Origin: Anaerolineae bacterium
GTDB lineage: Bacteria; Chloroflexota; Anaerolineae; Anaerolineales; Villigracilaceae
Direction: 5' to 3'
DNA: 64,000 nucleotides
Assembly: GCA_003130845.1 (NCBI GenBank)
Contig: QEXW01000099.1
Coordinates: 1-64,000 of the forward strand
Below are positions 1-64,000 of the stretch, piece by piece. The notes beneath the pieces are model-generated. The model was not told the origin of the DNA. It worked only from the letters and a program-made list of their open reading frames with translations, and made no database searches. The position numbers and the translations under genes were made by a program. How positions within the stretch are numbered: position 1 is the stretch's first letter; the number at the start of each line of letters is the position of its first letter.

Positions 1-1794
1 GCCGACGGCTGGGAGGGGCTGAAGAAGTTGGCCGAGAAAATCGGCAAAAAGGCCGAGTCCAAACCCGCCCTGGCAGAAGCCCTGGACGACGCCCAACAGT
101 TCCCCAACGATGAAGATGCCCTGGCCGCCCTGCGCCTGCAATTGAAGAAACTCTTGCGAGCAGACCTTGCCCTGCGCGCCGAAGCAGTAGCCCTCTTCGA
201 CCTCAACCTGCGCCACTACGCCAACCTGGGCAATGCGCAAAGCATGTGGCAGCGCGCCAGCGAAGAAAACCGCCGCTTCACATCCCAGGATGAAGCGGCG
301 CCTTCTTTGGGTGTGGAAATCCGCTGGTCGTTGATCGTAACCAACCTGTACAACCTCAGCGATGCCTACGAACCTAGGGCAATCCAGCATCAATGGGTGG
401 AATACCTGCCGCGCGACATTCTTCTGGAGATGCTGGCTGCATCAAGAGACAATGAATGGGGTGAGCGCCGCGCTGAGACGCTGGCTGCGCTGGCAAAACG
501 CCTGCCTGAATTGTGGCCCGAAGTTCTCTCTCTGACAGAAAAATTCCAGGACAAAGAAGCGCGCGTACAAATGCTCATTGGCTTGGCAAAAGATATACCC
601 GTTCAATTTTTGCCAGAAGTCTTAGCGATAGCCAAGATGACCGTAGATGAACTCGAAGAGGCAGATGCCGTAGAAGCAGAAGATGTAGAAGAAGGACTCG
701 GTTTCTCCGTTTTTCCCGCCCTTGCCGAACGCTTGCCGTCTGAACTTTTCCCCCAGGCGCTGGCAATTGCGGAAAAGATAAACAACATCAGTGCCCGCAC
801 CTCTGCGTTGGCTGACTTATCGAAACGCATGCCCCAGGAACTTTTTCCACAAGTTCTGAATGCCCTGCAGGAAATCTGGGCACCAGAGGGTGTGGGCATT
901 CTTCTTGCGGCCTATGCACCCCGTCTGCCGGCGGAACTGCTACCGCAGGCAGTATCCATTGCCAGAAGCATCCAATCGGAGAGAGCCCGCGCCCAAGCCC
1001 TGACCGCCCTGGCTGCGCGCCTGCCGGAACTCCTGCCCGAAGCCCTTACCGCTGCAAGGAAAATCGGGGATACCGGCGCTCGCGCTCGCGCTTTGATTGC
1101 TCTGTCTGAGTATCTGCCAGAAGTCCTGCTCGAAGCCCTGGCTGCCGCGCGGGAAATTACCCACGAAGATTCCAGCGCCGAGGCTCTGACCGCCCTGGCG
1201 CCGCGCCTGCCGCCGGAACTCCTGCCTGAAGCCCTGGCCGCCGCACGGGAAATCAAAAATCCATATCACTGCGCCGAGGCCCTGACCTCCCTGGCCCCCC
1301 ACCTGCCGCCGGAACTCCTGCCTGAAGCCCTGGCCGCCGCACGGGAAATCTACCACGAATATGCCCGCGCCCAAGCCCTGACCGCCCTGGCCGAGCGCCT
1401 GCCAGAACTCTGGCCCGAAGTCCTGGCCACCACACGAGATTTCCCCGAAACTGCTGATTTACTTGGTAGGTCACCTCGCGCCGAAGCCCTAACCGCCCTG
1501 GCCGAGCGCCTGCCGGAAGTCGTACCCGAAGCCCTGGCTGCCGTACGGGAAATCTACCACGAATATGCCCGCGCCCAAACCCTGACCGCCCTGGCGCCGC
1601 GCCTGGCGGCTCTGCCGCGCTCAGCGCTCTACCCCCTCTGGGCCGAGACTCTGCTCGTCCTCACCCGCCGCACGCGCAAGGATTTCCTCTCCGACCTGCG
1701 CGCTCTCGTTCCGCTCATCCACGCCCTGGGCGGGGAGCAAGCCGTGGGCGAAACCTTCCGCGCCATCCAGGACGTGAGCCGCTGGTGGCCGTAG
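1..1794 (+). CDS. Helical-repeat protein, 5' end outside the window
   Basis: The reading frame is open from the first base, so the N-terminus is missing; 597 residues are visible. The first ~55 residues are a charged helical segment (WEGLKKLAEKIGKKAE, then EDEDALAAL-type wording), followed by a short linker. From about residue 110 to 560 there are tandem units of about 32 residues with the core ALTALAPRLPPELLPEALAA, each predicted as two helices, as in HEAT- or TPR-like solenoids. Some units are nearly identical at DNA level, which suggests recent expansion. No catalytic motif is visible. Solenoids of this type usually bind proteins; the partner is unknown. An internal TTG at 28 could act as a start, but the frame clearly continues upstream. 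The gene converges on the next one with only 5 bp between stop codons. Confidence 0.8.
   Translation, partial: ADGWEGLKKLAEKIGKKAESKPALAEALDDAQQFPNDEDALAALRLQLKKLLRADLALRAEAVALFDLNLRHYANLGNAQSMWQRASEENRRFTSQDEAAPSLGVEIRWSLIVTNLYNLSDAYEPRAIQHQWVEYLPRDILLEMLAASRDNEWGERRAETLAALAKRLPELWPEVLSLTEKFQDKEARVQMLIGLAKDIPVQFLPEVLAIAKMTVDELEEADAVEAEDVEEGLGFSVFPALAERLPSELFPQALAIAEKINNISARTSALADLSKRMPQELFPQVLNALQEIWAPEGVGILLAAYAPRLPAELLPQAVSIARSIQSERARAQALTALAARLPELLPEALTAARKIGDTGARARALIALSEYLPEVLLEALAAAREITHEDSSAEALTALAPRLPPELLPEALAAAREIKNPYHCAEALTSLAPHLPPELLPEALAAAREIYHEYARAQALTALAERLPELWPEVLATTRDFPETADLLGRSPRAEALTALAERLPEVVPEALAAVREIYHEYARAQTLTALAPRLAALPRSALYPLWAETLLVLTRRTRKDFLSDLRALVPLIHALGGEQAVGETFRAIQDVSRWWP
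1207..1350 (+). repeat. Exact 48-bp direct repeat inside the solenoid gene
   Basis: Positions 1207-1254 and 1303-1350 are identical, offset by 96 bp (32 codons), which is one protein repeat unit. A second exact repeat of 34 bp lies at 1341-1374 and 1545-1578. Both keep the reading frame, as expected for intragenic duplication of a modular solenoid. Confidence 0.85.
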
Positions 1795-1799
1795 CCGGC

Positions 1800-2675
1800 T
1801 CAGCAAGACCCCCACATGCCCGGCCACAAACTGCTTAATCCAAAGGTAGCATTGCGTTGGGCCAAATAGAAGTCTTTCATAGCCGCCAGTTCTGGTTCAG
1901 AGAGTTGTTGTATCTCTGGCTCGCGGCGTGGGTGTAGATAATCGTGCAGAATGTAACGCAATTGGTCTTTCTCAAGGTAAAAACTGGGGGCAGAAGTGAA
2001 ATAGAGACTTCTTTCGCTAAACTCAAGCAAGGGATAATCCGCCGGGTTGAACACGCCAAAACCAACGAACAGGTTGGCGGTTTCAATTGGCTCACCATAG
2101 TAGAGTTCACTCATCACACGCCGGTTTGGCACAGCGCCGGTACGGATGAAATGTCGCACCGAAAGGTCAGCAATATTTTCCGCAGCGTTCTGGGGAAAGA
2201 TGCCGTAGAACAAGCGGTGCGCGCTGTTTTTGCGGGTGTATTTGGAGAGCCGCTCAAATTGCCCCGGCAGATACGCATAGGGCGTTCCGGCCAGTTGGCG
2301 GCGATAGTCACCATAAAAACACACACGTACCCCCCATTCCTCGTAAAAGGCGAGAAAATCGCTGTGTGTGGTGAGCATATCGAGCCAGGCCATACGGGAG
2401 GTCCATTCTTTCTGCTCTTCCAGCAAGCCAGGCAGAGGAGAAAGCAGTGTGTGAATGCCATGGCTGAAGAATAGACGATACAGGTCGAGTAACCGCTGCC
2501 TTACTTCATCGAGGTAATGCTGCGTAGCATGGCCATTAAGATGCTTGCCATATTCCATCGTATACCAGCGTCGCGTTCCGCTAATTGGGAACACGCAAAC
2601 CGTCTGACCAGACTGGTGCATCAATTGTGCGATATGTTCATCGCTAAGCTGTACAAAAGTATCTAAATCCATCAT
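1800..2675 (-). CDS. Divergent cis-prenyltransferase-like protein
   Basis: A 291-residue soluble protein. I read it as a remote relative of undecaprenyl-diphosphate synthase and the related Rv3378c-type terpene enzymes. FPISGTRRW near residue 30 matches the position of the family's MDGNRRWA phosphate-binding motif. The C-terminal stretch with LLEFSERSLYFTSAP and then LRYILHDYL resembles the family's LAYSELYFTD...ALEDY segment. The Asp that normally starts the N-terminal motif is Ser here, so ordinary UPPS chemistry is doubtful. The product could be a different prenyl or terpene compound, or the protein may have lost activity. The start is ATG ATG with GGAAGC just upstream. The fold assignment is an inference from short motifs. 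Confidence 0.5.
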   Translation of the reverse strand: MMDLDTFVQLSDEHIAQLMHQSGQTVCVFPISGTRRWYTMEYGKHLNGHATQHYLDEVRQRLLDLYRLFFSHGIHTLLSPLPGLLEEQKEWTSRMAWLDMLTTHSDFLAFYEEWGVRVCFYGDYRRQLAGTPYAYLPGQFERLSKYTRKNSAHRLFYGIFPQNAAENIADLSVRHFIRTGAVPNRRVMSELYYGEPIETANLFVGFGVFNPADYPLLEFSERSLYFTSAPSFYLEKDQLRYILHDYLHPRREPEIQQLSEPELAAMKDFYLAQRNATFGLSSLWPGMWGSC

Positions 2676-2828
2676 ATTTGCTTCCAGACAAGTTGGGTCT
2701 ATGTCTTAGGAAAAGACAAAACGACAATTACATTGTATCTCTATCGAGAGGATACGCCTTTACAAAGGCATAACTTGCGAAAATGAAAACTAAATGGTGC
2801 AGCCTCAGGTAGGCAGATTGGACTGAAC

Positions 2829-3422
2829 TTAAACCATTTGCACTGCCCGCAAAAATTCCACCGTCATACGGGCAGTAGCCCCCCACAACAATTCACCATC
2901 ATAAGGCAAATAGGCAATCAGCGTCCGACCGGTTTCTTGGCGGACGAATTCCATGCGGTTGCTAGGGTCTGCCAGCCAGGCCAACGGCATGGTAAAGACA
3001 CGCCCCACCTCCAGTGTGTGGATTTTAAAGGTGTAGGGCCAGGAGAAAACACCCACAATCGGGGTGACCAAGAAGTTGGTGACGGTGAGCATTTCACCTA
3101 AGCGGCCTACGATGCGCACATCGTCGCGCCGCAGGCCAATTTCTTCTTCTGCTTCGCGCAGAGCAGTCTCTTCGGGGGAGGCATCTTGTGGGTCGGTAGC
3201 GCCGCCGGGGAAGGAAACCTGCCCTTTGTGATGCTCCACCGTATCGGCACGGCGAGTGAACAGGAGATGCCACTCCTTTTCAATCGCCGTGAGCGGCAAT
3301 AAAACAGCCGCCGGACGCGCCGGGCGGCTGTTGAATTGTGGAAAAGGGGTCTCGTGAAACGATTCAAGCCGCGCAGCACGCAAGCGCAATACCAGGTCTG
3401 CTTCAGAGAGGGGCGATGGCAT
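2829..3422 (-). CDS. Nudix hydrolase, CoA-pyrophosphatase-like
   Basis: 197 residues. A full Nudix box lies at about residues 73-96: GGATDPQDASPEE followed by TALREAEEEIGL, matching Gx5Ex7REUxEExGU. The segment before it (HHKGQVSFPGG) matches the UPF0035/NudL signature of coenzyme A diphosphatases, which split CoA and its derivatives into 4'-phosphopantetheine and 3',5'-ADP using Mg2+ or Mn2+. It starts 7 bp after the stop of the upstream zinc-ribbon gene on the same strand, so the two are probably cotranscribed. The exact substrate is inferred; the Nudix assignment is firm. Confidence 0.85.
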   Translation of the reverse strand: MPSPLSEADLVLRLRAARLESFHETPFPQFNSRPARPAAVLLPLTAIEKEWHLLFTRRADTVEHHKGQVSFPGGATDPQDASPEETALREAEEEIGLRRDDVRIVGRLGEMLTVTNFLVTPIVGVFSWPYTFKIHTLEVGRVFTMPLAWLADPSNRMEFVRQETGRTLIAYLPYDGELLWGATARMTVEFLRAVQMV

Positions 3423-3428
3423 AGTCCA

Positions 3429-3974
3429 TCACAGCGCTCGGATTGGGCTGCCGCAATAAGAGCATTCTGCGGTGTGCATGTCCAACCATTCCACTTCCGA
3501 GGGGCGAATGGGGCCGCCACAGGCTTCACAATGGGTGGGCAGAACAACGGTGGCCATGTCGGGGCCGCGCTCGGTGGGCAGGTCGGCCGTGGCGGGGGTA
3601 TTTCCGCCAACCAGAGCGGCGATTTCGCGCGCTTCGCGCTCTAAACCGCGCAGTTTAAGTTCTTGAACAATGCGCTGACCGACTTTATAGACTTGAGTGT
3701 AGCGTCCATCGGCGATTAACAATTCTAAGCCGCGCTTAAAATGCGGCAGAGCAACTGCCGGCTGGCTGTTGAGCATACGCGCCCGGCCAGCTTGTAAGTG
3801 CAAATAAGGCGCACGGGGGCCATCGCGCATTTCGGCGGTGTGCGCCAACTGTTCAAAGGTCATAGCAGCCTGGGCATAGTCGCCCATGTTCATCATTTCA
3901 TGAGCGCGCCGCAAAGCCGGAGAGGCGGTTAGGGTGGTACTACGTTGAAATAACATGCCAAAGCTCCGTCGCAT
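3429..3974 (-). CDS. Helical (TPR-like) protein with C-terminal zinc ribbon
   Basis: 181 residues from the ATG chosen here. That ATG has a strong site (GAGAGGAGAAAG) 4 nt upstream; an in-frame TTG six codons earlier lies inside that site and is less likely. Residues ~15-110 are helical with TPR-like character (ALRRAHEMMNMGDYAQAAMT, then VALPHFKRGLELL). The C-terminus carries CEACGGPI and, 20 residues on, CSYCGSPI, a typical four-cysteine zinc ribbon. Anaerolineae-type genomes often carry such proteins with no known role. It probably shares a transcript with the downstream Nudix gene. Confidence 0.7.
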   Translation of the reverse strand: MRRSFGMLFQRSTTLTASPALRRAHEMMNMGDYAQAAMTFEQLAHTAEMRDGPRAPYLHLQAGRARMLNSQPAVALPHFKRGLELLIADGRYTQVYKVGQRIVQELKLRGLEREAREIAALVGGNTPATADLPTERGPDMATVVLPTHCEACGGPIRPSEVEWLDMHTAECSYCGSPIRAL

Positions 3975-4017
3975 AACACTTTCTCCTCTCAAAAACTGAT
4001 AAACATGTCAAAGCACA

Positions 4018-4908
4018 TTATTCTTTTTCAGACGCATCAGTAGGAGAGTCTTCTTCCAGTGGGCCAAGCAGGCTCAACATGCCGGCCTCGGCCAGCAAGT
4101 CAGCGGCGCGTGGGTCGTCGCTGGGTTCAATGCGTCGTGCAAAAATGAGAAAACCGGTGTGGGCCACCATCCGGTCGGTAGGGCGTAAGCGCAAAGGTTC
4201 TGGCTTGTAATAACGCAACAAAACTTCGCACATTTCCAAAAAAGCAAATTTGTTGCGGCGCAAAGCATAGAGTAGTTTTTCGGCCTGGTTAAACGTCGGG
4301 ACAATCGAGCAAAAAAAGCCGCCGGGTTTGAGCGCCGCCCGTGCTTGGGCAATGTAATCGTGTGGAGTCGGCACATCCAGGAAGAAAGCATCCACATTCG
4401 TTTCATCGAAGCCATGCGCGATGTCTTTAAGTTTGAATTCGACACGTTCTTCCAGTCCCAGGCGAGTCAAGTTCTTGCGTGCCAGGTTTTGCATTTCGGC
4501 GCGCCGCTCGTAAGAATAGACTTTGCCTTCTTTGCCAACCGCAAAAGCCAGCGCCGTAGTCATCGAGCCAGACCCCGTGCCGGCTTCAATCACACGCTGA
4601 CCGCTGCCGATGCCCATCGTGACCAGGATAAAGCCGATTTCTTTGGGGTAGAGAATTTGTGTGTTGCGCGGCAATTCGGTCAGAATATCGCCGAGCATCG
4701 GCTGAAGCAAGAAGAAGGGACTGCCAAGATGACTAAAGACCTGGCTGCCCCAGGGCAAGCCAATCAGGTCATCATGTTGGACAATCCCGCGATGGGTTTG
4801 TAAGCTACCACCCGGCTGGAGTGTAAAAATAAAGTGTTTGTGGCGCAGGCCAACCAACTGGACTAAATCACCCGCCTGCGCGTGGGTGGTATTCAAATTC
4901 CAAGGCAT
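4018..4908 (-). CDS. trmI: tRNA (adenine-58-N1)-methyltransferase TrmI
   Basis: 296 residues, close to the family length. It transfers a methyl group from S-adenosylmethionine to N1 of adenine 58 in the tRNA T-loop. The N-terminal small beta domain (QAGDLVQLVGLRHKHFIFTL) is typical of TrmI. Motif I of the Rossmann methyltransferase fold is seen as EAGTGSGSMT near residue 110. The acidic residue binding the ribose follows in the SYERR segment, and DAFFLDVPTP corresponds to motif IV. The C-terminal ~30 residues are acidic and poorly conserved. The ATG follows a stretch with no strong Shine-Dalgarno sequence. Confidence 0.9.
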   Translation of the reverse strand: MPWNLNTTHAQAGDLVQLVGLRHKHFIFTLQPGGSLQTHRGIVQHDDLIGLPWGSQVFSHLGSPFFLLQPMLGDILTELPRNTQILYPKEIGFILVTMGIGSGQRVIEAGTGSGSMTTALAFAVGKEGKVYSYERRAEMQNLARKNLTRLGLEERVEFKLKDIAHGFDETNVDAFFLDVPTPHDYIAQARAALKPGGFFCSIVPTFNQAEKLLYALRRNKFAFLEMCEVLLRYYKPEPLRLRPTDRMVAHTGFLIFARRIEPSDDPRAADLLAEAGMLSLLGPLEEDSPTDASEKE

Positions 4909-4985
4909 GAATGGTTTTCTCGTTTCGATATAGGTGTAAGCAAATTTTCAATTCATTACGCCACTTTTGTACTATTATGCCAGAT

Positions 4986-6896
4986 TTATGGGCGCAAGTA
5001 CTTTGCAAAAAAGTCAGTGATTGCGTTATAGCAGGTTACGCGGTTTTCGTATTTGAGAACATCATGGCCCTCATCTTCAAAAATGAGGAGTTCGATGTCT
5101 TTGCCTTGTGCGCGGAGTTGGTTGGTCAGGTCTTCCGATTCGGCGGCAACCACGCGCGGGTCGTTGCGTCCCTGAATGACGAGCATGGGGCAAGTCATCT
5201 GATGCAGATAGGTTTTTGGAGAACGTTCAACCAAAAATTGGCGTTCTTCGGGTTTTTGCGGGTCGCCCAGGGCAATTTTGAAGTAGGGCTTCCAGGTGGC
5301 CGGAATGCGCTCTAGGAAGGTGAGCAAGTCATACGGGCCGAACATATCGCAAGCGGCTTTCCACAAGTCGGGGTGACGCCCCGCCAAGGTCAGGGTCATA
5401 TAGCCGCCATACGAGCGACCGACAACCGCAGCGCGACTGACATCGAGGCGGGGGTCTTTGGGCAAGATTTCCGTCATGGCATGGACATGGTCGAGCCGGT
5501 CGTTCCCACCCCAATCACGGTCTACGTGTTTGGTGTAAGACAAACCATACCCCGTCGAGCCGCGCACATTGGGGACAAAGACGGCAAAACCGCGCAACGT
5601 CAGGTATTGAATGAGCGGCATAGAAAACCAGGCAAAGTTGGGCCGCTCTTGTCCTTGCGGTCCGCCATGAATGTAATACACCAAGGGGCGCGGTCCCTGG
5701 TAGCCCAGCGCCTCGGAAGGCAGGTAGAGCCGCGCTGAAATCCGCAGGCCATCGAAGGAGAGAAAAGAGGCATCTTCGCCTTTGGAAAGATGCTCTTCAG
5801 GAATGCCTAAGACCTTCTCGTTGGTGTGGACCACGATGAAATCACGTTTTTTGCCTTCGATAGAATAAATTTGGGTAGGAGAAACCGCAGTGGAAAACGA
5901 AGCAGTAAAAATATCGGCCTGTTTGTCATAATGAGCATGCTCTAGTTCACCCGCCTCGAAGGGTGGCTGGCCCATCACCACCGTTTTGAGCTTCATGACG
6001 CGTTTTTCTTCGTTGAACACACCCTCATATACCCAGGAACAACCATCAATGTTGAAGTAAACTGCATACCGGTCGTGGTGGAGATGTTCCAATCCGGTCA
6101 TCTCGCCCACACCTTGGTGAACAACGCCTTTCAGTTTGACGGGGAAAATGGTTCCCGGCTGCTCAAAAGGGAGGTAACCAAGCGAATAGGTATCCTCGAA
6201 GATGGAACAGATGACCAAGGCCCCTTGACCGCTTGGGCTAAATTCTGCCGCGCCCAAGCCGTTCAGGGCCACTTGCTCTCCTGGCGCCCGTTGTTCCAGC
6301 GGTTTTCCATAGAGCGTAGTTTTCTGACCATCTTCCAGCAGGTACAACACGCCATCGCCAACCGTATAGCCTTCGCTCATTAGCAGGCGGCGATGGTCGG
6401 GCGAGGCTGCACCAATGTAGCCACCCCATTGCGATTCGGCCAGTTTTTCCAGCGTTCCGTCGACCAGGCGGGCGCGATAGGTTTCGTTCAGGGGCTGGTC
6501 GCGCCGTTCTGCGGTGAAGTAGGCAATCTCTTGCTCGTCATCACACACGGTAAGATGCACGCGATAGCCGGCAAAAAAGTTATCGAAGGCCGGCTCAGGA
6601 AAGCCGCCCTCGATGGGAATGAGCATAGGCTGGTAGTTCTCATCGCCATCACGGTCAATCATGACCAAAATTTTGCCCTGCGCAGGGAAGACGTGAAAAG
6701 ACCGCCCTCCAATCAGCTCCGGGTTTTGCAAGGCGATGTGTGGCGGCAAGAGCGGTTCTGGCACGCTGCCACCATAGTTCATGGCATATAAACTGAGGTG
6801 TCCAGAAAGATTGCTGATAAAAAAGATGCGGTCACCCACCAATTGGGGAAAGAGGAACAGGCGCGCGGCAAGCAGAGATTCGATACGGGGGTGCAT
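4986..6896 (-). CDS. S9 family peptidase (prolyl oligopeptidase/acylaminoacyl-peptidase type)
   Basis: 636 residues from the ATG at 6896, which has AGAAAGGACC upstream; the frame stays open further upstream, but that sequence overlaps the promoter region and the divergent csp gene. The N-terminal ~360 residues form a beta-propeller (FFISNLSGHLSLYAMN and similar blades). The C-terminal alpha/beta-hydrolase domain has the nucleophile Ser495 in GRSYGGYM, Asp579 in GRNDPRVV and His611 in DEGHDV. The oxyanion segment is YYIHGGPQGQ. Members cleave short peptides or release N-acylated residues. No signal peptide is seen, so it is probably cytoplasmic and works in peptide turnover. Confidence 0.9.
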   Translation of the reverse strand: MHPRIESLLAARLFLFPQLVGDRIFFISNLSGHLSLYAMNYGGSVPEPLLPPHIALQNPELIGGRSFHVFPAQGKILVMIDRDGDENYQPMLIPIEGGFPEPAFDNFFAGYRVHLTVCDDEQEIAYFTAERRDQPLNETYRARLVDGTLEKLAESQWGGYIGAASPDHRRLLMSEGYTVGDGVLYLLEDGQKTTLYGKPLEQRAPGEQVALNGLGAAEFSPSGQGALVICSIFEDTYSLGYLPFEQPGTIFPVKLKGVVHQGVGEMTGLEHLHHDRYAVYFNIDGCSWVYEGVFNEEKRVMKLKTVVMGQPPFEAGELEHAHYDKQADIFTASFSTAVSPTQIYSIEGKKRDFIVVHTNEKVLGIPEEHLSKGEDASFLSFDGLRISARLYLPSEALGYQGPRPLVYYIHGGPQGQERPNFAWFSMPLIQYLTLRGFAVFVPNVRGSTGYGLSYTKHVDRDWGGNDRLDHVHAMTEILPKDPRLDVSRAAVVGRSYGGYMTLTLAGRHPDLWKAACDMFGPYDLLTFLERIPATWKPYFKIALGDPQKPEERQFLVERSPKTYLHQMTCPMLVIQGRNDPRVVAAESEDLTNQLRAQGKDIELLIFEDEGHDVLKYENRVTCYNAITDFFAKYLRP

Positions 6897-6990
6897 GACG
6901 GTCCTTTCTGTCGTTGTTAGGAGTACACCATATCCTTTGCGTGCTGGGAAATTGGGTTTAATCTTACCATGACCTGTTGACAATTTCGTC

Positions 6991-7019
6991 TTGACAGCCC
7001 TTTTCCAACCTGATAAACT
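6991..7019 (+). promoter_or_regulatory. Sigma-70-type promoter of the cold-shock gene
   Basis: TTGACA (6991-6996), a 17-bp spacer, then TAAACT (7014-7019). The predicted transcript start is near 7026, giving a leader of about 145 nt before the cold-shock ATG. A second TTGACA at 6977-6982 lies just upstream. Confidence 0.6.
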
Positions 7020-7067
7020 TTTGTATGTAAGTGGCACGTGTATTCTTGTTGTAGTCGGGCATGGCTT

Positions 7068-7099
7068 CACCTGAGCACGAACGCTGCTCAGGTGTTTTT
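7068..7099 (+). terminator. Hairpin plus T-run in the cold-shock leader
   Basis: A perfect 10-bp stem, CACCTGAGCA / TGCTCAGGTG (7068-7077 and 7085-7094), with a 7-nt loop and TTTTTG after it. It looks like an intrinsic terminator, yet it lies about 40 nt after the predicted start of the csp transcript and 70 nt before its ATG. It may act as an attenuator or a temperature-responsive structure. Confidence 0.55.
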
Positions 7100-7169
7100 G
7101 TTCGTCCACGCGCGAGATACTCGGCCGTATCACATCCGTTTTTTTCCAGCAGTAAGGAGTAAAGGCAAC

Positions 7170-7379
7170 ATGAACGAACGCGTAATCGGCACCGTCAAGT
7201 GGTTCAACAGCAGCAAGGGCTACGGCTTCATCCAGCGCGATGGCGGCCCGGATGTGTTTGTCCACTTCTCCGCCATTCAGATGGGCGGTTACAAATCGCT
7301 GAACGAAGGACAGAAGGTCGAGTTTTCTATTGAGCAGGGTCCCAAAGGTCTTCAAGCCGCTGACGTAAAGCCGATGTAA
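7170..7379 (+). CDS. csp: Cold-shock domain protein
   Basis: 69 residues, the usual size of a single-domain CspA-type RNA chaperone. RNP1 is KGYGFIQ and RNP2 is VFVHF, both intact; the fold begins with [15 protein letters not shown]. Such proteins bind single-stranded RNA and DNA and melt secondary structure, mainly at low temperature or in stationary phase. The ATG has AAGGAGTAAAGGCAAC upstream. The frame is also open further upstream, but that part covers the leader hairpin and is not coding. It is flanked by its own promoter and a strong terminator, so it is monocistronic. Confidence 0.95.
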
Positions 7380-7394
7380 CCAGGTCTCTCAATC

Positions 7395-7423
7395 AAAACC
7401 CCCGCTGCCGGCGGGGGTTTTTT
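7395..7423. terminator. Bidirectional intrinsic terminator between csp and manA
   Basis: A 9-bp GC-rich stem AACCCCCGC / GCGGGGGTT (7397-7405 and 7411-7419) with a 5-nt loop, T-run on the right and AAAA on the left. It can end both csp (+) and manA (-), which converge here. Confidence 0.85.
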
Positions 7424-7428
7424 GCATG

Positions 7429-8373
7429 TTATAGCACGCCTGTTCTCAAAGCACGATAGGGTGTGACCGGCTCGAGGTGGTATGTGCCACAGGCAGCAGG
7501 CACAAGGGCCGTTTCAAAGCGCCCTAGCGTCACTGCGCCGCCCGAGGTCACGAGGTGGGCTGTGCCTTCTAAAATGGTAATGGCATGAAAACTTTCGCCT
7601 TGGGTATCAAACACCACCGGTTGGGTGTGGGCATATACCGTTTCCAACCGAAAGTAGGGACTGTCACACAACAAGGCGGGTTGCCCATCGCTGAGAGCGG
7701 GGAGCGGTAAAGCGCTGCTAGAGGCCTCTGGGCGAGAAACAGCGAGAGATTTTTCGATATGCAAGCGGCGGGTGGGCGTTTCCGGGCGCCCCCAGTCATA
7801 AACACGGTAGGTCCAATCGGATGTTTGTTGAACTTCGTAAATCAGCAAGCCCGGCCCGAGCGCATGAATCGTTCCGGCAGGCATAAAAATCGTGTCCCCG
7901 GTGCGCACGTTAAGAAACTGGGCATGTTCAATGATTGTTCCGCTCCGTATGGCCGTTTGTAGAATTTCCGGGGTCGTCCCGGATTTCATCCCAGCAATCA
8001 GGGTGGCGTTGGGTGCGGCTTCAATCACGTGCCATGCTTCGGTTTTTCCAAATTGGCCGGGGCCTTCAAGTGCCACGGCTTGTTCATCGTCCGGGTGCAC
8101 CTGCAAGGAGAGCCATTGAGCGCAATCGAGCAATTTGACCAGCAAGGGAAAGCGCGTGCCGGTTTTGGCATAAGGACGCGTGCCAAGCAATGCTTGTCCT
8201 TTTTCGGCAGCCAATTGGCCCAGGGTTTGGCCGGCAAAGAGGCCATCAGCAATGAGATTGCTCTCATAAACAACCCAGGCTTCAGCAGTAGGCACAATGC
8301 CCGGACGCAAACGGTTGCCTCCCCAAACATAATCACGGTATTCTGGAACGAGTTGTAATGGCTGGTTAAGCAT
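7429..8373 (-). CDS. manA: Mannose-6-phosphate isomerase, class I
   Basis: 314 residues. It interconverts mannose 6-phosphate and fructose 6-phosphate using a bound zinc ion and feeds GDP-mannose and envelope sugar synthesis. The zinc ligand region is visible as LQVHPDDE and then KTEAWHVI, and GTIHALGPG is the conserved cupin segment. The short form (~315 residues, as in Bacillus) is present rather than the ~390-residue enterobacterial form. I chose the ATG at 8373, with AAGGG about 8 nt upstream, rather than the TTG two codons earlier. It lies 15 bp after the sigma-factor stop codon and may be cotranscribed with it. Confidence 0.92.
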   Translation of the reverse strand: MLNQPLQLVPEYRDYVWGGNRLRPGIVPTAEAWVVYESNLIADGLFAGQTLGQLAAEKGQALLGTRPYAKTGTRFPLLVKLLDCAQWLSLQVHPDDEQAVALEGPGQFGKTEAWHVIEAAPNATLIAGMKSGTTPEILQTAIRSGTIIEHAQFLNVRTGDTIFMPAGTIHALGPGLLIYEVQQTSDWTYRVYDWGRPETPTRRLHIEKSLAVSRPEASSSALPLPALSDGQPALLCDSPYFRLETVYAHTQPVVFDTQGESFHAITILEGTAHLVTSGGAVTLGRFETALVPAACGTYHLEPVTPYRALRTGVL

Positions 8374-8388
8374 CTCCAATCCCTTAAT

Positions 8389-9528
8389 CTATAAATAATC
8401 TCTTAACTGACCAGCCTGCTGTGGGTTGCGCAAGCGCCGCAACGCTTTGCTCTCGATTTGGCGAATGCGCTCACGCGTTAGGCCAAATTTCTGCCCTAAC
8501 TCTTCCAGCGTGTAAACATGCCCATCAATCAGACCAAAGCGCAGACGTAAAACATGTGCCTCGCGCGCCGGTAACGTATCTAACACTTCGCGAATTTTCT
8601 CACGCAACAGCGATTGATACACACTCTGCATGGGGGCTGGGTTGAGTTCATCTTCAACAAACATGCCGAGCTCTGAGTCTTCATCGTCATTCAAAGGGCT
8701 TTCGAGCGAAACAGGCACCCAAGAGATTTTCCGAATCCATTGCAACTTCTTGAGAGAGAGTTGCATGGCATCGGCCAACTCGCGAACGGTTGGCTCACGC
8801 CCCAAATTCTGCTCTAGGTCATGGGCGCACTTATACATCTTGCGAATAAGGTCTGACATGTGAACAGGCAGGCGAATGGTGCGGGATTGGTCGGCGATGG
8901 CACGGGTGATAGTTTGGCGAATCCACCAAGTGGCATAGGTAGAAAAGCGGAAGCCACGCCGGTAATCGTACTTTTCCACCGCTTTCATGAGCCCCAAATT
9001 GCCTTCTTGAATCAAGTCCAGGAAAGGCAAGCCCCGTCCTAAATAGCGTTTGGCAATGCTGACCACCAAGCGTGTGTTGGCCTTTATCAGATGCTCGCGT
9101 GCTGCTTGTCCTTCTTGAATTTCGGATTCCAGGGCGCTGCGCTCCGTCGGCGATAAGCCACCCCGCCGCAATTCATAGTTTGCCGTTTTGGCAGCCTCAA
9201 TTTTACGTGCAAGGCTGAACTCTTCCTGCATTGAAAGCAAAGGAACGCGCGCCATTTCTTTTAGGTACAAACCAATCACATCGTTGGCGGCAACGAAATC
9301 GTCCAGATTTTCACCCAAGTCAGGGTCGCCAATAGGTTCTTCGCTTTCCACCTCCAATACATCCACACCTTGGCAGCGCAGCAGCGAGAGAATCACATCC
9401 AGCCGTTCCCAATCAAATTCGGGAACGGCTTCTAACAAATCTGCCGTCGTGAGATACCCCTGTACACCTGCTTTTTCAAGCAAGTTATTCAGGACTTCGG
9501 TATGAGTCCGTCGGTTGGCACGCGCCAC
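8389..9528 (-). CDS. sigA: Primary RNA polymerase sigma factor (RpoD/SigA)
   Basis: 379 residues from a GTG that has GGGAGG 7 nt upstream; a TTG five codons earlier is weaker. Residues 1-60 form a short region 1.1-like domain ([20 protein letters not shown]). Region 1.2 ([17 protein letters not shown]), region 2.4 ([19 protein letters not shown]) and region 4.2 ([20 protein letters not shown]) are all intact. It directs RNA polymerase to housekeeping promoters; several TTGACA/TATAAT promoters in this window fit that specificity. With regions 1.1 and 1.2 present it is probably the vegetative factor rather than an alternative group 2 sigma. Confidence 0.93.
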
Positions 9529-9606
9529 AATCTGCCCTCCCAAAATGTTTTGCGTCCTTCTTCATACGCGCATAACCTGCAATTTTTCGCGTGCAGCACA
9601 AGAGGG

Positions 9607-10116
9607 TTACAACCAGTCCTTCAAGGTGGAAAATGGCGAATCATTTTCCGGTGCATGGCCACAATTTTGAAGATTCAAATTTTGCCCACACTCAGGGCAT
9701 AGTCCTTTGCAATCCGATTTACACAACGGCTTGATGGGAATTTCAAGCAGACCAAAGTCACGCACCAAAGGCTGCAAGTCAATGTGCGCATCCTCCGGCA
9801 CAAGCAAGCCCGAATCGGTGATGTTGTCCCGTGTAAAAGCGTACAACTCCGTAAACTCCCAGCGCAAGTGCTGGGTATACTCGCTTAAGCAGCGCACACA
9901 CTCCAGTTGAATATCACCCTCGAAGGTCCCTTCCACCAGCAATCCTTGGGGAGTGCGACTGATGCGGACACGGCCCTGCACCTCGGCCAATGTCAAAGTT
10001 TGGTCTTCTTCGTCTGTGAGTTTGGGGAGATAAAAATCAAAATCACGGTGGTATCCGGCAGCAGCACTGACCAGAAAACCAACATTTAACCGCAGGGGTT
10101 TGCGAGGATTGGGCAC
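9607..10116 (-). CDS. DUF177 (YceD-like) protein
   Basis: 169 residues from a GTG that begins VPNPRKPLRLNVGFL, the usual start of this family in related bacteria; the frame is open 17 more codons to another GTG. The family (YceD/DUF177) is linked to 23S rRNA accumulation in bacteria and plants, and its gene often precedes rpmF. Cysteine pairs CVRC (mid-protein) and CKSDCKGLCPECG (near the C-terminus) suggest a bound metal. No rpmF follows here; the next gene downstream on this strand is the sigma factor, 78 bp on. Confidence 0.85.
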   Translation of the reverse strand: MPNPRKPLRLNVGFLVSAAAGYHRDFDFYLPKLTDEEDQTLTLAEVQGRVRISRTPQGLLVEGTFEGDIQLECVRCLSEYTQHLRWEFTELYAFTRDNITDSGLLVPEDAHIDLQPLVRDFGLLEIPIKPLCKSDCKGLCPECGQNLNLQNCGHAPENDSPFSTLKDWL

Positions 10117-10286
10117 TTTGGTCTCTTCGATGTTGAAAATGGGGTGAATCTGCGCACATTGTAGCACGCGCGAATCGCAGAGTCAACTGCAACTTACAGA
10201 AAACGATAATTGACTGTGTGCAGGCGCAAGTGCGCCACACAAAATCAGAAAAATTGGAAAATGACGCAACGCTTGGCTACACCGTA

Positions 10287-10295
10287 TGCTATAAT
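10287..10295 (+). promoter_or_regulatory. Extended -10 promoter for a leaderless transcript
   Basis: TGCTATAAT matches an extended -10 element. The -10 ends 6 nt before the ATG at 10302, so the predicted transcript start falls on the A of the start codon. No Shine-Dalgarno sequence precedes that ATG. Confidence 0.6.
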
Positions 10296-10301
10296 CACAG
10301 T

Positions 10302-10748
10302 ATGGCAGAAACGCAACCCTCAACTTCCACTCTTCCCACTGCCCAAGATGCAGAGCGGGAAGCCGAGCGCCGCAACCGGCAAACCAGCATTGCACTTGTC
10401 GTTTCGGCGCTTATTTTTATTGCACTCGTTGCGCTGGCTGTCTTTGGGCTCACGCGCGATGCAAAAGTCACCGAAACCATCCGCGATATTTTCATTATCT
10501 TCTTAGCGCTTGAATCGCTCATCATTGGCGCAGCGCTGGTCATCCTCATCATCCAACTCGCCAGTCTCATCAACCTGCTCAATAACGAAATCAAACCGAT
10601 TCTGGATGCCACAAACGAGACCATCAACACGCTGCGCGGCACAACAGAGTTCTTAGGGCAAAACCTGGTGGAGCCGGTGATGAAACTGAACAGTTATCTC
10701 GCCGGTCTCCAGCGCATGTTGGAGCTGGTTGGATTGAAGAAAAAATAA
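10302..10748 (+). CDS. Small membrane protein with two transmembrane segments
   Basis: 148 residues. A charged N-terminus (DAEREAERRNRQ) precedes two hydrophobic segments at about residues 28-48 and 60-85. The C-terminal ~60 residues are helical and amphipathic (LLNNEIKPILDATNETINT), resembling DUF948-type proteins. It sits 30 bp upstream of a YtxH protein, a pairing common for DUF948 and YtxH genes in Gram-positive and related bacteria. The function is unknown; a role at the envelope is inferred. The start is placed at the ATG after the extended -10; upstream in-frame codons overlap the promoter. Confidence 0.65.
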   Translation: MAETQPSTSTLPTAQDAEREAERRNRQTSIALVVSALIFIALVALAVFGLTRDAKVTETIRDIFIIFLALESLIIGAALVILIIQLASLINLLNNEIKPILDATNETINTLRGTTEFLGQNLVEPVMKLNSYLAGLQRMLELVGLKKK

Positions 10749-10778
10749 CTTTGCCAACACAGAGAAAGGAGAACTCTT

Positions 10779-11159
10779 ATGTCTGAACGAGATGAATTTG
10801 GTGCTTTCCTGGTCGGCTTTATCGTCGGCGGGTTAACCGGCGCAGTCGTGGCGCTCTTGTTTGCTCCACAATCGGGCGAAGAGACACGCGCGGTTATCAA
10901 AGAACGCTCCATCGAACTACGCGACCGCGCTGCTGAAGAAGCCGAAGCAGCCTGGAAGCGCGCCGAGGAGACGGCGTTGGAGGCACGCGCCAAAGCCGAA
11001 GAACTGATTAAACAGGCCCAGGCACAGAGCGAGGAAATCACGCTCAAAGCGCGCGAGAAGAGCCAAGAACTGGTGGAAACGGCCAAGGAAACCGTCAAGA
11101 AAGCAACTTCCCGCGTCAAGAAGAGCGCGGAAATCGAAGCCCCAGCAGAATCGGCCTGA
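10779..11159 (+). CDS. YtxH domain protein
   Basis: 126 residues. The N-terminal glycine-rich hydrophobic segment GFIVGGLTGAVVALLFAPQS with GEETR directly after it is the YtxH signature. The rest (residues ~40-120) is a long charged helix rich in Ala, Glu and Lys and probably a coiled coil. YtxH proteins are general-stress-related membrane-associated proteins of unknown activity. AGAAAGGAGAACTCTT precedes the ATG. It ends just before an intrinsic terminator and is likely cotranscribed with the gene before it. Confidence 0.8.
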   Translation: MSERDEFGAFLVGFIVGGLTGAVVALLFAPQSGEETRAVIKERSIELRDRAAEEAEAAWKRAEETALEARAKAEELIKQAQAQSEEITLKAREKSQELVETAKETVKKATSRVKKSAEIEAPAESA

Positions 11160-11163
11160 ACAG

Positions 11164-13761
11164 ATGATTCCATCGCAAAGGCCTGATGCCAAATCAGGCC
11201 TTTTCTTGTTTCCGAACGTTTTTCTCGGTGCGCTCCTTTTACTCCAAGCGGGTGGGTTAGGCTGGGTAGCACTGATTCTTTTTCGCGTTTCCAGCGGGAG
11301 TGGACGCGCACTGTTGTTTGGCCTTTCGGGGCAGAGTTTGTTATTGGTCAGCCTCACTGGCTTGGGCGCCTTGGGGATATTCATGCTTGGTCTGCTCATC
11401 CTGGGCAATCGATTGTCCCCCGCGCCTTGGTTGCGCATCGTACTTCAACATCCAGGGCGGCACATTGGATGGCTGGCAACGCTTGCAGGCATCACCTGGC
11501 TGCTCGCTTGGACCCCAGCCGAACAATTTGGCCGATATTACTACTACGCGCTGCGGCTCATTCCAATCGCAAGCTGGATTTCGTTCTCGGCTGGCTCCTT
11601 CGCCGTGGCTGTGCTGATTGCCTGGCACGGGGTACAGGTGACAACCCTGCAAACGTACCTGCGGGCAAACCGGTCCATGTTCATGGTAGTAGGGATAACA
11701 CTCTTGCTCATGGGGCTGACAGCCTGGTTGGCCGCTCGATATGTGGTCGGAATGCAAGCGGCAGAAGAAGACTTTTGGTACGGAGCAGGCGTGCCGGTGC
11801 TCGCCTGGCAAGTTTTGATAGCCCTCGTCGTTGGAGGGGCAACGGCCTGGAGCGAAAAGCGCTTCTTTTCCAATCAAGCGCAAAAGGCAAAACCAAGCAG
11901 CGCCGTGGTATTTGCCCTGATTTGGATGATAGCCGGCCTATGGTGGGCAAACACTCCGCTGGCATTTAACTTTATGATTTCTCCCCCCTATCCGCCCAAC
12001 TTCGCGCCCTATCCAGCCGCCGATGGAGCAAACTATGACCTCGCCAGCCAATACGCGCTGCTGGGACAAGGGTTATACAACGGCGGACAAATGAAAATCT
12101 ACTTTGAGCGTCCGCTGTATTCGGCTTTCCTGTTCTACTTACATTTGATTGTTGGTCAAGACTATGCGCAACTTCTATCTGTGCAGGCATTTTTGTATGG
12201 AGTCTTTCCTGCATTAGCATATCTAATCGGCAAGTCGTTGCATAGCCAAGCCCTGGGGGCAACACTGGCCACTTTACTCACCTTGCGCGGTTGGAATGGT
12301 CTGACCCTGGGCGGCATCCTTGAAACTTCAACGCAGAAAATGCTTTTGACCGATTTTCCTACTGCCATCGGCCTAGCACTGTTGCTGTATCTTGCAATTC
12401 GTTGGGTGCAATCTCCACACCGTTGGACCTGGGGGATTTGGCTAGGCGGTGTCGTTGGCTTAGGCAGTTTTGTGCGTCCGCATCTGCTCTTTTTCCTACC
12501 GGCAGCATGCTTGCTAGCCGTGTTGCTCTTTTGGCAACGCAAACGAATTGGAGCAGGGTTGGCAAGTTTGGTCATCGCAGCGTATCTGGGTGCGGTTTTA
12601 CCCTGGATGCAGTTCAATGGCAGCGGCATGTCCCTGCTCAGCGTGTATCTGTGGCGCGCACAAGCCATCATCCGGGAGCGATTTTATTGGCCAGCACCCG
12701 GAGATTCAGCTTTACCACAAGCAACGGCCAGCCTAACCCCATTGCCCTTGCTTGAAGAGACAATCCCGGAAAAATCTCTGGCAGCCTTTACGCGCGACCA
12801 TTTCTTAAACAACCTGACCCTTTCGGCCCTCAGTTTGCCCAACACCTTGCAAGTGTTGACTCCCGAAACGCTCGTACGGCACTCCGAAACATATTGGACA
12901 CCCTATTGGAATGGCGCGCTCAGCCCCTCGGCGCGGATTTTGCTCCCCATCAATTTGTTGCTGGTTGCGCTGGGCATCGGGTTGGCCTGGCAACGCACCC
13001 GCTGGGTGGGCTTAATTCCACTCTTTGGCATGTTGTTCTATTTTCTCATCAACAGCCTGGTACGTACTTCGGGCGGACGGTATCTCGTCCCGGCAGATTG
13101 GGTTGTATTTTTGTATTACCTGCTTGGCTGGGTAGCCTGCTTTGAACTCGGCGCAGCCTGGCTAGGGCAACGCTTCGATTCAGCAGCAGAGCAAAAACAA
13201 AAAGAATCCTCTCAACCACACTGGCAGGGGCTGGGTGCGCTGGCAGCGGTGATAGCACTGGGAGGGCTAATCCCTCTTACCAACCTGCTACACCCACCAC
13301 GCTACGCGGCATGGACCGCGACGCAATTGGTGTCGAAACTCGATAGCCGCCTGCTCAATGAGATGGGTGTGACAGAGCAAGAACTGCTATCGTTTCTAGA
13401 GCAAAAGCAGGCCATCCTCTTGCAAGGTAGTGCGCTCTATCCGCGCTACATCCGACGGGGGGTAAACCCATTTATCCCAGACCATTTGCTCAACGAGACG
13501 CCTTACTCCCGCCTTTCGTTGACAGCCATCGGCCAACATGGACATATACCGGTTGTACTAATCACGGGAGATGAGTGGTTCGCCTTGCCACACACCGCCG
13601 AAGTCCTGGTTATCGGCTGTCAAAACCTGGGATTTGTAGATGCCTGGGCCATTGTCTTGCCACAGCAAGGCACAATTCATCTGCGGCAACCAACCACCTC
13701 TCTGCGCTGCCCACTGCCAGAACCCGTGTGCAATAACAACGGCGAATGTAGATACGAGTAA
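11164..13761 (+). CDS. Large polytopic membrane protein, GT-C glycosyltransferase-like
   Basis: Up to 865 residues with about 12-14 hydrophobic segments. Long loops between them contain acidic and aromatic residues (YPPNFAPYPAADGANYDLAS after the sixth segment; FERPLYSAFLFYLHL next). This layout resembles GT-C enzymes such as ArnT or PMT, which move a sugar from a lipid carrier on the outer face of the membrane, but no diagnostic catalytic motif is clear. The C-terminal ~180 residues are soluble and probably extracytoplasmic. The ATG at 11164 has no Shine-Dalgarno sequence and the first 14 codons overlap a terminator hairpin, so the true start may be the TTG at 11206. Confidence 0.6.
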   Translation: MIPSQRPDAKSGLFLFPNVFLGALLLLQAGGLGWVALILFRVSSGSGRALLFGLSGQSLLLVSLTGLGALGIFMLGLLILGNRLSPAPWLRIVLQHPGRHIGWLATLAGITWLLAWTPAEQFGRYYYYALRLIPIASWISFSAGSFAVAVLIAWHGVQVTTLQTYLRANRSMFMVVGITLLLMGLTAWLAARYVVGMQAAEEDFWYGAGVPVLAWQVLIALVVGGATAWSEKRFFSNQAQKAKPSSAVVFALIWMIAGLWWANTPLAFNFMISPPYPPNFAPYPAADGANYDLASQYALLGQGLYNGGQMKIYFERPLYSAFLFYLHLIVGQDYAQLLSVQAFLYGVFPALAYLIGKSLHSQALGATLATLLTLRGWNGLTLGGILETSTQKMLLTDFPTAIGLALLLYLAIRWVQSPHRWTWGIWLGGVVGLGSFVRPHLLFFLPAACLLAVLLFWQRKRIGAGLASLVIAAYLGAVLPWMQFNGSGMSLLSVYLWRAQAIIRERFYWPAPGDSALPQATASLTPLPLLEETIPEKSLAAFTRDHFLNNLTLSALSLPNTLQVLTPETLVRHSETYWTPYWNGALSPSARILLPINLLLVALGIGLAWQRTRWVGLIPLFGMLFYFLINSLVRTSGGRYLVPADWVVFLYYLLGWVACFELGAAWLGQRFDSAAEQKQKESSQPHWQGLGALAAVIALGGLIPLTNLLHPPRYAAWTATQLVSKLDSRLLNEMGVTEQELLSFLEQKQAILLQGSALYPRYIRRGVNPFIPDHLLNETPYSRLSLTAIGQHGHIPVVLITGDEWFALPHTAEVLVIGCQNLGFVDAWAIVLPQQGTIHLRQPTTSLRCPLPEPVCNNNGECRYE
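11177..11210 (+). terminator. Intrinsic terminator after the YtxH gene
   Basis: A perfect 11-bp stem AAAGGCCTGAT / ATCAGGCCTTT (11177-11187 and 11193-11203) with a 5-nt loop, followed by a T-rich run. It lies 18 bp after the ytxH stop and inside the first codons of the next open frame. Confidence 0.8.
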
Positions 13762-13799
13762 TTGGCCCAAGCAACAGCATTCTTGCGCCGAGTTGCACC

Positions 13800-13828
13800 T
13801 TGACTCGGCCTACATTTTTTGTTATTAT
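13800..13828 (+). promoter_or_regulatory. Promoter of the DtxR/feo operon
   Basis: TTGACT (13800-13805), a 17-bp spacer, TATTAT (13823-13828). The predicted start is near 13835, inside the operator-like repeat, so a repressor bound there would block initiation. Confidence 0.65.
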
Positions 13829-13830
13829 TT

Positions 13831-13858
13831 TTAGGTAAGACTAAATTATTTTTTAGTC
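13831..13858 (+). promoter_or_regulatory. Operator-like inverted repeats, probable DtxR-family site
   Basis: TTAGGTAAGACTAA (13831-13844) is a partial dyad close to known DtxR/IdeR boxes (TTAGG...CTAA). Overlapping it, GACTAAA (13839-13845) and TTTAGTC (13852-13858) form a perfect 7-bp inverted repeat with a 6-bp spacer. Both lie across the predicted transcript start and just upstream of the DtxR-type gene, which suggests metal-dependent autoregulation. Confidence 0.6.
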
Positions 13859-13861
13859 AAT

Positions 13862-14545
13862 ATGGATATACTCTCGCGCAACATACAAGATTATCTAAAG
13901 CACATTTACGCGCTGACGGAAGATGGCGGAGCAGCCTCTACCACCGATTTGGCAGCGCGGCTGGGCGTAGCGCCCGCTTCGGTGACGGGTATGATTCAGC
14001 GCTTGGCAAACGCCGCCCCTCCGCTGGTGGAATACCGCAAACACCAGGGGGTACGGCTAACCCCACATGGTGAAAAGGCAGCGCTAGAAGTGATTCGCCA
14101 CCACCGCCTGCTAGAAACGTATCTGGTAACGATGCTCGGGTATTCGTGGGATACCGTTCATGAAGAAGCCTGCCGCTTGGAACACGTCATCAGCGAGGAG
14201 TTTGAGTCGAAAATCGCGGCGGTGCTGGGTCATCCGACCCATGACCCACACGGTGAGCCGATTCCGAACGAGGCGCTTGAAATGCCCGCCGACCAAGCGC
14301 TGCCTCTTTCCGCACTGCGCCCACCCCAAAAAGCACTCATCCTGCGCGTGCGGACAGAGAACCCGGCGCTATTGCGGCACCTAGAACAACTTGGGCTGGT
14401 GCCAGGCACCAAAATACAGGTCGTTGGATATTCCTCCTTCGACCAAAACTTAACGATACACATCACACAGGCGAGAAATTTACAGCATGTGATTGGTTTT
14501 TCGATTAGCAGCCAAATTTATGTTGCACTGCAGTCATTCCCATAA
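13862..14545 (+). CDS. DtxR/MntR-family metal-dependent transcriptional repressor
   Basis: 227 residues with the full three-domain layout. Residues 1-65 are the winged helix (TTDLAARLGVAPASVTGMIQ). Residues ~66-140 are the dimer and metal domain with the signature HEEACRLEHVIS, whose Cys, Glu and His are the primary metal ligands in DtxR. DPHGEPIP follows. Residues ~145-224 are an SH3/FeoA-like domain. Such proteins bind DNA when loaded with Fe2+ or Mn2+ and repress uptake genes. It is the first gene of a unit with a FeoA-containing protein and split FeoB, and it sits directly behind a matching operator. Iron is the likely signal; manganese cannot be excluded. Confidence 0.9.
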   Translation: MDILSRNIQDYLKHIYALTEDGGAASTTDLAARLGVAPASVTGMIQRLANAAPPLVEYRKHQGVRLTPHGEKAALEVIRHHRLLETYLVTMLGYSWDTVHEEACRLEHVISEEFESKIAAVLGHPTHDPHGEPIPNEALEMPADQALPLSALRPPQKALILRVRTENPALLRHLEQLGLVPGTKIQVVGYSSFDQNLTIHITQARNLQHVIGFSISSQIYVALQSFP

Positions 14546-14588
14546 ACCAGCATAATCGGCGTGTGACGCGTGCAAATCAGGAGGAACT

Positions 14589-15593
14589 ATGTCCATCTTG
14601 GTATGGTTGATTGTTGCGACAATTGGCGCGGTAGCGCTATTCTTTCCTGGATATGGCGGTTTGGCGCAATTCGCTGCCTGGCGCGCCATGCGACAACGTG
14701 AACTGGTTGAAGATGCGCTTAAGCACTTGCTTGACCGTGAGCAAGAAGGACGTCATGCCACCCCTCAGTCGCTCGCCGGGACATTAAGCGCCAACCTGGC
14801 ACAAACCATAAAACTCATCGCGCAGATGGAATCCCAAAATTTAGTGGAATCGCGCGGCAACGAAATTCACTTGACCCCGGAAGGGGAACGCTGGGCTTTA
14901 CACATCGTTCGTGCGCATCGCCTGTGGGAGCGTTACCTGGCAGACGAGGCACGCATGCCTTTGCAGAAAATTCACAGCGAAGCGCATAAAAGAGAACACC
15001 ACATTTCACAAGCCGAGCTCGATGCGCTGGACGCGGCCATGGGGTACCCAACGTACGACCCGCACGGCGACCCGATTCCAAGCCGCGAAGGAAAGATTCC
15101 CACGCACCGGGCAATTCCCCTCACCGCCTGGCAAGCGGAAGGACCGGCGCGCATTTTACATATCGAGGACGAACCGGCCATCGCGTATGAACAGGTTTTG
15201 GCCGCAGGCTTACGCTTAGGGCAAGTCATCCGCCTGATTGAAAAAACGCCCACCCGCTATGTGCTTTCGGATGGGGAGAACGAGTTTCGGCTGGCGCCCT
15301 CCATCGCAGCCAATGTGCATGTCGCACCACTTTCCGAGACGGAAATCGCACGCAAAGGTGCAGTGCCATTACACATGCTCAGCGATGGCCAAAAAGGTGA
15401 AATCCTCTTGCTAGACGAAAGTGTGCAAGGGTTTACCCGCCGCCGCTTTCTCGATTTGGGATTGACGCCCGGAGCGCTCATCTACCCCGAATTAAAAAAC
15501 TTCTTTGGCGACCCAAGAGCCTATCGGGTACGCGGCACATTGATAGCACTGCGCAAAGAACAAGCAGCGCAAATTTGGGTTAAGCCACTCTAA
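14589..15593 (+). CDS. Membrane-anchored DtxR-like protein with FeoA-type SH3 domains
   Basis: 334 residues. One hydrophobic segment at residues 4-28 should anchor it in the membrane. Residues ~40-110 are a DtxR-type winged helix (QSLAGTLSANLAQTIKLIAQ), and ~115-165 the metal/dimer domain in which the usual Cys ligand is replaced by His (SEAHKREHHIS), followed by DPHGDPIP. Two FeoA-like SH3 domains follow (about 180-255 and 260-334; the latter includes RRRFLDLGLTPGA). The downstream genes are FeoB parts, and no separate feoA is present, so this protein may supply the FeoA function. Whether the winged helix still binds DNA is unknown. AGGAGGAAC precedes the ATG. Confidence 0.75.
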   Translation: MSILVWLIVATIGAVALFFPGYGGLAQFAAWRAMRQRELVEDALKHLLDREQEGRHATPQSLAGTLSANLAQTIKLIAQMESQNLVESRGNEIHLTPEGERWALHIVRAHRLWERYLADEARMPLQKIHSEAHKREHHISQAELDALDAAMGYPTYDPHGDPIPSREGKIPTHRAIPLTAWQAEGPARILHIEDEPAIAYEQVLAAGLRLGQVIRLIEKTPTRYVLSDGENEFRLAPSIAANVHVAPLSETEIARKGAVPLHMLSDGQKGEILLLDESVQGFTRRRFLDLGLTPGALIYPELKNFFGDPRAYRVRGTLIALRKEQAAQIWVKPL

Positions 15594-15631
15594 AGTGCCT
15601 ACAGCACAAATTTCTCTCCAGGAAGTTCAGC

Positions 15632-16465
15632 ATGTCCGAAAAAATACAACTCCCGACTGAAAATTGCGCTACTTGCCCGGCATATACACAATTGGAAAAA
15701 ATGGGCATAAAAATTGATAACTTTGACCGCGTGATTGCGTTGGCAGGCAACCCAAACACGGGCAAAAGCACCCTGTTTAACGCACTGACCGGCCTTAAGC
15801 AACATACCGGCAACTGGCCAGGCAAAACCGTCACCCGCGCCGAAGGTGGGTATCAGTTCAACGGCGTGCGCTATAAATTGGTGGATTTGCCCGGCACCTA
15901 CTCCCTGCTCTCTGCCTCGCAAGATGAGGAAGTGGCGCGCGATTTCATCCTGTTCGGTCAACCGGATTGCACCATTGTCGTGACCGATGCAACCGCCCTA
16001 GAGCGTAACTTAAACCTGGTGATGCAGGTGCTAGAAATCACCGACAAGGTGGTCGTCGCTGTAAACTTAATGGATGAGGCGCGCCGTAAGGGATTGGAAG
16101 TTGACACGCGCAGCCTGGCACGCGACCTGGGCGTGCCGGCCATCCCAATCACCGCGCGCACCGGCGAGGGAATCTCCACGTTATTGCAAACGGTGGCGGG
16201 TGTCATTGAGGGGTCAATCATAACGGCACCGAAACGGGTGCAAGGCACGCCTGAGTTTCAACGTGCGGTCAATGAACTTGTTCCGATGCTGGAAGCCCTC
16301 GTGCCAGGGCTTCCCAATGCACGCTGGTTGGCGATTCGCCTGTTAGATGGCGATGCACGCGTGCAAAAAGCGCTGGAAAACGGCGAACTGCCTGAACTGA
16401 TGGCTCGTCAGCGCCGCGCAGAGGTGAGTTTCTCGCGCAAAATGGCAATTGAAGGGAGACAATAA
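15632..16465 (+). CDS. feoB: FeoB N-terminal GTPase subunit (split FeoB)
   Basis: 277 residues. This is the small G-protein part of ferrous iron transporter B. G1 is GNPNTGKST, G3 is DLPG, G4 is NLMD and G5 is TAR, so nucleotide binding should be intact. Residues ~170-270 are helical and match the GDI region that couples the G domain to the pore. An N-terminal extension carries CATC. The protein ends just before the membrane part, which is a separate gene 2 bp downstream in another frame. GTP binding and hydrolysis regulate transport of Fe2+ across the inner membrane. Confidence 0.9.
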   Translation: MSEKIQLPTENCATCPAYTQLEKMGIKIDNFDRVIALAGNPNTGKSTLFNALTGLKQHTGNWPGKTVTRAEGGYQFNGVRYKLVDLPGTYSLLSASQDEEVARDFILFGQPDCTIVVTDATALERNLNLVMQVLEITDKVVVAVNLMDEARRKGLEVDTRSLARDLGVPAIPITARTGEGISTLLQTVAGVIEGSIITAPKRVQGTPEFQRAVNELVPMLEALVPGLPNARWLAIRLLDGDARVQKALENGELPELMARQRRAEVSFSRKMAIEGRQ

Positions 16466-16467
16466 AC

Positions 16468-17856
16468 ATGGAAGCCAACGAGATTTTGCAAAAAGCCGCT
16501 CAGTTGCGCAGCGGGCTTTCGACCAGTTTCCGAGATGAAATTGTCAAATCGCTCTACACTGAAGCCGAAACAATTGCCAGGCGCGCTGTCAAAAGCGCTG
16601 CCGACCGAAAGTACGATTTTGACCAAAAGATTGACCGCCTGGTCACTTCGCCGGTGTTCGGTTTGCCGATTATGTTGGCCTTATTGGCTGTTGTCATCTG
16701 GTTGACCGTCTCTGGCGCGAATGTCGTCTCCGATGCGATTGCATCTCTTCTTTTCTGGGTGGGCGACCAAGGTCGGGCGTTGTTTCATGCCCTGCACATA
16801 CCCTGGTGGATAACCGGCTTCTTGTGGGATGGTGTGTATCGAGGCCTAGCCTGGGTGGTTTCGGTGATGCTCCCGCCGATGATGATTTTCTTTCCGGCCT
16901 TCACCATTCTGGAGGACCTGGGTTACCTACCGCGCGTGGCCTTCAACCTAGATTGGCTGTATCGAAAAAGCGGCGCGCACGGCAAGCAAGCCTTAACGAT
17001 GGCGATGGGCTTTGGATGCAACGCCGCCGGGGTGGTTTCAACACGCATCATCGATTCTCCTCGCGAACGGCTCATCGCCATCTTGACCAATAATTTTGTC
17101 CCATGCAATGGGCGCTTTCCAACCCTGATTATGCTTTCCACAGTCTTTGTTGCAGCCGGGTTCAGCGGGTTCACAGCCTCTGTCATCGCCGCTGCCAGCG
17201 TAGTTGTGGTCGTGATGATTGGGATTGCTTTTACTTTGCTCATGTCTTGGCTCTTGACCAAAACCATGCTAAAAGGCGAAGCCTCTGCGTTTACGCTTGA
17301 ACTGCCCCCCTATCGTGTTCCAAATGTTTGGAGAATCCTATACACCTCGCTGATTGACCGCACCTTGTTTGTCTTGTGGCGCGCCATGCAAACTGCCGCC
17401 CCCGCTGGCGCGATTATTTGGATACTGGCAAATGTACCGGTGGGCAATTCTAACTTAGCGCAGAGCATCGCAGATTGGCTCAACCCATTTGGTTTGCTGC
17501 TTGGCCTAGATGGTGTCATCCTGTTGGCTTACATCATCGCCATTCCGGCCAATGAAATTGTGGTTCCCACGATGATGATGGTATATACCGGCGCAAGCAT
17601 GATGATTGAGGGGCCCTCCGGCAATCAAGAAATATTCAACCTCTTGGTGCATGGTCATGGCTGGACCATGTTGACCGCCATCAACCTGATGTTGTTTGCG
17701 CTGTTGCATAACCCCTGCGCAACCACAATTATCACCATTTACAAGGAAACAAAGTCTTATAAGTGGACCATTCTGAGCGTTGTCATCACCTTAGGCACGG
17801 CCATCTTGGTGACTTTCCTGACCGCAACGGTAGCAAGACTGTTAGGTTGGGGGTAA
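16468..17856 (+). CDS. feoB: FeoB C-terminal membrane subunit (nucleoside-recognition/gate domains)
   Basis: 462 residues. A ~60-residue soluble helical start leads into about 8-10 transmembrane segments with two gate domains. The first gate contains MGFGCNAAGV and, further on, FVPCNGRFPT; classical FeoB has GCNVPAI and a Ser-Cys version of the second motif, so this is the variant subtype. The ATG has GAAGGGAGACAATAAAC upstream, a real translation signal, which argues that the split from the GTPase is natural and not a sequencing frameshift. It most likely forms the pore and works with the GTPase encoded just upstream. Fe2+ is the expected substrate; another divalent metal is possible. Confidence 0.88.
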   Translation: MEANEILQKAAQLRSGLSTSFRDEIVKSLYTEAETIARRAVKSAADRKYDFDQKIDRLVTSPVFGLPIMLALLAVVIWLTVSGANVVSDAIASLLFWVGDQGRALFHALHIPWWITGFLWDGVYRGLAWVVSVMLPPMMIFFPAFTILEDLGYLPRVAFNLDWLYRKSGAHGKQALTMAMGFGCNAAGVVSTRIIDSPRERLIAILTNNFVPCNGRFPTLIMLSTVFVAAGFSGFTASVIAAASVVVVVMIGIAFTLLMSWLLTKTMLKGEASAFTLELPPYRVPNVWRILYTSLIDRTLFVLWRAMQTAAPAGAIIWILANVPVGNSNLAQSIADWLNPFGLLLGLDGVILLAYIIAIPANEIVVPTMMMVYTGASMMIEGPSGNQEIFNLLVHGHGWTMLTAINLMLFALLHNPCATTIITIYKETKSYKWTILSVVITLGTAILVTFLTATVARLLGWG

Positions 17857-17906
17857 CGCTCGCAGGGTCTATCGGTGTTGGAACAAAAAACAACCCAAAT
17901 AGCAAA

Positions 17907-17943
17907 ATAGCCCCAGGGCGCATCTGGGGCTATCTTTGTTTCT
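17907..17943. terminator. Bidirectional terminator between feoB and korC
   Basis: A perfect 10-bp stem ATAGCCCCAG / CTGGGGCTAT (17907-17916 and 17924-17933), 7-nt loop. T-rich tracts follow on both strands, so it can end the converging feo and kor operons. Confidence 0.85.
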
Positions 17944-17957
17944 TTGCTAAAGAAGCG

Positions 17958-18506
17958 CTATACGCGTTTTTTTATATCCGCCACGATGGCAAATCCGGCC
18001 TCTAGCGCCTTGCGATTCATTTCTTCTGTGCCTTTCGGAGCGCGGGCCATCACGGCTTGTTCGATGGCTTGCCGGGAGACTACCTGCGTCAAACCCACCA
18101 AGGCGCCCAGGGCAACCGTGTTGGCGGTGATGCTCTTGCCGGTTGTCTCTTGTGCCAAGCGGGTGACCGGGATTTGGATAGCTTCCACTTCGGGGTCCAC
18201 CGTCACACGGTCTTCATCAACAATCAGCAACCCCCCAGGGCGTACACTGCCGGCAAATTTTTTGTAGGCTTCTTGGCTCAGCGCCACCACCACATCCGGT
18301 TGCAACACTTCCGGGTGGTCAATTTCGCCATCGGAAATGACCACTTCAGAACGGCTCGCACCGCCGCGCGCTTCGGGGCCGTAACTCTGCGTTTGGGTGG
18401 CTTGTTTGCCATCGTACACCGCTGCGGCTTCGGCCAAGATGATGCCGGCCAGAATCATGCCTTGCCCACCCTCTCCTGCCAACCGAATTTCCGTGCGTTT
18501 CTCCAT
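17958..18506 (-). CDS. korC: 2-oxoacid:ferredoxin oxidoreductase, gamma subunit
   Basis: 182 residues. The gamma subunit of the KorABCD-type enzyme, which oxidises 2-oxoglutarate (or another 2-oxoacid) and CoA to the acyl-CoA and CO2 with ferredoxin as electron acceptor. The N-terminal RLAGEGGQGMILAG and the following QTQSYGPEARGGAS are hallmark gamma-subunit segments. It is the last gene of the operon korD-korA-korB-korC, 3 bp after korB. The order fits 2-oxoglutarate oxidoreductases, but the 2-oxoacid specificity cannot be read from sequence alone. Confidence 0.9.
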   Translation of the reverse strand: MEKRTEIRLAGEGGQGMILAGIILAEAAAVYDGKQATQTQSYGPEARGGASRSEVVISDGEIDHPEVLQPDVVVALSQEAYKKFAGSVRPGGLLIVDEDRVTVDPEVEAIQIPVTRLAQETTGKSITANTVALGALVGLTQVVSRQAIEQAVMARAPKGTEEMNRKALEAGFAIVADIKKRV

Positions 18507-18509
18507 TTT

Positions 18510-19439
18510 TCAATACCTCCCGACATTGCGCAAACGAATTTCTTCCTGATGCGTTTGTTGTTGTACCAACAAATCGTAGATGGCGGTATATTCTGGGCGC
18601 TTCTTACGGTGCAATACGCCGCGCACGATTTTGGTATTGGCTTGTTGTTCTTCCAACGTGAGTTTATCAAACGTGGCTTTAGGAATGCTGTTGTCTTTCA
18701 GGGAGCGCATCATTTCAGCAGCAGTGCCAAGCTTGTTAATGCGTCCATACGTGGTATGACAATAACTGACTGCTTCTACCAAACTAAAGCCTTCGTTGGA
18801 AATCGCTTCAGAGAGATATTTATCGAGTTCCAAGGCATGGAAGGCTGTGCTGCGAGCCACATACGAGGCGCCGGCGGCAATCGCCAGGTCACAAATGGGG
18901 AAGGGCGGTTCAACGTTGCCATACGGTGCAGTGGTCGCGCGCATCCCAACCGGAGTGGTGGGACTATACTGCCCACCGGTCATGCCATAAATGGAGTTGT
19001 TCACCACCAGGGCGGTGATGCCAATGTTGCGGCGAGCAGCGTGAATGAAGTGATTGCCACCAATAGCCAGAGCATCGCCATCACCCATAATCGCAATCAC
19101 CTTCATATCGGGACGGGCAATTTTTAGACCGGTGGCAAAGGCCAAGGCGCGGCCATGGGTGGTGTGCAGTGTGTTGAAATCCATGTAAACCGGCATACGC
19201 GCCGTACAGCCAATGCCTGCCACTAACGCCACTTGGTCTTTTTCCAGCCCAAGATGGTCAATAGCGCGAATCAGCGCACCCATGATGACACCTAACCCAC
19301 AACCAGAACACCAGATGGTGGGAAATTTCTTATTTTTGCGTAAATGCTGAAGGGTTTCACTGGCCTCGAACCAGTCTTCGCGCGGAATTTGGGCTTCTTG
19401 CTTGGTAAGCGAATGTGCTTCGAGAATATGCTCTGCCAT
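18510..19439 (-). CDS. korB: 2-oxoacid:ferredoxin oxidoreductase, beta (TPP) subunit
   Basis: 309 residues. It holds the thiamine diphosphate. The TPP/Mg motif is GDGDALAIGGNHFIHAARRN, and NNSIYGMTGGQYSP is the substrate/TPP contact typical of beta subunits. CSGCGLGV near residue 43 supplies conserved cysteines. This subunit decarboxylates the 2-oxoacid and passes electrons on to the FeS protein. It is separated by 2 bp from korA upstream and 3 bp from korC downstream. Confidence 0.92.
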   Translation of the reverse strand: MAEHILEAHSLTKQEAQIPREDWFEASETLQHLRKNKKFPTIWCSGCGLGVIMGALIRAIDHLGLEKDQVALVAGIGCTARMPVYMDFNTLHTTHGRALAFATGLKIARPDMKVIAIMGDGDALAIGGNHFIHAARRNIGITALVVNNSIYGMTGGQYSPTTPVGMRATTAPYGNVEPPFPICDLAIAAGASYVARSTAFHALELDKYLSEAISNEGFSLVEAVSYCHTTYGRINKLGTAAEMMRSLKDNSIPKATFDKLTLEEQQANTKIVRGVLHRKKRPEYTAIYDLLVQQQTHQEEIRLRNVGRY

Positions 19440-19441
19440 TT

Positions 19442-20554
19442 TTACATCTCCATCGCCGCAACAATCATATCAGGCGTAATCATTTCACCGTTGGCACGGG
19501 TGACGCGCTTCACTTTTCGGCGTCCAACCACGCGTTCTACCTCTAAAGCCAACTGTCCTAAATTCATTTCCGGTACAATAATGCGCTCAACCGAATCGGC
19601 CAATTCTTCAACCGCTTTTTCTGGGAATGGCCAAATGGTGTAAGCCGTAAACAGGTTCACTTTTTGGCCGCTTTCACGCAGTTGTTTGACGGCGTGCCGC
19701 GCCGTGCGGGCAGTGGCGCCATAACTCAGCACCGCCACGCGCGCACCGGGTTGATAATCGGCTTGGTAGAGCAGAATATCGTCCGCATGGCGTTCTAATT
19801 TGCCGTTGACACGCTCTAGCCAAGGTTCAACTTCATCCAGCCGTTGAGTGGGAAAGCCCACCTCGTCATGAAACAAGCCTGTGATGTGGTAGCGATATCC
19901 GCGCCCAAAAGCAGCCATAGCAGGAACATCGGTGCGATTGCTATACGGTTTGTAGGTTTCGGGCGGTTCGGTCACAACCTGTTCGTATCGTTCTATCGTA
20001 CTAAAATCAGGCAACTCAATCGGTTCGCGCATGTGACCAATAATTTCATCCGTCAGCAAAATGACAGGGGTGCGATATTTTTCCGATAAATTGAAAGCGG
20101 TCACGGTCAGGCTAAAGGCTTGCGAAACCGAAATCGGGCTGAGAACGATAATCGGATGGTCACCATGTGTACCCCAACGCGCTTGCATCACATCCCCTTG
20201 AGAAGCAGCAGTTGGCTGACCGGTCGAGGGGCCCAGGCGCTGAACATTGACAACCACACACGGGATTTCAGCCATAGCAGCGTAGCCAAGGTTTTCTTGC
20301 ATGAGCGAAAAGCCCGGGCCACTGGTCGCTGTCATGGATTTTAGACCGCCGACACGAGCGCCGATGATGGCAGCCATACTGGCGATTTCATCTTCCATCT
20401 GGATAAATTTACCGCCCACTTTAGGCAATTCACGCGCCATCACTTCGGCCACTTCGGTGGAGGGAGTAATAGGATAACCGGCATAGAAGCGGCAACCGGC
20501 GGCAAGTGCGCCCAGGGCAATCGCTTCGTTGCCTTGCATAAGTTTGACGGACAA
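19442..20554 (-). CDS. korA: 2-oxoacid:ferredoxin oxidoreductase, alpha subunit
   Basis: 370 residues from a TTG that begins MSVKLMQGNEAIALG, the normal alpha-subunit start. A very strong AAGGAGG lies 5 nt upstream of this TTG; a longer frame is open but would overlap korD. It contains the pyrimidine-binding part of the TPP site (GYPITPSTEVAEVMA), QMEDEIASMAAIIGA and TSGPGFSLMQENLG. The C-terminal domain contributes to CoA binding. It lies between korD and korB in a compact operon. Confidence 0.92.
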   Translation of the reverse strand: MSVKLMQGNEAIALGALAAGCRFYAGYPITPSTEVAEVMARELPKVGGKFIQMEDEIASMAAIIGARVGGLKSMTATSGPGFSLMQENLGYAAMAEIPCVVVNVQRLGPSTGQPTAASQGDVMQARWGTHGDHPIIVLSPISVSQAFSLTVTAFNLSEKYRTPVILLTDEIIGHMREPIELPDFSTIERYEQVVTEPPETYKPYSNRTDVPAMAAFGRGYRYHITGLFHDEVGFPTQRLDEVEPWLERVNGKLERHADDILLYQADYQPGARVAVLSYGATARTARHAVKQLRESGQKVNLFTAYTIWPFPEKAVEELADSVERIIVPEMNLGQLALEVERVVGRRKVKRVTRANGEMITPDMIVAAMEM

Positions 20555-20592
20555 AGCAACCTCCTTATTGCACAATATGCTACAGATTAGTT

Positions 20593-20838
20593 CTAGGCCA
20601 ATTTGCGCACCACAATCGCCAGGTCGGGGCAATGGGTATCACAAAAATGGCAAGCGGTGCAGTTTTCCGGCACAGCCACAATCGGATGGCGACCGCTGGG
20701 GTGCATAGCCAACACATTGGTAGGACAAAACTCGACGCAAATGGTGCAACCCTTGCACCAGGTGGCATAAATGACAACTTCGCCGCGCGGCGCTTTGCGG
20801 GCAGGGGCTTGCGTGGGAGCAGGTACAGCCTCGGTCAT
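20593..20838 (-). CDS. korD: Ferredoxin-type delta subunit of the 2-oxoacid oxidoreductase
   Basis: 81 residues. Two 4Fe-4S motifs are complete: CKGCTICVEFCP and CTACHFCDTHCP. As the first gene of the kor operon it supplies the clusters that carry electrons to ferredoxin. The N-terminal 20 residues are Pro/Ala-rich. AAAGGATTGCA precedes the ATG. Alternative: an unattached ferredoxin, but the operon position makes a subunit more likely. Confidence 0.9.
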   Translation of the reverse strand: MTEAVPAPTQAPARKAPRGEVVIYATWCKGCTICVEFCPTNVLAMHPSGRHPIVAVPENCTACHFCDTHCPDLAIVVRKLA

Positions 20839-20960
20839 TGCAATCCTTTCTAGTCGAATTGATTGATATGATAAATCTGATTAATTTGATTTTAGAGTAT
20901 ATGGAATGGAATTGGAATAGATGAATATCCCTGTTTTTTACGTCACATATCACAAAACAG

Positions 20961-20988
20961 AAGCCGGATGACGGTGGTCATCCGGCTT
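20961..20988 (-). terminator. Intrinsic terminator after the small exported protein gene
   Basis: A 12-bp perfect stem AAGCCGGATGAC / GTCATCCGGCTT with a GGTG loop (20973-20976), followed in minus-strand sense by CTGTTTTG. It lies 24 bp past the stop at 21012 and ends that transcript before the kor promoter region. Confidence 0.8.
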
Positions 20989-21011
20989 AATTGGCCTGAA
21001 CACACTTGGCT

Positions 21012-21521
21012 TTATGGATTGGGCTGCGCAGGCTGCAAATGCCAACGCCCATGATGTCCATGCTGATAGCCAGTTCCGTCCAGCGGTCGTGTGCCATCAT
21101 GGGGGCAATCAGCGCTCCAGCCGCGCGCCTGCATTCGGGCAAGCATGGCCTCGGCCTGTGCCTGGGTTAGCACGCCAGCCGCAACTGCTTTTTCCAGAGC
21201 AGACTTGTGAACGGCTTCCAACAACGTGGGGATATCCGCTTCGGGCGTGCCAGCCGCAAGAGCAATTTCATAGAGGGTCTTACCCGCAGCCAGCTGCTCT
21301 TCCACTTGCGCTTCGGTCAAACCAAGTTTTTCGGCTAGGGCTTTTTCAACGTAATCGTGCAACCATCCATAGCCGCCATGGCCACGCCCCGCGCCCCACC
21401 CCATCAAGGAAGCAGGTCGTGATTGGGCTGAGACAACTTGAACCTGGGCAAAGGCAAAGCCTGCTCCAAAAATGACAACGGCCAACGCCAACATGGCAAC
21501 AACAAGTAATACTTTTTTCAT
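21012..21521 (-). CDS. Small exported protein with His/Gly-rich tail
   Basis: 169 residues from an ATG preceded by AAAAGGAGAATACCC. Residues 1-26 form a Sec signal peptide (KKVLLVVAMLALAVVIFGA, cleavage near AFA-QV). A Gly/Trp/His segment follows, then a helical region with two EA-type repeats (LAEKLGLTEAQVEEQLAAGK and ALEKAVAAGVLTQAQAEAML). The C-terminus carries the His-rich GYQHGHHGRWH and could bind metal. Proteins of this build are common in Anaerolineae and Firmicutes (DUF2680-like) and have no proven role. It stands alone between its own promoter and terminator. Confidence 0.7.
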   Translation of the reverse strand: MKKVLLVVAMLALAVVIFGAGFAFAQVQVVSAQSRPASLMGWGAGRGHGGYGWLHDYVEKALAEKLGLTEAQVEEQLAAGKTLYEIALAAGTPEADIPTLLEAVHKSALEKAVAAGVLTQAQAEAMLARMQARGWSADCPHDGTRPLDGTGYQHGHHGRWHLQPAQPNP

Positions 21522-21589
21522 GGGTATTCTCCTTTTAGGTTTTACCGCACTCACCGTTTCCGATGATTGCACCCTAAGGATACTGCGCG

Positions 21590-21618
21590 ACTGTAAAGAT
21601 TTCATGAAAAAACTACAA
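21590..21618 (-). promoter_or_regulatory. Possible promoter of the small exported protein gene
   Basis: On the minus strand TTGTAG (21618-21613), a 17-bp spacer and TACAGT (21595-21590). It lies in the gap after uvrB, about 70 bp upstream of the start codon. Confidence 0.4.
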
Positions 21619-21627
21619 AGGTTTGGT

Positions 21628-23688
21628 TCAGTTTTCGCCGGCCAACAGTTTAATGCGCTCCCAAGGTTTGAGTTTTTCATCATCGGCCAGCAAAGCCTTC
21701 AACTCGAACAATTCATCCCGCAGGGCAGCGGCGCGCTCAAATTCAAGATTCTTGGCAGCCTCTTTCATCTGCTTTTCCATTTCGGCAATCAGGCGCTTCA
21801 ATTCACCCTGCGAGGCGACTTCAGCCGTCTTGCGGACGCGATATTGCCCCTTCTCTTCGCCAACCGCCAAGGCACGCTCCCGTCCTTCTGTAGAAAGTGC
21901 ATCGGTCAAATCGCGAATGGCTTTATGAATGCTAACGGGGACAATGCCATGCTCGTGGTTGTACTGCATCTGCTTGGCGCGACGGCGATTGGTCTCGGTG
22001 ATGGCAGCGTTCATCGAATCGGTGATACGGTCGGCGTACATAATGACCTGACCGTTGACATGCCGGGCCGCACGACCAATCGTTTGGATAAGCGCTGTGC
22101 TGGAACGTAAAAAGCCCTCTTTATCGGCATCCAAAATGGCCACCAGCGAAACTTCTGGCAGGTCCAGGCCTTCGCGCAACAAGTTAATCCCTACCACCAC
22201 GTCAAATACACCCAAGCGCAGGTCACGCAAAATGCCTACGCGTTCGAGCGTATCAATTTCAGAATGCAAGTAGTGAACTTTGATGCCAAGCTCGTGCAGG
22301 TATTCAGATAAATCCTCCGCCATACGCTTGGTGAGGGTCGTGACCAGAGCGCGTTCTCCGCGTTGTACGCGCGCACGAATTTCAGCCACCAAGTCGTCCA
22401 CTTGGCCTTTGGTAGGACGAACCATCACTTCGGGGTCTACCAAACCGGTGGGGCGAATAATCTGTTCCGCCACATTTTCAGCCCGCTCCAGTTCATACGG
22501 TCCGGGCGTGGCAGATGTGTAAATGGTGTAGCCCATGCGCTGCTCAAACTCTTCAAACTTGAGGGGACGGTTATCCAGCGCGGAGGGCAAACGAAAGCCA
22601 TATTCCACCAGAACTTCTTTGCGAACGCGGTCACCGTTATACATGCCGCGAATTTGTGGCACGGTCATGTGGCTTTCGTCCAAAATCAGCAGGTACTCGG
22701 ATGGCAAAAAATCAATCAATGTCCAGGGCGGCGTGCCGGCAGCACGACGGTCGAGATGCCGTGAATAGTTTTCGATGCCAGAACAATACCCCACCTCCTT
22801 GAGCATTTCCAGGTCATACCGCGTGCGCTGTTCGATACGCTGGGCCTCGAGCAGTTTGCCCTGCTCGTTAAAGAGCCGAACTCGCTCTGCTAGTTCGGCC
22901 TCGATGTCGGCAATTGCTTCTTTAAGCTTTTCTTCAGCAGTGATGTAATGTTTGGCAGGATAGATATCCACTTCGTTCAATTCACCATGAATTTCACCGG
23001 TCAGCGGCGTAAATTCCGTGATGCGCTCGACTTCATCACCAAAAAAAGCGATGCGATAGCCACGCTGTTCGGAGTAAGCCGGAATGATTTCCAACGTATC
23101 GCCGCGCACACGAAACGTCCCGGCGCGCAATTCCAAGTCGTTGCGCTGATATTGTCCATCAATCAACATGCGCAGCAAGGCATTGCGACGGTAGAGTTCC
23201 CCTACCTTGAGATGCACCGAGCCGCGCAAAAACTCTTCCGGCGAGCCCAGGCCATAAATGCAAGACACAGAAGCGACAATGATGACATCTTTGCGCGAGA
23301 CGAGAGCGGTCGTCGCTGCCAGGCGCAAACGCTCAATTTCCTCGTTGATTTGGGTCTCTTTCTCAATGTATAAATCATGGCGCGGGACGTAGGCTTCAGG
23401 CTGGTAATAATCGTAATACGAAACGAAGTATTCCACCGCGTTGTTTGGAAAAAACTCCTTAAACTCGGCATACAATTGCGCCGCTAAGGTTTTATTGTGT
23501 GCCATAATCAGCGCAGGCATTTGCAACTGCTGGATGACACTGGCAATGGAAAACGTTTTGCCTGTGCCGGTGGCGCCAAGCAAAACCTGATGTTTTTTAC
23601 CCGCACGCACACCCGCAACCAGCGAGGCAATCGCTTCTGGTTGGTCACCGGTGGGTTTGAAAGGGGCTTGCAGTTGAAAGGGGGGCAT
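21628..23688 (-). CDS. uvrB: Excinuclease ABC subunit B
   Basis: 686 residues, normal for UvrB. It is the damage-verifying helicase-like subunit of nucleotide excision repair, loading UvrC onto damaged DNA. Walker A is GATGTGKT, the DNA-gripping beta-hairpin region is [12 protein letters not shown], the DEAD-like box is DESH, and helicase motif VI is [11 protein letters not shown]-terminal UVR domain ([19 protein letters not shown]) is present for UvrC contact. I placed the start at the ATG with GCGGAG upstream, because the extra 21 codons upstream cover the promoter and the SOS box. Expression is probably under LexA. Confidence 0.96.
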
Positions 23689-23711
23689 AGCATCTCCGCT
23701 GTATTTGCAGG

Positions 23712-23730
23712 GAACAGATGTTCGATTATA
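23712..23730 (-). promoter_or_regulatory. SOS box and -10 element of uvrB
   Basis: The dyad GAACAGATGTTC (23712-23723) agrees with the Gram-positive-type LexA box CGAAC-N4-GTTCG at nearly every position. It directly follows a perfect TATAAT on the minus strand (23730-23725), so it covers the predicted transcript start. TTTGGA 16 bp upstream may be the -35. Confidence 0.75.
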
Positions 23731-23848
23731 ACGCGATTCTTTTAAATCCAAAGGTCAAAACGAAAAGATGCCATCTTGCACACCAATTTTTGGATAAGTT
23801 CAGGTAAAATTGCCCCGAATTAGGATAGAGTGTAGAAAGGTGGAGAGC

Positions 23849-25231
23849 GTGATACGTCTTGAAATCCTAGAACCTCGTTTTCAGCAACTGTATGCACAAG
23901 CCCAAAGCGAGATGAAGCGGCTAAAAGTGCCGGGGGCAGCTTTGGGCGTATATTACGCCGGAGAAGAATACACCGCCGGTTTGGGACGTACCAACATCGA
24001 GCATCCGCTGCGCGTCACACCCGATACACTTTTTCAGGTCGGTTCGATTACCAAAACCATCACCGGAACAATTTTGATGCGCCTGGTCGAGCAAGGGCAG
24101 CTGGATTTAGATACCCCTGTGCGAAAAATCTTGCCAAAATTCAAAATGTCAGACCCGTTTGTTGAAAAACACGTCAACACCCGGCATCTGCTCACGCACA
24201 CTGGCGGCTGGGTAGGCGATTACTTCGACGACTTCGGCAACGGAGACGACGCCCTGCAAAAGATGGTGAAGCGCATTCGCAAACTGCCGCAAATCACCCC
24301 GCTAGGGGGCCCTTGGTCATACTCGAACACCGGATTTAACTTGGCCGGGCGCATCATCGAAGTCCTAACCGGTAAACCCTATGAGCAAGCCGCACAAGAG
24401 CTATTATTCGAACCGCTGGGACTAGAAAAGACCTTTTTTTACCCCAACGATGCCATACTGACCCACCGCTTTGTGACAGGACACTGGAAAATCGGCAAAC
24501 GCGTAAAAATTGCCCGTCCCTGGGCGGTGGGCCGAGCAGCCAATCCAATCGGTGGTGCGCTCAGTACAGTGCGTGACCTGCTCAAATATGCCCGCTTTCA
24601 CATGGGCGATGGGACAAACGAAAAAGGAGCACCCATCTTACGACGCGAGACGCTTGAAACCATGCGCACCGAGCAAGCCGATGCTGGCGGACGCGGCAAA
24701 ATGGGGCTGACCTGGTTCATCCGCCAAGCAGGCGGTCTGACCGTGTATGGCCATGGCGGCGCCACGCGTGGACAGCAAGCCGTCTTACACTTTGTTCCGC
24801 AAGAAAACTTTGCCGTCACTCTCTTAACCAACAGTCAACAAGGAGGCATTCTCACCGATAGCATGCTGAAATGGGTCATGGAAATCTATTTCGAGACCTC
24901 CATGCCCTCACCCCAACCTATTGAAAAATCCAAAGAAGAGCTTGCAGAATATGCCGGTCGTTACGAACTGCCGCTTTCTGCCTTTGACCTGGTGATTGGA
25001 GCAGGCGTTCTCGTCAAAAAAGACATCCCTCGCGGTGGATTTCCGACCCCCCACTCCCCGCCTGCCCCCCCAGAGCCGGATGTACGCTTGGCTTTTTACG
25101 ACACCGACCGGTTGATTGGACTGGATGAACCACGCAAAGGTGCGCTGTGCGAATTTCTACGAGACGAAAGCGGGCAAGTGCGCTTTTTGCGGATTGGTGG
25201 CCGATTACACCCCAAAATTTCCGGAAATTGA
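23849..25231 (+). CDS. Serine hydrolase of the class C beta-lactamase/penicillin-binding family
   Basis: 460 residues from a GTG that has AAAGG 8 nt upstream. The SxxK motif is in GSITKTI near residue 76, the YxN motif in WSYSNTGF, and the third element is YGHGGATRG, where HGG replaces KTG as in many esterase-like members. A C-terminal ~100-residue beta domain follows. Such proteins act as esterases, D-aminopeptidases or carboxypeptidases; substrate and location cannot be fixed here. No signal peptide is seen, which argues against a periplasmic lactamase. A lipoprotein gene follows 3 bp downstream. Confidence 0.85.
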   Translation: MIRLEILEPRFQQLYAQAQSEMKRLKVPGAALGVYYAGEEYTAGLGRTNIEHPLRVTPDTLFQVGSITKTITGTILMRLVEQGQLDLDTPVRKILPKFKMSDPFVEKHVNTRHLLTHTGGWVGDYFDDFGNGDDALQKMVKRIRKLPQITPLGGPWSYSNTGFNLAGRIIEVLTGKPYEQAAQELLFEPLGLEKTFFYPNDAILTHRFVTGHWKIGKRVKIARPWAVGRAANPIGGALSTVRDLLKYARFHMGDGTNEKGAPILRRETLETMRTEQADAGGRGKMGLTWFIRQAGGLTVYGHGGATRGQQAVLHFVPQENFAVTLLTNSQQGGILTDSMLKWVMEIYFETSMPSPQPIEKSKEELAEYAGRYELPLSAFDLVIGAGVLVKKDIPRGGFPTPHSPPAPPEPDVRLAFYDTDRLIGLDEPRKGALCEFLRDESGQVRFLRIGGRLHPKISGN

Positions 25232-25234
25232 AGT

Positions 25235-26011
25235 ATGAAAAAGATTGCTCTCCTCGCCTGGTGTTTCACACTGATTGCTTTGCTCGCTTCCTGCAATTTA
25301 CCTCGCACCGCTCCACAGCCAGCCCTTACCCCCACCGCTGACCCTGGCCTGGTCAGCACCTTTGCCGCCCAAACGTTAGAAGCCTTATCCTCACCCACGC
25401 CTCCCGCCACCTCAACCTCCGTGACAAGCACCCCCAGCCCTACGCTGACAGCCACGCTCACCATCACCCCCACCTACGAGACACCTATGGTGCGCTTCGA
25501 TACCAATACCAACTGTCGCAATGGACCCGGCCCCATCTTCTCGGTCGCCATCGTCATACGCAGCGGACAAAAAGCAGAAATTGTGGGCAAAAGCGAATTG
25601 GGCGATTTTTGGCTCGTCAAAAATCCGAATGGGAAAGGAACATGCTGGGTAGCCAGTGAAGTTGTACAGGCTTCTGGCAGCGTTCATCTTTTGCCCACCG
25701 TTGCCGCGCCACCTACACCCACCGCAGCGCCGCCCAAAGCACCAGGCTGGCAAGGCTGGACCTATTCATGCACCTATGCTCCAGGCGGGAGCAACGCCAC
25801 CGTAGAGATGCGATGGTCGGATACCAATCTCAATGAAGATGGATATAATGTTTATCGCAATGGACAAATCATTGCCGCCTTTGGACCAGATGTCACCGCA
25901 TATACCGATGTGGCGTTTGTCGCATCAGGCGGTTCACTTGCTTATTATGTCGAGGTCTATAGCGCTGCCGGCAACGCCCGCAGCAGTACCATCAGCATAA
26001 CCTGTCAATAA
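25235..26011 (+). CDS. Lipoprotein with SH3-like and fibronectin-like domains
   Basis: 258 residues. A lipoprotein signal (LIALLASC, lipidated Cys at about residue 20) is followed by a Pro/Thr/Ser-rich linker (PTPPATSTSVTSTPSPTLTA). Residues ~85-145 look like a bacterial SH3 domain, with NTNCRNGPGPIFSV at its start and CWVASEVV at its end; these bind peptidoglycan or ligands. After another Pro/Ala linker, the C-terminal ~85 residues have a fibronectin-III-like pattern (WSDTNLNEDGYNVYRNGQII). The protein should be anchored outside the membrane. The domain calls are from pattern reading. Confidence 0.75.
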   Translation: MKKIALLAWCFTLIALLASCNLPRTAPQPALTPTADPGLVSTFAAQTLEALSSPTPPATSTSVTSTPSPTLTATLTITPTYETPMVRFDTNTNCRNGPGPIFSVAIVIRSGQKAEIVGKSELGDFWLVKNPNGKGTCWVASEVVQASGSVHLLPTVAAPPTPTAAPPKAPGWQGWTYSCTYAPGGSNATVEMRWSDTNLNEDGYNVYRNGQIIAAFGPDVTAYTDVAFVASGGSLAYYVEVYSAAGNARSSTISITCQ

Positions 26012-26014
26012 CGG

Positions 26015-26272
26015 ATGCCAAACGCACGCATGGATTTACTTCGCCTTTTAGCAGCACGGCTAGAACGCCTGTCGGTCGACTCAATTTGGGCAAGGCGCGC
26101 CAGCGGATTGCGTCGTTCACTTGTCAAGGCAGTTGAAGCCGCCGATGCCGGGCAAGAATGGCCGGCAGAGCAGTTGGATATGCTGATTGAGCGCAGTTTC
26201 GACATCCTGCGCAAAGCCGCGCGCGAAATTCCCGATGCCGAAGCAGAATGGAAACGCCTGAGAGCGCAATAG
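26015..26272 (+). CDS. Small helical protein of unknown function
   Basis: 85 residues (80 if the ATG at 26030 is used), Arg/Ala/Leu-rich and probably all-helical (LDMLIERSFDILRKAAREI). It lies 3 bp after the lipoprotein gene and 50 bp before the glutaredoxin pair, on the same strand. No clear Shine-Dalgarno sequence and no known domain. Codon use is like its neighbours. An open frame of similar length exists on the other strand, so a real product is likely but not proven. Confidence 0.5.
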   Translation: MPNARMDLLRLLAARLERLSVDSIWARRASGLRRSLVKAVEAADAGQEWPAEQLDMLIERSFDILRKAAREIPDAEAEWKRLRAQ

Positions 26273-26322
26273 GCAGCACAACCAATCAATCGGCAGTATA
26301 ATCATCATCCACAGGAGATACG

Positions 26323-26595
26323 ATGAGCGAAGCAGATTTGTACAACCGTCAGCCATCCAAAATCGTGATGTACAGCGCTTCCTGGTGTCCGGATTGCCGG
26401 CGCGCTAAAGCCTTCTTTGAAACCCGGGGCGTGGAATACCTAGACGTAGATATTGGCAGGGATAGTGAAGCCTACCGCTTTATAGAAAAAACCACCCGGC
26501 GCGTCCGCATTCCAACCATCTTCTTCCCGGATGGGACCATGCTGATTGAACCATCCAACGAAATGCTCACCGCAAAACTAGAAAATCGCCTATGA
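26323..26595 (+). CDS. Glutaredoxin-like protein, first of a tandem pair
   Basis: 90 residues. The redox motif is CPDC in SASWCPDCRRAKAFFE, and the cis-Pro segment is RIPTIFFPDG. This matches the mycoredoxin/NrdH-like glutaredoxin group that uses mycothiol, thioredoxin reductase or another thiol as donor. ACAGGAGATACG lies before the ATG and a TATAAT (26297-26302) about 20 bp upstream. It overlaps the next gene by 4 bp, an almost certain operon. Confidence 0.85.
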   Translation: MSEADLYNRQPSKIVMYSASWCPDCRRAKAFFETRGVEYLDVDIGRDSEAYRFIEKTTRRVRIPTIFFPDGTMLIEPSNEMLTAKLENRL

Positions 26596-26870
26596 ACGAT
26601 TTATACACCCTTCAACCTTCGCAAATCGTCTTATATGGCACCTCGTGGTGCGGAGATTGCCGCCGCGCACGGCAGATTTTTGCGCAGATGAACATACCCT
26701 ATCTAGATATTGACATTGACTCCGACCGGCAAGCCGAGGCCTTCATCAAGCAAATCAATCGGGGCAACCGCTCGGTGCCGACAATCGTCTTTCCCGATGG
26801 CTCGACCTTGACCGAGCCAGATAACCTCAGTCTCTCTAACAAGCTCAATCATTACCGGCAATTGGCCTAA
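26592..26870 (+). CDS. Glutaredoxin-like protein, second of a tandem pair
   Basis: 92 residues and clearly related to the preceding protein: GTSWCGDCRRARQIF holds the redox motif CGDC instead of CPDC, and RSVPTIVFPDG is the cis-Pro segment. The ATG overlaps the stop of the first copy (ATGA), so the two are translationally coupled. The different residue between the cysteines (Gly-Asp against Pro-Asp) should change the redox potential, so the copies may have different partners. Confidence 0.85.
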   Translation: MNDLYTLQPSQIVLYGTSWCGDCRRARQIFAQMNIPYLDIDIDSDRQAEAFIKQINRGNRSVPTIVFPDGSTLTEPDNLSLSNKLNHYRQLA

Positions 26871-26985
26871 TCCACACTTTACGCCGTCATTCCAGTAACC
26901 ATTGGCCTGACTGGGTCAACGCTTCGTCAAACACTCTAACCATTTATCAGAACACCATCCCAAATTGACCAATTCCCTGGGGGCT

Positions 26986-28158
26986 ATGAACAATTCCCAA
27001 CCTGCAACCGTGCTTCAACCTGTCAACATCTCAGAACGAATTCACATTCTCGACATCTTACGAGGATTTGCCGTTTTTGGGATTCTCGTCGTCAATATTA
27101 TCGGCTTTGCCACACCAACTTATCTGCCAGGCGCTATTTCCAACACGAATCTGCTATGGTATGACGCCCTGGTTGATTCGGCTGTCTTATACCTAGCCGA
27201 TGGTAAGTTTTTCACCATTTTCTCGTTCTTGTTTGGGCTAGGGTTTGCTGTGCAAATCGCACGCGCCGAAGGCAAAGGACGTTCCATCATGTCATTTTAC
27301 CCACGCCGTTTACTGGTTCTCCTGATAATCGGCGTGCTGCATGCTGTTCTCTTTTGGGTAGAAGACATTTTGCGCCTGTATGCTCTGCTTGGGTTTGCGT
27401 TGCTCGCATTTCGAACTCGTTCAAACCGTGAATTAGCCGCTTGGGCCGGCTTGTTCATCACACTTTCTTACATACTCAGCCTAGCCGTTCCTGCTCTCAC
27501 GGCCAAAGTTCCTAACCTGGCCTTGCTCGGTAGCGAAGTGTATCGCACAGGGTCCTTCTGGCAAGTCGTCCAATTTCAAGCCCGCTGGGGAATTCCTATT
27601 TTCATCCTAGAAATGCAAGTGCAAGCCTGCAGTGTCATGGCACTTTTTTTGCTTGGACTGCTGGCCGGACGGCTCAAAGTGTTTGAGAATTTACCCCAAC
27701 AGCGTGTCTTATTCCAATCTGCGTTTTGGCTGAGTTTGCCCCTCGGTTTGAGCCTAAACCTGTTACATCACCAACTTGAAGCCCCTTGGCAAACCAGCCT
27801 GGTGTTTATCGTGGCGGCGCTCAATCTATCCACCGCCTACATCAGTGGACTATGCCTGCTCTCACTCACCCCACACGGAACGCGCTGGCTCACCCCGCTC
27901 AGCCAAGTCGGGCGCATGGCTCTCACCAACTATGTTCTGCAATCGGTCATCTGTTCACTCTTGTTCAACGGCTATGGCCTCGGATGGTACGAAAAGGTCG
28001 GCTCGGCGGGTTTGCTAGGCATCGCGATAGGTATTTACCTTGCGCAGGTTTGGTTCAGTCACTGGTGGATGAGCCATTTTCTGTTTGGACCGCTGGAATG
28101 GATTTGGCGCTGGCTGACTTATTTGCAAAAACCACCCTTTCGCCGCTCGCACGCCTGA
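26986..28158 (+). CDS. DUF418 family membrane protein
   Basis: 390 residues from the ATG at 26986; a TTG seven codons earlier is also in frame. About ten transmembrane segments. The N-terminal RIHILDILRGFAVFGILVVN and the following GKFFTIFSFLFGLGFA are family hallmarks of DUF418/YeiB proteins, and the C-terminal part has GRMALTNYVLQSVICSLLF. The family is widespread and its function is unknown; a role in transport or acyl transfer across the membrane has been guessed from similarity to acyltransferase-3 proteins. Confidence 0.85.
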   Translation: MNNSQPATVLQPVNISERIHILDILRGFAVFGILVVNIIGFATPTYLPGAISNTNLLWYDALVDSAVLYLADGKFFTIFSFLFGLGFAVQIARAEGKGRSIMSFYPRRLLVLLIIGVLHAVLFWVEDILRLYALLGFALLAFRTRSNRELAAWAGLFITLSYILSLAVPALTAKVPNLALLGSEVYRTGSFWQVVQFQARWGIPIFILEMQVQACSVMALFLLGLLAGRLKVFENLPQQRVLFQSAFWLSLPLGLSLNLLHHQLEAPWQTSLVFIVAALNLSTAYISGLCLLSLTPHGTRWLTPLSQVGRMALTNYVLQSVICSLLFNGYGLGWYEKVGSAGLLGIAIGIYLAQVWFSHWWMSHFLFGPLEWIWRWLTYLQKPPFRRSHA

Positions 28159-28297
28159 TGCAGAGTTAATCAACGCCTTGAGCGAGTAAGCACTTGCGGA
28201 CGTGTTTCATCCAAAGGGACATTGCAGTTCAATTACACCCTGCCAAAAACCATCGCCTAGTATAGAATTAAGTAACACACGAGAGAAGGAGCAAAAC

Positions 28298-28747
28298 ATG
28301 ATTTCGACCAGCATGTTGGTTGTGATTGTTGTAGGCCTATTGGCCGGGTTTGCCGTGTTGAGCATGCTCGTTTGGTTGTTTCTCAAAAGCAACCAAGTTA
28401 ACTTAACGGCCACATCCGAAACAAAGCCCGAGTGGATGCGCCAAACCCCGCCGGCGGAAACGGTGACTGCCACCCTGGCAGATGGTGAAGGAATGCAAGT
28501 CTTTGACCATGACCCTGGCGAACAAATCGCAGCGCCATTTGCAGAACAAATTGAAGACCTGGTCAAAACAGCGCTGGCCACGCACCCAGAGTTGAAGCAC
28601 CAACAAATAGACTTTGGCACCTCGCCCGAGGGTGGATTGGTGATTTACCTCAACGGAAAAGCCTTCGATACGGTAGAAGCCCTGCCCGATGAAAACATCA
28701 AAACCATCGTCCTGCAAGCCATCGCCACTTGGAACGCCTCGCATTGA
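28298..28747 (+). CDS. Membrane-anchored protein of unknown function
   Basis: 149 residues. One transmembrane segment at residues 6-29 (VVIVVGLLAGFAVLSMLVWL), then a polar linker and a small alpha/beta domain with acidic character (EQIEDLVKTALATHPELKH and GGLVIYLNGKAFDTVEAL). A strong site GAGAGAAGGAGC precedes the ATG. The stop overlaps the TTG start chosen for the radical SAM gene (TTGA), so the two are probably coupled. No known family was recognised. Confidence 0.65.
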   Translation: MISTSMLVVIVVGLLAGFAVLSMLVWLFLKSNQVNLTATSETKPEWMRQTPPAETVTATLADGEGMQVFDHDPGEQIAAPFAEQIEDLVKTALATHPELKHQQIDFGTSPEGGLVIYLNGKAFDTVEALPDENIKTIVLQAIATWNASH

Positions 28748-29796
28748 GACACACCTACCTGCAAAATCTACTTGAACTTGCGCGCGGTCGGCGAAATTTA
28801 TACCCGCACCTGGCCATGTACTACATCACCACCCAGTGCAATTTGAATTGCACATATTGCGAAGAGTTCGGTGCGCGGCGCAATCAGCAGATGAGCGACC
28901 CGCCAGGGCTAGAAACAGCCCAATCTATTCTGCGCGTCCTACGGGGGGGAATTTCGCGCTTATGGATAACGGGGGGTGAGCCGTTGCTTGTCCCCTATCT
29001 TTTGGACCTGTTGAAATTTGCCAAAAAAGAACTCCAATTTCGCCAGGTGACGCTGCTTACCAACGGCACCCTGCTGCATAAACGGCTCGACCTTTTGCCC
29101 TATCTTGACCAATTGGTCGTCAGCTTGGATTCAACCGACCCTGCCATCCTGACAACGGTCGGTTTACCGGCTGAGACAGCTCTCACGGTACGCTCAACCG
29201 TGCAACAAGTAGCCAAACTACAAAAAAGACACCGCTTTCAGCTCATTCTCAACGCGGTGCTTACCCCTGAAACCTTGCCGGGCATGGAGGCCCTGCTCGA
29301 ATTTTGTCAAACCGAGCAAATTCTGCTCTCCTTTTCACCCCAATCTTTCAATCATTGGCCACACTATGCTTTGCTCACCCATCCGGAGTATCACGCTTTT
29401 CTAAAGCGCATGTTGGCGGCCAAACAGCGCGGCGCCCCCTTACTGGTCAGCCGCGCCTTCCTGCAAACCTTGCTCGAACAAACCCCTTTCGATTGCCACC
29501 CCACCCTACTGTGGCGCATCTTGCCCGATGGCTGGCTGATGTATCCCTGCCACCCCATGGAAAAAGCCGGCAATGAGCAAGGCGGAAGACCGGTAAACCT
29601 ATTACAAGTTAAGACCTGGCAGGAAGCCTGGAAAATCGCACATGCACGGTACGGCGACCCACCCACCGGCTGTCATTCCTGCTTTCAACAATGCTACGCC
29701 GAACCTTCGCTGATGCAATCGCGCCCGCTTGAGATGCTTCAAGAACAAATTCTATATGGTCGCGGATTTGAGTTGAGCGCTTACGCACCCGGATAA
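28744..29796 (+). CDS. Radical SAM protein with C-terminal cysteine (SPASM-like) region
   Basis: 350 residues from the TTG that overlaps the previous stop; a TTG five codons earlier is also possible. The radical SAM motif CNLNCTYC is at about residue 35-45, and WITGGEPLL matches the SAM-binding GGE motif. A C-terminal region with CHPMEK and, ~45 residues on, CHSCFQQC looks like a SPASM or Twitch auxiliary cluster. Such enzymes modify peptides, cofactors or heme. No RiPP precursor or PqqD domain is next to it. The next gene is a carotenoid-desaturase-like flavoprotein, so a role in pigment or lipid chemistry is also possible. Confidence 0.8.
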   Translation: MRHTYLQNLLELARGRRNLYPHLAMYYITTQCNLNCTYCEEFGARRNQQMSDPPGLETAQSILRVLRGGISRLWITGGEPLLVPYLLDLLKFAKKELQFRQVTLLTNGTLLHKRLDLLPYLDQLVVSLDSTDPAILTTVGLPAETALTVRSTVQQVAKLQKRHRFQLILNAVLTPETLPGMEALLEFCQTEQILLSFSPQSFNHWPHYALLTHPEYHAFLKRMLAAKQRGAPLLVSRAFLQTLLEQTPFDCHPTLLWRILPDGWLMYPCHPMEKAGNEQGGRPVNLLQVKTWQEAWKIAHARYGDPPTGCHSCFQQCYAEPSLMQSRPLEMLQEQILYGRGFELSAYAPG

Positions 29797-29825
29797 ACTG
29801 TTTGCAACTCTGAAACCACAGCGAC

Positions 29826-31358
29826 ATGCCGAAAGCAAAGACGAGACAAGACATTATCATTATCGGCGCCGGCGTGGCCGGACTGACCGCCGCCCTACAC
29901 CTCGCCGAACGCGGCATATTTCCACTCGTGCTAGAATCCGACCCACGCTTTTTGGGTGGCCGCTTGGCAGGTAGCGAAACAATCAACATCCAAGGGACAA
30001 CGTTTCGCTTAGAACACGGAGTGCATGGCATCTGGTCACCGTATGTCAACTTTCAAGCCATGCTTGCGCGCCACAATCTCAGACCCGTACTTATCCCCGC
30101 GCAAGAAGAAACGTGGATTTATCACCATCACAAACACATCCGCCGCGCCGAAGTCGGCCACGCCATTCGTAGCAGTTGGTTTCCGGCCCCGCTGCATTAC
30201 CTGCAACTCTTCTTAAGTCCGCAATTTCTCTGGATGCTGGATGTGCGTGATTGGGCCTCCCTCTTCCACGTTTGGGGCGGCTTGATGATGGGGGTTGGAA
30301 TTGACCCTTTTGGAGAGAATCAACCCCTAGAGGGCTGGACCCTTGGTCAGCTGACCAAAAGCTGGTCACCGGCGCTCAAGGCATTTTTTTTAGGCCTGGC
30401 ACGCAACGGGTTAGCCACACACCCAAATGAAGTGCCACTCTCCGGCTTTCTAGCCTTTTTGCGATTTTATACTCTGTTGCGGCGTGACGCATGGAAGTTT
30501 TCCTACCTGCCTGAAGAGGCTGGCACCGCCATTATCGAACCGCTTGCACAACGGATTCAAGCGTTGAGCGGGCGCATCTTGCTTGGCAAGCGCGTCAGCC
30601 GTGTAGAGCAAAGCCAGGAGGGCTGGAACGTCCATGTCAATGACGAACAGTTCACGGCACAATCTGTCATCCTGGCCGTAGAATCGGCCGCAGCGCAAAC
30701 CATAGTGCAGGCCAGTTTTGGAAGCAACTCTTGGTTTTTTCCGCGCTCACTCTCCAACGTCGTCGTGCGGATTTGGTTTGATGCCCAGCCTCGCCGCAGT
30801 TCAGAAGCGGGTATTTTCACCGGCGATTTTATTCTACACAATTACTTCTGGCTCGACCGAATCTACAATTCTTACCGCCGCTGGTCGCGTGCCAGTGGCG
30901 GAAGCTGCCTAGAAGCACATATCTACGGCCCGAATGAAGTGCTAGACCGCCCAGATGCCATTTTGCTAACCGAAGCCATCCAAAACGTCAGCCTAGCCTG
31001 GCCTGAATTGCGCGGTCACCGCATTGGGCAGCACCTGCAACGCAACCCAGCCACGCACACCCTGCCGGCGGTTGGCCCACGTGAACGGCATCTAGGCATC
31101 CGCACGCCTTGGCCGGGCTTATTCTGCGCCGGAGACTGGGTACAGCACGAATCGCCTGCCTTCTTCTTGGAACGCGCCTGCATCACAGGAATTGCAGCAG
31201 CCAATGAAGTGCTACAATTGAATCAGCAACCACCCTGGCCCTTGCTCAAACCGCCTCCGCCTGAACCTTTTGCAGCCTGGCTCGAACAACTCATGCGCAC
31301 CGGACGGCGCCAACGCCGAGCAAAACGCCAGAAACTTCCCTTGGAGAATACCCAATGA
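29826..31358 (+). CDS. FAD-dependent oxidoreductase, carotenoid/phytoene desaturase-like
   Basis: 510 residues. The N-terminal dinucleotide motif is IIIGAGVAGLTAALHLAERG, and the C-terminal FAD contact is LFCAGDWVQHESPAFFLERA, as in the amine oxidase/CrtI superfamily. RFLGGRLAG is the arginine finger region (usually GGRA or GGRV). The gene has 4 bp of overlap with the M20 peptidase downstream and follows the radical SAM gene by 29 bp. The substrate is unknown; carotenoid or isoprenoid desaturation is an inference from the family, and no crtB- or crtE-like gene is nearby. Confidence 0.8.
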   Translation: MPKAKTRQDIIIIGAGVAGLTAALHLAERGIFPLVLESDPRFLGGRLAGSETINIQGTTFRLEHGVHGIWSPYVNFQAMLARHNLRPVLIPAQEETWIYHHHKHIRRAEVGHAIRSSWFPAPLHYLQLFLSPQFLWMLDVRDWASLFHVWGGLMMGVGIDPFGENQPLEGWTLGQLTKSWSPALKAFFLGLARNGLATHPNEVPLSGFLAFLRFYTLLRRDAWKFSYLPEEAGTAIIEPLAQRIQALSGRILLGKRVSRVEQSQEGWNVHVNDEQFTAQSVILAVESAAAQTIVQASFGSNSWFFPRSLSNVVVRIWFDAQPRRSSEAGIFTGDFILHNYFWLDRIYNSYRRWSRASGGSCLEAHIYGPNEVLDRPDAILLTEAIQNVSLAWPELRGHRIGQHLQRNPATHTLPAVGPRERHLGIRTPWPGLFCAGDWVQHESPAFFLERACITGIAAANEVLQLNQQPPWPLLKPPPPEPFAAWLEQLMRTGRRQRRAKRQKLPLENTQ

Positions 31359-32473
31359 TTGACTTCCACGCCCACCTGCCACACATGCTCACCCTGCTCA
31401 AGCACCTGGTAGAGACCGAATCCCCCTCCAACGACAAGGCTGCTGTGGACCGGGTCGGCGCCATCGTGCAGGAAGAATGCCATCGGCTGGGCGCGGAGAT
31501 AGAAGTTATCCCCAACACCGAAACCGGCAATCACATCATCGCCCGCTGGAATGCACATTTACCGCATCAACCTATCCTGCTCCTGCATCACATGGACACC
31601 GTCTTCCCCCTCGGCATGTTAGAGCGCATGCCGTTTTACTCGAAAGACGATAAAACCTACGGCCCTGGCGTTCTGGATATGAAAGGCGGCATTGTCATCA
31701 GCTTGGCAGCCATTCAAGGGCTTCAACAAGCCAGAGAACTCAACCGCCCGGTGACAGCCCTGTTTACATCAGATGAAGAAATCGGCAGCGGCACATCCCG
31801 GGCGCTCATCGAGCAACTGGCCGCCCAAGCAGCAATTGTGCTGGTGATGGAATCTGGCCTGGTGGATGGCTCGATTAAAGTCTGGCGCAAAGGGGTAGGA
31901 GATTTCATAGTCAAAGTCAAAGGCCGGGCCGCACATGCCGGTGGTGAACACGAAAAAGGCCGCAACGCCATTCGCGAACTGGCCTACCAAGTGCTAGAAA
32001 TTGAAAAAATGACCGATTACACCGTTGGCACAACCGTGAACGTAGGCGTTATTCGCGGTGGAACGGTGACCAACGTTGTGCCGGATGAAGCAGTGGCCGA
32101 GGGCGATATTCGCATCCTGCTCCCCCAAGAAGCGGCACGCATCGAAGCAGCCCTTAAAGCGCTCAAACCCGCCTTTCCTGATACGAGCGTTGAAGTCACG
32201 GTCACTTTCAACCGCCCGCCCCTGCCATTCAACGAAACCAACCAAGCAGCACTGGCCAAAGCCCAGCAGATTGCTGCCACGCACGGGCTAGAACTGCGCG
32301 CCGGCGGCTCAGGCGGCGGCTCAGATGGCAACTTTGTTGCCCCGCTTGGCGTGCCGGTGCTGGATGGCCTCGGCGCGGTAGGCGCTGACTATCATTCGGA
32401 GCGGGAATGGATTTACACCACCAGCCTAGCCAGCCGCGCCCAGCTCGTTGCAGCACTCCTGCGTGACTGGTAA
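31355..32473 (+). CDS. M20 family metallopeptidase (glutamate carboxypeptidase type)
   Basis: 372 residues. The first metal His is in LLHHMDTVFP, the bridging Asp in LDMKGGIVI, and the catalytic Glu pair in TSDEEIGSG. HAGGEHEKGRNAIREL is the dimer-domain His of the family, and SGGGSDGNF is a later conserved loop. Two zinc ions are expected. The family splits C-terminal residues such as glutamate, or deacylates amino acids. The ATG overlaps the stop of the flavoprotein gene (ATGA). Confidence 0.9.
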   Translation: MIDFHAHLPHMLTLLKHLVETESPSNDKAAVDRVGAIVQEECHRLGAEIEVIPNTETGNHIIARWNAHLPHQPILLLHHMDTVFPLGMLERMPFYSKDDKTYGPGVLDMKGGIVISLAAIQGLQQARELNRPVTALFTSDEEIGSGTSRALIEQLAAQAAIVLVMESGLVDGSIKVWRKGVGDFIVKVKGRAAHAGGEHEKGRNAIRELAYQVLEIEKMTDYTVGTTVNVGVIRGGTVTNVVPDEAVAEGDIRILLPQEAARIEAALKALKPAFPDTSVEVTVTFNRPPLPFNETNQAALAKAQQIAATHGLELRAGGSGGGSDGNFVAPLGVPVLDGLGAVGADYHSEREWIYTTSLASRAQLVAALLRDW

Positions 32474-32518
32474 ATAGAAATTCTAAAAAAACCGAAATGC
32501 GGACGAGCCAATCAGATA

Positions 32519-32548
32519 GGTGGAGGAAAGAATATATTCTTTTCCACC
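32519..32548. repeat. Imperfect inverted repeat between the peptidase and the macroglobulin gene
   Basis: GGTGGA (32519-32524) and TCCACC (32543-32548) enclose AAAGAATATATTCTTT, itself a perfect 16-bp palindrome (32527-32542). It could be a weak terminator for the upstream unit or an operator for the next gene. Confidence 0.4.
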
Positions 32549-32616
32549 GAAAATAAATCTGAGCGCGGAACCGTTCGGCTTGACAAGGCGTCCTGGGAGC
32601 GAGAGGAGAAGCCGCC

Positions 32617-35600
32617 ATGACAACAGAACCCCAAACCCGCTTTCGTAAAGGCTGGCGTATTGCACTCATCAGCCTTGCCACAATCAGCTGTCTGCTCGGA
32701 CTAGCCGCATTGCTTAACTACGTTTCACCGGGCTGGTTCCACATTCCCGGCATGCAAGTGACCATTCCTGTACAAGATGGCGAAGAGCATACCGAAAATG
32801 CAACACCCACCACCCAGGGAGGCCAAATGAAGATTATCCTAAGCGATGGCGTACCACAACCACAAGCGCTACCAACTTCACCGCCGGTCTCAGGAGAACC
32901 GCTTTCAGAGACAGAAATTGCCCAAATCCTAGCGCGCTTGCCCGAACTCCAAGGGGAAGCCTCTACCCAAACAGAGTTCCAACTACCGCCAGAGCTACTT
33001 CCCCCACCCCGCCCCGGACAAACTGTGCAGGAGACCTTCCCCCCGCTCCAAACGGAAGCCGGCCCAAGCAGCAGCGAAGAAACCGGTCCGTTGCGCGTGC
33101 TACGCTACGCGCCAGAAGGGGAAGTTTCTATCGCACCGTTTCTGTCCGTCACATTCAACCAGCCGATGATACCCCTTGGCACGCTCTCCGACCTAGCAGC
33201 ACGTGCTGTGCCGGTGACCATCGAACCTGCCTTACCCGGCACTTGGCGCTGGATTGGAACACGCACGCTCACCTTTGAATATGATTCTGACCAAATTGAC
33301 CGACTGCCCAAAGCAACCACCTACCGTGTCACCATCCCAGCCGGAACGAAATCGCTCAACGGCAACACCCTCCCCGAAACCGTCACTTGGACGTTCAGCA
33401 CCCCTCCACCCAAAGTCGTTGCCACCTATCCATACGACCAACCGACACCACTCAACCCTCTCTTCTTCATCGCCTTTGACCAGCGCATTGAACCGCAGAC
33501 CATGTTAAATTGGATAACGGTCAAAGTCGCCGGACGTCAGATACCCATTCGCTTGGCAACGCCGGAGGAAATCGACCAGGAAATTGTCTCACGTCCTTTA
33601 GAAGGCCGCTGGGTGGCCTTCAAAACCACCAGCCCCTTGCCGGCGGATACGCGGGTGACCGTGACAGTCGAAGCCGGCGCACCCTCGGCAGAAGGGCCTT
33701 TGGTAACACGCGAAGCACAATCCTATAGCTTTTCAACCTACGCGCCTTTACGAATCGAAGAATACAAATGTGCATGGTACGCCGATACTTGCCCCCCCTT
33801 CTCACCGTTTTACATCATCTTCAACAATCCGCTCGATGCAGAAGCCTACAGCGAAGAAATGCTCAAAGTCGAGCCAGAAATTCCCGGCGCAACGGTCAAC
33901 ATCAGTGGTAATACAATCACCATCAGCGGAGAAACCCGCCCCGATACAGTGTACTTCGTCACCTTGAGCGGACAAATTCGAGATAGTTTCGGACAAACGC
34001 TAGGGCGCGACCAGAGACTGACGTTTCGCATCGGTAAATCCGATCCGCTCTTGGCCGGCCCGGATTCGGTTTTCGTCACACTCGACCCATCCAGCCGCAC
34101 ACCCGCTCTGGCGCTTTACGTGCTCAATTATCAGCGGCTGGATGTACAAATTTACGGCGTCCAACCCAGTGATTGGCCAGATTTCAAAAACTACCTACGC
34201 ACTTGGCAAAGTGAAAATCCAGCCCCGTTACCCGGCAAGTTGTTGACCAAGAAAACCCTAACACTTAACATACCGGACAACACGCTGTCACAAGTCGAAA
34301 TTCCGCTCCAAGAGTACACCGCGCAAGGCTACCGGCACTTTATCGTCATTGCCTCGCCACCCAAACCATTCATCGAGCTTGACCCCTGGCGACGATACGC
34401 CCAAACCGTTCGCGTTTGGGTCCAAGTGACGCGCATCGGGCTAGATGCCTTTCATGACCAGCAGCAAATGACCGTCTGGGCCACAGACCTGCAAACCGGC
34501 GCACCGTTGAAAGACGTCACGATTCGCGCGGGAGAGCGAGAATATCGCACAGGAGCCGATGGCACGGTCCGGTTTGAGATTCCCGCCGGCGCGTTGTATC
34601 TAGCCGCCCGCCAAGGAGAAGAGACAGCGCTCTTACCACGTTCCCCGTATATATGGGGAGATGAAACCTGGTCTCCCTTCCCCATCAACGATTCTCTGCG
34701 CTGGTACGCCTTTGACGACCGCGCGATGTATCGCCCTGGGGAAGAAGTGCATCTCAAAGGCTGGCTCCGCCTGCTACGTGGCGGCCCGAGCGGAGACGTT
34801 GGCCCAGCGCAAGGACTAGAAAGTGTTTCGTACCGCGTTTTTGACGCGACCGGCAACGAGTTGACATCAGGACAAAGCGCAGTCAACCGCTGGGGTGGCT
34901 TTGACCTAGCCTTCCGCATCCCCAACCAAGTCAACTTGGGAAATGCACAAATTGTGCTTCGTGTTGCCAGTGATTTACAGGGAAACACGTATAGCCACAC
35001 GTTTCAGATTCAAGAATTTCGCCGCCCTGAATTTGAAGTCAGCGCCCGAAACGAAACCAGCGGCCCCTATTTTAGCGGTGGATTTGCGATTGTAGCGGTC
35101 AAAGCGGCCTATTATGCCGGTGGTGCGCTGCCCAATGCTGAAGTCACCTGGCAGGTGACGACCTCGCCCGGCCATTATGCGCCACCCAACTGGCCTGATT
35201 TCACCTTCGGCACATGGACTCCCTGGTGGAGGCTGTATGGCCCCTGGCCCCCCCAACCCGATGAGAGCCAAACCGAAACTTTCAGCGGAAAAACCGATGT
35301 CGGCGGCGAGCATTACCTGCGGCTAGACTTCGAGCAAGAAGGACAGCCAAGCAATCCACGCCCCTTAAACATTCGCGCCGAAGCCACCGTCATGGACGTC
35401 AATCGCCAAGCCTGGACGAGCGCAACGTCTTTGCTGGTGCACCCGGCAGATGTATATATCGGCCTGCGCAGTGAACGCTACTTCGTTGCACGCGGCACGC
35501 CGTTACGGATAGAGTTCATCGTCACCGACTTAGATGGCAATCCCTTCCCCGGTCGCCCGGTGGAAATCAAAGCCGCCCGTCTTGTCTGGCAGACAATCAA

Positions 35601-38600
35601 AGGGGAATGGCTTGAAGTGGAAGCCGAAACACAAACCTGCCAGATGAACTCTGGCACGGCGCCATTAACTTGCCTCTTTGAAACACCGCTCGGCGGCACC
35701 TACCGTATCACCGCCACCGTGACCGATTTGCAAGGACGACGTAACCAAACCACCATCACGCGCTGGGTGAGCGGCGGCGAGCGCCCACCCGCCCGCCAAG
35801 TAGAACAAGAACAAGTGACGCTCATCCCAGATAAGGAAACCTACCAGCCCGGCGAAACAGCGCAAATCCTAGTGCAAGCACCCTTCAACCCGGCCGAGGG
35901 CTTACTGACCGTCAGCCGCGATGGCATACTCTACACCGAACGCTTTACAGTGCGTGATGGCACAGCCATCTTGAACATCCCTATTCGCGAGGAATATCTC
36001 CCCAACTTGCAAATTCAAGTGGACTTGGTTGGCCAAGCCGCCCGCACCGATGAGCGCGGCGAAATTTTAAGCGAGATACCTCCCCGTCCGGCTTATGCAA
36101 GCGGCACGCTCAATCTGAAAATTCCGCCCCTTCAGCGCGCTCTCACAGTACAGGTCACCCCTGCACAGGAAAAACTCGAACCGGGCGCAACAACAACATT
36201 GGAAGTAACTCTAAAAGACGCTAACGACCAACCAGTCGAAAATGCCGAAGTAGCAGTAGTTGTAGTGGACGAAGCCGTGCTGGCTCTTACCGGCTACACG
36301 CTGCTCGACCCGTTAAGCATCTTTTACCCAGAACGTTCCGCAGGGCTTTCTTCTTACTATGCACGCTCTAGTATTGTACTGATTGACCCTCTCTCACTCC
36401 GCCAACAGGTTCAAGATAGCGCACAAGAGCGCGTTTTTCGTGGTCTTGTTCCGATGGCCGGTGCACCACAAGTCATGGCAACACAAGTGGCCACAATGCC
36501 TGAATCAGGCGCCAAGGCGGAAGCCCAGAATCAACCCGGCATCCGTATTCGGATGGACTTCAATCCACTGGCTAACTTCTCTCCCTCAGTTCGCACCGAC
36601 TTCTATGGAAAAGCGCGCCTGACCATCAAACTCCCCGACAATCTCACCCGCTACCGCATCATGGTCGTAGCCGTAGATGAGAGCGGTAAGCGCTTTGGCA
36701 CAGGCGAAGCCAACCTGACCGCCCGCCTGCCACTGATGGTACGTCCTTCGGCGCCGCGCTTCTTAAACTTTGGTGACCAATTTGAACTGCCGGTTGTACT
36801 GCAAAATCAAACCGACCTGCCCATCACAGCCGAAGTCGCTTTGCGGGCTGTCAACTTACAATTCACACAGTCGGGCGTGCGGGTCACCATCCCCGCCAAT
36901 GACCGTATAGAAGTACGCTTTCCGGCCAGCACGGTCAGCGCAGGCACGGTCAAAATTCAAATAGCAGCGGTCTCCGGCGTTTATAGTGATGCTGCTTTTC
37001 TTGAATTCCCGGTCTTTACCCCGGCCACCGCCGAAGCATTTGCAACCTACGGGGTGATTGATGAGGGCGCACTTGCCCAAACGATTCAACAACCAAGCGA
37101 CGTGTTTCCACAATACGGCGGGGTGGAAATTTCAACGTCATCCACCGCACTGAGTGCCCTCACCGATTCTTTCTTGTACCTGCAAACCTACCCCTTTGAA
37201 TGCTCAGAGCAACTGGCATCACGCGTTCTTTCTGTAGCAGCCCTGCGGGATGTTCTGCACGCCTTCCAGGCCGAGGGATTGCCCTCCTCGGAAGAGACAC
37301 AAGCCGTCGTTCAGCGCGACATCCAAAAACTGCAAGGTATGCAAAATAACGATGGCGGGTTCCCCTATTGGCAACGAGGGTTTGAATCAATTCCCTTTAG
37401 CACAATCCATGTGACGCATGCACTCCTACGCGCACGACAAAAAGGCTTTGATGTGCCGCCGGAACTGCTGCAACGCGCCCTAGATTACTTGTGGAACATC
37501 GAAAGTCGTTACCCAGCCTGGTATAGCGAAACCACACGCCGCACGCTGAGCGCGTATGCACTGTATGTGCGTAACCTAAACGGTGACCGCGATTCGGTCA
37601 AGGCAGAAAAAATTGTGCGCGAGGCCGGCCTAGAAAACCTAACTATAGATGCAATTGGGTGGTTGTGGCCGGTGATTCAAGACGAAGCCCAGCGGGCCGA
37701 AATCCGCCGCTTTGTGAGCAACCGCGTGGTTGAAACGGCCGGTGCAGCCAACTTCACCACCACCTATGATGAACAATCGTATCTGCTGCTCTCCTCCAAT
37801 CGCCGCACCGATGCCATCTTGCTCGATGCACTCATCAGCGATAACCCGCAAAGTGATTTAATCCCCAAAGTGGTGAATGGATTACTGGCACATCGCACCC
37901 GTGGACGTTGGAACAATACCCAAGAAAACGTCTTCGTCCTGCTGGTGCTTGACCGCTACTTCCGCATGTACGAAGCACAAACCCCCGATTTCGTGGCGCG
38001 CATCTGGTTGGGCGAGACCTACGCCGGAAAGAATGAATTTCGCGGGCGAACCACCGAACAGCATGAACTCAACCTCCCGATGCAGTTTGTGCTAGAGCAA
38101 ACCGCCCCCAACGGCACACAAAACCTGATATTGAGCAAAGAGGGAGAGGGACGGCTCTATTACCGGCTTGGGTTGCGCTATGCCCCTAGCAATCTGCAAA
38201 TGGGGCCATTGGACATGGGGTTTGTGGTCACACGCACCTACGAGGCAGTAGATAACCCCCAAGATGTCTATCGCGATTCGCAAGGCCGTTGGCACATCCG
38301 TGCTGGGGCACGGGTTCGCGTCAAGATAACGATGGTGGCAGATAACCGCCGTTACCACGTGGCGCTGGTAGACCCATTGCCCGCCGGGCTGGAAATCATC
38401 AACCCAGCGTTGGCTGTTTCGGGCAGCATACCACAACAGCCATCTGAACCTGCCAACCGCTCCGAATGGTGGCGGTTATGGTGGGGCCCCTGGTATGAGC
38501 ACCAAAACTTGCGTGATTACCGCGCCGAAGCCTTTGCCTCGTTGCTCTGGGATGGCGTGTACCAGTATAGTTACATTGCCCGTGCTACCACCCCAGGCAC

Positions 38601-38688
38601 ATACATTGCCCCGCCTGCCAAAGCCGAGGAGATGTATAGCCCCGAAGTGTTTGGACGAAGCGCGAGCGATTGGGTGATTGTGGAGTAA
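32617..38688 (+). CDS. Bacterial alpha-2-macroglobulin
   Basis: 2023 residues, larger than the ~1650 of E. coli YfhM. An N-terminal hydrophobic segment at residues 14-36 should anchor it in the membrane with the rest outside. The early domains are Ig-like MG1-MG6 folds (for example SVTFNQPMIPLGTLSDL). A low-complexity stretch near residue 1285 (VPMAGAPQVMATQVATMPES) may be the protease bait region. The thioester motif is YPFECSEQ with Cys1529 and intact CxEQ; the alpha-alpha barrel follows (NNDGGFPYWQRG). Such proteins trap attacking proteases covalently. The usual partner, penicillin-binding protein 1C, is not nearby. A very good site (GAGAGGAGAAGCCGCC) precedes the ATG. Confidence 0.93.
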   Translation: MTTEPQTRFRKGWRIALISLATISCLLGLAALLNYVSPGWFHIPGMQVTIPVQDGEEHTENATPTTQGGQMKIILSDGVPQPQALPTSPPVSGEPLSETEIAQILARLPELQGEASTQTEFQLPPELLPPPRPGQTVQETFPPLQTEAGPSSSEETGPLRVLRYAPEGEVSIAPFLSVTFNQPMIPLGTLSDLAARAVPVTIEPALPGTWRWIGTRTLTFEYDSDQIDRLPKATTYRVTIPAGTKSLNGNTLPETVTWTFSTPPPKVVATYPYDQPTPLNPLFFIAFDQRIEPQTMLNWITVKVAGRQIPIRLATPEEIDQEIVSRPLEGRWVAFKTTSPLPADTRVTVTVEAGAPSAEGPLVTREAQSYSFSTYAPLRIEEYKCAWYADTCPPFSPFYIIFNNPLDAEAYSEEMLKVEPEIPGATVNISGNTITISGETRPDTVYFVTLSGQIRDSFGQTLGRDQRLTFRIGKSDPLLAGPDSVFVTLDPSSRTPALALYVLNYQRLDVQIYGVQPSDWPDFKNYLRTWQSENPAPLPGKLLTKKTLTLNIPDNTLSQVEIPLQEYTAQGYRHFIVIASPPKPFIELDPWRRYAQTVRVWVQVTRIGLDAFHDQQQMTVWATDLQTGAPLKDVTIRAGEREYRTGADGTVRFEIPAGALYLAARQGEETALLPRSPYIWGDETWSPFPINDSLRWYAFDDRAMYRPGEEVHLKGWLRLLRGGPSGDVGPAQGLESVSYRVFDATGNELTSGQSAVNRWGGFDLAFRIPNQVNLGNAQIVLRVASDLQGNTYSHTFQIQEFRRPEFEVSARNETSGPYFSGGFAIVAVKAAYYAGGALPNAEVTWQVTTSPGHYAPPNWPDFTFGTWTPWWRLYGPWPPQPDESQTETFSGKTDVGGEHYLRLDFEQEGQPSNPRPLNIRAEATVMDVNRQAWTSATSLLVHPADVYIGLRSERYFVARGTPLRIEFIVTDLDGNPFPGRPVEIKAARLVWQTIKGEWLEVEAETQTCQMNSGTAPLTCLFETPLGGTYRITATVTDLQGRRNQTTITRWVSGGERPPARQVEQEQVTLIPDKETYQPGETAQILVQAPFNPAEGLLTVSRDGILYTERFTVRDGTAILNIPIREEYLPNLQIQVDLVGQAARTDERGEILSEIPPRPAYASGTLNLKIPPLQRALTVQVTPAQEKLEPGATTTLEVTLKDANDQPVENAEVAVVVVDEAVLALTGYTLLDPLSIFYPERSAGLSSYYARSSIVLIDPLSLRQQVQDSAQERVFRGLVPMAGAPQVMATQVATMPESGAKAEAQNQPGIRIRMDFNPLANFSPSVRTDFYGKARLTIKLPDNLTRYRIMVVAVDESGKRFGTGEANLTARLPLMVRPSAPRFLNFGDQFELPVVLQNQTDLPITAEVALRAVNLQFTQSGVRVTIPANDRIEVRFPASTVSAGTVKIQIAAVSGVYSDAAFLEFPVFTPATAEAFATYGVIDEGALAQTIQQPSDVFPQYGGVEISTSSTALSALTDSFLYLQTYPFECSEQLASRVLSVAALRDVLHAFQAEGLPSSEETQAVVQRDIQKLQGMQNNDGGFPYWQRGFESIPFSTIHVTHALLRARQKGFDVPPELLQRALDYLWNIESRYPAWYSETTRRTLSAYALYVRNLNGDRDSVKAEKIVREAGLENLTIDAIGWLWPVIQDEAQRAEIRRFVSNRVVETAGAANFTTTYDEQSYLLLSSNRRTDAILLDALISDNPQSDLIPKVVNGLLAHRTRGRWNNTQENVFVLLVLDRYFRMYEAQTPDFVARIWLGETYAGKNEFRGRTTEQHELNLPMQFVLEQTAPNGTQNLILSKEGEGRLYYRLGLRYAPSNLQMGPLDMGFVVTRTYEAVDNPQDVYRDSQGRWHIRAGARVRVKITMVADNRRYHVALVDPLPAGLEIINPALAVSGSIPQQPSEPANRSEWWRLWWGPWYEHQNLRDYRAEAFASLLWDGVYQYSYIARATTPGTYIAPPAKAEEMYSPEVFGRSASDWVIVE

Positions 38689-38699
38689 GAAAAGCAATC

Positions 38700-38737
38700 C
38701 GGTGTAGTGCGTGGCGTTGGCGCAACGCACTACACCG
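38700..38737. terminator. Long hairpin between convergent macroglobulin and hypE genes
   Basis: A 13-bp perfect stem, CGGTGTAGTGCGT / ACGCACTACACCG, with a 12-nt loop. It lies between the two converging stop codons. There is no clear T-run, so it may act as a two-way transcription block rather than a standard intrinsic terminator. Confidence 0.55.
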
Positions 38738-38749
38738 CACAAGATAGAT

Positions 38750-39808
38750 TTAACAAATGCGGGGCAACATCTCTCCCGCCAGCATATCCACCACGCGGGT
38801 TGAACCCAGCGCAGTCTTCATAAGTACTCGCCCCGCCGGCGCTTCGGTGACTTCGCCAATCAGGACGGCTTCTTTGCCATATCGCGAATTGTGCATAGCG
38901 GCCAGTGCCTGCTCAGCATGTTCACGCGGCAGAATCACCAAGATTTTGCCCTCGTTGGCAACATACAACGGATCGAACCCAAGCATTTCACAGACCGCTG
39001 CAACAGCCGGACGCACAGGCAGGCTTTTCTCAAACAACGTAATGCCCACGCCCGATTGTCGAGCAATTTCATTCAGCGTAGTCGCGACACCGCCCCGAGT
39101 CGGGTCTCGCAAGACATGCACAGCGGGGCAAGCGGTCAACAAGTCTGCAATCAGGCCATTCAGCGGGGCGCAATCGCTCTGGATGTCGGTTTCAAAGCCC
39201 AGTTCACCGCGCGCAGCAAGCACAGCAATTCCATGGTCACCCATTGGGCCGCTTAACAAAACAACATCTCCTGGCCGGGCCTGCGCTCCACCAAGCATAC
39301 GCCCAGGCGGCAGAACACCCACACCTGTCGTTGAAATATACACGCCATCGGCCTTGCCGCGTTGAACGACTTTGGTATCTCCGCTCACAATTTGTACGCC
39401 GGCTTCTCGCGCTGCCTGGCGCATCGAATCAACGATGCGGTGAAGCGTATCGAGCGGCAATCCTTCTTCCAAAATAAACCCAACCGTCAAATAAAGCGGA
39501 GTAGCACCCATCACGGCCACGTCATTGACCGTGCCGCATACAGCCAAATGACCAATATCGCCACCGGGGAAAAACAAGGGAGCGACTACGTGCGAATCGG
39601 TGCTGACGACCAGCTTTCCGACAGGGAATTCCACCACAGCACCGTCATCGCCGGCTCGTAAGGCGGGGTTATCAAAAGCAGGCAAAAAGGTTTTAGCAAT
39701 CAAATCTGCTGCCATTTTGCCGCCCGAACCGTGTCCTAGCACGATTCGTTCGTTATGTGGTAAAGGCACGGGGCAAACGGCGCCGGTAATATCGAGAGGT
39801 TCAGGCAT
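38750..39808 (-). CDS. hypE: Hydrogenase maturation protein HypE
   Basis: 352 residues. HypE takes the carbamoyl group from HypF onto its C-terminal cysteine, dehydrates it with ATP to a thiocyanate and hands the cyanide to the iron of the [NiFe] centre on the HypCD complex. The C-terminus is exactly PRIC, the required tail. GHGSGGK and AGDDGAVVEF are the ATP-binding family signatures (AIR-synthase-like). The gene is last in the hyp operon, 39 bp after hypD. A TTG nine codons upstream is in frame; neither start has a clear Shine-Dalgarno sequence. Confidence 0.95.
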   Translation of the reverse strand: MPEPLDITGAVCPVPLPHNERIVLGHGSGGKMAADLIAKTFLPAFDNPALRAGDDGAVVEFPVGKLVVSTDSHVVAPLFFPGGDIGHLAVCGTVNDVAVMGATPLYLTVGFILEEGLPLDTLHRIVDSMRQAAREAGVQIVSGDTKVVQRGKADGVYISTTGVGVLPPGRMLGGAQARPGDVVLLSGPMGDHGIAVLAARGELGFETDIQSDCAPLNGLIADLLTACPAVHVLRDPTRGGVATTLNEIARQSGVGITLFEKSLPVRPAVAAVCEMLGFDPLYVANEGKILVILPREHAEQALAAMHNSRYGKEAVLIGEVTEAPAGRVLMKTALGSTRVVDMLAGEMLPRIC

Positions 39809-39847
39809 AGGATGAAATCGGGAGCGATAACTCAAAAAGCAATAAAC

Positions 39848-40939
39848 TCATCGTCCGTATTTGTAATAGGCCGCACAAGCGCCTTCGGAGGAAACCATAG
39901 TGGCACCCAGAGGATGTTCGGGGGTACAGAGCGTGCCAAACGCCGGGCAATCGTGGGGTTTCTTCATCCCCTGCATAATTTGACCGGCAATGCACAGGGG
40001 GGATTCTTGAGGGGCAATTTCAGCCACATCGAAGCGTTTTTCGGCATTGAATTCGTCAAATTCTGGGCGCAAACACCAACCACTCTGCGGGATAACGCCA
40101 ATTCCACGCCAAGCACGGTCACAATCCATAAAGACTTCTGCTATCATCTTTTGCGCAGGGCGATTGCCCTCAAAGGTGACCAAGCGGGAGTAGGCATTGG
40201 CTACTTCGACACGACCTGCTTCAAGCAACTCCACGGTTTTCAAGATGCCATTGGCCAGGTCAAGCGGCTCAAAGCCGGTTACAACCATCGGTACCTGATA
40301 TTGTTCGGCCAAGGGTGGATATTCCCAGTACCCCATAATCGAACAAACATGCCCGGCCAGCAAAAATCCCTGTACACGGTTAGAAGGCGAACCAAGAATG
40401 GCACGAATGGCAGGCGGAACGCGCACATGCGAAACCAGAACGGAAAAGTTCTTAAGGCCGAGCGCTTTGGCTTGTTTGACGGCCATCACATTAGGAGGGG
40501 CGGTTGTCTCAAAACCAATCGCAAAAAAGACCACTTGCTTTTGCGGATTTTCACGGGCAATTTTGACGGCATCCAGCGGTGAATACACCACCCGCACATC
40601 GCCGCCTTGCGCACGAATCGAGAATAAATCTCGGTTAGAGCCGGGAACCCGCAGCATATCGCCGTAAGAGGTGAAAATCACATCTGGCCGGGCGGCAATT
40701 GCCAAAGCTCGGTCAATTTGCTCCAACGGGGTAACACACACCGGGCAACCAGGACCATGCACTAACTCAATTTCGGGTGGAAGGAGTTGGTCTAAACCGT
40801 GACGCACAATCGAGTGTGTCTGTCCGCCACAGATTTCCATCAACACCCAAGGCCGGGTCACTATGCGGCGAACTTCATCCATCACACCACGCACTAAATC
40901 GGCATCACGAAAAGAGTTCGTAAAGTCAAATGTAGTCAT
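39848..40939 (-). CDS. hypD: Hydrogenase maturation protein HypD
   Basis: 363 residues. HypD is the FeS scaffold on which, together with HypC, the Fe(CN)2CO group is built. The conserved segments are visible: [26 protein letters not shown] (with the CxxC that holds the iron unit) and [11 protein letters not shown]. Cysteines for the 4Fe-4S cluster lie in the C-terminal third. The ATG opens [12 protein letters not shown]. It lies between hypC (70 bp away) and hypE. Confidence 0.95.
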
Positions 40940-41009
40940 TTTTGATTGGCAATTTTTGGTCTATAAGCTTAAGTGGACAATTAACGAACAAGATTGCTTG
41001 CTGCATTGT

Positions 41010-41291
41010 TCACGGATTGCTCACCGTCGCATCTCGGCCAACTTCCGGCCCCAATTCTTCACCCAAGTCAACAATTTCTTTGAGCAGGGCCAAAGTTTCC
41101 TGTGCTTCTTCTTCGCTGAGCAGGTTGAGCGCAAAACCAACATGAATCACCGTCCAATCGCCAGGTTTGGCTTCGGGGATGTAGGCCAAACAAGTTTCAC
41201 GGATGACCCCTGCGCCAAAATCCACTTTTGCCATAGGCAAGCCATCTTTTTCGTAAATCTCTATAATTTTGCCGGGAACTCCAAGACACAT
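41010..41291 (-). CDS. hypC: Hydrogenase maturation chaperone HypC
   Basis: 93 residues from the ATG giving MCLGVPGKI; the N-terminal Met-Cys is needed because this Cys, after Met removal, binds the iron during assembly. A GTG two codons earlier is in frame but less likely. The OB-fold sequence (AKVDFGAGVIRETCLAYIPE) and the C-terminal helix are as in the family. HypC works with HypD and then with the large-subunit precursor of the hydrogenase. Confidence 0.95.
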   Translation of the reverse strand: MCLGVPGKIIEIYEKDGLPMAKVDFGAGVIRETCLAYIPEAKPGDWTVIHVGFALNLLSEEEAQETLALLKEIVDLGEELGPEVGRDATVSNP

Positions 41292-41322
41292 AAGCACCTC
41301 GCAATTTTCAATTGCCCCTCGG

Positions 41323-43686
41323 TCAAGCGCGAGATTTCAACCAAGAGGCTGCAATCACGGCCTGCCCAAGGGCCAGCCCGCCATCATTGGCCGGGACTTT
41401 TGAATGAATATACACGGTAAACCCTTCGCGTTCAAGCAACATCAGGGTCTTGCGCAGCAAGAAAATATTTTGCCACACGCCACCTGAAAGAGCCACTTCA
41501 GAAAGGTCATACTGGTCGCTCAGACGCAGGCACATGGTCTTAACCATTTCTGCCACGCCATTGTGAAACCGTGCCGAAATACGAGAGACGGGAACGCCCG
41601 CTAACACATCGGCAATCAATTGTTCGACCGCGGGTCGTGGATTGATACATGAAGAATGAGCAAGAAACTCATAAAAACCTGTCTCATCCGGGTCGGCCAA
41701 GGCTTCAAATTCGATCGCAGCTTGGGCTTCATAGTTGACGTGTTGACGTACCCCTGCTAGCGCGGCAGCAGCATCGAACAGGCGTCCCATGCTCGAAGTG
41801 AGCGGCACGTTGAGTTTTCGCTCCAATTGCAGGCGAATGGCGGTGCGGTCTTCGTAGCACAAGTCCTGATGCGTAGGCAAAGCATCATCCCATGCAATTC
41901 CCAATGCGTAGAGCAGCCCAAGAGCGGTGCGCGAGGGTCGCCGGGTGGCTGCATCGCCGCCAGGAAGCGGAAAATATTCCAGATGAGCGGCACGCTCAAA
42001 GCGAGCATAATCCGCAATCAGAAATTCACCGCCCCAAATCTGGCCATCGGTACCGTAACCTGTGCCATCAAAGGAGACGCCAATCACCGGATGTGAACCA
42101 TCTAAGCCACGCTCCGCCATAAGCGCCGCAATGTGGGCGTGATGGTGCTGGACACCGAGCGCAGGCAAATTCTCGCGCTCCGCGCGTTCCAACGCATAAC
42201 GCGTTGCTAAGTAGTTGGGATGCAAATCATAAGCAATGGCCGCCGGACAGACCCGAAATAAGCGTTCAAAATGCGCAATGCCTTGTTCAAAAGATTTAAG
42301 CGTTTCGTAGTTCTCCAGGTCACCAATGTGGTGGCTCAGAAAAGCGTAGGAATCGTTGGTTAAGCAAAACGTGTTCTTAAGTTCAGCACCGGTCGCCAAA
42401 ATCGAAGGGGCCGACCAGGGAAGGTGAAGCGGGGCAGGAGCATAGCCACGTGAACGACGGATTGGATAAGTCAGCGACGAGTAATCGGAAACCGGGGAGG
42501 GTTTCGCCTCGGACACGAAAGAGGAAGTGTTAAAAACTCGAACAACCGAATCGTCAGTGCGGATGTAGATGTCGCGGTCATTCATCAGGAAGGCATCGGC
42601 CAGGCCATCCAATCGCGTGCGGGCTTCCACATTGTCGGTGCAGATAGGCTCTTCAGAGAGATTGCCGCTGGTCATCACCAGGGCTTCCGGAAAGTCTTTG
42701 GCGCGTTGCAGTAGGAGATGGTGTAAAGGGGTATAAGGCAGCATGACGCCCAAGGTACGCTGCCCAGGGGCAACATCACGCACGATTTTGGAGGTGACAT
42801 GGCGCTCAAGCAAGACAATCGGGCGCTCCGGCGATTGAAGCAAAGCACGTTCGGCTTCGCTCACACGGCAATGCCGCCGGATGGTGGGTAAATCGGCCAT
42901 CATGACAGCAAAAGGCTTATCCACGCGCAATTTGCGGCGGCGCAGTTCTGCTACGGCTTTTGGGTTGGTGGCATCACACGCCAGGTGAAAACCACCTAAT
43001 CCCTTAATCGCCAAAATTTTCCCTTCGGATAAAAGACGGCGGGCACGTTCCAGGCCATCCTCGCCAACGTGAATCAAGACAGTGCGCTTGCCATTGGTGC
43101 GCAAGGGAAATTCTTCTAGCCAAATTTTCGGGCCACATTTCGGGCAAGCGACCGGTTGGGCGTGAAAACGGCGATTGGTTGGGTCTTCGTATTCGGCCCG
43201 GCATTCGGCACACATTTCAAAAGCCGCCATCGTGGTTTTGGGGCGGTCGTACGGAATATCTTGGATAATGGTAAAGCGTGGGCCGCAATTGGTGCAGTTG
43301 ATAAACGGATACCGATACCGCCGATCGGCCGGGTCGTTCATTTCACGCAAGCATTCGGGGCAGACCGCAACATCAGGAGAAATAGGTTGAAAGGCGCCTT
43401 CTTGCGCTTCGGAATGCAGAATCTCAAACTGCTCAAAACCAGCCACAGGCCGCTCGCTTACCGCCAGCGAATCGATACGCGCCAAGGGCGGCAGTTCGGT
43501 TCTGAGATGCTCGACAAACGTTTGCAGGTCTGCCACATCACCATCTACTTCAATGTCCACCCCCGCCGAGGTGTTTCGCACCCAGCCGGCGAGATGGTAG
43601 CGGCGCGCAAGGGTATAGACAAAGGGTCGGAAGCCGACCCCTTGTACAATGCCGGTGATGTGAATAGAAAGACCTTGGCGTGACAT
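41323..43686 (-). CDS. hypF: Carbamoyltransferase HypF
   Basis: 787 residues, the full four-part enzyme. Residues ~1-90 are an acylphosphatase domain (ITGIVQGVGFRPFVYTLA). Residues ~105-190 hold the zinc fingers (CPECLREM, CTNCGPRF, CAECRAEY, CPKCGPKI). Residues ~200-390 are the YrdC-like domain that makes carbamoyl-adenylate (KPFAVMMADL). The Kae1-like C-terminal domain has HHHAHIAALMAERG and SLSFDGTGYG-type wording (GVSFDGTGYGTDGQ). It makes the carbamoyl group from carbamoyl phosphate and ATP for HypE. Confidence 0.96.
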   Translation of the reverse strand: MSRQGLSIHITGIVQGVGFRPFVYTLARRYHLAGWVRNTSAGVDIEVDGDVADLQTFVEHLRTELPPLARIDSLAVSERPVAGFEQFEILHSEAQEGAFQPISPDVAVCPECLREMNDPADRRYRYPFINCTNCGPRFTIIQDIPYDRPKTTMAAFEMCAECRAEYEDPTNRRFHAQPVACPKCGPKIWLEEFPLRTNGKRTVLIHVGEDGLERARRLLSEGKILAIKGLGGFHLACDATNPKAVAELRRRKLRVDKPFAVMMADLPTIRRHCRVSEAERALLQSPERPIVLLERHVTSKIVRDVAPGQRTLGVMLPYTPLHHLLLQRAKDFPEALVMTSGNLSEEPICTDNVEARTRLDGLADAFLMNDRDIYIRTDDSVVRVFNTSSFVSEAKPSPVSDYSSLTYPIRRSRGYAPAPLHLPWSAPSILATGAELKNTFCLTNDSYAFLSHHIGDLENYETLKSFEQGIAHFERLFRVCPAAIAYDLHPNYLATRYALERAERENLPALGVQHHHAHIAALMAERGLDGSHPVIGVSFDGTGYGTDGQIWGGEFLIADYARFERAAHLEYFPLPGGDAATRRPSRTALGLLYALGIAWDDALPTHQDLCYEDRTAIRLQLERKLNVPLTSSMGRLFDAAAALAGVRQHVNYEAQAAIEFEALADPDETGFYEFLAHSSCINPRPAVEQLIADVLAGVPVSRISARFHNGVAEMVKTMCLRLSDQYDLSEVALSGGVWQNIFLLRKTLMLLEREGFTVYIHSKVPANDGGLALGQAVIAASWLKSRA

Positions 43687-43737
43687 GGCAGGGTACCAGG
43701 TACAAGGTGTCAGAGAGTAGACGGGGGATGATTCATC

Positions 43738-44403
43738 TCAAAATCGCTTGGCACCTGCAACTTGTGAAACGAGCCAATCCATCCAGGCTTGCAAGCCTTC
43801 ACCTGTGCGACAGGAAAGAGCAAACTGGACAACCCCCGGGTTGAGCGCTTCGATGCCATCTTGGAAGAAATCCATACGAAAGGAAACATACGGCAACAAG
43901 TCAATTTTGTTGATGACAACAGCTTCGACCCCGCGATACATGCCCGGGTATTTGTAGGGTTTATCATCCCCTTCAGGGATAGAAGCCACCAACACGTTTT
44001 TGTGTGCGCCCAGCTTAAAATCGGCCGGGCAAATAAGATTGCCAACGTTTTCGATAATGACCAAGTCGAGGCTGGTCAGGTCCATCTGAGCAATCGCTGA
44101 CTGTAACATGACGGCATCGAGATGACAATCTCCACCCGTGTTGATTTGAACAGCCACAGCCCCGGCCGCAGCGGCGCGGTCCGCATCAAAACTGGTGGCA
44201 ATATCACCATTAATCATGCCAACGCGCAATTTTCCCTGCAAGGCACGTACTGTCTGTTCGATGAGTGATGTTTTGCCTGCACCGGGTGAGGCCATAATGT
44301 TAATAGCAAACACGCCGGCGGCATCAAAACGGGCACGATTTTCCAACGCCAAACGGTCATTGGCAGAAAGAATTTTTTCGACAACAGGGATTTTTTGAGT
44401 CAT
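43738..44403 (-). CDS. hypB: Nickel-incorporation GTPase HypB
   Basis: 221 residues from the ATG that begins MTQKIPVVEKILSAND; the frame is open for 80 codons upstream, but that part has no family likeness and overlaps hypA. The P-loop is ASPGAGKTS, ENVGNLICP contains the conserved Cys, and NKIDLLPY is the GTP-specificity motif. The N-terminal His-rich nickel store seen in some HypB is absent. It delivers nickel with HypA to the hydrogenase large subunit, powered by GTP. Confidence 0.94.
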   Translation of the reverse strand: MTQKIPVVEKILSANDRLALENRARFDAAGVFAINIMASPGAGKTSLIEQTVRALQGKLRVGMINGDIATSFDADRAAAAGAVAVQINTGGDCHLDAVMLQSAIAQMDLTSLDLVIIENVGNLICPADFKLGAHKNVLVASIPEGDDKPYKYPGMYRGVEAVVINKIDLLPYVSFRMDFFQDGIEALNPGVVQFALSCRTGEGLQAWMDWLVSQVAGAKRF

Positions 44404-44437
44404 AGGAAACTTTGGTGTACTAAAATACAATGACTGA

Positions 44438-44809
44438 TTAGGATGAATTATGCATCGCCTCCTGCTCCGGTTCGATTTCAATGGCTTCCAAGTAGAATTC
44501 TTCCCCGTGCAGAACTGTGATGTGTTTGCTGTGACATTGCGGACAGAGCAAATGCCGAGAATCAGGATGGTAGGTGTAATTGCACTGGCGACACTGTAAC
44601 TCGGTGGGAACACGTCGAAAGTGTAATCTGGCACCCTGAGCAATGGTTTGTTCGCTAATCATATCCCAATAGAATTGCACCGAATCATCAATAATAGACG
44701 ACCACTCGCCAATCACCAGAAACAAGTCTAAAATACGACGTGCCTTTTGCTGATGGGCGTGCCGTAGAGCAATTTCAAGAATAGATTCGGTTACAGCAAG
44801 TTCGTGCAT
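44438..44809 (-). CDS. hypA: Nickel metallochaperone HypA
   Basis: 123 residues. It begins with MHELAVTESIL, where Met1, His2 and Glu3 form the nickel site. Zinc is held by CRQC and CPQC in the C-terminal half. HypA brings nickel to the hydrogenase precursor together with HypB. First gene of the operon hypA-hypB-hypF-hypC-hypD-hypE. The C-terminus is acidic and slightly longer than usual. Confidence 0.94.
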   Translation of the reverse strand: MHELAVTESILEIALRHAHQQKARRILDLFLVIGEWSSIIDDSVQFYWDMISEQTIAQGARLHFRRVPTELQCRQCNYTYHPDSRHLLCPQCHSKHITVLHGEEFYLEAIEIEPEQEAMHNSS

Positions 44810-44892
44810 AGCCTATAAAATCGCCTGGTAAAGGGTACGCGGTGTACTCCAGTACGAAGCACAATACTAGTCAAAATCTCAAAAATCGTTGA

Positions 44893-44918
44893 GTGACAAA
44901 TGTAATGAAAAATGTCAC
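44893..44918 (-). promoter_or_regulatory. Dyad upstream of hypA, possible regulator site
   Basis: GTGACA (44893-44898) and TGTCAC (44913-44918) form a 6-bp inverted repeat with a 14-bp AT-rich spacer, about 85-110 bp upstream of hypA. The core GTGA...TCAC resembles sites of CRP/FNR-family regulators, but the spacing is longer than usual. The function is unproven. Confidence 0.3.
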
Positions 44919-44983
44919 CTATTAAGGTCAGAATTTATTGATTTGGTATCACCCTTCGTTGTCTTGGATAAGTATCGAGATAC

Positions 44984-45020
44984 AAAAAAGAGAGACACCC
45001 TTGCAGCGTCTCTCATTTTT
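44984..45020. terminator. Terminator of the Fo operon
   Basis: A 7-bp stem GAGAGAC / GTCTCTC (44990-44996 and 45008-45014) with an 11-nt loop. A T-run follows in both directions; on the minus strand this ends transcription 30-65 bp after the b/delta gene. Confidence 0.8.
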
Positions 45021-45050
45021 TATCACCTTAATTTCAGTTCAATTTGGGCA

Positions 45051-45785
45051 TTAGCGCAGATTGGCGCGCAAACTTTCCAATTTTCCTGCCACCGAACCAT
45101 CCAGGACTTTATCGCCAACTTTGATGACCAGGCCGCCCAAGATGGATGGGTCTACGCGGAAGGAAACTGCTGCTGCGCCGGTTTTGGCTAAAATATCGTT
45201 TTTAACAGTTTCCTGCTCGTCTTTGGTCAACGGCAACGCGCTGGTCACTTCGGCAGTCGAACCGGTGACAGATGCTCCTTCCATGACGACCACTTTGCCG
45301 GCTTTGACTCCAGCAAAGAATTCATCAATCAAAGCGCGTTGACGCTTTTCATCCAACGCTTCGCCGACCAGTTTCTGGGTAGCAGCAATGGAAAGTGCGG
45401 CAACTTGCCCGCGTAGGTCGCCGAGAATGCGATTGCGTTCTTCGGCAACTTCAGCCAAGGCCTTTTCGGCAGCCTTTTTGGCTTCGGCCTCGGCAGCGGT
45501 TTTCACATCGCGGGCAGCCGTTTCAGCGCGTTCGGTCGCTTCGCGCACAATCTGGCTGGCTTTGGCTTGCGCATCCGCAATAATTTTTTGCGCTTCTTTT
45601 TCTGCGTTCGCGCGCGCTTCCGCAGCAATGCGGGCATCTTCCAAACCCTGTGCAATGGTTTGGCGGCGCTTTTCGAGCAAGCCGGAGATAGGCGCCACAA
45701 TCCACTTGGCGACCACGGTATACACAATAATCAGGTTAACGACCTGAACTAGAAAAAAGGGCAGGTTGAGACCCAGTGCTTCCAA
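45051..45785 (-). CDS. atpF: ATP synthase b subunit fused to the delta C-terminal domain
   Basis: 244 residues. The start is a TTG (MEALGLNLPFF) with AAGGAGG 5 nt upstream. One transmembrane segment (residues 8-30) is followed by a long Ala/Glu coiled coil typical of subunit b up to ~residue 145 (EAQKIIADAQAKASQIVREA). After a bridge, residues ~175-244 match the C-terminal domain of subunit delta: TSALPLTKDEQETVKND, then VDPSILGGLVIKVGDKVLDG and SVAGKLESLRA. The N-terminal helical domain of delta, which contacts F1, is not recognisable. The protein is part of the peripheral stalk that joins Fo to F1. No atpH gene follows. Confidence 0.88.
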   Translation of the reverse strand: MEALGLNLPFFLVQVVNLIIVYTVVAKWIVAPISGLLEKRRQTIAQGLEDARIAAEARANAEKEAQKIIADAQAKASQIVREATERAETAARDVKTAAEAEAKKAAEKALAEVAEERNRILGDLRGQVAALSIAATQKLVGEALDEKRQRALIDEFFAGVKAGKVVVMEGASVTGSTAEVTSALPLTKDEQETVKNDILAKTGAAAVSFRVDPSILGGLVIKVGDKVLDGSVAGKLESLRANLR

Positions 45786-45805
45786 AGCAGCCTCCTTACT
45801 CGTTT

Positions 45806-46033
45806 TTAGAACACGAACAGGATGAGCAGGGCAACAACCAAACAATAAATGGCGATGGCTTCAGCAAACGCAATGCCAAGAATCATGTTGGTTTGAATGG
45901 TACCGGTCGCATCGGGGTTACGTCCCATGGCCTGCACGGCACCACCCACGACAATACCAACGCCTGCGCCTGCGCCAATCGCGCCAATCATCGCCAGGCC
46001 TGCGCCAATCAGTTTTGCAGCTGCAACTTCCAT
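45806..46033 (-). CDS. atpE: ATP synthase c subunit (proteolipid)
   Basis: 75 residues, two transmembrane helices joined by the polar loop GRNPDATGTIQ. The ion-carrying Glu is in FAEAIAIY of the second helix. The residues that make a sodium site (Gln in helix 1, Ser-Thr after the Glu) are absent, so the ring probably carries protons. AGGATACACACA lies before the ATG. It forms the rotating c-ring of Fo. It lies between atpB and atpF in the operon. Confidence 0.95.
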   Translation of the reverse strand: MEVAAAKLIGAGLAMIGAIGAGAGVGIVVGGAVQAMGRNPDATGTIQTNMILGIAFAEAIAIYCLVVALLILFVF

Positions 46034-46121
46034 TGTGTGTATCCTCCATGACTTGATTTCGGGCGGGAGAAACCGCCACGTTGAAATGGTGTGTTCCCGG
46101 GCGGAGCATCTCGCCCGAAAT

Positions 46122-47129
46122 TTACGCATGTGCTTCTTCGTGATGTTCCCCATGACCCTGGGTGGCTTGCGACATGAAGACCATGGTCAACATGCCGAAG
46201 ACAATCGCCTGAATCAGGCCCACGAAGAACTCCAACAGGTAAAACAATGCTTGTGCAAAGACCGGCACAAGCGAGCCGATGACAAACAACAAAACCGCAC
46301 CGGCAAACATATTGCCAAAAAGACGGAACGCAAACGAGAGAATCTTCGAGAATTCTGAAATCAGCTCCAACAGACCTACGCCGAAATCAATGAACCCAAA
46401 AATCGGCTTGCTGAACAAGCCCCCCACGTTCCAGAACTTCCAAAGGTAGGAAATCCCTTGGGCGCGAAAACCGATGACTTGTATCATCACCACCGCGACC
46501 ACGGCCAGCGCAAAGGTGAAGTTCAAGTCGGTAGAGACAGGGCGCATGAAGGGGATGACGGCATAACTTTTACCTTCACCCTTGGCTTCTCCTCCCTCAT
46601 CCCAAATGGTAGTGAGAGGACCAATGTGCTTGAGGGCGTATCCATGTCCTTTGTATTCATGGATGATGCCGATGGTTTCGTTGCCCGGCACCAACCCAGA
46701 CCAGTTGGCGGCCAGCACAAGCAGGGTGATGGTGGCAAACCAGGGGAAGATTTGCTTTGTCCACTTGCCCGCAGTGCTTTCGGTGATGCCATAGAGCATC
46801 TCAAGCAAGGCTTCCACTGCGCCAGAAATGCCGGTCAACACCATCTTGCCGCTCTTAACACCACGCGAAACACCAATCGCCAATAGGATGACGATGATGT
46901 CGGCCACAATTAGACCAAACGTGGTGTTGGTAAAGTAGAACGGACCGATGAAGGGGATAGTGAAGAGCGGGGTTTCGCTATATTTTTCGCCGGGTAGGTA
47001 GACGTGCGGCATGATGGGCTTAATACCTAGCCCGATTCCAAAGAAATCGGTGAATAGGAACAGCCCCAGGACGATGGCCGCAAGCACAACCCAGCGCCCC
47101 CAGACGCGTTTCTTGGGTGCTTCACTCAC
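46122..47129 (-). CDS. atpB: ATP synthase a subunit
   Basis: 335 residues, longer than the ~270 of E. coli because of an extended extracytoplasmic loop (residues ~165-205, with a charged stretch EYKGHGYALKH). Five to six transmembrane segments. The essential Arg is in FRLFGNMFAG near residue 265. It makes the two half-channels for protons beside the c-ring. The ATG overlaps the end of atpI by 8 bp. Confidence 0.95.
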   Translation of the reverse strand: MSEAPKKRVWGRWVVLAAIVLGLFLFTDFFGIGLGIKPIMPHVYLPGEKYSETPLFTIPFIGPFYFTNTTFGLIVADIIVILLAIGVSRGVKSGKMVLTGISGAVEALLEMLYGITESTAGKWTKQIFPWFATITLLVLAANWSGLVPGNETIGIIHEYKGHGYALKHIGPLTTIWDEGGEAKGEGKSYAVIPFMRPVSTDLNFTFALAVVAVVMIQVIGFRAQGISYLWKFWNVGGLFSKPIFGFIDFGVGLLELISEFSKILSFAFRLFGNMFAGAVLLFVIGSLVPVFAQALFYLLEFFVGLIQAIVFGMLTMVFMSQATQGHGEHHEEAHA

Positions 47130-47424
47130 GATTCGCTTCCTCCTCAGAAAATTTGGCTGGATGATGAGATGTTTTTAGCTGGCGGGTTGCCGATTTCACA
47201 ATTTGATAAAGCACATACATAGAAACCGGGCCGCTGCCAACGATAAACAAAATCGCAAAAAAGGGTCGTGTATCGAACTGCCGGTCGAGCCACAATCCCA
47301 CGAACAACGCTCCAAGTAAAATGACCGGCGTAATGCAACCCACCTGGCCGACAACCGCCGCCAGGGTCATGTTGAACTTGGAATTGGCGTCTGCTCGATT
47401 GTCTTGCGGGGTGGGCGTTGTCAT
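47122..47424 (-). CDS. atpI: AtpI/AtpZ-like ATP synthase accessory protein
   Basis: 100 residues with two transmembrane segments (residues ~20-45 and 53-75; GCITPVILLGALFVGLWLD). The position right before atpB and the length fit AtpI or its relative AtpZ, which help assemble the c-ring or carry Mg2+. The sequence is weakly conserved in this family, so the call rests largely on operon context. The promoter -10 lies 9 nt before the ATG, so the transcript is almost leaderless. Confidence 0.75.
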   Translation of the reverse strand: MTTPTPQDNRADANSKFNMTLAAVVGQVGCITPVILLGALFVGLWLDRQFDTRPFFAILFIVGSGPVSMYVLYQIVKSATRQLKTSHHPAKFSEEEANRE

Positions 47425-47433
47425 CGGTTGCGG

Positions 47434-47461
47434 ATTATATCACAACGGTTTTTTTCAGCAA
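47434..47461 (-). promoter_or_regulatory. Promoter of the Fo operon
   Basis: Minus strand: TTGCTG (47461-47456), a 16-bp spacer with seven A, then a perfect TATAAT (47439-47434). The predicted transcript start is near 47427, only 3 nt before the atpI ATG at 47424. Confidence 0.65.
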
Positions 47462-47496
47462 AGTGATATGATTTGTCGCGTATCAAAAGAGTGGGG

Positions 47497-47526
47497 TTGT
47501 CAAGGCAGGCCATCTTCTGTTATGCT
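47497..47526 (+). promoter_or_regulatory. Promoter of the thioesterase gene, leaderless type
   Basis: TTGTCA (47497-47502), an 18-bp spacer, TATGCT (47521-47526). Six nucleotides then separate it from the ATG at 47533, so the predicted start coincides with the start codon. Confidence 0.5.
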
Positions 47527-47532
47527 TGCCCC

Positions 47533-48369
47533 ATGAGCAAACTCTTCACCCGTTCCTTCCGCGTCCGTTATTCAGAACTCGATGCTACCGGTCTGGTTAG
47601 CCCTGCTTCTTACCTGCGCTACTTGGTCGAAACCGCTTACGACTGGGGTGATGCTTTGGGGTTGGGGGCACAAGATAGCGCGCAACTGGGCATTTTTTGG
47701 CTGATTCGAGAAACCCAGCTCAATATTCTACGCTCTTTGCGCCACAATGAACGCTTTGAGTTCACCATCTGGATGGTGAACTGGCAAAGGGTACGCGGTA
47801 CCCGCTGCTTTGAGCTCACCCAAAATGGAGAAGTCATAGCGCAAGGCAGCCAGCACATTGTGTGTATGGACGCGACCTCGCTGCGCCCCACAGCCCCGCC
47901 AGAAGCACTGATTGAAAATTTTCGGCTCGAAAACCCGCGTGTGTTTCCTTTCGAGCGCTTTCCTAAAATCGAACCGCATCCTGCGCCATTTGTATTTCAA
48001 CGCCGCGTAGGCTGGGGTGACCTGGATACACTGGAACATGTCAATAACGCTTCTTACATTACGCTCGCCGAAGAAGCCGCCACACGGTACCGGGCGGCGT
48101 GCGGTTGGCCCCCCAAAAGGTTATCGGATGCGAATTTAATAGTGGCTACACGCCATTTACACGTCCAATATCTCTCACCGGCGGTGTGGGGGGAGACGTT
48201 AACTTTTTGCACATATCCATACGAGGTGAATGAGACAGGCGGCACGCTGTACATCGGCATGAGGCACGCCGATGGCTCTACCGTTTGTGAATGTTTGCTG
48301 GGCTGGGAATTGCAAAATCGCCTGACAGGTGAACGGCAAGCGCTGCCCATGGAATTGCGACAACTATGA
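47533..48369 (+). CDS. Acyl-ACP thioesterase-like double hotdog protein
   Basis: 278 residues. Two hotdog domains in tandem: the first begins FRVRYSELDATGLVSPASYL, the second GWGDLDTLEHVNNASYITLA, which holds the Asp, Asn and His arranged as in plant FatA/FatB and bacterial acyl-ACP thioesterases (PF01643). These release fatty acids from acyl carrier protein or act on acyl-CoA. The chain length cannot be predicted. A start at the ATG with no leader fits the promoter spacing. It overlaps the next gene by 4 bp. Confidence 0.85.
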   Translation: MSKLFTRSFRVRYSELDATGLVSPASYLRYLVETAYDWGDALGLGAQDSAQLGIFWLIRETQLNILRSLRHNERFEFTIWMVNWQRVRGTRCFELTQNGEVIAQGSQHIVCMDATSLRPTAPPEALIENFRLENPRVFPFERFPKIEPHPAPFVFQRRVGWGDLDTLEHVNNASYITLAEEAATRYRAACGWPPKRLSDANLIVATRHLHVQYLSPAVWGETLTFCTYPYEVNETGGTLYIGMRHADGSTVCECLLGWELQNRLTGERQALPMELRQL

Positions 48370-49610
48370 ACTCCTCCCTTGCTCCGCGCATTGCCGTCGT
48401 GGGTGGTGGACCAGCGGGGTTGATGGCTGCCGAAAGGTTGGCGTTGGCCAGGCTGCATGTTCACCTGTACGAAGCCATGCCCTCGGTGGGACGCAAATTC
48501 CTGCGGGCCGGTGTAGGTGGCTTGAATTTGACGCATTCCGAACCGCTGGAACAATTTATCAGCCGGTACAACCGACCAGAACGACTAGGCCCCATGCTGC
48601 GCGCATTTGGTCCGCGCCAGTTGGTGGAGTGGGTTAACACTTTGGGCTTCGAGACGTTTATCGGCACCTCGGGGCGGGTTTTTCCGGTGGGAATGAAGGC
48701 TTCGCCCATTTTGCGCGCCTGGCTAAAGCGATTAGGCGAAGCAGGGGTGGTATTTCAGACCGGCTATACTTGGCAGGACATCTCTTATAGCGAACAAGAC
48801 CAGGCGCTCAGGCTCTTCTTCCGCACGCCGGCAGGAGAAACAAGCGTTCAGGCGCAAGCCGTCTTGTTGGCGCTGGGCGGGGGCAGTTGGCCACGGTTGG
48901 GCTCAACCGGTCAGTGGGTAAAAATTTTAGAAGCGCGGGGTATCCCTATCGCCCCGTTAGAACCTGCCAACTGTGGGTTTGATGTGGCTTGGAGCCCATT
49001 TTTCCGCGAGAAGTTCCATGGCACACCGCTAAAAGCCGTCAAGGCTTCCTTTGGTGGCATAACACGCCAAGGTGAGTTTATTATCACGCGACAAGGGGTT
49101 GAGGGCAGTCTGATTTACACATTTTCATCTGCTTTGCGTGAGGCTATCAAAAAAGAGGAGCAAGCCACGCTGTGGCTAGACCTAGCCCCTGATTGGACAC
49201 ATGAAAAGCTGGTGCAACGGCTGAAACGACCACGTGGTTCGCGCTCAATCGGGAATCATTTAGAAAAAACAATCGGCCTGCGGGGCGTAAAATCTGCCTT
49301 GCTGCACGAGTTTTTACCGCGCGAACAGTTCGAGGTTGCTGAACAATTGGCAGCGGCGATTAAAGCCCTACCGTTACCGCTCCTGCGGCCTGCTCCACTT
49401 GAGAAGGCCATCAGCAGCGCCGGAGGGGTGTGCTTCGAGGCGATGAATGAACATCTGATGCTCAAGGCACTGCCGGGCGTTTTTTGTGCGGGCGAAATGT
49501 TAGATTGGGAAGCCCCCACCGGTGGTTATCTCTTAACGGGATGTTTTTCTACCGCCGTTTGGGCGGCCAAAGGTATCCTTGCCTGGCTTGAGGCAAACTA
49601 TCGGTCCTGA
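48366..49610 (+). CDS. BaiN/HI0933-family FAD-dependent oxidoreductase
   Basis: 414 residues. The N-terminal FAD motif is AVVGGGPAGLMAAERLALA, followed by the family-specific VGRKFLRAGVGGLNLTHSE. The C-terminal FAD contact is FCAGEMLDWEAPTGGYLL. This flavoprotein family (TIGR03862/HI0933-like) includes BaiN of bile acid metabolism, but its natural role in most bacteria is unknown. It is coupled to the thioesterase gene (4-bp overlap). It is not coupled to the citrate synthase gene, which converges on it. Confidence 0.88.
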   Translation: MNSSLAPRIAVVGGGPAGLMAAERLALARLHVHLYEAMPSVGRKFLRAGVGGLNLTHSEPLEQFISRYNRPERLGPMLRAFGPRQLVEWVNTLGFETFIGTSGRVFPVGMKASPILRAWLKRLGEAGVVFQTGYTWQDISYSEQDQALRLFFRTPAGETSVQAQAVLLALGGGSWPRLGSTGQWVKILEARGIPIAPLEPANCGFDVAWSPFFREKFHGTPLKAVKASFGGITRQGEFIITRQGVEGSLIYTFSSALREAIKKEEQATLWLDLAPDWTHEKLVQRLKRPRGSRSIGNHLEKTIGLRGVKSALLHEFLPREQFEVAEQLAAAIKALPLPLLRPAPLEKAISSAGGVCFEAMNEHLMLKALPGVFCAGEMLDWEAPTGGYLLTGCFSTAVWAAKGILAWLEANYRS

Positions 49611-49630
49611 AGCAAAAGCACCAGGCACAA

Positions 49631-49663
49631 AAAAACAGCGGAGTGCGGCTCTCCGCTGTTTTT
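49631..49663. terminator. Strong bidirectional terminator
   Basis: A perfect 13-bp stem AAAAACAGCGGAG / CTCCGCTGTTTTT with a 7-nt loop (49644-49650). A- and T-runs flank it on both strands. It separates the convergent flavoprotein and citrate synthase genes. Confidence 0.9.
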
Positions 49664-49675
49664 GGCAGGTACGGC

Positions 49676-50989
49676 TTAGGCAGCCTTTTTGGCCGCTTCT
49701 TCTACCATGTCGGTTGTTAAGCTCTTGGGGCGTTCAATCGGCTGACCCAGGGCGCGCGCCCAAACGTAGTTGGCCGTTACACCTAAGGCGCGCCCTACGC
49801 CGAACAAAACGGTGTAGAAGTCGAACTCACGCACGCCATAATGGTATTGAAGCGCACCGGAAATCGCATCCACGTTCGGGGCAGGGTTCTTGGCCTTGCC
49901 TTGTTCTTTCAAGACCGCAGGCACAACTTCGTACACCAAGTCCGCCAGGCGAACCAGGTCATCTTGCGGGAAGCGTTGCTTAGCAAATTCCAACTGAGCC
50001 ACAAAACGCGGGTCTGGCACACGCAAGACAGCGTGACCGTAGCCAGGGATGACCTTGCCGCTGTTGAGCGTATCCCACGCAAATTTGTATAAATCGTCAC
50101 GGGAAGGCACTGTTTGGCCAAAGCGGTTATACACCTCCAATAGCCAACCCAAGCATTCCTGGTTTGCCAAACCATGCAACGGTCCCGCCAAACCATTCAG
50201 TGCAGCAGAGAAAGCCAACATTGGACTGGAAAGCGCTGACCCGACCAGATGCATAGCATGCGCTGAAACATTGCCTGATTCGTGGTCAGAGTGCAACAAA
50301 AAGTACAGCCGTGCCAAGTCGGCATATTCTCGTTTGTTTTCCACGCCCATCATACGCGCAAAATTGGCGCCATAGTCTTGACGTGGGCTATATTTCGGGG
50401 TGCGCGTATCGCCAAAATATTTCATTCGGTAAATGAAGGCGGCAATCACCGGCAGTTTGGCGGTCAGGTTTAGGCTATCTTCCAAGGCTGGTTCCCAATA
50501 GGCATCTTTCTTCATGCCTTCAGCGTACTGCTTGGCGAATAGCGATTCGTTTTGTAGCGCCAACACAGCCTGCGAGAGCAGAGTCATCGGATGCGTGTCT
50601 TTTGGCATGGCCTTGAGGGTCTTAAAGACGTATGTCGGCACGGTGGCACGTTTGGCCCACTCGGCTTCGACTTCTAAAGCCTGTGCGCGGGTTGGAATCT
50701 GACCAACCAGCAATAAGTAGTATAGGCCTCCGACATATGGCATTGTAGCACCACGCGGCTTAGGCAAGGCTTTCAACACTTCGGGAATGGACATGCCCCG
50801 AAATTTGATGCCGGTGGCCGGGTCTACGAAGGAAATATCAGTCACCAGAGATTTGATGTCTCGCATCCCGCCGATAACCTGTCCGACGGTGACCTGGTCA
50901 ATCACCACTTCGCCATAGTTTTTTGCCAGGGCCTTATAGCGCTCGCGCCAAGCGGGAAGTTGGGCAGCAATTTTTTCATGGATGAGCAT
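49676..50989 (-). CDS. gltA: Citrate synthase, mitochondrial (type I) form
   Basis: 437 residues. It condenses oxaloacetate and acetyl-CoA to citrate. The catalytic residues are in LNGLAGPLHGLANQE (His), PGYGHAVLR (His) and NVDAISG (Asp). The sequence follows the animal and fungal mitochondrial type closely: HSDHESGNVSAHAMHLVGSA, LNSGKVIPGYGHAVLR and EQGKAKNPAPNVDA are near matches to that form rather than to the hexameric E. coli or short Bacillus forms. Type I enzymes are usually dimers and not NADH-regulated. The malate dehydrogenase gene is the next one upstream on this strand, which fits a TCA pair. Confidence 0.93.
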   Translation of the reverse strand: MLIHEKIAAQLPAWRERYKALAKNYGEVVIDQVTVGQVIGGMRDIKSLVTDISFVDPATGIKFRGMSIPEVLKALPKPRGATMPYVGGLYYLLLVGQIPTRAQALEVEAEWAKRATVPTYVFKTLKAMPKDTHPMTLLSQAVLALQNESLFAKQYAEGMKKDAYWEPALEDSLNLTAKLPVIAAFIYRMKYFGDTRTPKYSPRQDYGANFARMMGVENKREYADLARLYFLLHSDHESGNVSAHAMHLVGSALSSPMLAFSAALNGLAGPLHGLANQECLGWLLEVYNRFGQTVPSRDDLYKFAWDTLNSGKVIPGYGHAVLRVPDPRFVAQLEFAKQRFPQDDLVRLADLVYEVVPAVLKEQGKAKNPAPNVDAISGALQYHYGVREFDFYTVLFGVGRALGVTANYVWARALGQPIERPKSLTTDMVEEAAKKAA

Positions 50990-51064
50990 AGTAAACTCCT
51001 TGCACTAGGAATTGGAGCGGGACATTGGCGCTCGGTCCGCGCGGTATCAATGACCCGTTAGGCA

Positions 51065-52015
<951 letters not shown>

Positions 52016-52101
52016 CTAGATAGATTGCTGTCGTATTTTATACCCAGCACAAGGGCTGAAAGAAAGGACTTTTGTCACCCTTTCGGATGAAATCGGGCGA
52101 T

Positions 52102-52134
52102 AAAAAGAGACCTTTCGCCTTAGGCGCAGGTCTC
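52102..52134 (-). terminator. Intrinsic terminator after trxB
   Basis: GAGACCT / AGGTCTC (52107-52113 and 52128-52134) with an inner CGCCT/AGGCG stem. On the minus strand a run of T follows (CTTTTTA). It lies 30 bp after the trxB stop and upstream of mdh. Confidence 0.75.
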
Positions 52135-52163
52135 ACCGATTTAATCTTAGGCATCTCTGTAGT

Positions 52164-53144
52164 TTATACTTTGACGGCTTCTTCTTTTTCAAGGAAGTGC
52201 GTCGCCTGAATAGCTGCTGCCGCACCCATCCCAGCCGAAGTGACAACTTGCCGGAAATGATTGTCGGCCACTTCGCCCGCAGCGAATACCCCTGGTACGC
52301 TGGTTTCCATGAGGTGGTTGGTGACGATGTAGCCACCATCCCGCATCTCCAGCTGCCCTTCAAACATTTGAGTATTGGGGGTATGTCCGATGAAGATGAA
52401 AACACCATCTGTCTCAAGCGTGGAAGTTTCGCCGGTGAGCACATTTTTCAGTGCCACACCGGTCACTTTGTCTTGGCCGAGGATGGCGGTCACCACCGTA
52501 TTCCAGATGAAATTGACTTTGGGATTGCTAAAGGCCCGGCTTTGCAGAACTTTACCGGCACGCAGGGTATCGCGCCGATGAATGATGGTGACCGACGAAG
52601 CAAAACGCGTCAGAAACAGGCCTTCTTCCAAAGCCGAGTCGCCACCACCGACAACGACAACTTTTTTGTCTTTGAAAAACCAGCCATCACAGGTAGCACA
52701 ATACGAGACGCCCTTACCGGTCAATTCATATTCGCCAGGAACTTCCAGATGATTGGGGCGCGCGCCAGTAGCAATAATCAGGGCATCGGCCAGGTATTGA
52801 CCATTTTCGGTTGTGATTTTGAAGGGGCGCTGACTCAAATTGACTGCTGTGGCGGTATCGAATTCGACCAGCGCGCCAAAACGTTCGGCCTGTTTTTGGA
52901 ACAATTCACCCAACTGTGAACCGCCCACACCCTCTGGAAAACCAGGATAGTTCTCAATCACATGGGTTAACCCCGCTTGTCCGCCCAGTTCCATGCCGGT
53001 TAGCACAACCGGAGCCAGTTCCGCGCGGGCAGCATACAGCGCCGCCGAAAGCCCAGCCGGGCCAGAACCAAGGATTAATACCTTAACATGTTTAAGGTCA
53101 GAAGAGTTAGATGCTGTAGGAATACCACTCAGACTAAATGACAT
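52164..53144 (-). CDS. trxB: Thioredoxin reductase
   Basis: 326 residues, with GAGGCAGTC before the ATG. It passes electrons from NADPH through FAD to thioredoxin. The FAD motif is [19 protein letters not shown]; the redox-active pair is in YCATCDG; the NADPH site is [12 protein letters not shown] with HRRDTLRA for the phosphate. The second FAD contact reads GEVADN instead of the usual GDVAD. It may also serve the two glutaredoxin-like proteins. It is flanked by terminators and looks monocistronic. Confidence 0.93.
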
Positions 53145-53257
53145 GACTGCCTCATAAGCAAAGATAGAAGTGTGAACCAGGCTTATATCTGCCAGAAACG
53201 ACACCTGCCTGGTCTCAGTTGACTCATTGTATCAGATGTAGCAACCGCAGAAAAGTT

Positions 53258-56200
53258 TCAATTTTCACGGTTGCTGGTCATGGTGATTAATTCCACCACT
53301 GTTGTTTGCCAATCCAATGGAGGGGCAGCGCTAATTTGTGCTTGCACACTTTCGGGTGTCATCTGCCACTCAGCAATCATTTGTTCTGCGAGACGCTCCA
53401 AATCGCTGCTAAAGGCAGGTTGCCGGCGCACAAGACCAAGCAGACTAAAAGCACGCGCCTGCTCACCACGCGCATAGAATAAGCGAGCATAAAACAAAAC
53501 CGCTGCCGCCGTCCAGGGCGCCGCACCAAGATGATGGGCCAGTGCCAATCCCTCCCGCAAATGATTGTCTGCTTCTTGGAGTTGTCCCAACCGAATTTCG
53601 CTGTGTCCAAGATTGACCAGGTATAGCGCCAGCGATTGTTGGGCACCGATTTCACGCGCCATTTCAATGGCTTGCAGGTAATAGCTCTGTGCTTTGAGTA
53701 GGTCACCACGTTCATCGGCCAACGCACCCAGATTGTTGAGTGTCACAGCCGCGCGTTCGCGGTTACCCACCGAAACCGCCAGAGAAAGGGCTTGCTGGTA
53801 TAGTTCCTCCTCCGCTGCTGAATCGCCCAAAACACCCATCAATACTCCCAAGCGGTTGAGTGACATCAAAAGCGTATAGGTATCTCCAATTTGGTGGGCC
53901 AGGGTGCGGCTTTCTTCACAAAACGTGCGTGCTTGGTGAGGGTTTCCTAAACGCCAATAAACATTTCCTAACCCATACAAGATACGCGCCAAGGTTGACC
54001 GGGCAGGAATGCCTGCCATGCGCGCCATAGGCAGTGCTTGCTGCAAGATGTTTTCAGCCTTGGCATAATCGCCCATTTCGGCGTACAGATGCCCCAACTG
54101 GCTTAGGCACGCAGCCAGCATGATGCTACTGGAAAGTTCTCGCGCCAGGCTCAATGCTTTTTCCGTGCTCTTAATCGAGTGGCTAAACTCACCGGCACGA
54201 TAAAACGCCTCGCCAATTTTTAAGTGAATGTGCGCCAGGTCACGCGTCTGGCGAGGATGAATTAGCGGCAAAGCACGCTGGAAAAAGCGAAAGGCCTCGT
54301 CAAAAGCGCTCAGACTCAAAGCGCGTTCCCCGGCTTCCAGCAAGACGGCTACGGCGCGGTCATGGTCCCCTGCTTTTTCGTAGTGTTCGGCAATTGCAGC
54401 GAGATATTCACCGCGTCGTTCACCACTGGCTTTGCTCAGCCATTCGGCCACCAGGGCATGGTATTGTTGGCGATGCCGCTTCAGCACGGTTTCATACGTC
54501 ACATCCCGTAAAAGGGCATGCTTGAAGGCATATTCTTGTGTGCCATCAAAGGTCGAATCTGGGCTGTGATAGATTAATTCTTTAGAACGCAAGGCTTCTA
54601 ACGATTCTTCGAGCCGTTCTGGGGTGGATTCGGTTTCTGGACTGAGCGCTTTCAAGGCACTATCCCAAAAGACGCGCCCCACCACCGAAGCACGTTGCAA
54701 CGAAGCCCGTTCAAACAGACCCAGGCGGTCTAAACGAGCCTGCAAAACGCCCGAAAGCGTGGGAGGGATAGTCAGGCCTTCCAGGCGGTCGAGTTCGATT
54801 TCCCAGGTGGTATCGCCCGGCCGGATGACCTGATTATCTATCAGCATCTTAAGCAGTTCTTCCAAATAAAATGGATTACCTTCTGCGCCCTCTACGACCA
54901 GGTCGCGCAATGCAGCAGGAACGAGCCGGGCTTTACGCAAGATTTGGGCCACCAATTCACGACTATCCGCCGGCTGCAGGGGTTTCAACTCCAACTTTTG
55001 GGCAGATGAAAAACCCAAGCCCCAATCAGGAAAACGCTCAAATAAGGAGGGCCGAGCGGCGCCAATGATGAGAAAGGGGGTAGATGTGGGCAAGTTTGTA
55101 CACAGGTACATCAACGCCTCGAGAGAGCCTCGGTCCGCCCAATGAATATCATCGGCAATCAAAAGTACCGGGTACGTCTCGGCAACAGTTACGAAAAAAC
55201 GGGCCAAAGTATTGAAGCCTAAACTGCGCAGTTGCTTGGGGTCTTGCAAAACGCCACGCAGGTACGGGCTGGCTGAAAAATCAAACCCTGTCAATTGCCC
55301 AACGATATGTGCTTTTTCAATGGCACGTTCGTCCTCGGGGAGGAATTCGATAAACCCACGTTCCATTTTTTGATGAACGATGGAGAGCGAATCGCTATCT
55401 TGAATCTGGAAACGAAAAGAGAAAATATCGCGCCACAGTGCATACGGCGTGGTCGTGTCGGAGGGGTGAGAGCGTCCCTGAAAGAGGTAGAAATCCTCGG
55501 GCAAAGGGTCGGTCCAAGCCAGCAATTCATGCAGCAAACGGCTTTTGCCCAGGCCCATTTCACCAATCAGAGTAAGCAAACGCAGAGGATGCCGGCGAAA
55601 CAAGCGGCGAAATGAATCTTTGAGTGTGTCGAGTTCAATCTGGCGGCCTACCAGTGAGGTCTCTACCCCCTCTACACCTCGCATTTCGGTCAGCCGAAAG
55701 GCGCGCGGTTTGACGTCCTGCACCAAGTAGGTTTGCACCGGCTCTCGCTTGCCTTTCAGATTTAAGGGAGGTTGAATGGACACTTCAAAGATGCCCCGCA
55801 CCAAGCGGTAGGTATCGTGTGTAATCAGAAGTTGACCGGGCTGGGCAACAGCATTCAGGCGCGCCGCCAGATTGACAGTATCCCCCAGGGCTGTAAATTC
55901 GCCGGTTGCGCCAAGAGGTCCCACAATCACCGGGCCGGTGTTAATTCCCACGCGCAAAGACAGTTCCTGACCAAAAGGCGTTGGCAGCGTCTTCAGGGTT
56001 TCATGCATCACAAGCCCGGCGCGAATGGCTTGTTCAGCATCATCTTCACGTACCACTTCTGCTCCCCACAATGCCATCACGCCATCAGCAGTGTGCTTAT
56101 CTATACGTCCCCCATGTTTGAGGATAATCGCATCCAATTGCTCCCAAAGCGAATTGACAATCTGCAGGTCCTCCGCTTCCAGGGTTTCTTCGATGGTAGA

Positions 56201-56404
56201 CAGGCTCGGAAAATCAGCAAAGAGAACAGTCACCAGTTTGCGCTGACGTACCTCGTTAGACAGTTCTCCGCTGGTCTGAGAGAGCATTTTCAGCTTCTCT
56301 CGCAAGGGCGCAAGGGCAGTATCTACAACCGAATCGCCCAAGACGGTGCGCTGTGCTTCCAGTGCGGCGATGGCTTGTTCAAGTTTTTCAATTTCGGTGG
56401 ACAT
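53258..56404 (-). CDS. Class III cyclase-domain protein with AAA ATPase and TPR repeats
   Basis: 1048 residues from the ATG at 56404; a GTG three codons earlier directly abuts the previous stop. Residues ~1-55 are a coiled coil. Residues ~58-200 are an adenylate/guanylate cyclase domain: VTVLFADFPS with a metal Asp, and KHTADGVMALWG with the second, so catalysis is plausible. Residues ~250-600 are an AAA/STAND-type ATPase (Walker A GEMGLGKSRLLHE; Walker B-like VLLIADDIHWAD). The C-terminal ~370 residues are about nine TPR repeats (LGHLYAEMGDYAKAENILQQ). Such proteins are signalling hubs; the cyclic nucleotide and signal are unknown. It is the last gene of a six-gene unit. Confidence 0.88.
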   Translation of the reverse strand: MSTEIEKLEQAIAALEAQRTVLGDSVVDTALAPLREKLKMLSQTSGELSNEVRQRKLVTVLFADFPSLSTIEETLEAEDLQIVNSLWEQLDAIILKHGGRIDKHTADGVMALWGAEVVREDDAEQAIRAGLVMHETLKTLPTPFGQELSLRVGINTGPVIVGPLGATGEFTALGDTVNLAARLNAVAQPGQLLITHDTYRLVRGIFEVSIQPPLNLKGKREPVQTYLVQDVKPRAFRLTEMRGVEGVETSLVGRQIELDTLKDSFRRLFRRHPLRLLTLIGEMGLGKSRLLHELLAWTDPLPEDFYLFQGRSHPSDTTTPYALWRDIFSFRFQIQDSDSLSIVHQKMERGFIEFLPEDERAIEKAHIVGQLTGFDFSASPYLRGVLQDPKQLRSLGFNTLARFFVTVAETYPVLLIADDIHWADRGSLEALMYLCTNLPTSTPFLIIGAARPSLFERFPDWGLGFSSAQKLELKPLQPADSRELVAQILRKARLVPAALRDLVVEGAEGNPFYLEELLKMLIDNQVIRPGDTTWEIELDRLEGLTIPPTLSGVLQARLDRLGLFERASLQRASVVGRVFWDSALKALSPETESTPERLEESLEALRSKELIYHSPDSTFDGTQEYAFKHALLRDVTYETVLKRHRQQYHALVAEWLSKASGERRGEYLAAIAEHYEKAGDHDRAVAVLLEAGERALSLSAFDEAFRFFQRALPLIHPRQTRDLAHIHLKIGEAFYRAGEFSHSIKSTEKALSLARELSSSIMLAACLSQLGHLYAEMGDYAKAENILQQALPMARMAGIPARSTLARILYGLGNVYWRLGNPHQARTFCEESRTLAHQIGDTYTLLMSLNRLGVLMGVLGDSAAEEELYQQALSLAVSVGNRERAAVTLNNLGALADERGDLLKAQSYYLQAIEMAREIGAQQSLALYLVNLGHSEIRLGQLQEADNHLREGLALAHHLGAAPWTAAAVLFYARLFYARGEQARAFSLLGLVRRQPAFSSDLERLAEQMIAEWQMTPESVQAQISAAPPLDWQTTVVELITMTSNREN

Positions 56405-56413
56405 GTTTGCCAC

Positions 56414-56683
56414 TCATTGTGAAAAAGCAACTAAGACACCATATACAACCGAAGTCAGCAGGCTGATGATGGATAAAGCAATCCCAACCTGGGCCATACG
56501 TGGGTTATCGGCACGCAAGCCCACAAGTCCTAAACCAATTCCTGCCAAGCTCAGAGAACCACCACACATCGGCACCAGCGCCGCACACAGGCTAAAGAGG
56601 CCCAACGCCACCGACCCCATCGCCAAGTAGCGGTTGGTCTTTTCTTCTGGGTCAAGGCTGCTGTAATCTGGTTCGATGGACAT
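56414..56683 (-). CDS. Small membrane protein, DUF4190-like
   Basis: 89 residues from the ATG with CTGGAGAACGAC upstream. A polar N-terminus (DPEEKTNRY) precedes two hydrophobic segments separated by a Gly-rich GGSLSLAGIGLGLVGLRADN, which gives the typical DUF4190 pattern. Its function is unknown. It is in the unit between the nucleotidyltransferase and the cyclase-AAA gene, and its stop codon directly precedes the cyclase start. Confidence 0.6.
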   Translation of the reverse strand: MSIEPDYSSLDPEEKTNRYLAMGSVALGLFSLCAALVPMCGGSLSLAGIGLGLVGLRADNPRMAQVGIALSIISLLTSVVYGVLVAFSQ

Positions 56684-56716
56684 GTCGTTCTCCAGATTTT
56701 GTGAGTATAGCACACC

Positions 56717-57904
56717 TCAAGACGAAGCAGAGAAATCTGGGAAAAGAATGTGAGAGAGAGAAAACAGACGGCGAAACAAAGCCCAACTCATTAAATGCAC
56801 CAGACGCAAACGATATCCAACATGGGCATGCCAAAAGACAGAGCCTTCATCCAAACCATAGTACAGTCGAAGCCACCATTCAGGAGGCGGGGCAAAAGTC
56901 ATTCCTACGTAGCGCCAAAACCCAACCTGTCGCCAGTTGGGAAACGGCCATTGTGGCCAGCCTTGCGGGTACTGCCCTAAGCGACCCATCGGCGCAGGTG
57001 ACTTGAGAGAAAGCAGGGTTGCCAGCCCATCGGGTGCAGGGCCCAGGCTATATAAAACGGAAAGCCGCTTCAAAAAAAGCGGGTCACGTTGAAGAAGGGT
57101 TTTCCAATCTAGCGCAGGTGCCCATTTTTCAACACAACCAATCATGTCAGCCATCCACTTAAACGATATAGGCCGATTGAGGCGCGAATCGAACAAGTGC
57201 CGGACAAAGTGACGCATGAGGTAATGTAACGTATCGAGTGGAGCAGTGGTATAGACATAGCCACCTGCAATGGTTAGCCGAAGCGGCGGTTCAGTAAAAT
57301 CTCGAAACTCATCATCGGGGGAATAATCATTCAACACCCGGTGGGTTGGATCGTAATGATGTAGCTCAATCTGCACTGAAACGCCCTGGCGGAGCGGTGC
57401 CTGACCACTGATTCCTTTGGGCAAATGCACTGCGCCAGACGAAAAAGATTGAAACTGATAACCAGCGGCCTGCAAGGCAGTCATTGCCGGCAATATGTGT
57501 TCTTTGGGGAGGAATAAGTCCAGGTCACTGACTGGGCGTAAAGCCGGGTCCGGATAGACTTGCCAAGCCAGTGCCAGCCCTTTTAACACGAAAGGACGCA
57601 TGTTGCGTCTATCCAAAATCTCCAGCGTATCGAGCAAAGTCTGGGTGTGAATCTGGGTGAGGGCGCGTTCACGTAAATACAAACCTTGCAGCGCACGGCG
57701 CGTGTGGACCGGAATGGGTGCTTCACGCAGGTGATACCACAGCAACGGTCCTAAGCCGTGCCGTTCTGCTTGGGCGGGCAAGGTATCCCAGGCAGAAAAA
57801 TCGCGCAACAAGGCCGTCAATTGCTCATCAAAACTTGCATGCCGCTCCACCCGCGCACACAGAGCCAGCAATTGATATGTTTGACTCAAACTTGTTGCAT
57901 CCAT
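56717..57904 (-). CDS. Nucleotidyltransferase-like protein (PF14907 type)
   Basis: 395 residues. The middle contains MRPFVLKGLALAWQVY and then RPVSDLDLFLPKEHI, where the DLD is the metal-binding pair of the nucleotidyltransferase fold. This family (uncharacterised nucleotidyltransferase, PF14907) is often found in lasso-peptide and related RiPP clusters, next to HprK-like kinases. Its first 19 bp overlap the end of the kinase gene, so they are tightly coupled. It could transfer a nucleotide to a peptide or small protein; the target is not known. Confidence 0.8.
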   Translation of the reverse strand: MDATSLSQTYQLLALCARVERHASFDEQLTALLRDFSAWDTLPAQAERHGLGPLLWYHLREAPIPVHTRRALQGLYLRERALTQIHTQTLLDTLEILDRRNMRPFVLKGLALAWQVYPDPALRPVSDLDLFLPKEHILPAMTALQAAGYQFQSFSSGAVHLPKGISGQAPLRQGVSVQIELHHYDPTHRVLNDYSPDDEFRDFTEPPLRLTIAGGYVYTTAPLDTLHYLMRHFVRHLFDSRLNRPISFKWMADMIGCVEKWAPALDWKTLLQRDPLFLKRLSVLYSLGPAPDGLATLLSLKSPAPMGRLGQYPQGWPQWPFPNWRQVGFWRYVGMTFAPPPEWWLRLYYGLDEGSVFWHAHVGYRLRLVHLMSWALFRRLFSLSHILFPDFSASS

Positions 57905-58707
57905 GCTGTCATGCTCTTCAGGTCAGAATATTCTACAGCATAAGCAGTCACGTGGCGCGCCAGATGCTTGGCAAGTTCCATGCCAAAAAAGGGCAAATTG
58001 CGGGCATTCACCAAGGTCTGCAACAAGCGAAACAAGCTTTCGGCCGGCGTGAGCGGGGTGACGCGCAGGGGGGAACCAGCCACATAGCGCGGAAACAGAA
58101 GCAGGCGGGGAACCGCTTGTGTACAAATTTCATTGGGGTTGAGCAAAGTCGGCTCAAGCCAGACGCTGCCATCCTTAAAGCGAAACATCTCTGGGCCTTC
58201 TGCTTGGCTCAAAACGGTCTGCCAGACAAAAGCCGCCCCCGGCTTAAGCACGAGCGAGCGCGCAAATCCGCTAATCCGTCCTGATTTCTCATATAGAATC
58301 ACTTCGTCGCTCAGGTATTGAAAGCCATTCGCAAGCAGCCAAGCCGTCAGGGTGGATTTTCCAGAGCCACTGGCCCCGCATAAAATGACCGCCCCGTGTG
58401 AATTGGCAACCGCAGCAGCGTGAAAGACCGCCCCCTGAACGCATGCGCCGTTGAGATGGGCAAGGCCCGCCTGCATCAACATCTGACAGGCTGTTTCATG
58501 CTCCAAACCAGAAAACAAAACACTGCCATTTTCAGAGATAGAAAACAGATTCTCAGAAATGGCAGTGAGATGAAATTGAGCCACGACTGGTTGCAAACCT
58601 GCTCGACAGTGTTTGAGATGGGTTGTAAGCAAGTCAAGAAAAGCTTTCGGCCGGGCATTCAATTCAACTGCATGGCCACCAAATTGGACAGAGAAAATGT
58701 CGTTCAA
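57886..58707 (-). CDS. HprK-like P-loop kinase
   Basis: 273 residues from a TTG that overlaps the PqqD-like stop (TTGA). The P-loop is CGASGSGKST at about residue 115, followed by DEVILY, the Asp-containing segment that is shared with HPr kinase/phosphorylase. The N-terminal ~100 residues are unlike bacterial HprK, and the canonical PTS regulator signature is absent. Kinases of this group in RiPP clusters phosphorylate the C-terminal Ser of lasso peptides (as reported for paeninodin). Here the substrate might be the Tat-exported protein or an unseen peptide. Confidence 0.8.
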   Translation of the reverse strand: MNDIFSVQFGGHAVELNARPKAFLDLLTTHLKHCRAGLQPVVAQFHLTAISENLFSISENGSVLFSGLEHETACQMLMQAGLAHLNGACVQGAVFHAAAVANSHGAVILCGASGSGKSTLTAWLLANGFQYLSDEVILYEKSGRISGFARSLVLKPGAAFVWQTVLSQAEGPEMFRFKDGSVWLEPTLLNPNEICTQAVPRLLLFPRYVAGSPLRVTPLTPAESLFRLLQTLVNARNLPFFGMELAKHLARHVTAYAVEYSDLKSMTAWMQQV

Positions 58708-58979
58708 GCAGTCGTTAGCGCTCCATGTTGCAGAAATTCTTGAATGATAGCAGGCACTTGCACGGCAATTTCTTCTTTTGAGTCAGGATAGGCCAAACCG
58801 AGCAAATCCACAATTTCAGCCACTGACCGTTTGCCGTCGCACAAAGTCCAGATAAGCGCACCGCTGCGATTGATGTAAACAATAAGATTGCGCGCCGGAT
58901 GAAGCAAGATAATTTCACCTGCTAGGTTTTCTAGCTGAAAGCCTTCCACCGGACAGGGAACGATAGTCCAGACATCCAT
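58704..58979 (-). CDS. PqqD-family peptide-binding (RRE) protein
   Basis: 91 residues. The sequence has the PqqD build: a three-stranded N-terminal sheet (GFQLENLAGEIILLHPAR), the conserved LIVYINRSGALIWTLCDG (an L-N-x-x-G-xxIW core) and then helices with RSVAEIVDLL. PqqD proteins are RiPP recognition elements that bind leader peptides and present them to modifying enzymes. The ATG starts 1 bp after the Tat-protein stop, and the gene overlaps the kinase by 4 bp. So it is likely the adaptor for this cassette. Confidence 0.9.
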   Translation of the reverse strand: MDVWTIVPCPVEGFQLENLAGEIILLHPARNLIVYINRSGALIWTLCDGKRSVAEIVDLLGLAYPDSKEEIAVQVPAIIQEFLQHGALTTA

Positions 58980-58980
58980 T

Positions 58981-59487
58981 TTAACAGCCAATCTCAATAT
59001 CGAAGGATTGTGTCACCGTGTTGGTGCCATCCGCCGGGTTGACGAAACTCCAGACGACGGTCAGGGTGCCGATGGTACCAAAGGAAGGGCTATCGGGTAA
59101 AACGGTGACATCTATGGACACTTGGCCGCTTCCATTGGTAGAGAGATTGCCCGTTGTAGGACTGGGAACTGTAATCGAACCACCTGGCCCCGATACGGTG
59201 TAACTCAGCGCGTATTGCAACAAAATGCCAGCGGTAGGGGGCGTAATGGCTGCCGTAAAGCGAATGATAATCCCCTCCCAACAGTAACTTTGCCCTAAGT
59301 CAATTTCTTGCGGCAAAACGGGTGTACTCAAAAAGTGCAGGGAGGAAGTTTGCGCGTGAACCGGAAGAACTCCCACCTGCAGTTCAGGTTTGGTCCAGGA
59401 GGAAGGCAAGTGAGAGATAGCCACCGCCCCGCTAGCAGCAGCCAATATTTTGAGGGCATCGCGACGTGATAGTTTAGATGTTGACAT
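58981..59487 (-). CDS. Tat-exported small protein with C-terminal Cys
   Basis: 168 residues from the ATG with AAAGGATGTACTC upstream. The Tat motif is SRRDALKILAAAS; the hydrophobic region is short and mild. It is followed by WTKPELQVGVLPVHAQTS, a segment of the kind repeatedly seen in Chloroflexota Tat proteins that sit beside PqqD genes. The mature part is a beta-rich Ig-like domain with Cys in YCWEG and a C-terminal GC end, which could form a disulfide. It is the first gene of the unit and probably the substrate or product of the kinase, nucleotidyltransferase and RRE proteins; this is an inference. Confidence 0.8.
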   Translation of the reverse strand: MSTSKLSRRDALKILAAASGAVAISHLPSSWTKPELQVGVLPVHAQTSSLHFLSTPVLPQEIDLGQSYCWEGIIIRFTAAITPPTAGILLQYALSYTVSGPGGSITVPSPTTGNLSTNGSGQVSIDVTVLPDSPSFGTIGTLTVVWSFVNPADGTNTVTQSFDIEIGC

Positions 59488-59534
59488 GAGTACATCCTTT
59501 AAATGGAGTAATTTTGGGAATTTTATCACTAAAC

Positions 59535-60293
59535 TTAATGAACGTTCTGTGCGACTTGGCCTTCGATTTTATCAGCCCAGGGGTAAATTTCCGTTCCGCG
59601 CGCAGCCTCGCGAATGGCCGGGTCGTCAGAGTAGTAGCCACGTCGCTCAGGCGGGATGAGTTCTGCAATCTGTCGCATAATGCAATGGCCAATTTCGTCC
59701 AATTGCTCGCGGCGCTGGCGTCCGTGACCGCTGACGGAAAAGGGGCCAAAGGGTTTGCCGATATTGAATTGAATGCAGGCGCGGCGGCCCTTGCGCAAAG
59801 AGGGAAAAACCTCGTTGAGGCCAACCAAACCAACCGGCAAGAGAGGCGCACCGCTCAAGGCGGCAATCAGGGCGGTGCCGGGACGCGCAGGGCGCAAGAC
59901 AGTGGCCCAATTGCCCGCTTCTGGGAACACGCCCAGCACACCGCCTTGTTTTAGAAGTGTAACAGCCATTTTGAGCGAATCTGTCGCTCCAGTACCGCGA
60001 TACAGGGGATGATACCCCCAAAAAAGCGGAATAACCCTGGCCCAGGCCGGGGCATGGGGCATGTGCGCTCCACCCAAGAATTCCATCGGCCAAGGGGCCA
60101 AGCGCACAAAGCAAACCGGGTCAATAAAACTAAAGTGATTCCCGACCACAATGAGCGGGCCAGAGGCAGGTAAGTTTTCAGAACCGGTAATTTTTAAATT
60201 GGTAAGCAGCCCAAAGGCTGCAACCGAGAGTGTTTTCAAAATGTGACGGATGAGTTTCCGCCCCGGTGTGTTGTAGACGTTGGCGAGGGACAT
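59535..60293 (-). CDS. plsC: 1-acyl-sn-glycerol-3-phosphate acyltransferase (PlsC-like)
   Basis: 252 residues from the ATG at 60293. It moves an acyl chain to position 2 of lysophosphatidate. Motif I NHFSFIDP has the catalytic His and Asp (NHx4D); motif III is FPEAGNW in place of FPEGTR, so the residue pattern differs. One N-terminal hydrophobic stretch (LSVAAFGLLTNLKITG) may hold it to the membrane. The frame continues 26 codons upstream but with weak signals. It lies 47 bp upstream of the Tat-protein gene. Confidence 0.85.
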   Translation of the reverse strand: MSLANVYNTPGRKLIRHILKTLSVAAFGLLTNLKITGSENLPASGPLIVVGNHFSFIDPVCFVRLAPWPMEFLGGAHMPHAPAWARVIPLFWGYHPLYRGTGATDSLKMAVTLLKQGGVLGVFPEAGNWATVLRPARPGTALIAALSGAPLLPVGLVGLNEVFPSLRKGRRACIQFNIGKPFGPFSVSGHGRQRREQLDEIGHCIMRQIAELIPPERRGYYSDDPAIREAARGTEIYPWADKIEGQVAQNVH

Positions 60294-60368
60294 AAACCTA
60301 GCACAGGCTCCTATCAAGAGTATAGCCCAAAAGCCCTGGTTTTGCGCATAAATAAAAAGGAAAACGAA

Positions 60369-60405
60369 CAAAAAAAGACCGGGCGCGGCGTACGCCTCGG
60401 TCTTT
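60369..60405 (-). terminator. Terminator of tRNA-Val
   Basis: Stem AAAGACCG / CGGTCTTT (60374-60381 and 60398-60405) with an inner GGCG/CGCC stem. On the minus strand a run of seven T follows. It lies 10 bp after the tRNA 3' end. Confidence 0.85.
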
Positions 60406-60414
60406 CGGGGGGTG

Positions 60415-60488
60415 TGGGCGCGAAGGGACTCGAACCCCTGACCTCATGTGTGTGATACATGCGCTCTAACCAACTGAGCTACGCGCCC
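60415..60488 (-). tRNA. tRNA-Val (anticodon CAC)
   Basis: A 74-nt cloverleaf on the minus strand. The acceptor stem GGGCGCG pairs with CGCGCCC; the D-arm is GCTC/GAGC; the anticodon stem CATGT/ACATG encloses ATCACAC, giving anticodon CAC (reads GUG, valine). The T-loop is TTCGAGT. The discriminator base is A. The 3' CCA is not encoded. A promoter and a terminator frame it. Confidence 0.95.
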
Positions 60489-60501
60489 GCAGCGGAGAAG
60501 G

Positions 60502-60530
60502 ATTATAGCCTAGCCCAACAGGTTTGACAA
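60502..60530 (-). promoter_or_regulatory. Promoter of tRNA-Val
   Basis: Minus strand TTGTCA (60530-60525), a 17-bp spacer, TATAAT (60507-60502). The predicted start is near 60495, 7 nt before the tRNA. Confidence 0.75.
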
Positions 60531-60565
60531 GAGGTTGAGACCCTAGTTGCCAGAAGACGAGCAAA

Positions 60566-60600
60566 ATAAAACTCCTCCCTTGGTGAGAAAAGGAGGAGTA
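60566..60600 (-). terminator. Terminator of lexA
   Basis: The stem ACTCCTCC / GGAGGAGT (60571-60578 and 60592-60599) is followed on the minus strand by TTTATTTTG. It lies 27 bp after the lexA stop. Confidence 0.75.
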
Positions 60601-60625
60601 CAACCAAGACAGACCAGAGAGATTG

Positions 60626-61333
60626 TTACATCGTCTTAGCCACTTTACGAATGACCATGACCACTTTGCCCCGAATTTCTAAACCATCTGTTTTGTTGAC
60701 ATAAATTGGCTTCATGGTTGGGTTGGCGGGTTGTAGGCGGTAGCCATCGGCTTCTTTGTAAAAGTATTTGAGGGTGGTTTCGTCACGCGAAGGTAACCAA
60801 ACGGCGACCATGTCGCCATTTTTGGCTTCGGCATTGCTGGTGACGCGGCGCATAATAACGATATCACCATCGTTCACCATCGCATCAATCATTGAGTCAC
60901 CTTGCACTTCGAGAGCGTATAAGCCATCGGTGTTGCGGGCAGGCAACAAACTGCGCGCAATTTCAATGCTCGATTCGGCATCGTAGTAGTTGAAGTCTGA
61001 GGCTGGAACCGGAACCGGTTCACTGGCAACAATGCGACCAGCAACCGGAATGCGGAGCAAGTCGTTGACAGATTGAGTAAAGGACAGGCCAAGATTTGCG
61101 AGCATTTCCGGCACAACACGCAAACCACGTGAGATGCGCCGGTCACGTTCGATGTAGCCCCACTTTTCCAGTTGTTCTAAGTAGTAATTGACGACTGAAG
61201 TCGAGGAGATGCCAGTCTTTTCGCCAATTTCGCGAATGGATGGGGGATAGCCTTTATCTGCGTATTCCTCCAGCAAGGCTAAAATTTTCATGTGTCGCTC
61301 GCTCAGGCCTTTAGAACGTCGTACCATCATCAT
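60626..61333 (-). CDS. lexA: SOS repressor LexA
   Basis: 235 residues. Residues 1-70 are the winged helix (SIREIGEKTGISSTSVVNYY). The self-cleavage bond is Ala98-Gly99 (PVAGRIV), the catalytic Ser is Ser147 in GDSMIDAMVNDGD and Lys189 in TLKYFY is the general base. Upon RecA activation it cleaves itself and frees SOS genes such as uvrB. The linker is somewhat longer than in E. coli. GGGAGCAAATTT precedes the ATG. It probably represses itself through the site upstream. Confidence 0.95.
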   Translation of the reverse strand: MMMVRRSKGLSERHMKILALLEEYADKGYPPSIREIGEKTGISSTSVVNYYLEQLEKWGYIERDRRISRGLRVVPEMLANLGLSFTQSVNDLLRIPVAGRIVASEPVPVPASDFNYYDAESSIEIARSLLPARNTDGLYALEVQGDSMIDAMVNDGDIVIMRRVTSNAEAKNGDMVAVWLPSRDETTLKYFYKEADGYRLQPANPTMKPIYVNKTDGLEIRGKVVMVIRKVAKTM

Positions 61334-61382
61334 AAATTTGCTCCCGACGCATTTGAAAATCGCTCATGCGTTCTATGAATAC

Positions 61383-61411
61383 ATAATACGCGAAATTTTG
61401 TTCTATGTCAA
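61383..61411 (-). promoter_or_regulatory. lexA promoter with embedded SOS box
   Basis: Minus strand TTGACA (61411-61406), a 17-bp spacer, TATTAT (61388-61383). The spacer contains AGAACAAAATTTCG (61404-61391), which fits the CGAACRNRYGTTYG box at 11 of 14 positions. Two copies of GTTCTATG at 61370-61377 and 61400-61407 are exactly 30 bp apart and flank the -10. Confidence 0.65.
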
Positions 61412-61588
61412 GAGGCGAACCCAAGGTTTCTGTAACATACAGGGTTGGCGAGTTTTTCATTCTATAGGCTGGTTTGGCTGTCCAATTGCTTGAGTCGTTC
61501 GTGTGGGGGCGCTAAAAAACAACCTCGTCCCCGTTTCAGGAGTCTAAAGTGCATGGAACGTTGTAGAAATTTCCAGCATCAACACAGC

Positions 61589-61623
61589 AAAAAACGCCAG
61601 GGAAATTTTCTCTGGCGTTTTTG
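61589..61623 (-). terminator. Terminator of corA
   Basis: The stem AAAACGCCAG / CTGGCGTTTT (61591-61600 and 61612-61621), extended by weak pairs, with T-runs on both sides. On the minus strand it directly follows the corA stop. Confidence 0.85.
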
Positions 61624-61628
61624 CGAAT

Positions 61629-62615
61629 TCAGACCCAAGTGCGTCGTTTCATCCAGAAAAACATGACAACCGGCAAAATGAGCAAAATGGCCATGACCGG
61701 CACAAAGACAAGCAGACTGGTCCAGGTGGTCAGACCTGCAACCGGCTCAAAGAAGTTCATGCCAAAGAAACCGGTAATGAATGTGATTGGCATGAATAAG
61801 GTCGTGATGATGGTCAGGGTTTTCATGACTTCGTTCATGCGATTGTTGATGACAGAAAGATACGTATCGAGAGCGCCGCTGACCAAGTCACGCATGGATT
61901 CGTTCAGGTCGTGCAGGCGTACCAGGTGGTCGTAAATATCCCGGAAGAAAACGCGGTCGTGCGGGTCTATCACTTCATAATCATCGCGTGCGAGTTTGTT
62001 CAACACTTCGCGTTGCGGCGTAATGATGCGGCGCATGGCGAGCAAAATACGCTTGAGAGAAAAAATGCGCTCGAGGGTATCGGGGGCGGCTTTTACTAAC
62101 ACTTCTGTTTCCACACGGTCTATTTGTTCGTCTATGGCTTCCACTATCGGCAGATAATCAGCCACCAGATGGTCTATGATTTTATAGAGTAAATGGTCGG
62201 GGCCGTGTGCTGTGTACCGTTTATCGCGCCCAAACGACTCACGCGCCTTTTCGAGCGCAGCAATTGGCCGGTCATGGTGAGTAACAATATAGTTTGCACC
62301 GAGAAAAATATCGAGTTCAGTAGTAGAAAGCGCCAGGCCATTGGAGGCGTCAAAATTCATGGCATTCAAGACGATGTATACATATTCACCCCAATCATCA
62401 ATTTTTGGAGTGTGCGTTTCTTCCAGCGCATCATCCACCGCCAAGGGATGAAAGCGGAAAATGCCGGTCAGAATCGGCTCGACGGCAATGTCTGGCTCAG
62501 CATCAAAATCTACCCAAAGCAAACCATCCGGTTGATTGAGCAGAACCGAAAACTCTTTGACAGGAATATCTATACGAAGTTCTTGACCAGGGCGATAGTA
62601 TAGTGTGCGCATCAT
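61629..62615 (-). CDS. corA: CorA-family magnesium/cobalt transporter
   Basis: 328 residues. The C-terminal GMN signature is in ITGFFGMNFFEPV between the two transmembrane helices (TLFMPITFITG and LLVFVPVMAILLILPVVMFF), and the stalk helix is the long charged segment before it. The soluble N-terminal domain binds Mg2+ as a sensor. CorA is the main constitutive Mg2+ channel in many bacteria and forms a pentamer. GGAGAGACAGCC lies before the two Met codons. Confidence 0.93.
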   Translation of the reverse strand: MMRTLYYRPGQELRIDIPVKEFSVLLNQPDGLLWVDFDAEPDIAVEPILTGIFRFHPLAVDDALEETHTPKIDDWGEYVYIVLNAMNFDASNGLALSTTELDIFLGANYIVTHHDRPIAALEKARESFGRDKRYTAHGPDHLLYKIIDHLVADYLPIVEAIDEQIDRVETEVLVKAAPDTLERIFSLKRILLAMRRIITPQREVLNKLARDDYEVIDPHDRVFFRDIYDHLVRLHDLNESMRDLVSGALDTYLSVINNRMNEVMKTLTIITTLFMPITFITGFFGMNFFEPVAGLTTWTSLLVFVPVMAILLILPVVMFFWMKRRTWV

Positions 62616-62920
62616 GGCTGTCTCTCCGGGTAGGGTTTATTAAGAGATGGTGGAGGAAGAATTTTAAGCAAAGATGTCAATAAATTTTATTTTCAAGTTG
62701 ACAAAAAAGAAATAAATTGTATAATAAGTTAAAGAAACAAAAACTTATTTTCTTTTTTTCTTTGCGCACAGCCTATTTGCAAAAAACGCGGCAAGATTTG
62801 CGGATACGCAAGAACATCTGACGCAAATTTTACCGCAAGCCAATCAGGGTATAGACCAAGTTTGTTGTTTATCTCACGCTGTCTGTGTGGTTTGTTTTTT
62901 TATTTATGAGGAGAGTTGCT
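62616..62920 (+). other. 305-bp gap: promoter and long untranslated leader
   Basis: No gene was found on either strand. From ~62660 the sequence is very AT-rich. A promoter (62698-62725) is followed by about 190 nt of leader for the DUF2089 gene, with A- and T-rich tracts (AAAGAAAC...TTTCTTTTTTT) near its 5' end and a GC-balanced part with repeated GCGGxxA-type words. No riboswitch family was recognised. Confidence 0.6.
62698..62725 (+). promoter_or_regulatory. Near-consensus sigma-70 promoter of the DUF2089 gene
   Basis: TTGACA (62698-62703), a 16-bp AT-rich spacer, TATAAT (62720-62725). Both hexamers are perfect. The predicted start is near 62732, giving a leader of about 190 nt. Confidence 0.75.
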
Positions 62921-63304
62921 ATGAAGTACCCCTTAAATCGTTGTCCGATTTGTCAGAACGAGTTGACAATTACGCGCCTGCGGTGTGAATCCTGCGATAT
63001 TACGCTGGATGGACGTTTTGGATGGGGTGTATTTTCTCATTTGACACCAGAGCAGGTGCATTTTTTGCTGGTTTTTATCCGGCATGAGGGCAAGTTGACA
63101 CGCATGGAAGACGAAATGAATCTTTCGTATCCCACGTTGCGCAACCGCCTGCATGAGATTATCCGCGCTCTAGGGTACGAGCCGGGCAAAGAAAGTTCGG
63201 CCGACATGGATGAGGAACGTCGCCGCAAAGTGTTGGAAGACCTAGATGCAGGACGCCTAAGTGCCGAAGAAGCCATGCGCATTCTGCGCGGGGAGGAAGC
63301 ATGA
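62921..63304 (+). CDS. DUF2089 family protein (zinc ribbon plus helix-turn-helix)
   Basis: 127 residues from the ATG with GAGGAGAGTTGCT upstream. CPICQNEL and CESCDITL form an N-terminal zinc ribbon. It is followed by a helix-turn-helix-like part (GKLTRMEDEMNLSYPTLRNR) and a C-terminal helix ending RLSAEEAMRILRGEEA. Proteins of this type are common before adhesin or SHOCT-like genes in Bacteria and probably act as local regulators. Its stop overlaps the ATG of the next gene (ATGA), so the two are cotranscribed. Confidence 0.85.
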   Translation: MKYPLNRCPICQNELTITRLRCESCDITLDGRFGWGVFSHLTPEQVHFLLVFIRHEGKLTRMEDEMNLSYPTLRNRLHEIIRALGYEPGKESSADMDEERRRKVLEDLDAGRLSAEEAMRILRGEEA

Positions 63305-64000
63305 AACAAAAGACTCTGAGCGTTGCCGGTGTTCCACTTCTGGTGGTTGAAGAAGAGGCGGTGATTTGCAGGTCGTGGGCTGGGACCGCTCTGAAATCAC
63401 TGCCCGGGCTGATAGCGATTCCCTGACCTTGACAGTAGAGCCAGGTCACGCACGCGCTACAAGCGATAGCGATTTGATTGTGTACATTCCAAGCCAAACA
63501 GCGCTGCAGATTCACAAGGTCGGTGGGGATGCCGATATTCGAGCAGTTTTTGGCGCGATTGAAATTGCTCAAGTTGGCGGGGATGTTCAAATGCGAAAAA
63601 CAGGCCCAACCCGAGTCATCGCGTTGGGCGGTGACCTTTCGGCGCGTGATGTCGCCGGCCATTTGGTGGCCGAAGCCGTTGGAGGGGATGTCTCACTCCA
63701 TCACATCGGTGGCGATGTACGGGTTGAAACAGGTGCTGATTTCTACTTGCGCGAGGCGGAAGGGAATATCTCGGCTCAGGTTGGAGCCGATGCGGCGCTA
63801 TACCTGCACCCCACAGCGGGGCAAAGCGTCCATATCCAGGCGGGTGGGGATATTCTCTTGCGTGTTCCTGCCGATGTCAACGCAAGGTTTACGCTGCAAG
63901 GGAGTGACGAGCAGGACATTCGGGTAGATTTACCCGATGTGGAGAGTGCTGAAAGAAGTGATTTGCGGCAATTTGTGGTTGGGACCAGCGATTGTGAGAT
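63301..64000 (+). pseudogene. Adhesin-like (DUF4097-type) gene with a frameshift, 3' end outside the window
   Basis: It begins ATG at 63301 (KQKTLSVAGVPLLVVEEE) but this frame stops at about 63425. A second frame, open from 63351 to the end of the window, continues the protein naturally: GDLQVVGWDRSEITARADSD. It then runs through beta-helix-like repeats with a GGD core (VGGDADIRAVFGAIEIAQ, VGGDVSLHHIGGDVRVE). One missing base between ~63351 and 63362, most simply a G in GAGG-CGG, would restore a single product. So either the gene is broken or the sequence has an error. The repeats match putative adhesin or DUF4097 proteins that often follow DUF2089 genes. Confidence 0.65.

Follow-up and report, generated by a model that had tools for sequence, protein, structure and literature searches.

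A candidate export-coupled protein-modification system of a Tat-exported protein, a PqqD-type RRE, an HprK-related kinase and a PF14907 enzyme

RREs, HprK-type kinases and nucleotidyltransferases are best known from small lasso-peptide antibiotics. Pseudomycoidin carries a serine that is phosphorylated by an HprK-type kinase and to which hexoses are then added by a nucleotidyltransferase (PMC8498205, PMC9266682). Lasso kinases require the residues H-K-D-D (PMC9266682). The published recognition motif of PqqD and lasso RREs is W/Y/LxxP, and for the DUF2063 RRE and DUF2282 precursors an export signal has been described which precedes or serves as the leader of an RRE-linked precursor (PMC12710340). 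In the open-access literature searched, no paper was found that joins the components described here or that names HPr-rel-A/TIGR04352.

The locus and its conserved unit

The locus is located on the minus strand of a 64-kb window, i.e., the whole stretch of DNA that was analysed, and comprises six ORFs:

58981..59487, minus strand: gene of the Tat-exported leader protein, the proposed substrate (168 aa; leader kept in relatives)
58704..58979, minus strand: gene of a stand-alone PqqD-type RRE (91 aa; PF05402)
57886..58707, minus strand: gene of an HprK-related kinase (273 aa; TTG start; TIGR04352)
56717..57904, minus strand: gene of a PF14907 nucleotidyltransferase-fold protein (395 aa)
56414..56683, minus strand: gene of a small membrane protein
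53258..56413, minus strand: gene of a cyclase-AAA-TPR protein (GTG start; Guanylate_cyc, AAA_16 and TPR domains)

All six ORFs are present with the junctions given in an earlier, sequence-only reading of this DNA. These are a 1-bp gap between the Tat and RRE genes, a 4-bp overlap between the RRE and HprK-like genes, a 19-bp overlap between the latter and the nucleotidyltransferase gene, a 33-bp gap in front of the membrane protein gene, and the direct abutment of the cyclase-AAA-TPR gene, for which an alternative ATG at 56404 leaves 9 bp in between. The same reading had described the cassette as devoid of a lasso cyclase, a B2 protease and a short precursor, which is borne out. A domain search found no asparagine-synthetase-like cyclase among the six genes, and a profile search of the whole genome gave no match to the B2-type protease PF13471 at E <= 1e-3. 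A PqqE-like enzyme is likewise missing among the cassette genes.

The conserved unit consists of four genes and not six, namely those of the Tat protein, the RRE, the HprK-like kinase and the PF14907 enzyme. They are grouped again, in varying order, in several families of Anaerolineae as well as in Desulfobacterota, Alpha-, Beta- and Gammaproteobacteria, the co-occurrence outside Chloroflexota being based on loci reached through the kinase. Their grouping is beyond chance. A leader gene lies within the examined flank of 35 of the 48 HprK+PqqD loci, compared to 0 of 32 other HprK loci (Fisher 4e-12). An adjacent leader is missing at 13 of the 48, several of which have one elsewhere in the genome, and none was found in the genome of an Acidobacteria locus (L100). 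Leaders are also encoded far from the enzymes, with up to ten dispersed copies in one genome (Desulforhopalus singaporensis). The window's own genome has a single strong leader only, so that dispersed substrates are shown in other genomes.

In a class sample of 199 genomes, 12 encode a leader and include all 9 genomes with HprK_rel_A at 70 bits or more (hypergeometric 2e-13), a statistic which is partly circular, as loci found through the kinase served as seeds of the leader profile. Independent of this seeding are G012, G097, G115, the dispersed copies and all non-Chloroflexota loci. Many of the sampled genomes are MAGs. In the window's own family, the leader is present in six of seven kinase genomes and in 0 of 11 kinase-free genomes (p 4e-4); the seventh kinase genome, without leader, is interrupted by the end of a contig. 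Viral contigs gave no relative of the Tat protein.

A lack of association between the Tat gene and the other genes would have refuted the earlier reading; the association was checked across phyla and found, so that this check did not refute it. From the six-gene cassette which that reading proposed, the first four genes recur together across phyla. The last two are present in the window but lie outside the conserved unit and are not conserved with the trio of enzyme genes. The surroundings of the 48 HprK+PqqD loci yielded a single relative of the cyclase (L098, opposite strand) and none of the membrane protein, and the cyclase-AAA-TPR protein belongs to a family with multiple copies in this genome.

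Leader motif and enzymes

The first protein carries an RR motif, a hydrophobic stretch and an AxA site, as characteristic for Tat substrates, and TatC was found in the genome. Its TAT signal scores 18.5 bits with TIGR01409 (NCBIfam cut-off 16.7) and 18.4 bits with the Pfam profile, which is under the Pfam cut-off of 22.7. The following sites were assigned in the four proteins:

59461..59466, minus strand: Tat twin arginines R8-R9, unchanged throughout 25 diverse leaders
59353..59406, minus strand: leader motif P28xxW31xxP34x(7)P42xHA45 (PSSWTKPELQVGVLPVHA), proposed RRE-recognition element and signal-peptidase site, cut after A45
59344..59346, minus strand: Ser48, the candidate residue for modification, at +3 of the predicted cut (Ser or Thr in 73/73 leader proteins)
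58990..59334, minus strand: mature domain, residues 52-166, predicted all-beta sandwich (AlphaFold2, blocks mostly pLDDT 79-97)
58354..58377, minus strand: kinase P-loop GASGSGKS, from the alignment and kept in relatives
57518..57526, minus strand: D127-L-D129, catalytic in the nucleotidyltransferase together with E180 (57365-57367)

The general form of the motif in the Tat export signals is PxxWxxPx(7)PxHA|xx[S/T]. The residues W-15, P-12, P-4 and A-1 are fixed relative to the AHA site in 48 of 48 distinct leaders. All 73 distinct leader proteins have the hydroxyl residue at +3, compared to 3-47 of 73 for neighbouring positions, and the +3 position played no part in the leader search pattern. 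The part behind the leader is hypervariable and consists of unrelated folded domains or Thr/Pro-rich stretches. The fixed motif, the Ser or Thr at +3 and the unrelated remainder together suggest a leader/core logic, and the combination of conserved leader, variable core and linkage to an RRE corresponds to a precursor of the RRE-dependent RiPP type. The identification of the Tat protein as the missing "precursor" of the cassette is well supported by these sequence comparisons.

A lasso-type leader motif is present as WxxPxL in the window protein and as YxxPx[LV] in other Chloroflexota. The WxxP inside the Tat signal matches the motif recognised by lasso and PqqD-type RREs, and the leader would be bound by the RRE encoded next to it. 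The cross-phylum co-occurrence and this motif uphold the earlier proposal of a link between the lasso-type toolbox (RRE, HprK, PF14907) and the Tat protein, on which the toolbox very probably acts.

For the mature-domain model there was no confident PDB match, and Foldseek returned nothing at E below 1e-3, so that the fold assigns no function. The C-terminal cysteine (IEIGC) was considered as a general modification site and rejected, since it is common in close relatives and absent in others.

The RRE protein scores 50.5 bits with PF05402 (PqqD; cut-off 23.4), and in the PDB its profile hits PqqC/D, PqqD and TbiB1, a lasso RRE; with TIGR03859 (PQQ biosynthesis PqqD) it reaches 42.7 bits, under the cut-off of 46. 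The kinase is a clear relative of HprK_rel_A TIGR04352 (99.4 bits, E 2e-28) but lies under the equivalog cut-off of 200 bits, compared to 330 bits for the Rheinheimera protein. Its residues H96, K117, D134 and E135 are invariant in the alignment. The last catalytic position, for which lasso kinases need an aspartate, is a glutamate here (DE in 41 and DD in 15 relatives), which is a point against the mechanism proposed below. The nucleotidyltransferase scores 122.5 bits with NTP_transf_5 PF14907 (cut-off 31.2), and its model (pLDDT 90.6) has ANT(2'')-Ia and MenT1 among the best Foldseek matches. D127, D129 and E180 are invariant across 21 aligned homologues. In some Proteobacteria, HprK is fused to Glycos_transf_2 and sometimes also to GT25, and such fusions accompany Thr-rich tails (median Thr 0.45 vs. 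0.14, p 2e-7), as would fit the mechanism proposed below.

Proposed mechanism and rival explanations

In the mechanism that we propose, the PqqD-type RRE would recognise the Tat signal of the neighbouring protein by the WxxP element in its extended c-region and would recruit both the HprK-like kinase and the PF14907 nucleotidyltransferase to this protein in the cytoplasm. There, the kinase would phosphorylate the invariant Ser or Thr at +3 of the signal-peptidase site (Ser48 in the window protein), and the PF14907 enzyme, elsewhere a fused glycosyltransferase, would put a sugar on that phosphate, in Thr-rich tails perhaps at several threonines. The folded protein would then leave by Tat and be cut at AHA|QTS, so that the Tat signal would act as leader and export signal at once and be removed by one cut. 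One set of enzymes could act on several substrates, with genes located elsewhere in the genome.

As a whole, an export-coupled modification system made up of these four genes is likely. Its substrate assignment is well supported. Sequence comparison shows the co-occurrence, the leader motif, the invariant hydroxyl residue at +3, catalytic residues that appear intact and the glycosyltransferase fusions, from which we infer the binding by the RRE, the modification site, the chemistry, the timing and a role at the surface. Phosphorylation or nucleotidylation of the Tat protein, as suggested earlier, is plausible; a phosphate that is then glycosylated has more in its favour than a nucleotide, given the kinase-glycosyltransferase fusions and the example of pseudomycoidin. 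More tentatively, it may be that a phosphate-linked glycan is widely attached to whole folded secreted proteins, several per genome, at an invariant N-terminal Ser or Thr with the Tat signal as RiPP-style leader, perhaps as a surface anchor or coat, in a logic like that of the lipoprotein +1 Cys.

The leader protein could instead be modified in its variable tail, e.g., in the Thr/Pro-rich stretches, with Ser+3 being a recognition or processing signal. This agrees with the Thr-rich tails that go along with the kinase-glycosyltransferase fusions, and several folded substrates have T/P-rich linkers directly behind the signal (L169, L170, L224, L226). However, the +3 residue is invariant although many substrates, including the window protein, have no Thr-rich stretch, which makes this explanation unlikely, if the most serious of the rivals.

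A role of the PqqD-like protein in Tat proofreading, as a chaperone that holds the signal peptide until folding, is improbable; the kinase and the nucleotidyltransferase would then regulate this chaperone and leave the cargo unmodified. The conserved element overlaps the Tat signal and the cargo is presumably exported, but the invariant Ser/Thr past the cleavage site, the glycosyltransferase fusions and the Thr-rich tails would be left unexplained. The chance is smaller still that the Tat protein is a bystander and the trio tailors a short peptide of a lasso or other RiPP pathway encoded elsewhere. RREs, HprK and nucleotidyltransferases are known from lasso clusters (PMC8498205, PMC7533575) and short substrates, whose tails measure 14-66 residues, occur in some Alphaproteobacteria, whereas the PF13471 protease was not found in this genome and the Tat leader gene, with its recognition motif, accompanies the trio across phyla. 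A six-gene signalling cassette with the cyclase-AAA-TPR protein as output or hub, as the gene order and close spacing in the window had suggested, is hardly credible and was rejected, since the last two genes are not conserved with the trio and the cyclase protein comes from a multi-copy family.

If the export-coupled modification is correct, RRE-guided modification would reach beyond small natural-product peptides and form, in Chloroflexota, Desulfobacterota and Proteobacteria at the least, a general multi-substrate route that acts on folded exported proteins. The orphan kinase family of the HprK-related A type and the "uncharacterised" nucleotidyltransferase family PF14907 would gain substrates, and a new leader class would be defined, a Tat signal with WxxP, with an exact candidate residue. 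As the system occurs in the cultured Desulfofustis glycolicus DSM 9705 and Desulforhopalus singaporensis DSM 12130, it is directly testable.

Comparison with known systems

The lasso peptide systems of paeninodin (PadeK), ThcoK/SyanK and pseudomycoidin (PsmK/PsmN) share with the cassette a stand-alone PqqD-type RRE, an HprK-type kinase, a nucleotidyltransferase and a leader motif of the YxxP/WxxP type, and their acceptor is a serine. Unlike them, the cassette has no lasso cyclase or B2 protease, its proposed substrates are Tat-exported, often folded proteins, several of them dispersed, and leader removal is predicted to be carried out by signal peptidase. In addition, the phosphorylated residue of lasso peptides is a C-terminal serine, whereas the conserved serine here lies near the N-terminus of the mature protein.

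The HprK-related kinases A (TIGR04352, e.g., Rheinheimera) belong to the same kinase superfamily, and some of their loci continue with the gene of a PF14907-like enzyme. A Tat protein is likewise encoded beside the kinase in Rheinheimera and Aestuariibacter, with a signal of the form LPxxSVWA. In contrast to the cassette, the searched Rheinheimera, Aestuariibacter and Marisediminitalea genomes showed no WxxP leader and their loci no PqqD match.

PQQ biosynthesis shares the RRE fold and the W/Y/LxxP recognition group of PqqD, but the TIGR03859 score is below cut-off here and no PqqE-like enzyme is encoded in the cassette. Finally, the DUF2063/DUF2282 systems resemble the cassette in having an export signal before or as the leader of an RRE-linked precursor; there it is a Sec signal without specific recognition motif, whereas the cassette combines a Tat signal and its fixed motif with other enzymes.

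Cassette genes and their co-occurrence

Re-reading of the sequence bore out the six open reading frames, their junctions and the domain assignments of the cassette (53258-59487, minus strand) from the sequence-only reading. The nucleotidyltransferase (NTase) matches PF14907 strongly and the RRE matches PF05402, while the kinase is clearly related to TIGR04352 (NCBIfam HprK-related kinase A), its 99 bits lying below the equivalog cut-off of 200. In the 199 genomes of the window's class, which were searched for the kinase and whose neighbourhoods were then read, the Tat protein, PqqD, HprK and PF14907 were found together at further loci in shuffled gene order, e.g., Tat-NTase-PqqD-HprK (locus L040) or NTase-PqqD-HprK-Tat (L038); at L034 the contig ends before any NTase position is visible. 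The retention of the partners despite the shuffled order points to a functional link of the four genes.

The two remaining genes, also counted as cassette partners before, are absent from these further loci. In the surroundings of 48 HprK+PqqD loci, a search for relatives gave none for the membrane protein and one, on the opposite strand, for the cyclase-AAA-TPR protein. The window's cyclase-AAA-TPR protein (53258-56413, minus strand) belongs to a multi-copy family with 18 matches in the genome, three further long ones at E ≤ 1e-100. Its sequence is also akin to TIGR03903, the TOMM kinase/cyclase family (E 2e-75, under the cut-off). In addition, two weak PqqD-like PF05402 matches (L248, L249) lie inside longer frames of 430 and 502 aa in the same genome (G000:C53:27335-35187), about 5-7 kb from the TatC gene.

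The Tat signal as a candidate leader

The aligned Tat proteins have about 45 conserved N-terminal residues ahead of unrelated remainders: SRRxxLK, a hydrophobic stretch and PxxWxxPx(7)PxHA|xxS. A profile of this leader, seeded with seven leaders, matched strongly (E ≤ 1e-8) in 12 of the 199 genomes of the class. All nine genomes whose kinase match reaches at least 70 bits are among these 12, a count that is partly non-independent, as the seeds came from seven of these nine. Seed-independent leaders were found beside the kinase in genomes G012 and G097, on another contig and without the AHA site in G115, and as extra leaders distant from the RRE-kinase-NTase trio in G161, G021 and G011. Generic Tat signals of other genomes mostly match the first part of the profile only. 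In the window's own family a leader is present in 6/7 genomes with the kinase and in 0/11 without it; in the seventh (L242) the contig ends shortly behind PqqD.

A kinase scan of 84,980 species genomes yielded 80 loci, with a leader at 35 of the 48 HprK+PqqD loci versus none of the 32 other HprK loci. Profiles with seeds from Chloroflexota alone detected leader proteins beside the trio in Gammaproteobacteria, Betaproteobacteria, Bradyrhizobium, Oricola and Desulfobulbales. Whole-genome searches in 28 of the kinase-bearing organisms detected leaders in 24, eight of them without one beside the trio, and none in Rheinheimera, Aestuariibacter, Marisediminitalea and an Acidobacterium. Desulforhopalus singaporensis has ten matches over nine contigs (one with internal stops), whose mature parts are unrelated.

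Counted from the predicted signal-peptidase site, W-15, P-12, P-4 and A-1 are constant in 48/48 leaders; these letters, not their exact spacing, were part of the search pattern. The third residue after the site (+3), which was not part of it, is Ser or Thr in 73/73 leader proteins, compared with 3/73 at +1 and 6/73 at +4. WxxP has been reported as the motif of a large multi-class RRE group including FusE, McjB and PqqD (PMC12710340), and Tat proteins beside the kinase in other Chloroflexota classes carry YVKPSV, YVKPSL or YVTPTL instead (L236, L239, L235), a lasso-like spelling of the motif. Based on this, the Tat signal probably doubles as the leader recognised by the RRE.

Cargo and variant substrates

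The mature part of the window Tat protein is a predicted beta sandwich. Other mature parts comprise F5/8-type C domains, NHL repeats, the Peptidase_S74 chaperone domain or short Thr/Pro tails of 14-66 residues. The cargo thereby resembles proteins of the cell surface or the extracellular space. Beside HprK-glycosyltransferase fusions lie very short leader proteins, as many as three in tandem, whose tails are near-pure Thr/Ala/Pro (L074, L078, L089, L097, L099, L101). Further Tat proteins noted at other loci are:

L223:1552-2469 and L226:1505-2305, plus strand: Arenicellales leader proteins, Thr/Pro linker, C-terminal Peptidase_S74 (endosialidase chaperone)
L236:6958-8772, minus strand; L239:4920-5561, plus strand; L235:6526-7221, minus strand: YxxPx[LV] Tat proteins beside the kinase, other Chloroflexota classes
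L103:6820-7452 and L110:6787-7467, plus strand, and relatives: Tat protein at bona fide HprK_rel_A loci of Rheinheimera/Aestuariibacter, different conserved signal end (SLPxxSVWA)
L241:6896-7585 and L243:8104-8790, minus strand: Tat proteins without W/YxxP beside kinase and PF14907, related to each other

Peptidase_S74 rests on a Pfam match for L226 and on similar sequence for L223; its C-terminal position is as in phage tail fibres. Two of the YxxPx[LV] proteins have Ser/Pro- or Thr/Pro-rich stretches after the motif, and L236 holds two such genes in tandem. The bona fide Rheinheimera member of HprK-related kinase A also adjoins a Tat protein. The L241 and L243 proteins, which have QAIQTFGV-like and CSMCIENS stretches in common, are a possible third substrate class.

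Proposed chemistry and relation to known systems

The window kinase retains the P-loop, and H96, K117, D134 and E135 are invariant. Lasso kinases need H-K-D-D (PMC9266682), from which it differs at one of four positions (E135); among the relatives scanned the last pair is DE in 41 and DD in 15. The confident predicted model of the PF14907 enzyme (pLDDT 90.6) has nucleotidyltransferases, e.g., ANT(2'')-Ia and MenT1, as closest folds, with D127, D129 and E180 invariant. In pseudomycoidin an analogous enzyme pair phosphorylates Ser and then puts one or two hexoses on that phosphate (PMC8498205; PMC9266682), true nucleotidylation being noted as still possible (PMC9266682). Several Proteobacteria carry the kinase as a fusion with Glycos_transf_2, in two cases with GT25 as well, and the substrates in these genomes are Thr-rich (median 0.45 versus 0.14, p 2e-7). 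Together with the pseudomycoidin precedent, these fusions and substrates favour phosphorylation plus glycosylation over nucleotidylation as the putative end product.

The modification may instead take place at residues other than +3. If the RRE acted solely as a Tat chaperone, the +3 residue, the enzyme fusions and the Thr tails would be left unexplained. A trio serving a lasso pathway encoded elsewhere is disfavoured, as the genome has no PF13471 protease and the recognition motif sits in the Tat protein.

No account of the leader motif, of the +3 residue or of a substrate role of Tat proteins turned up in the literature searched, which is no proof of absence. The enzymes and their joint action in lasso tailoring are already known, and HprK-related kinase A is already a named NCBIfam family. 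We file the system as a further form of RRE-guided modification, with Tat proteins as the proposed substrates.
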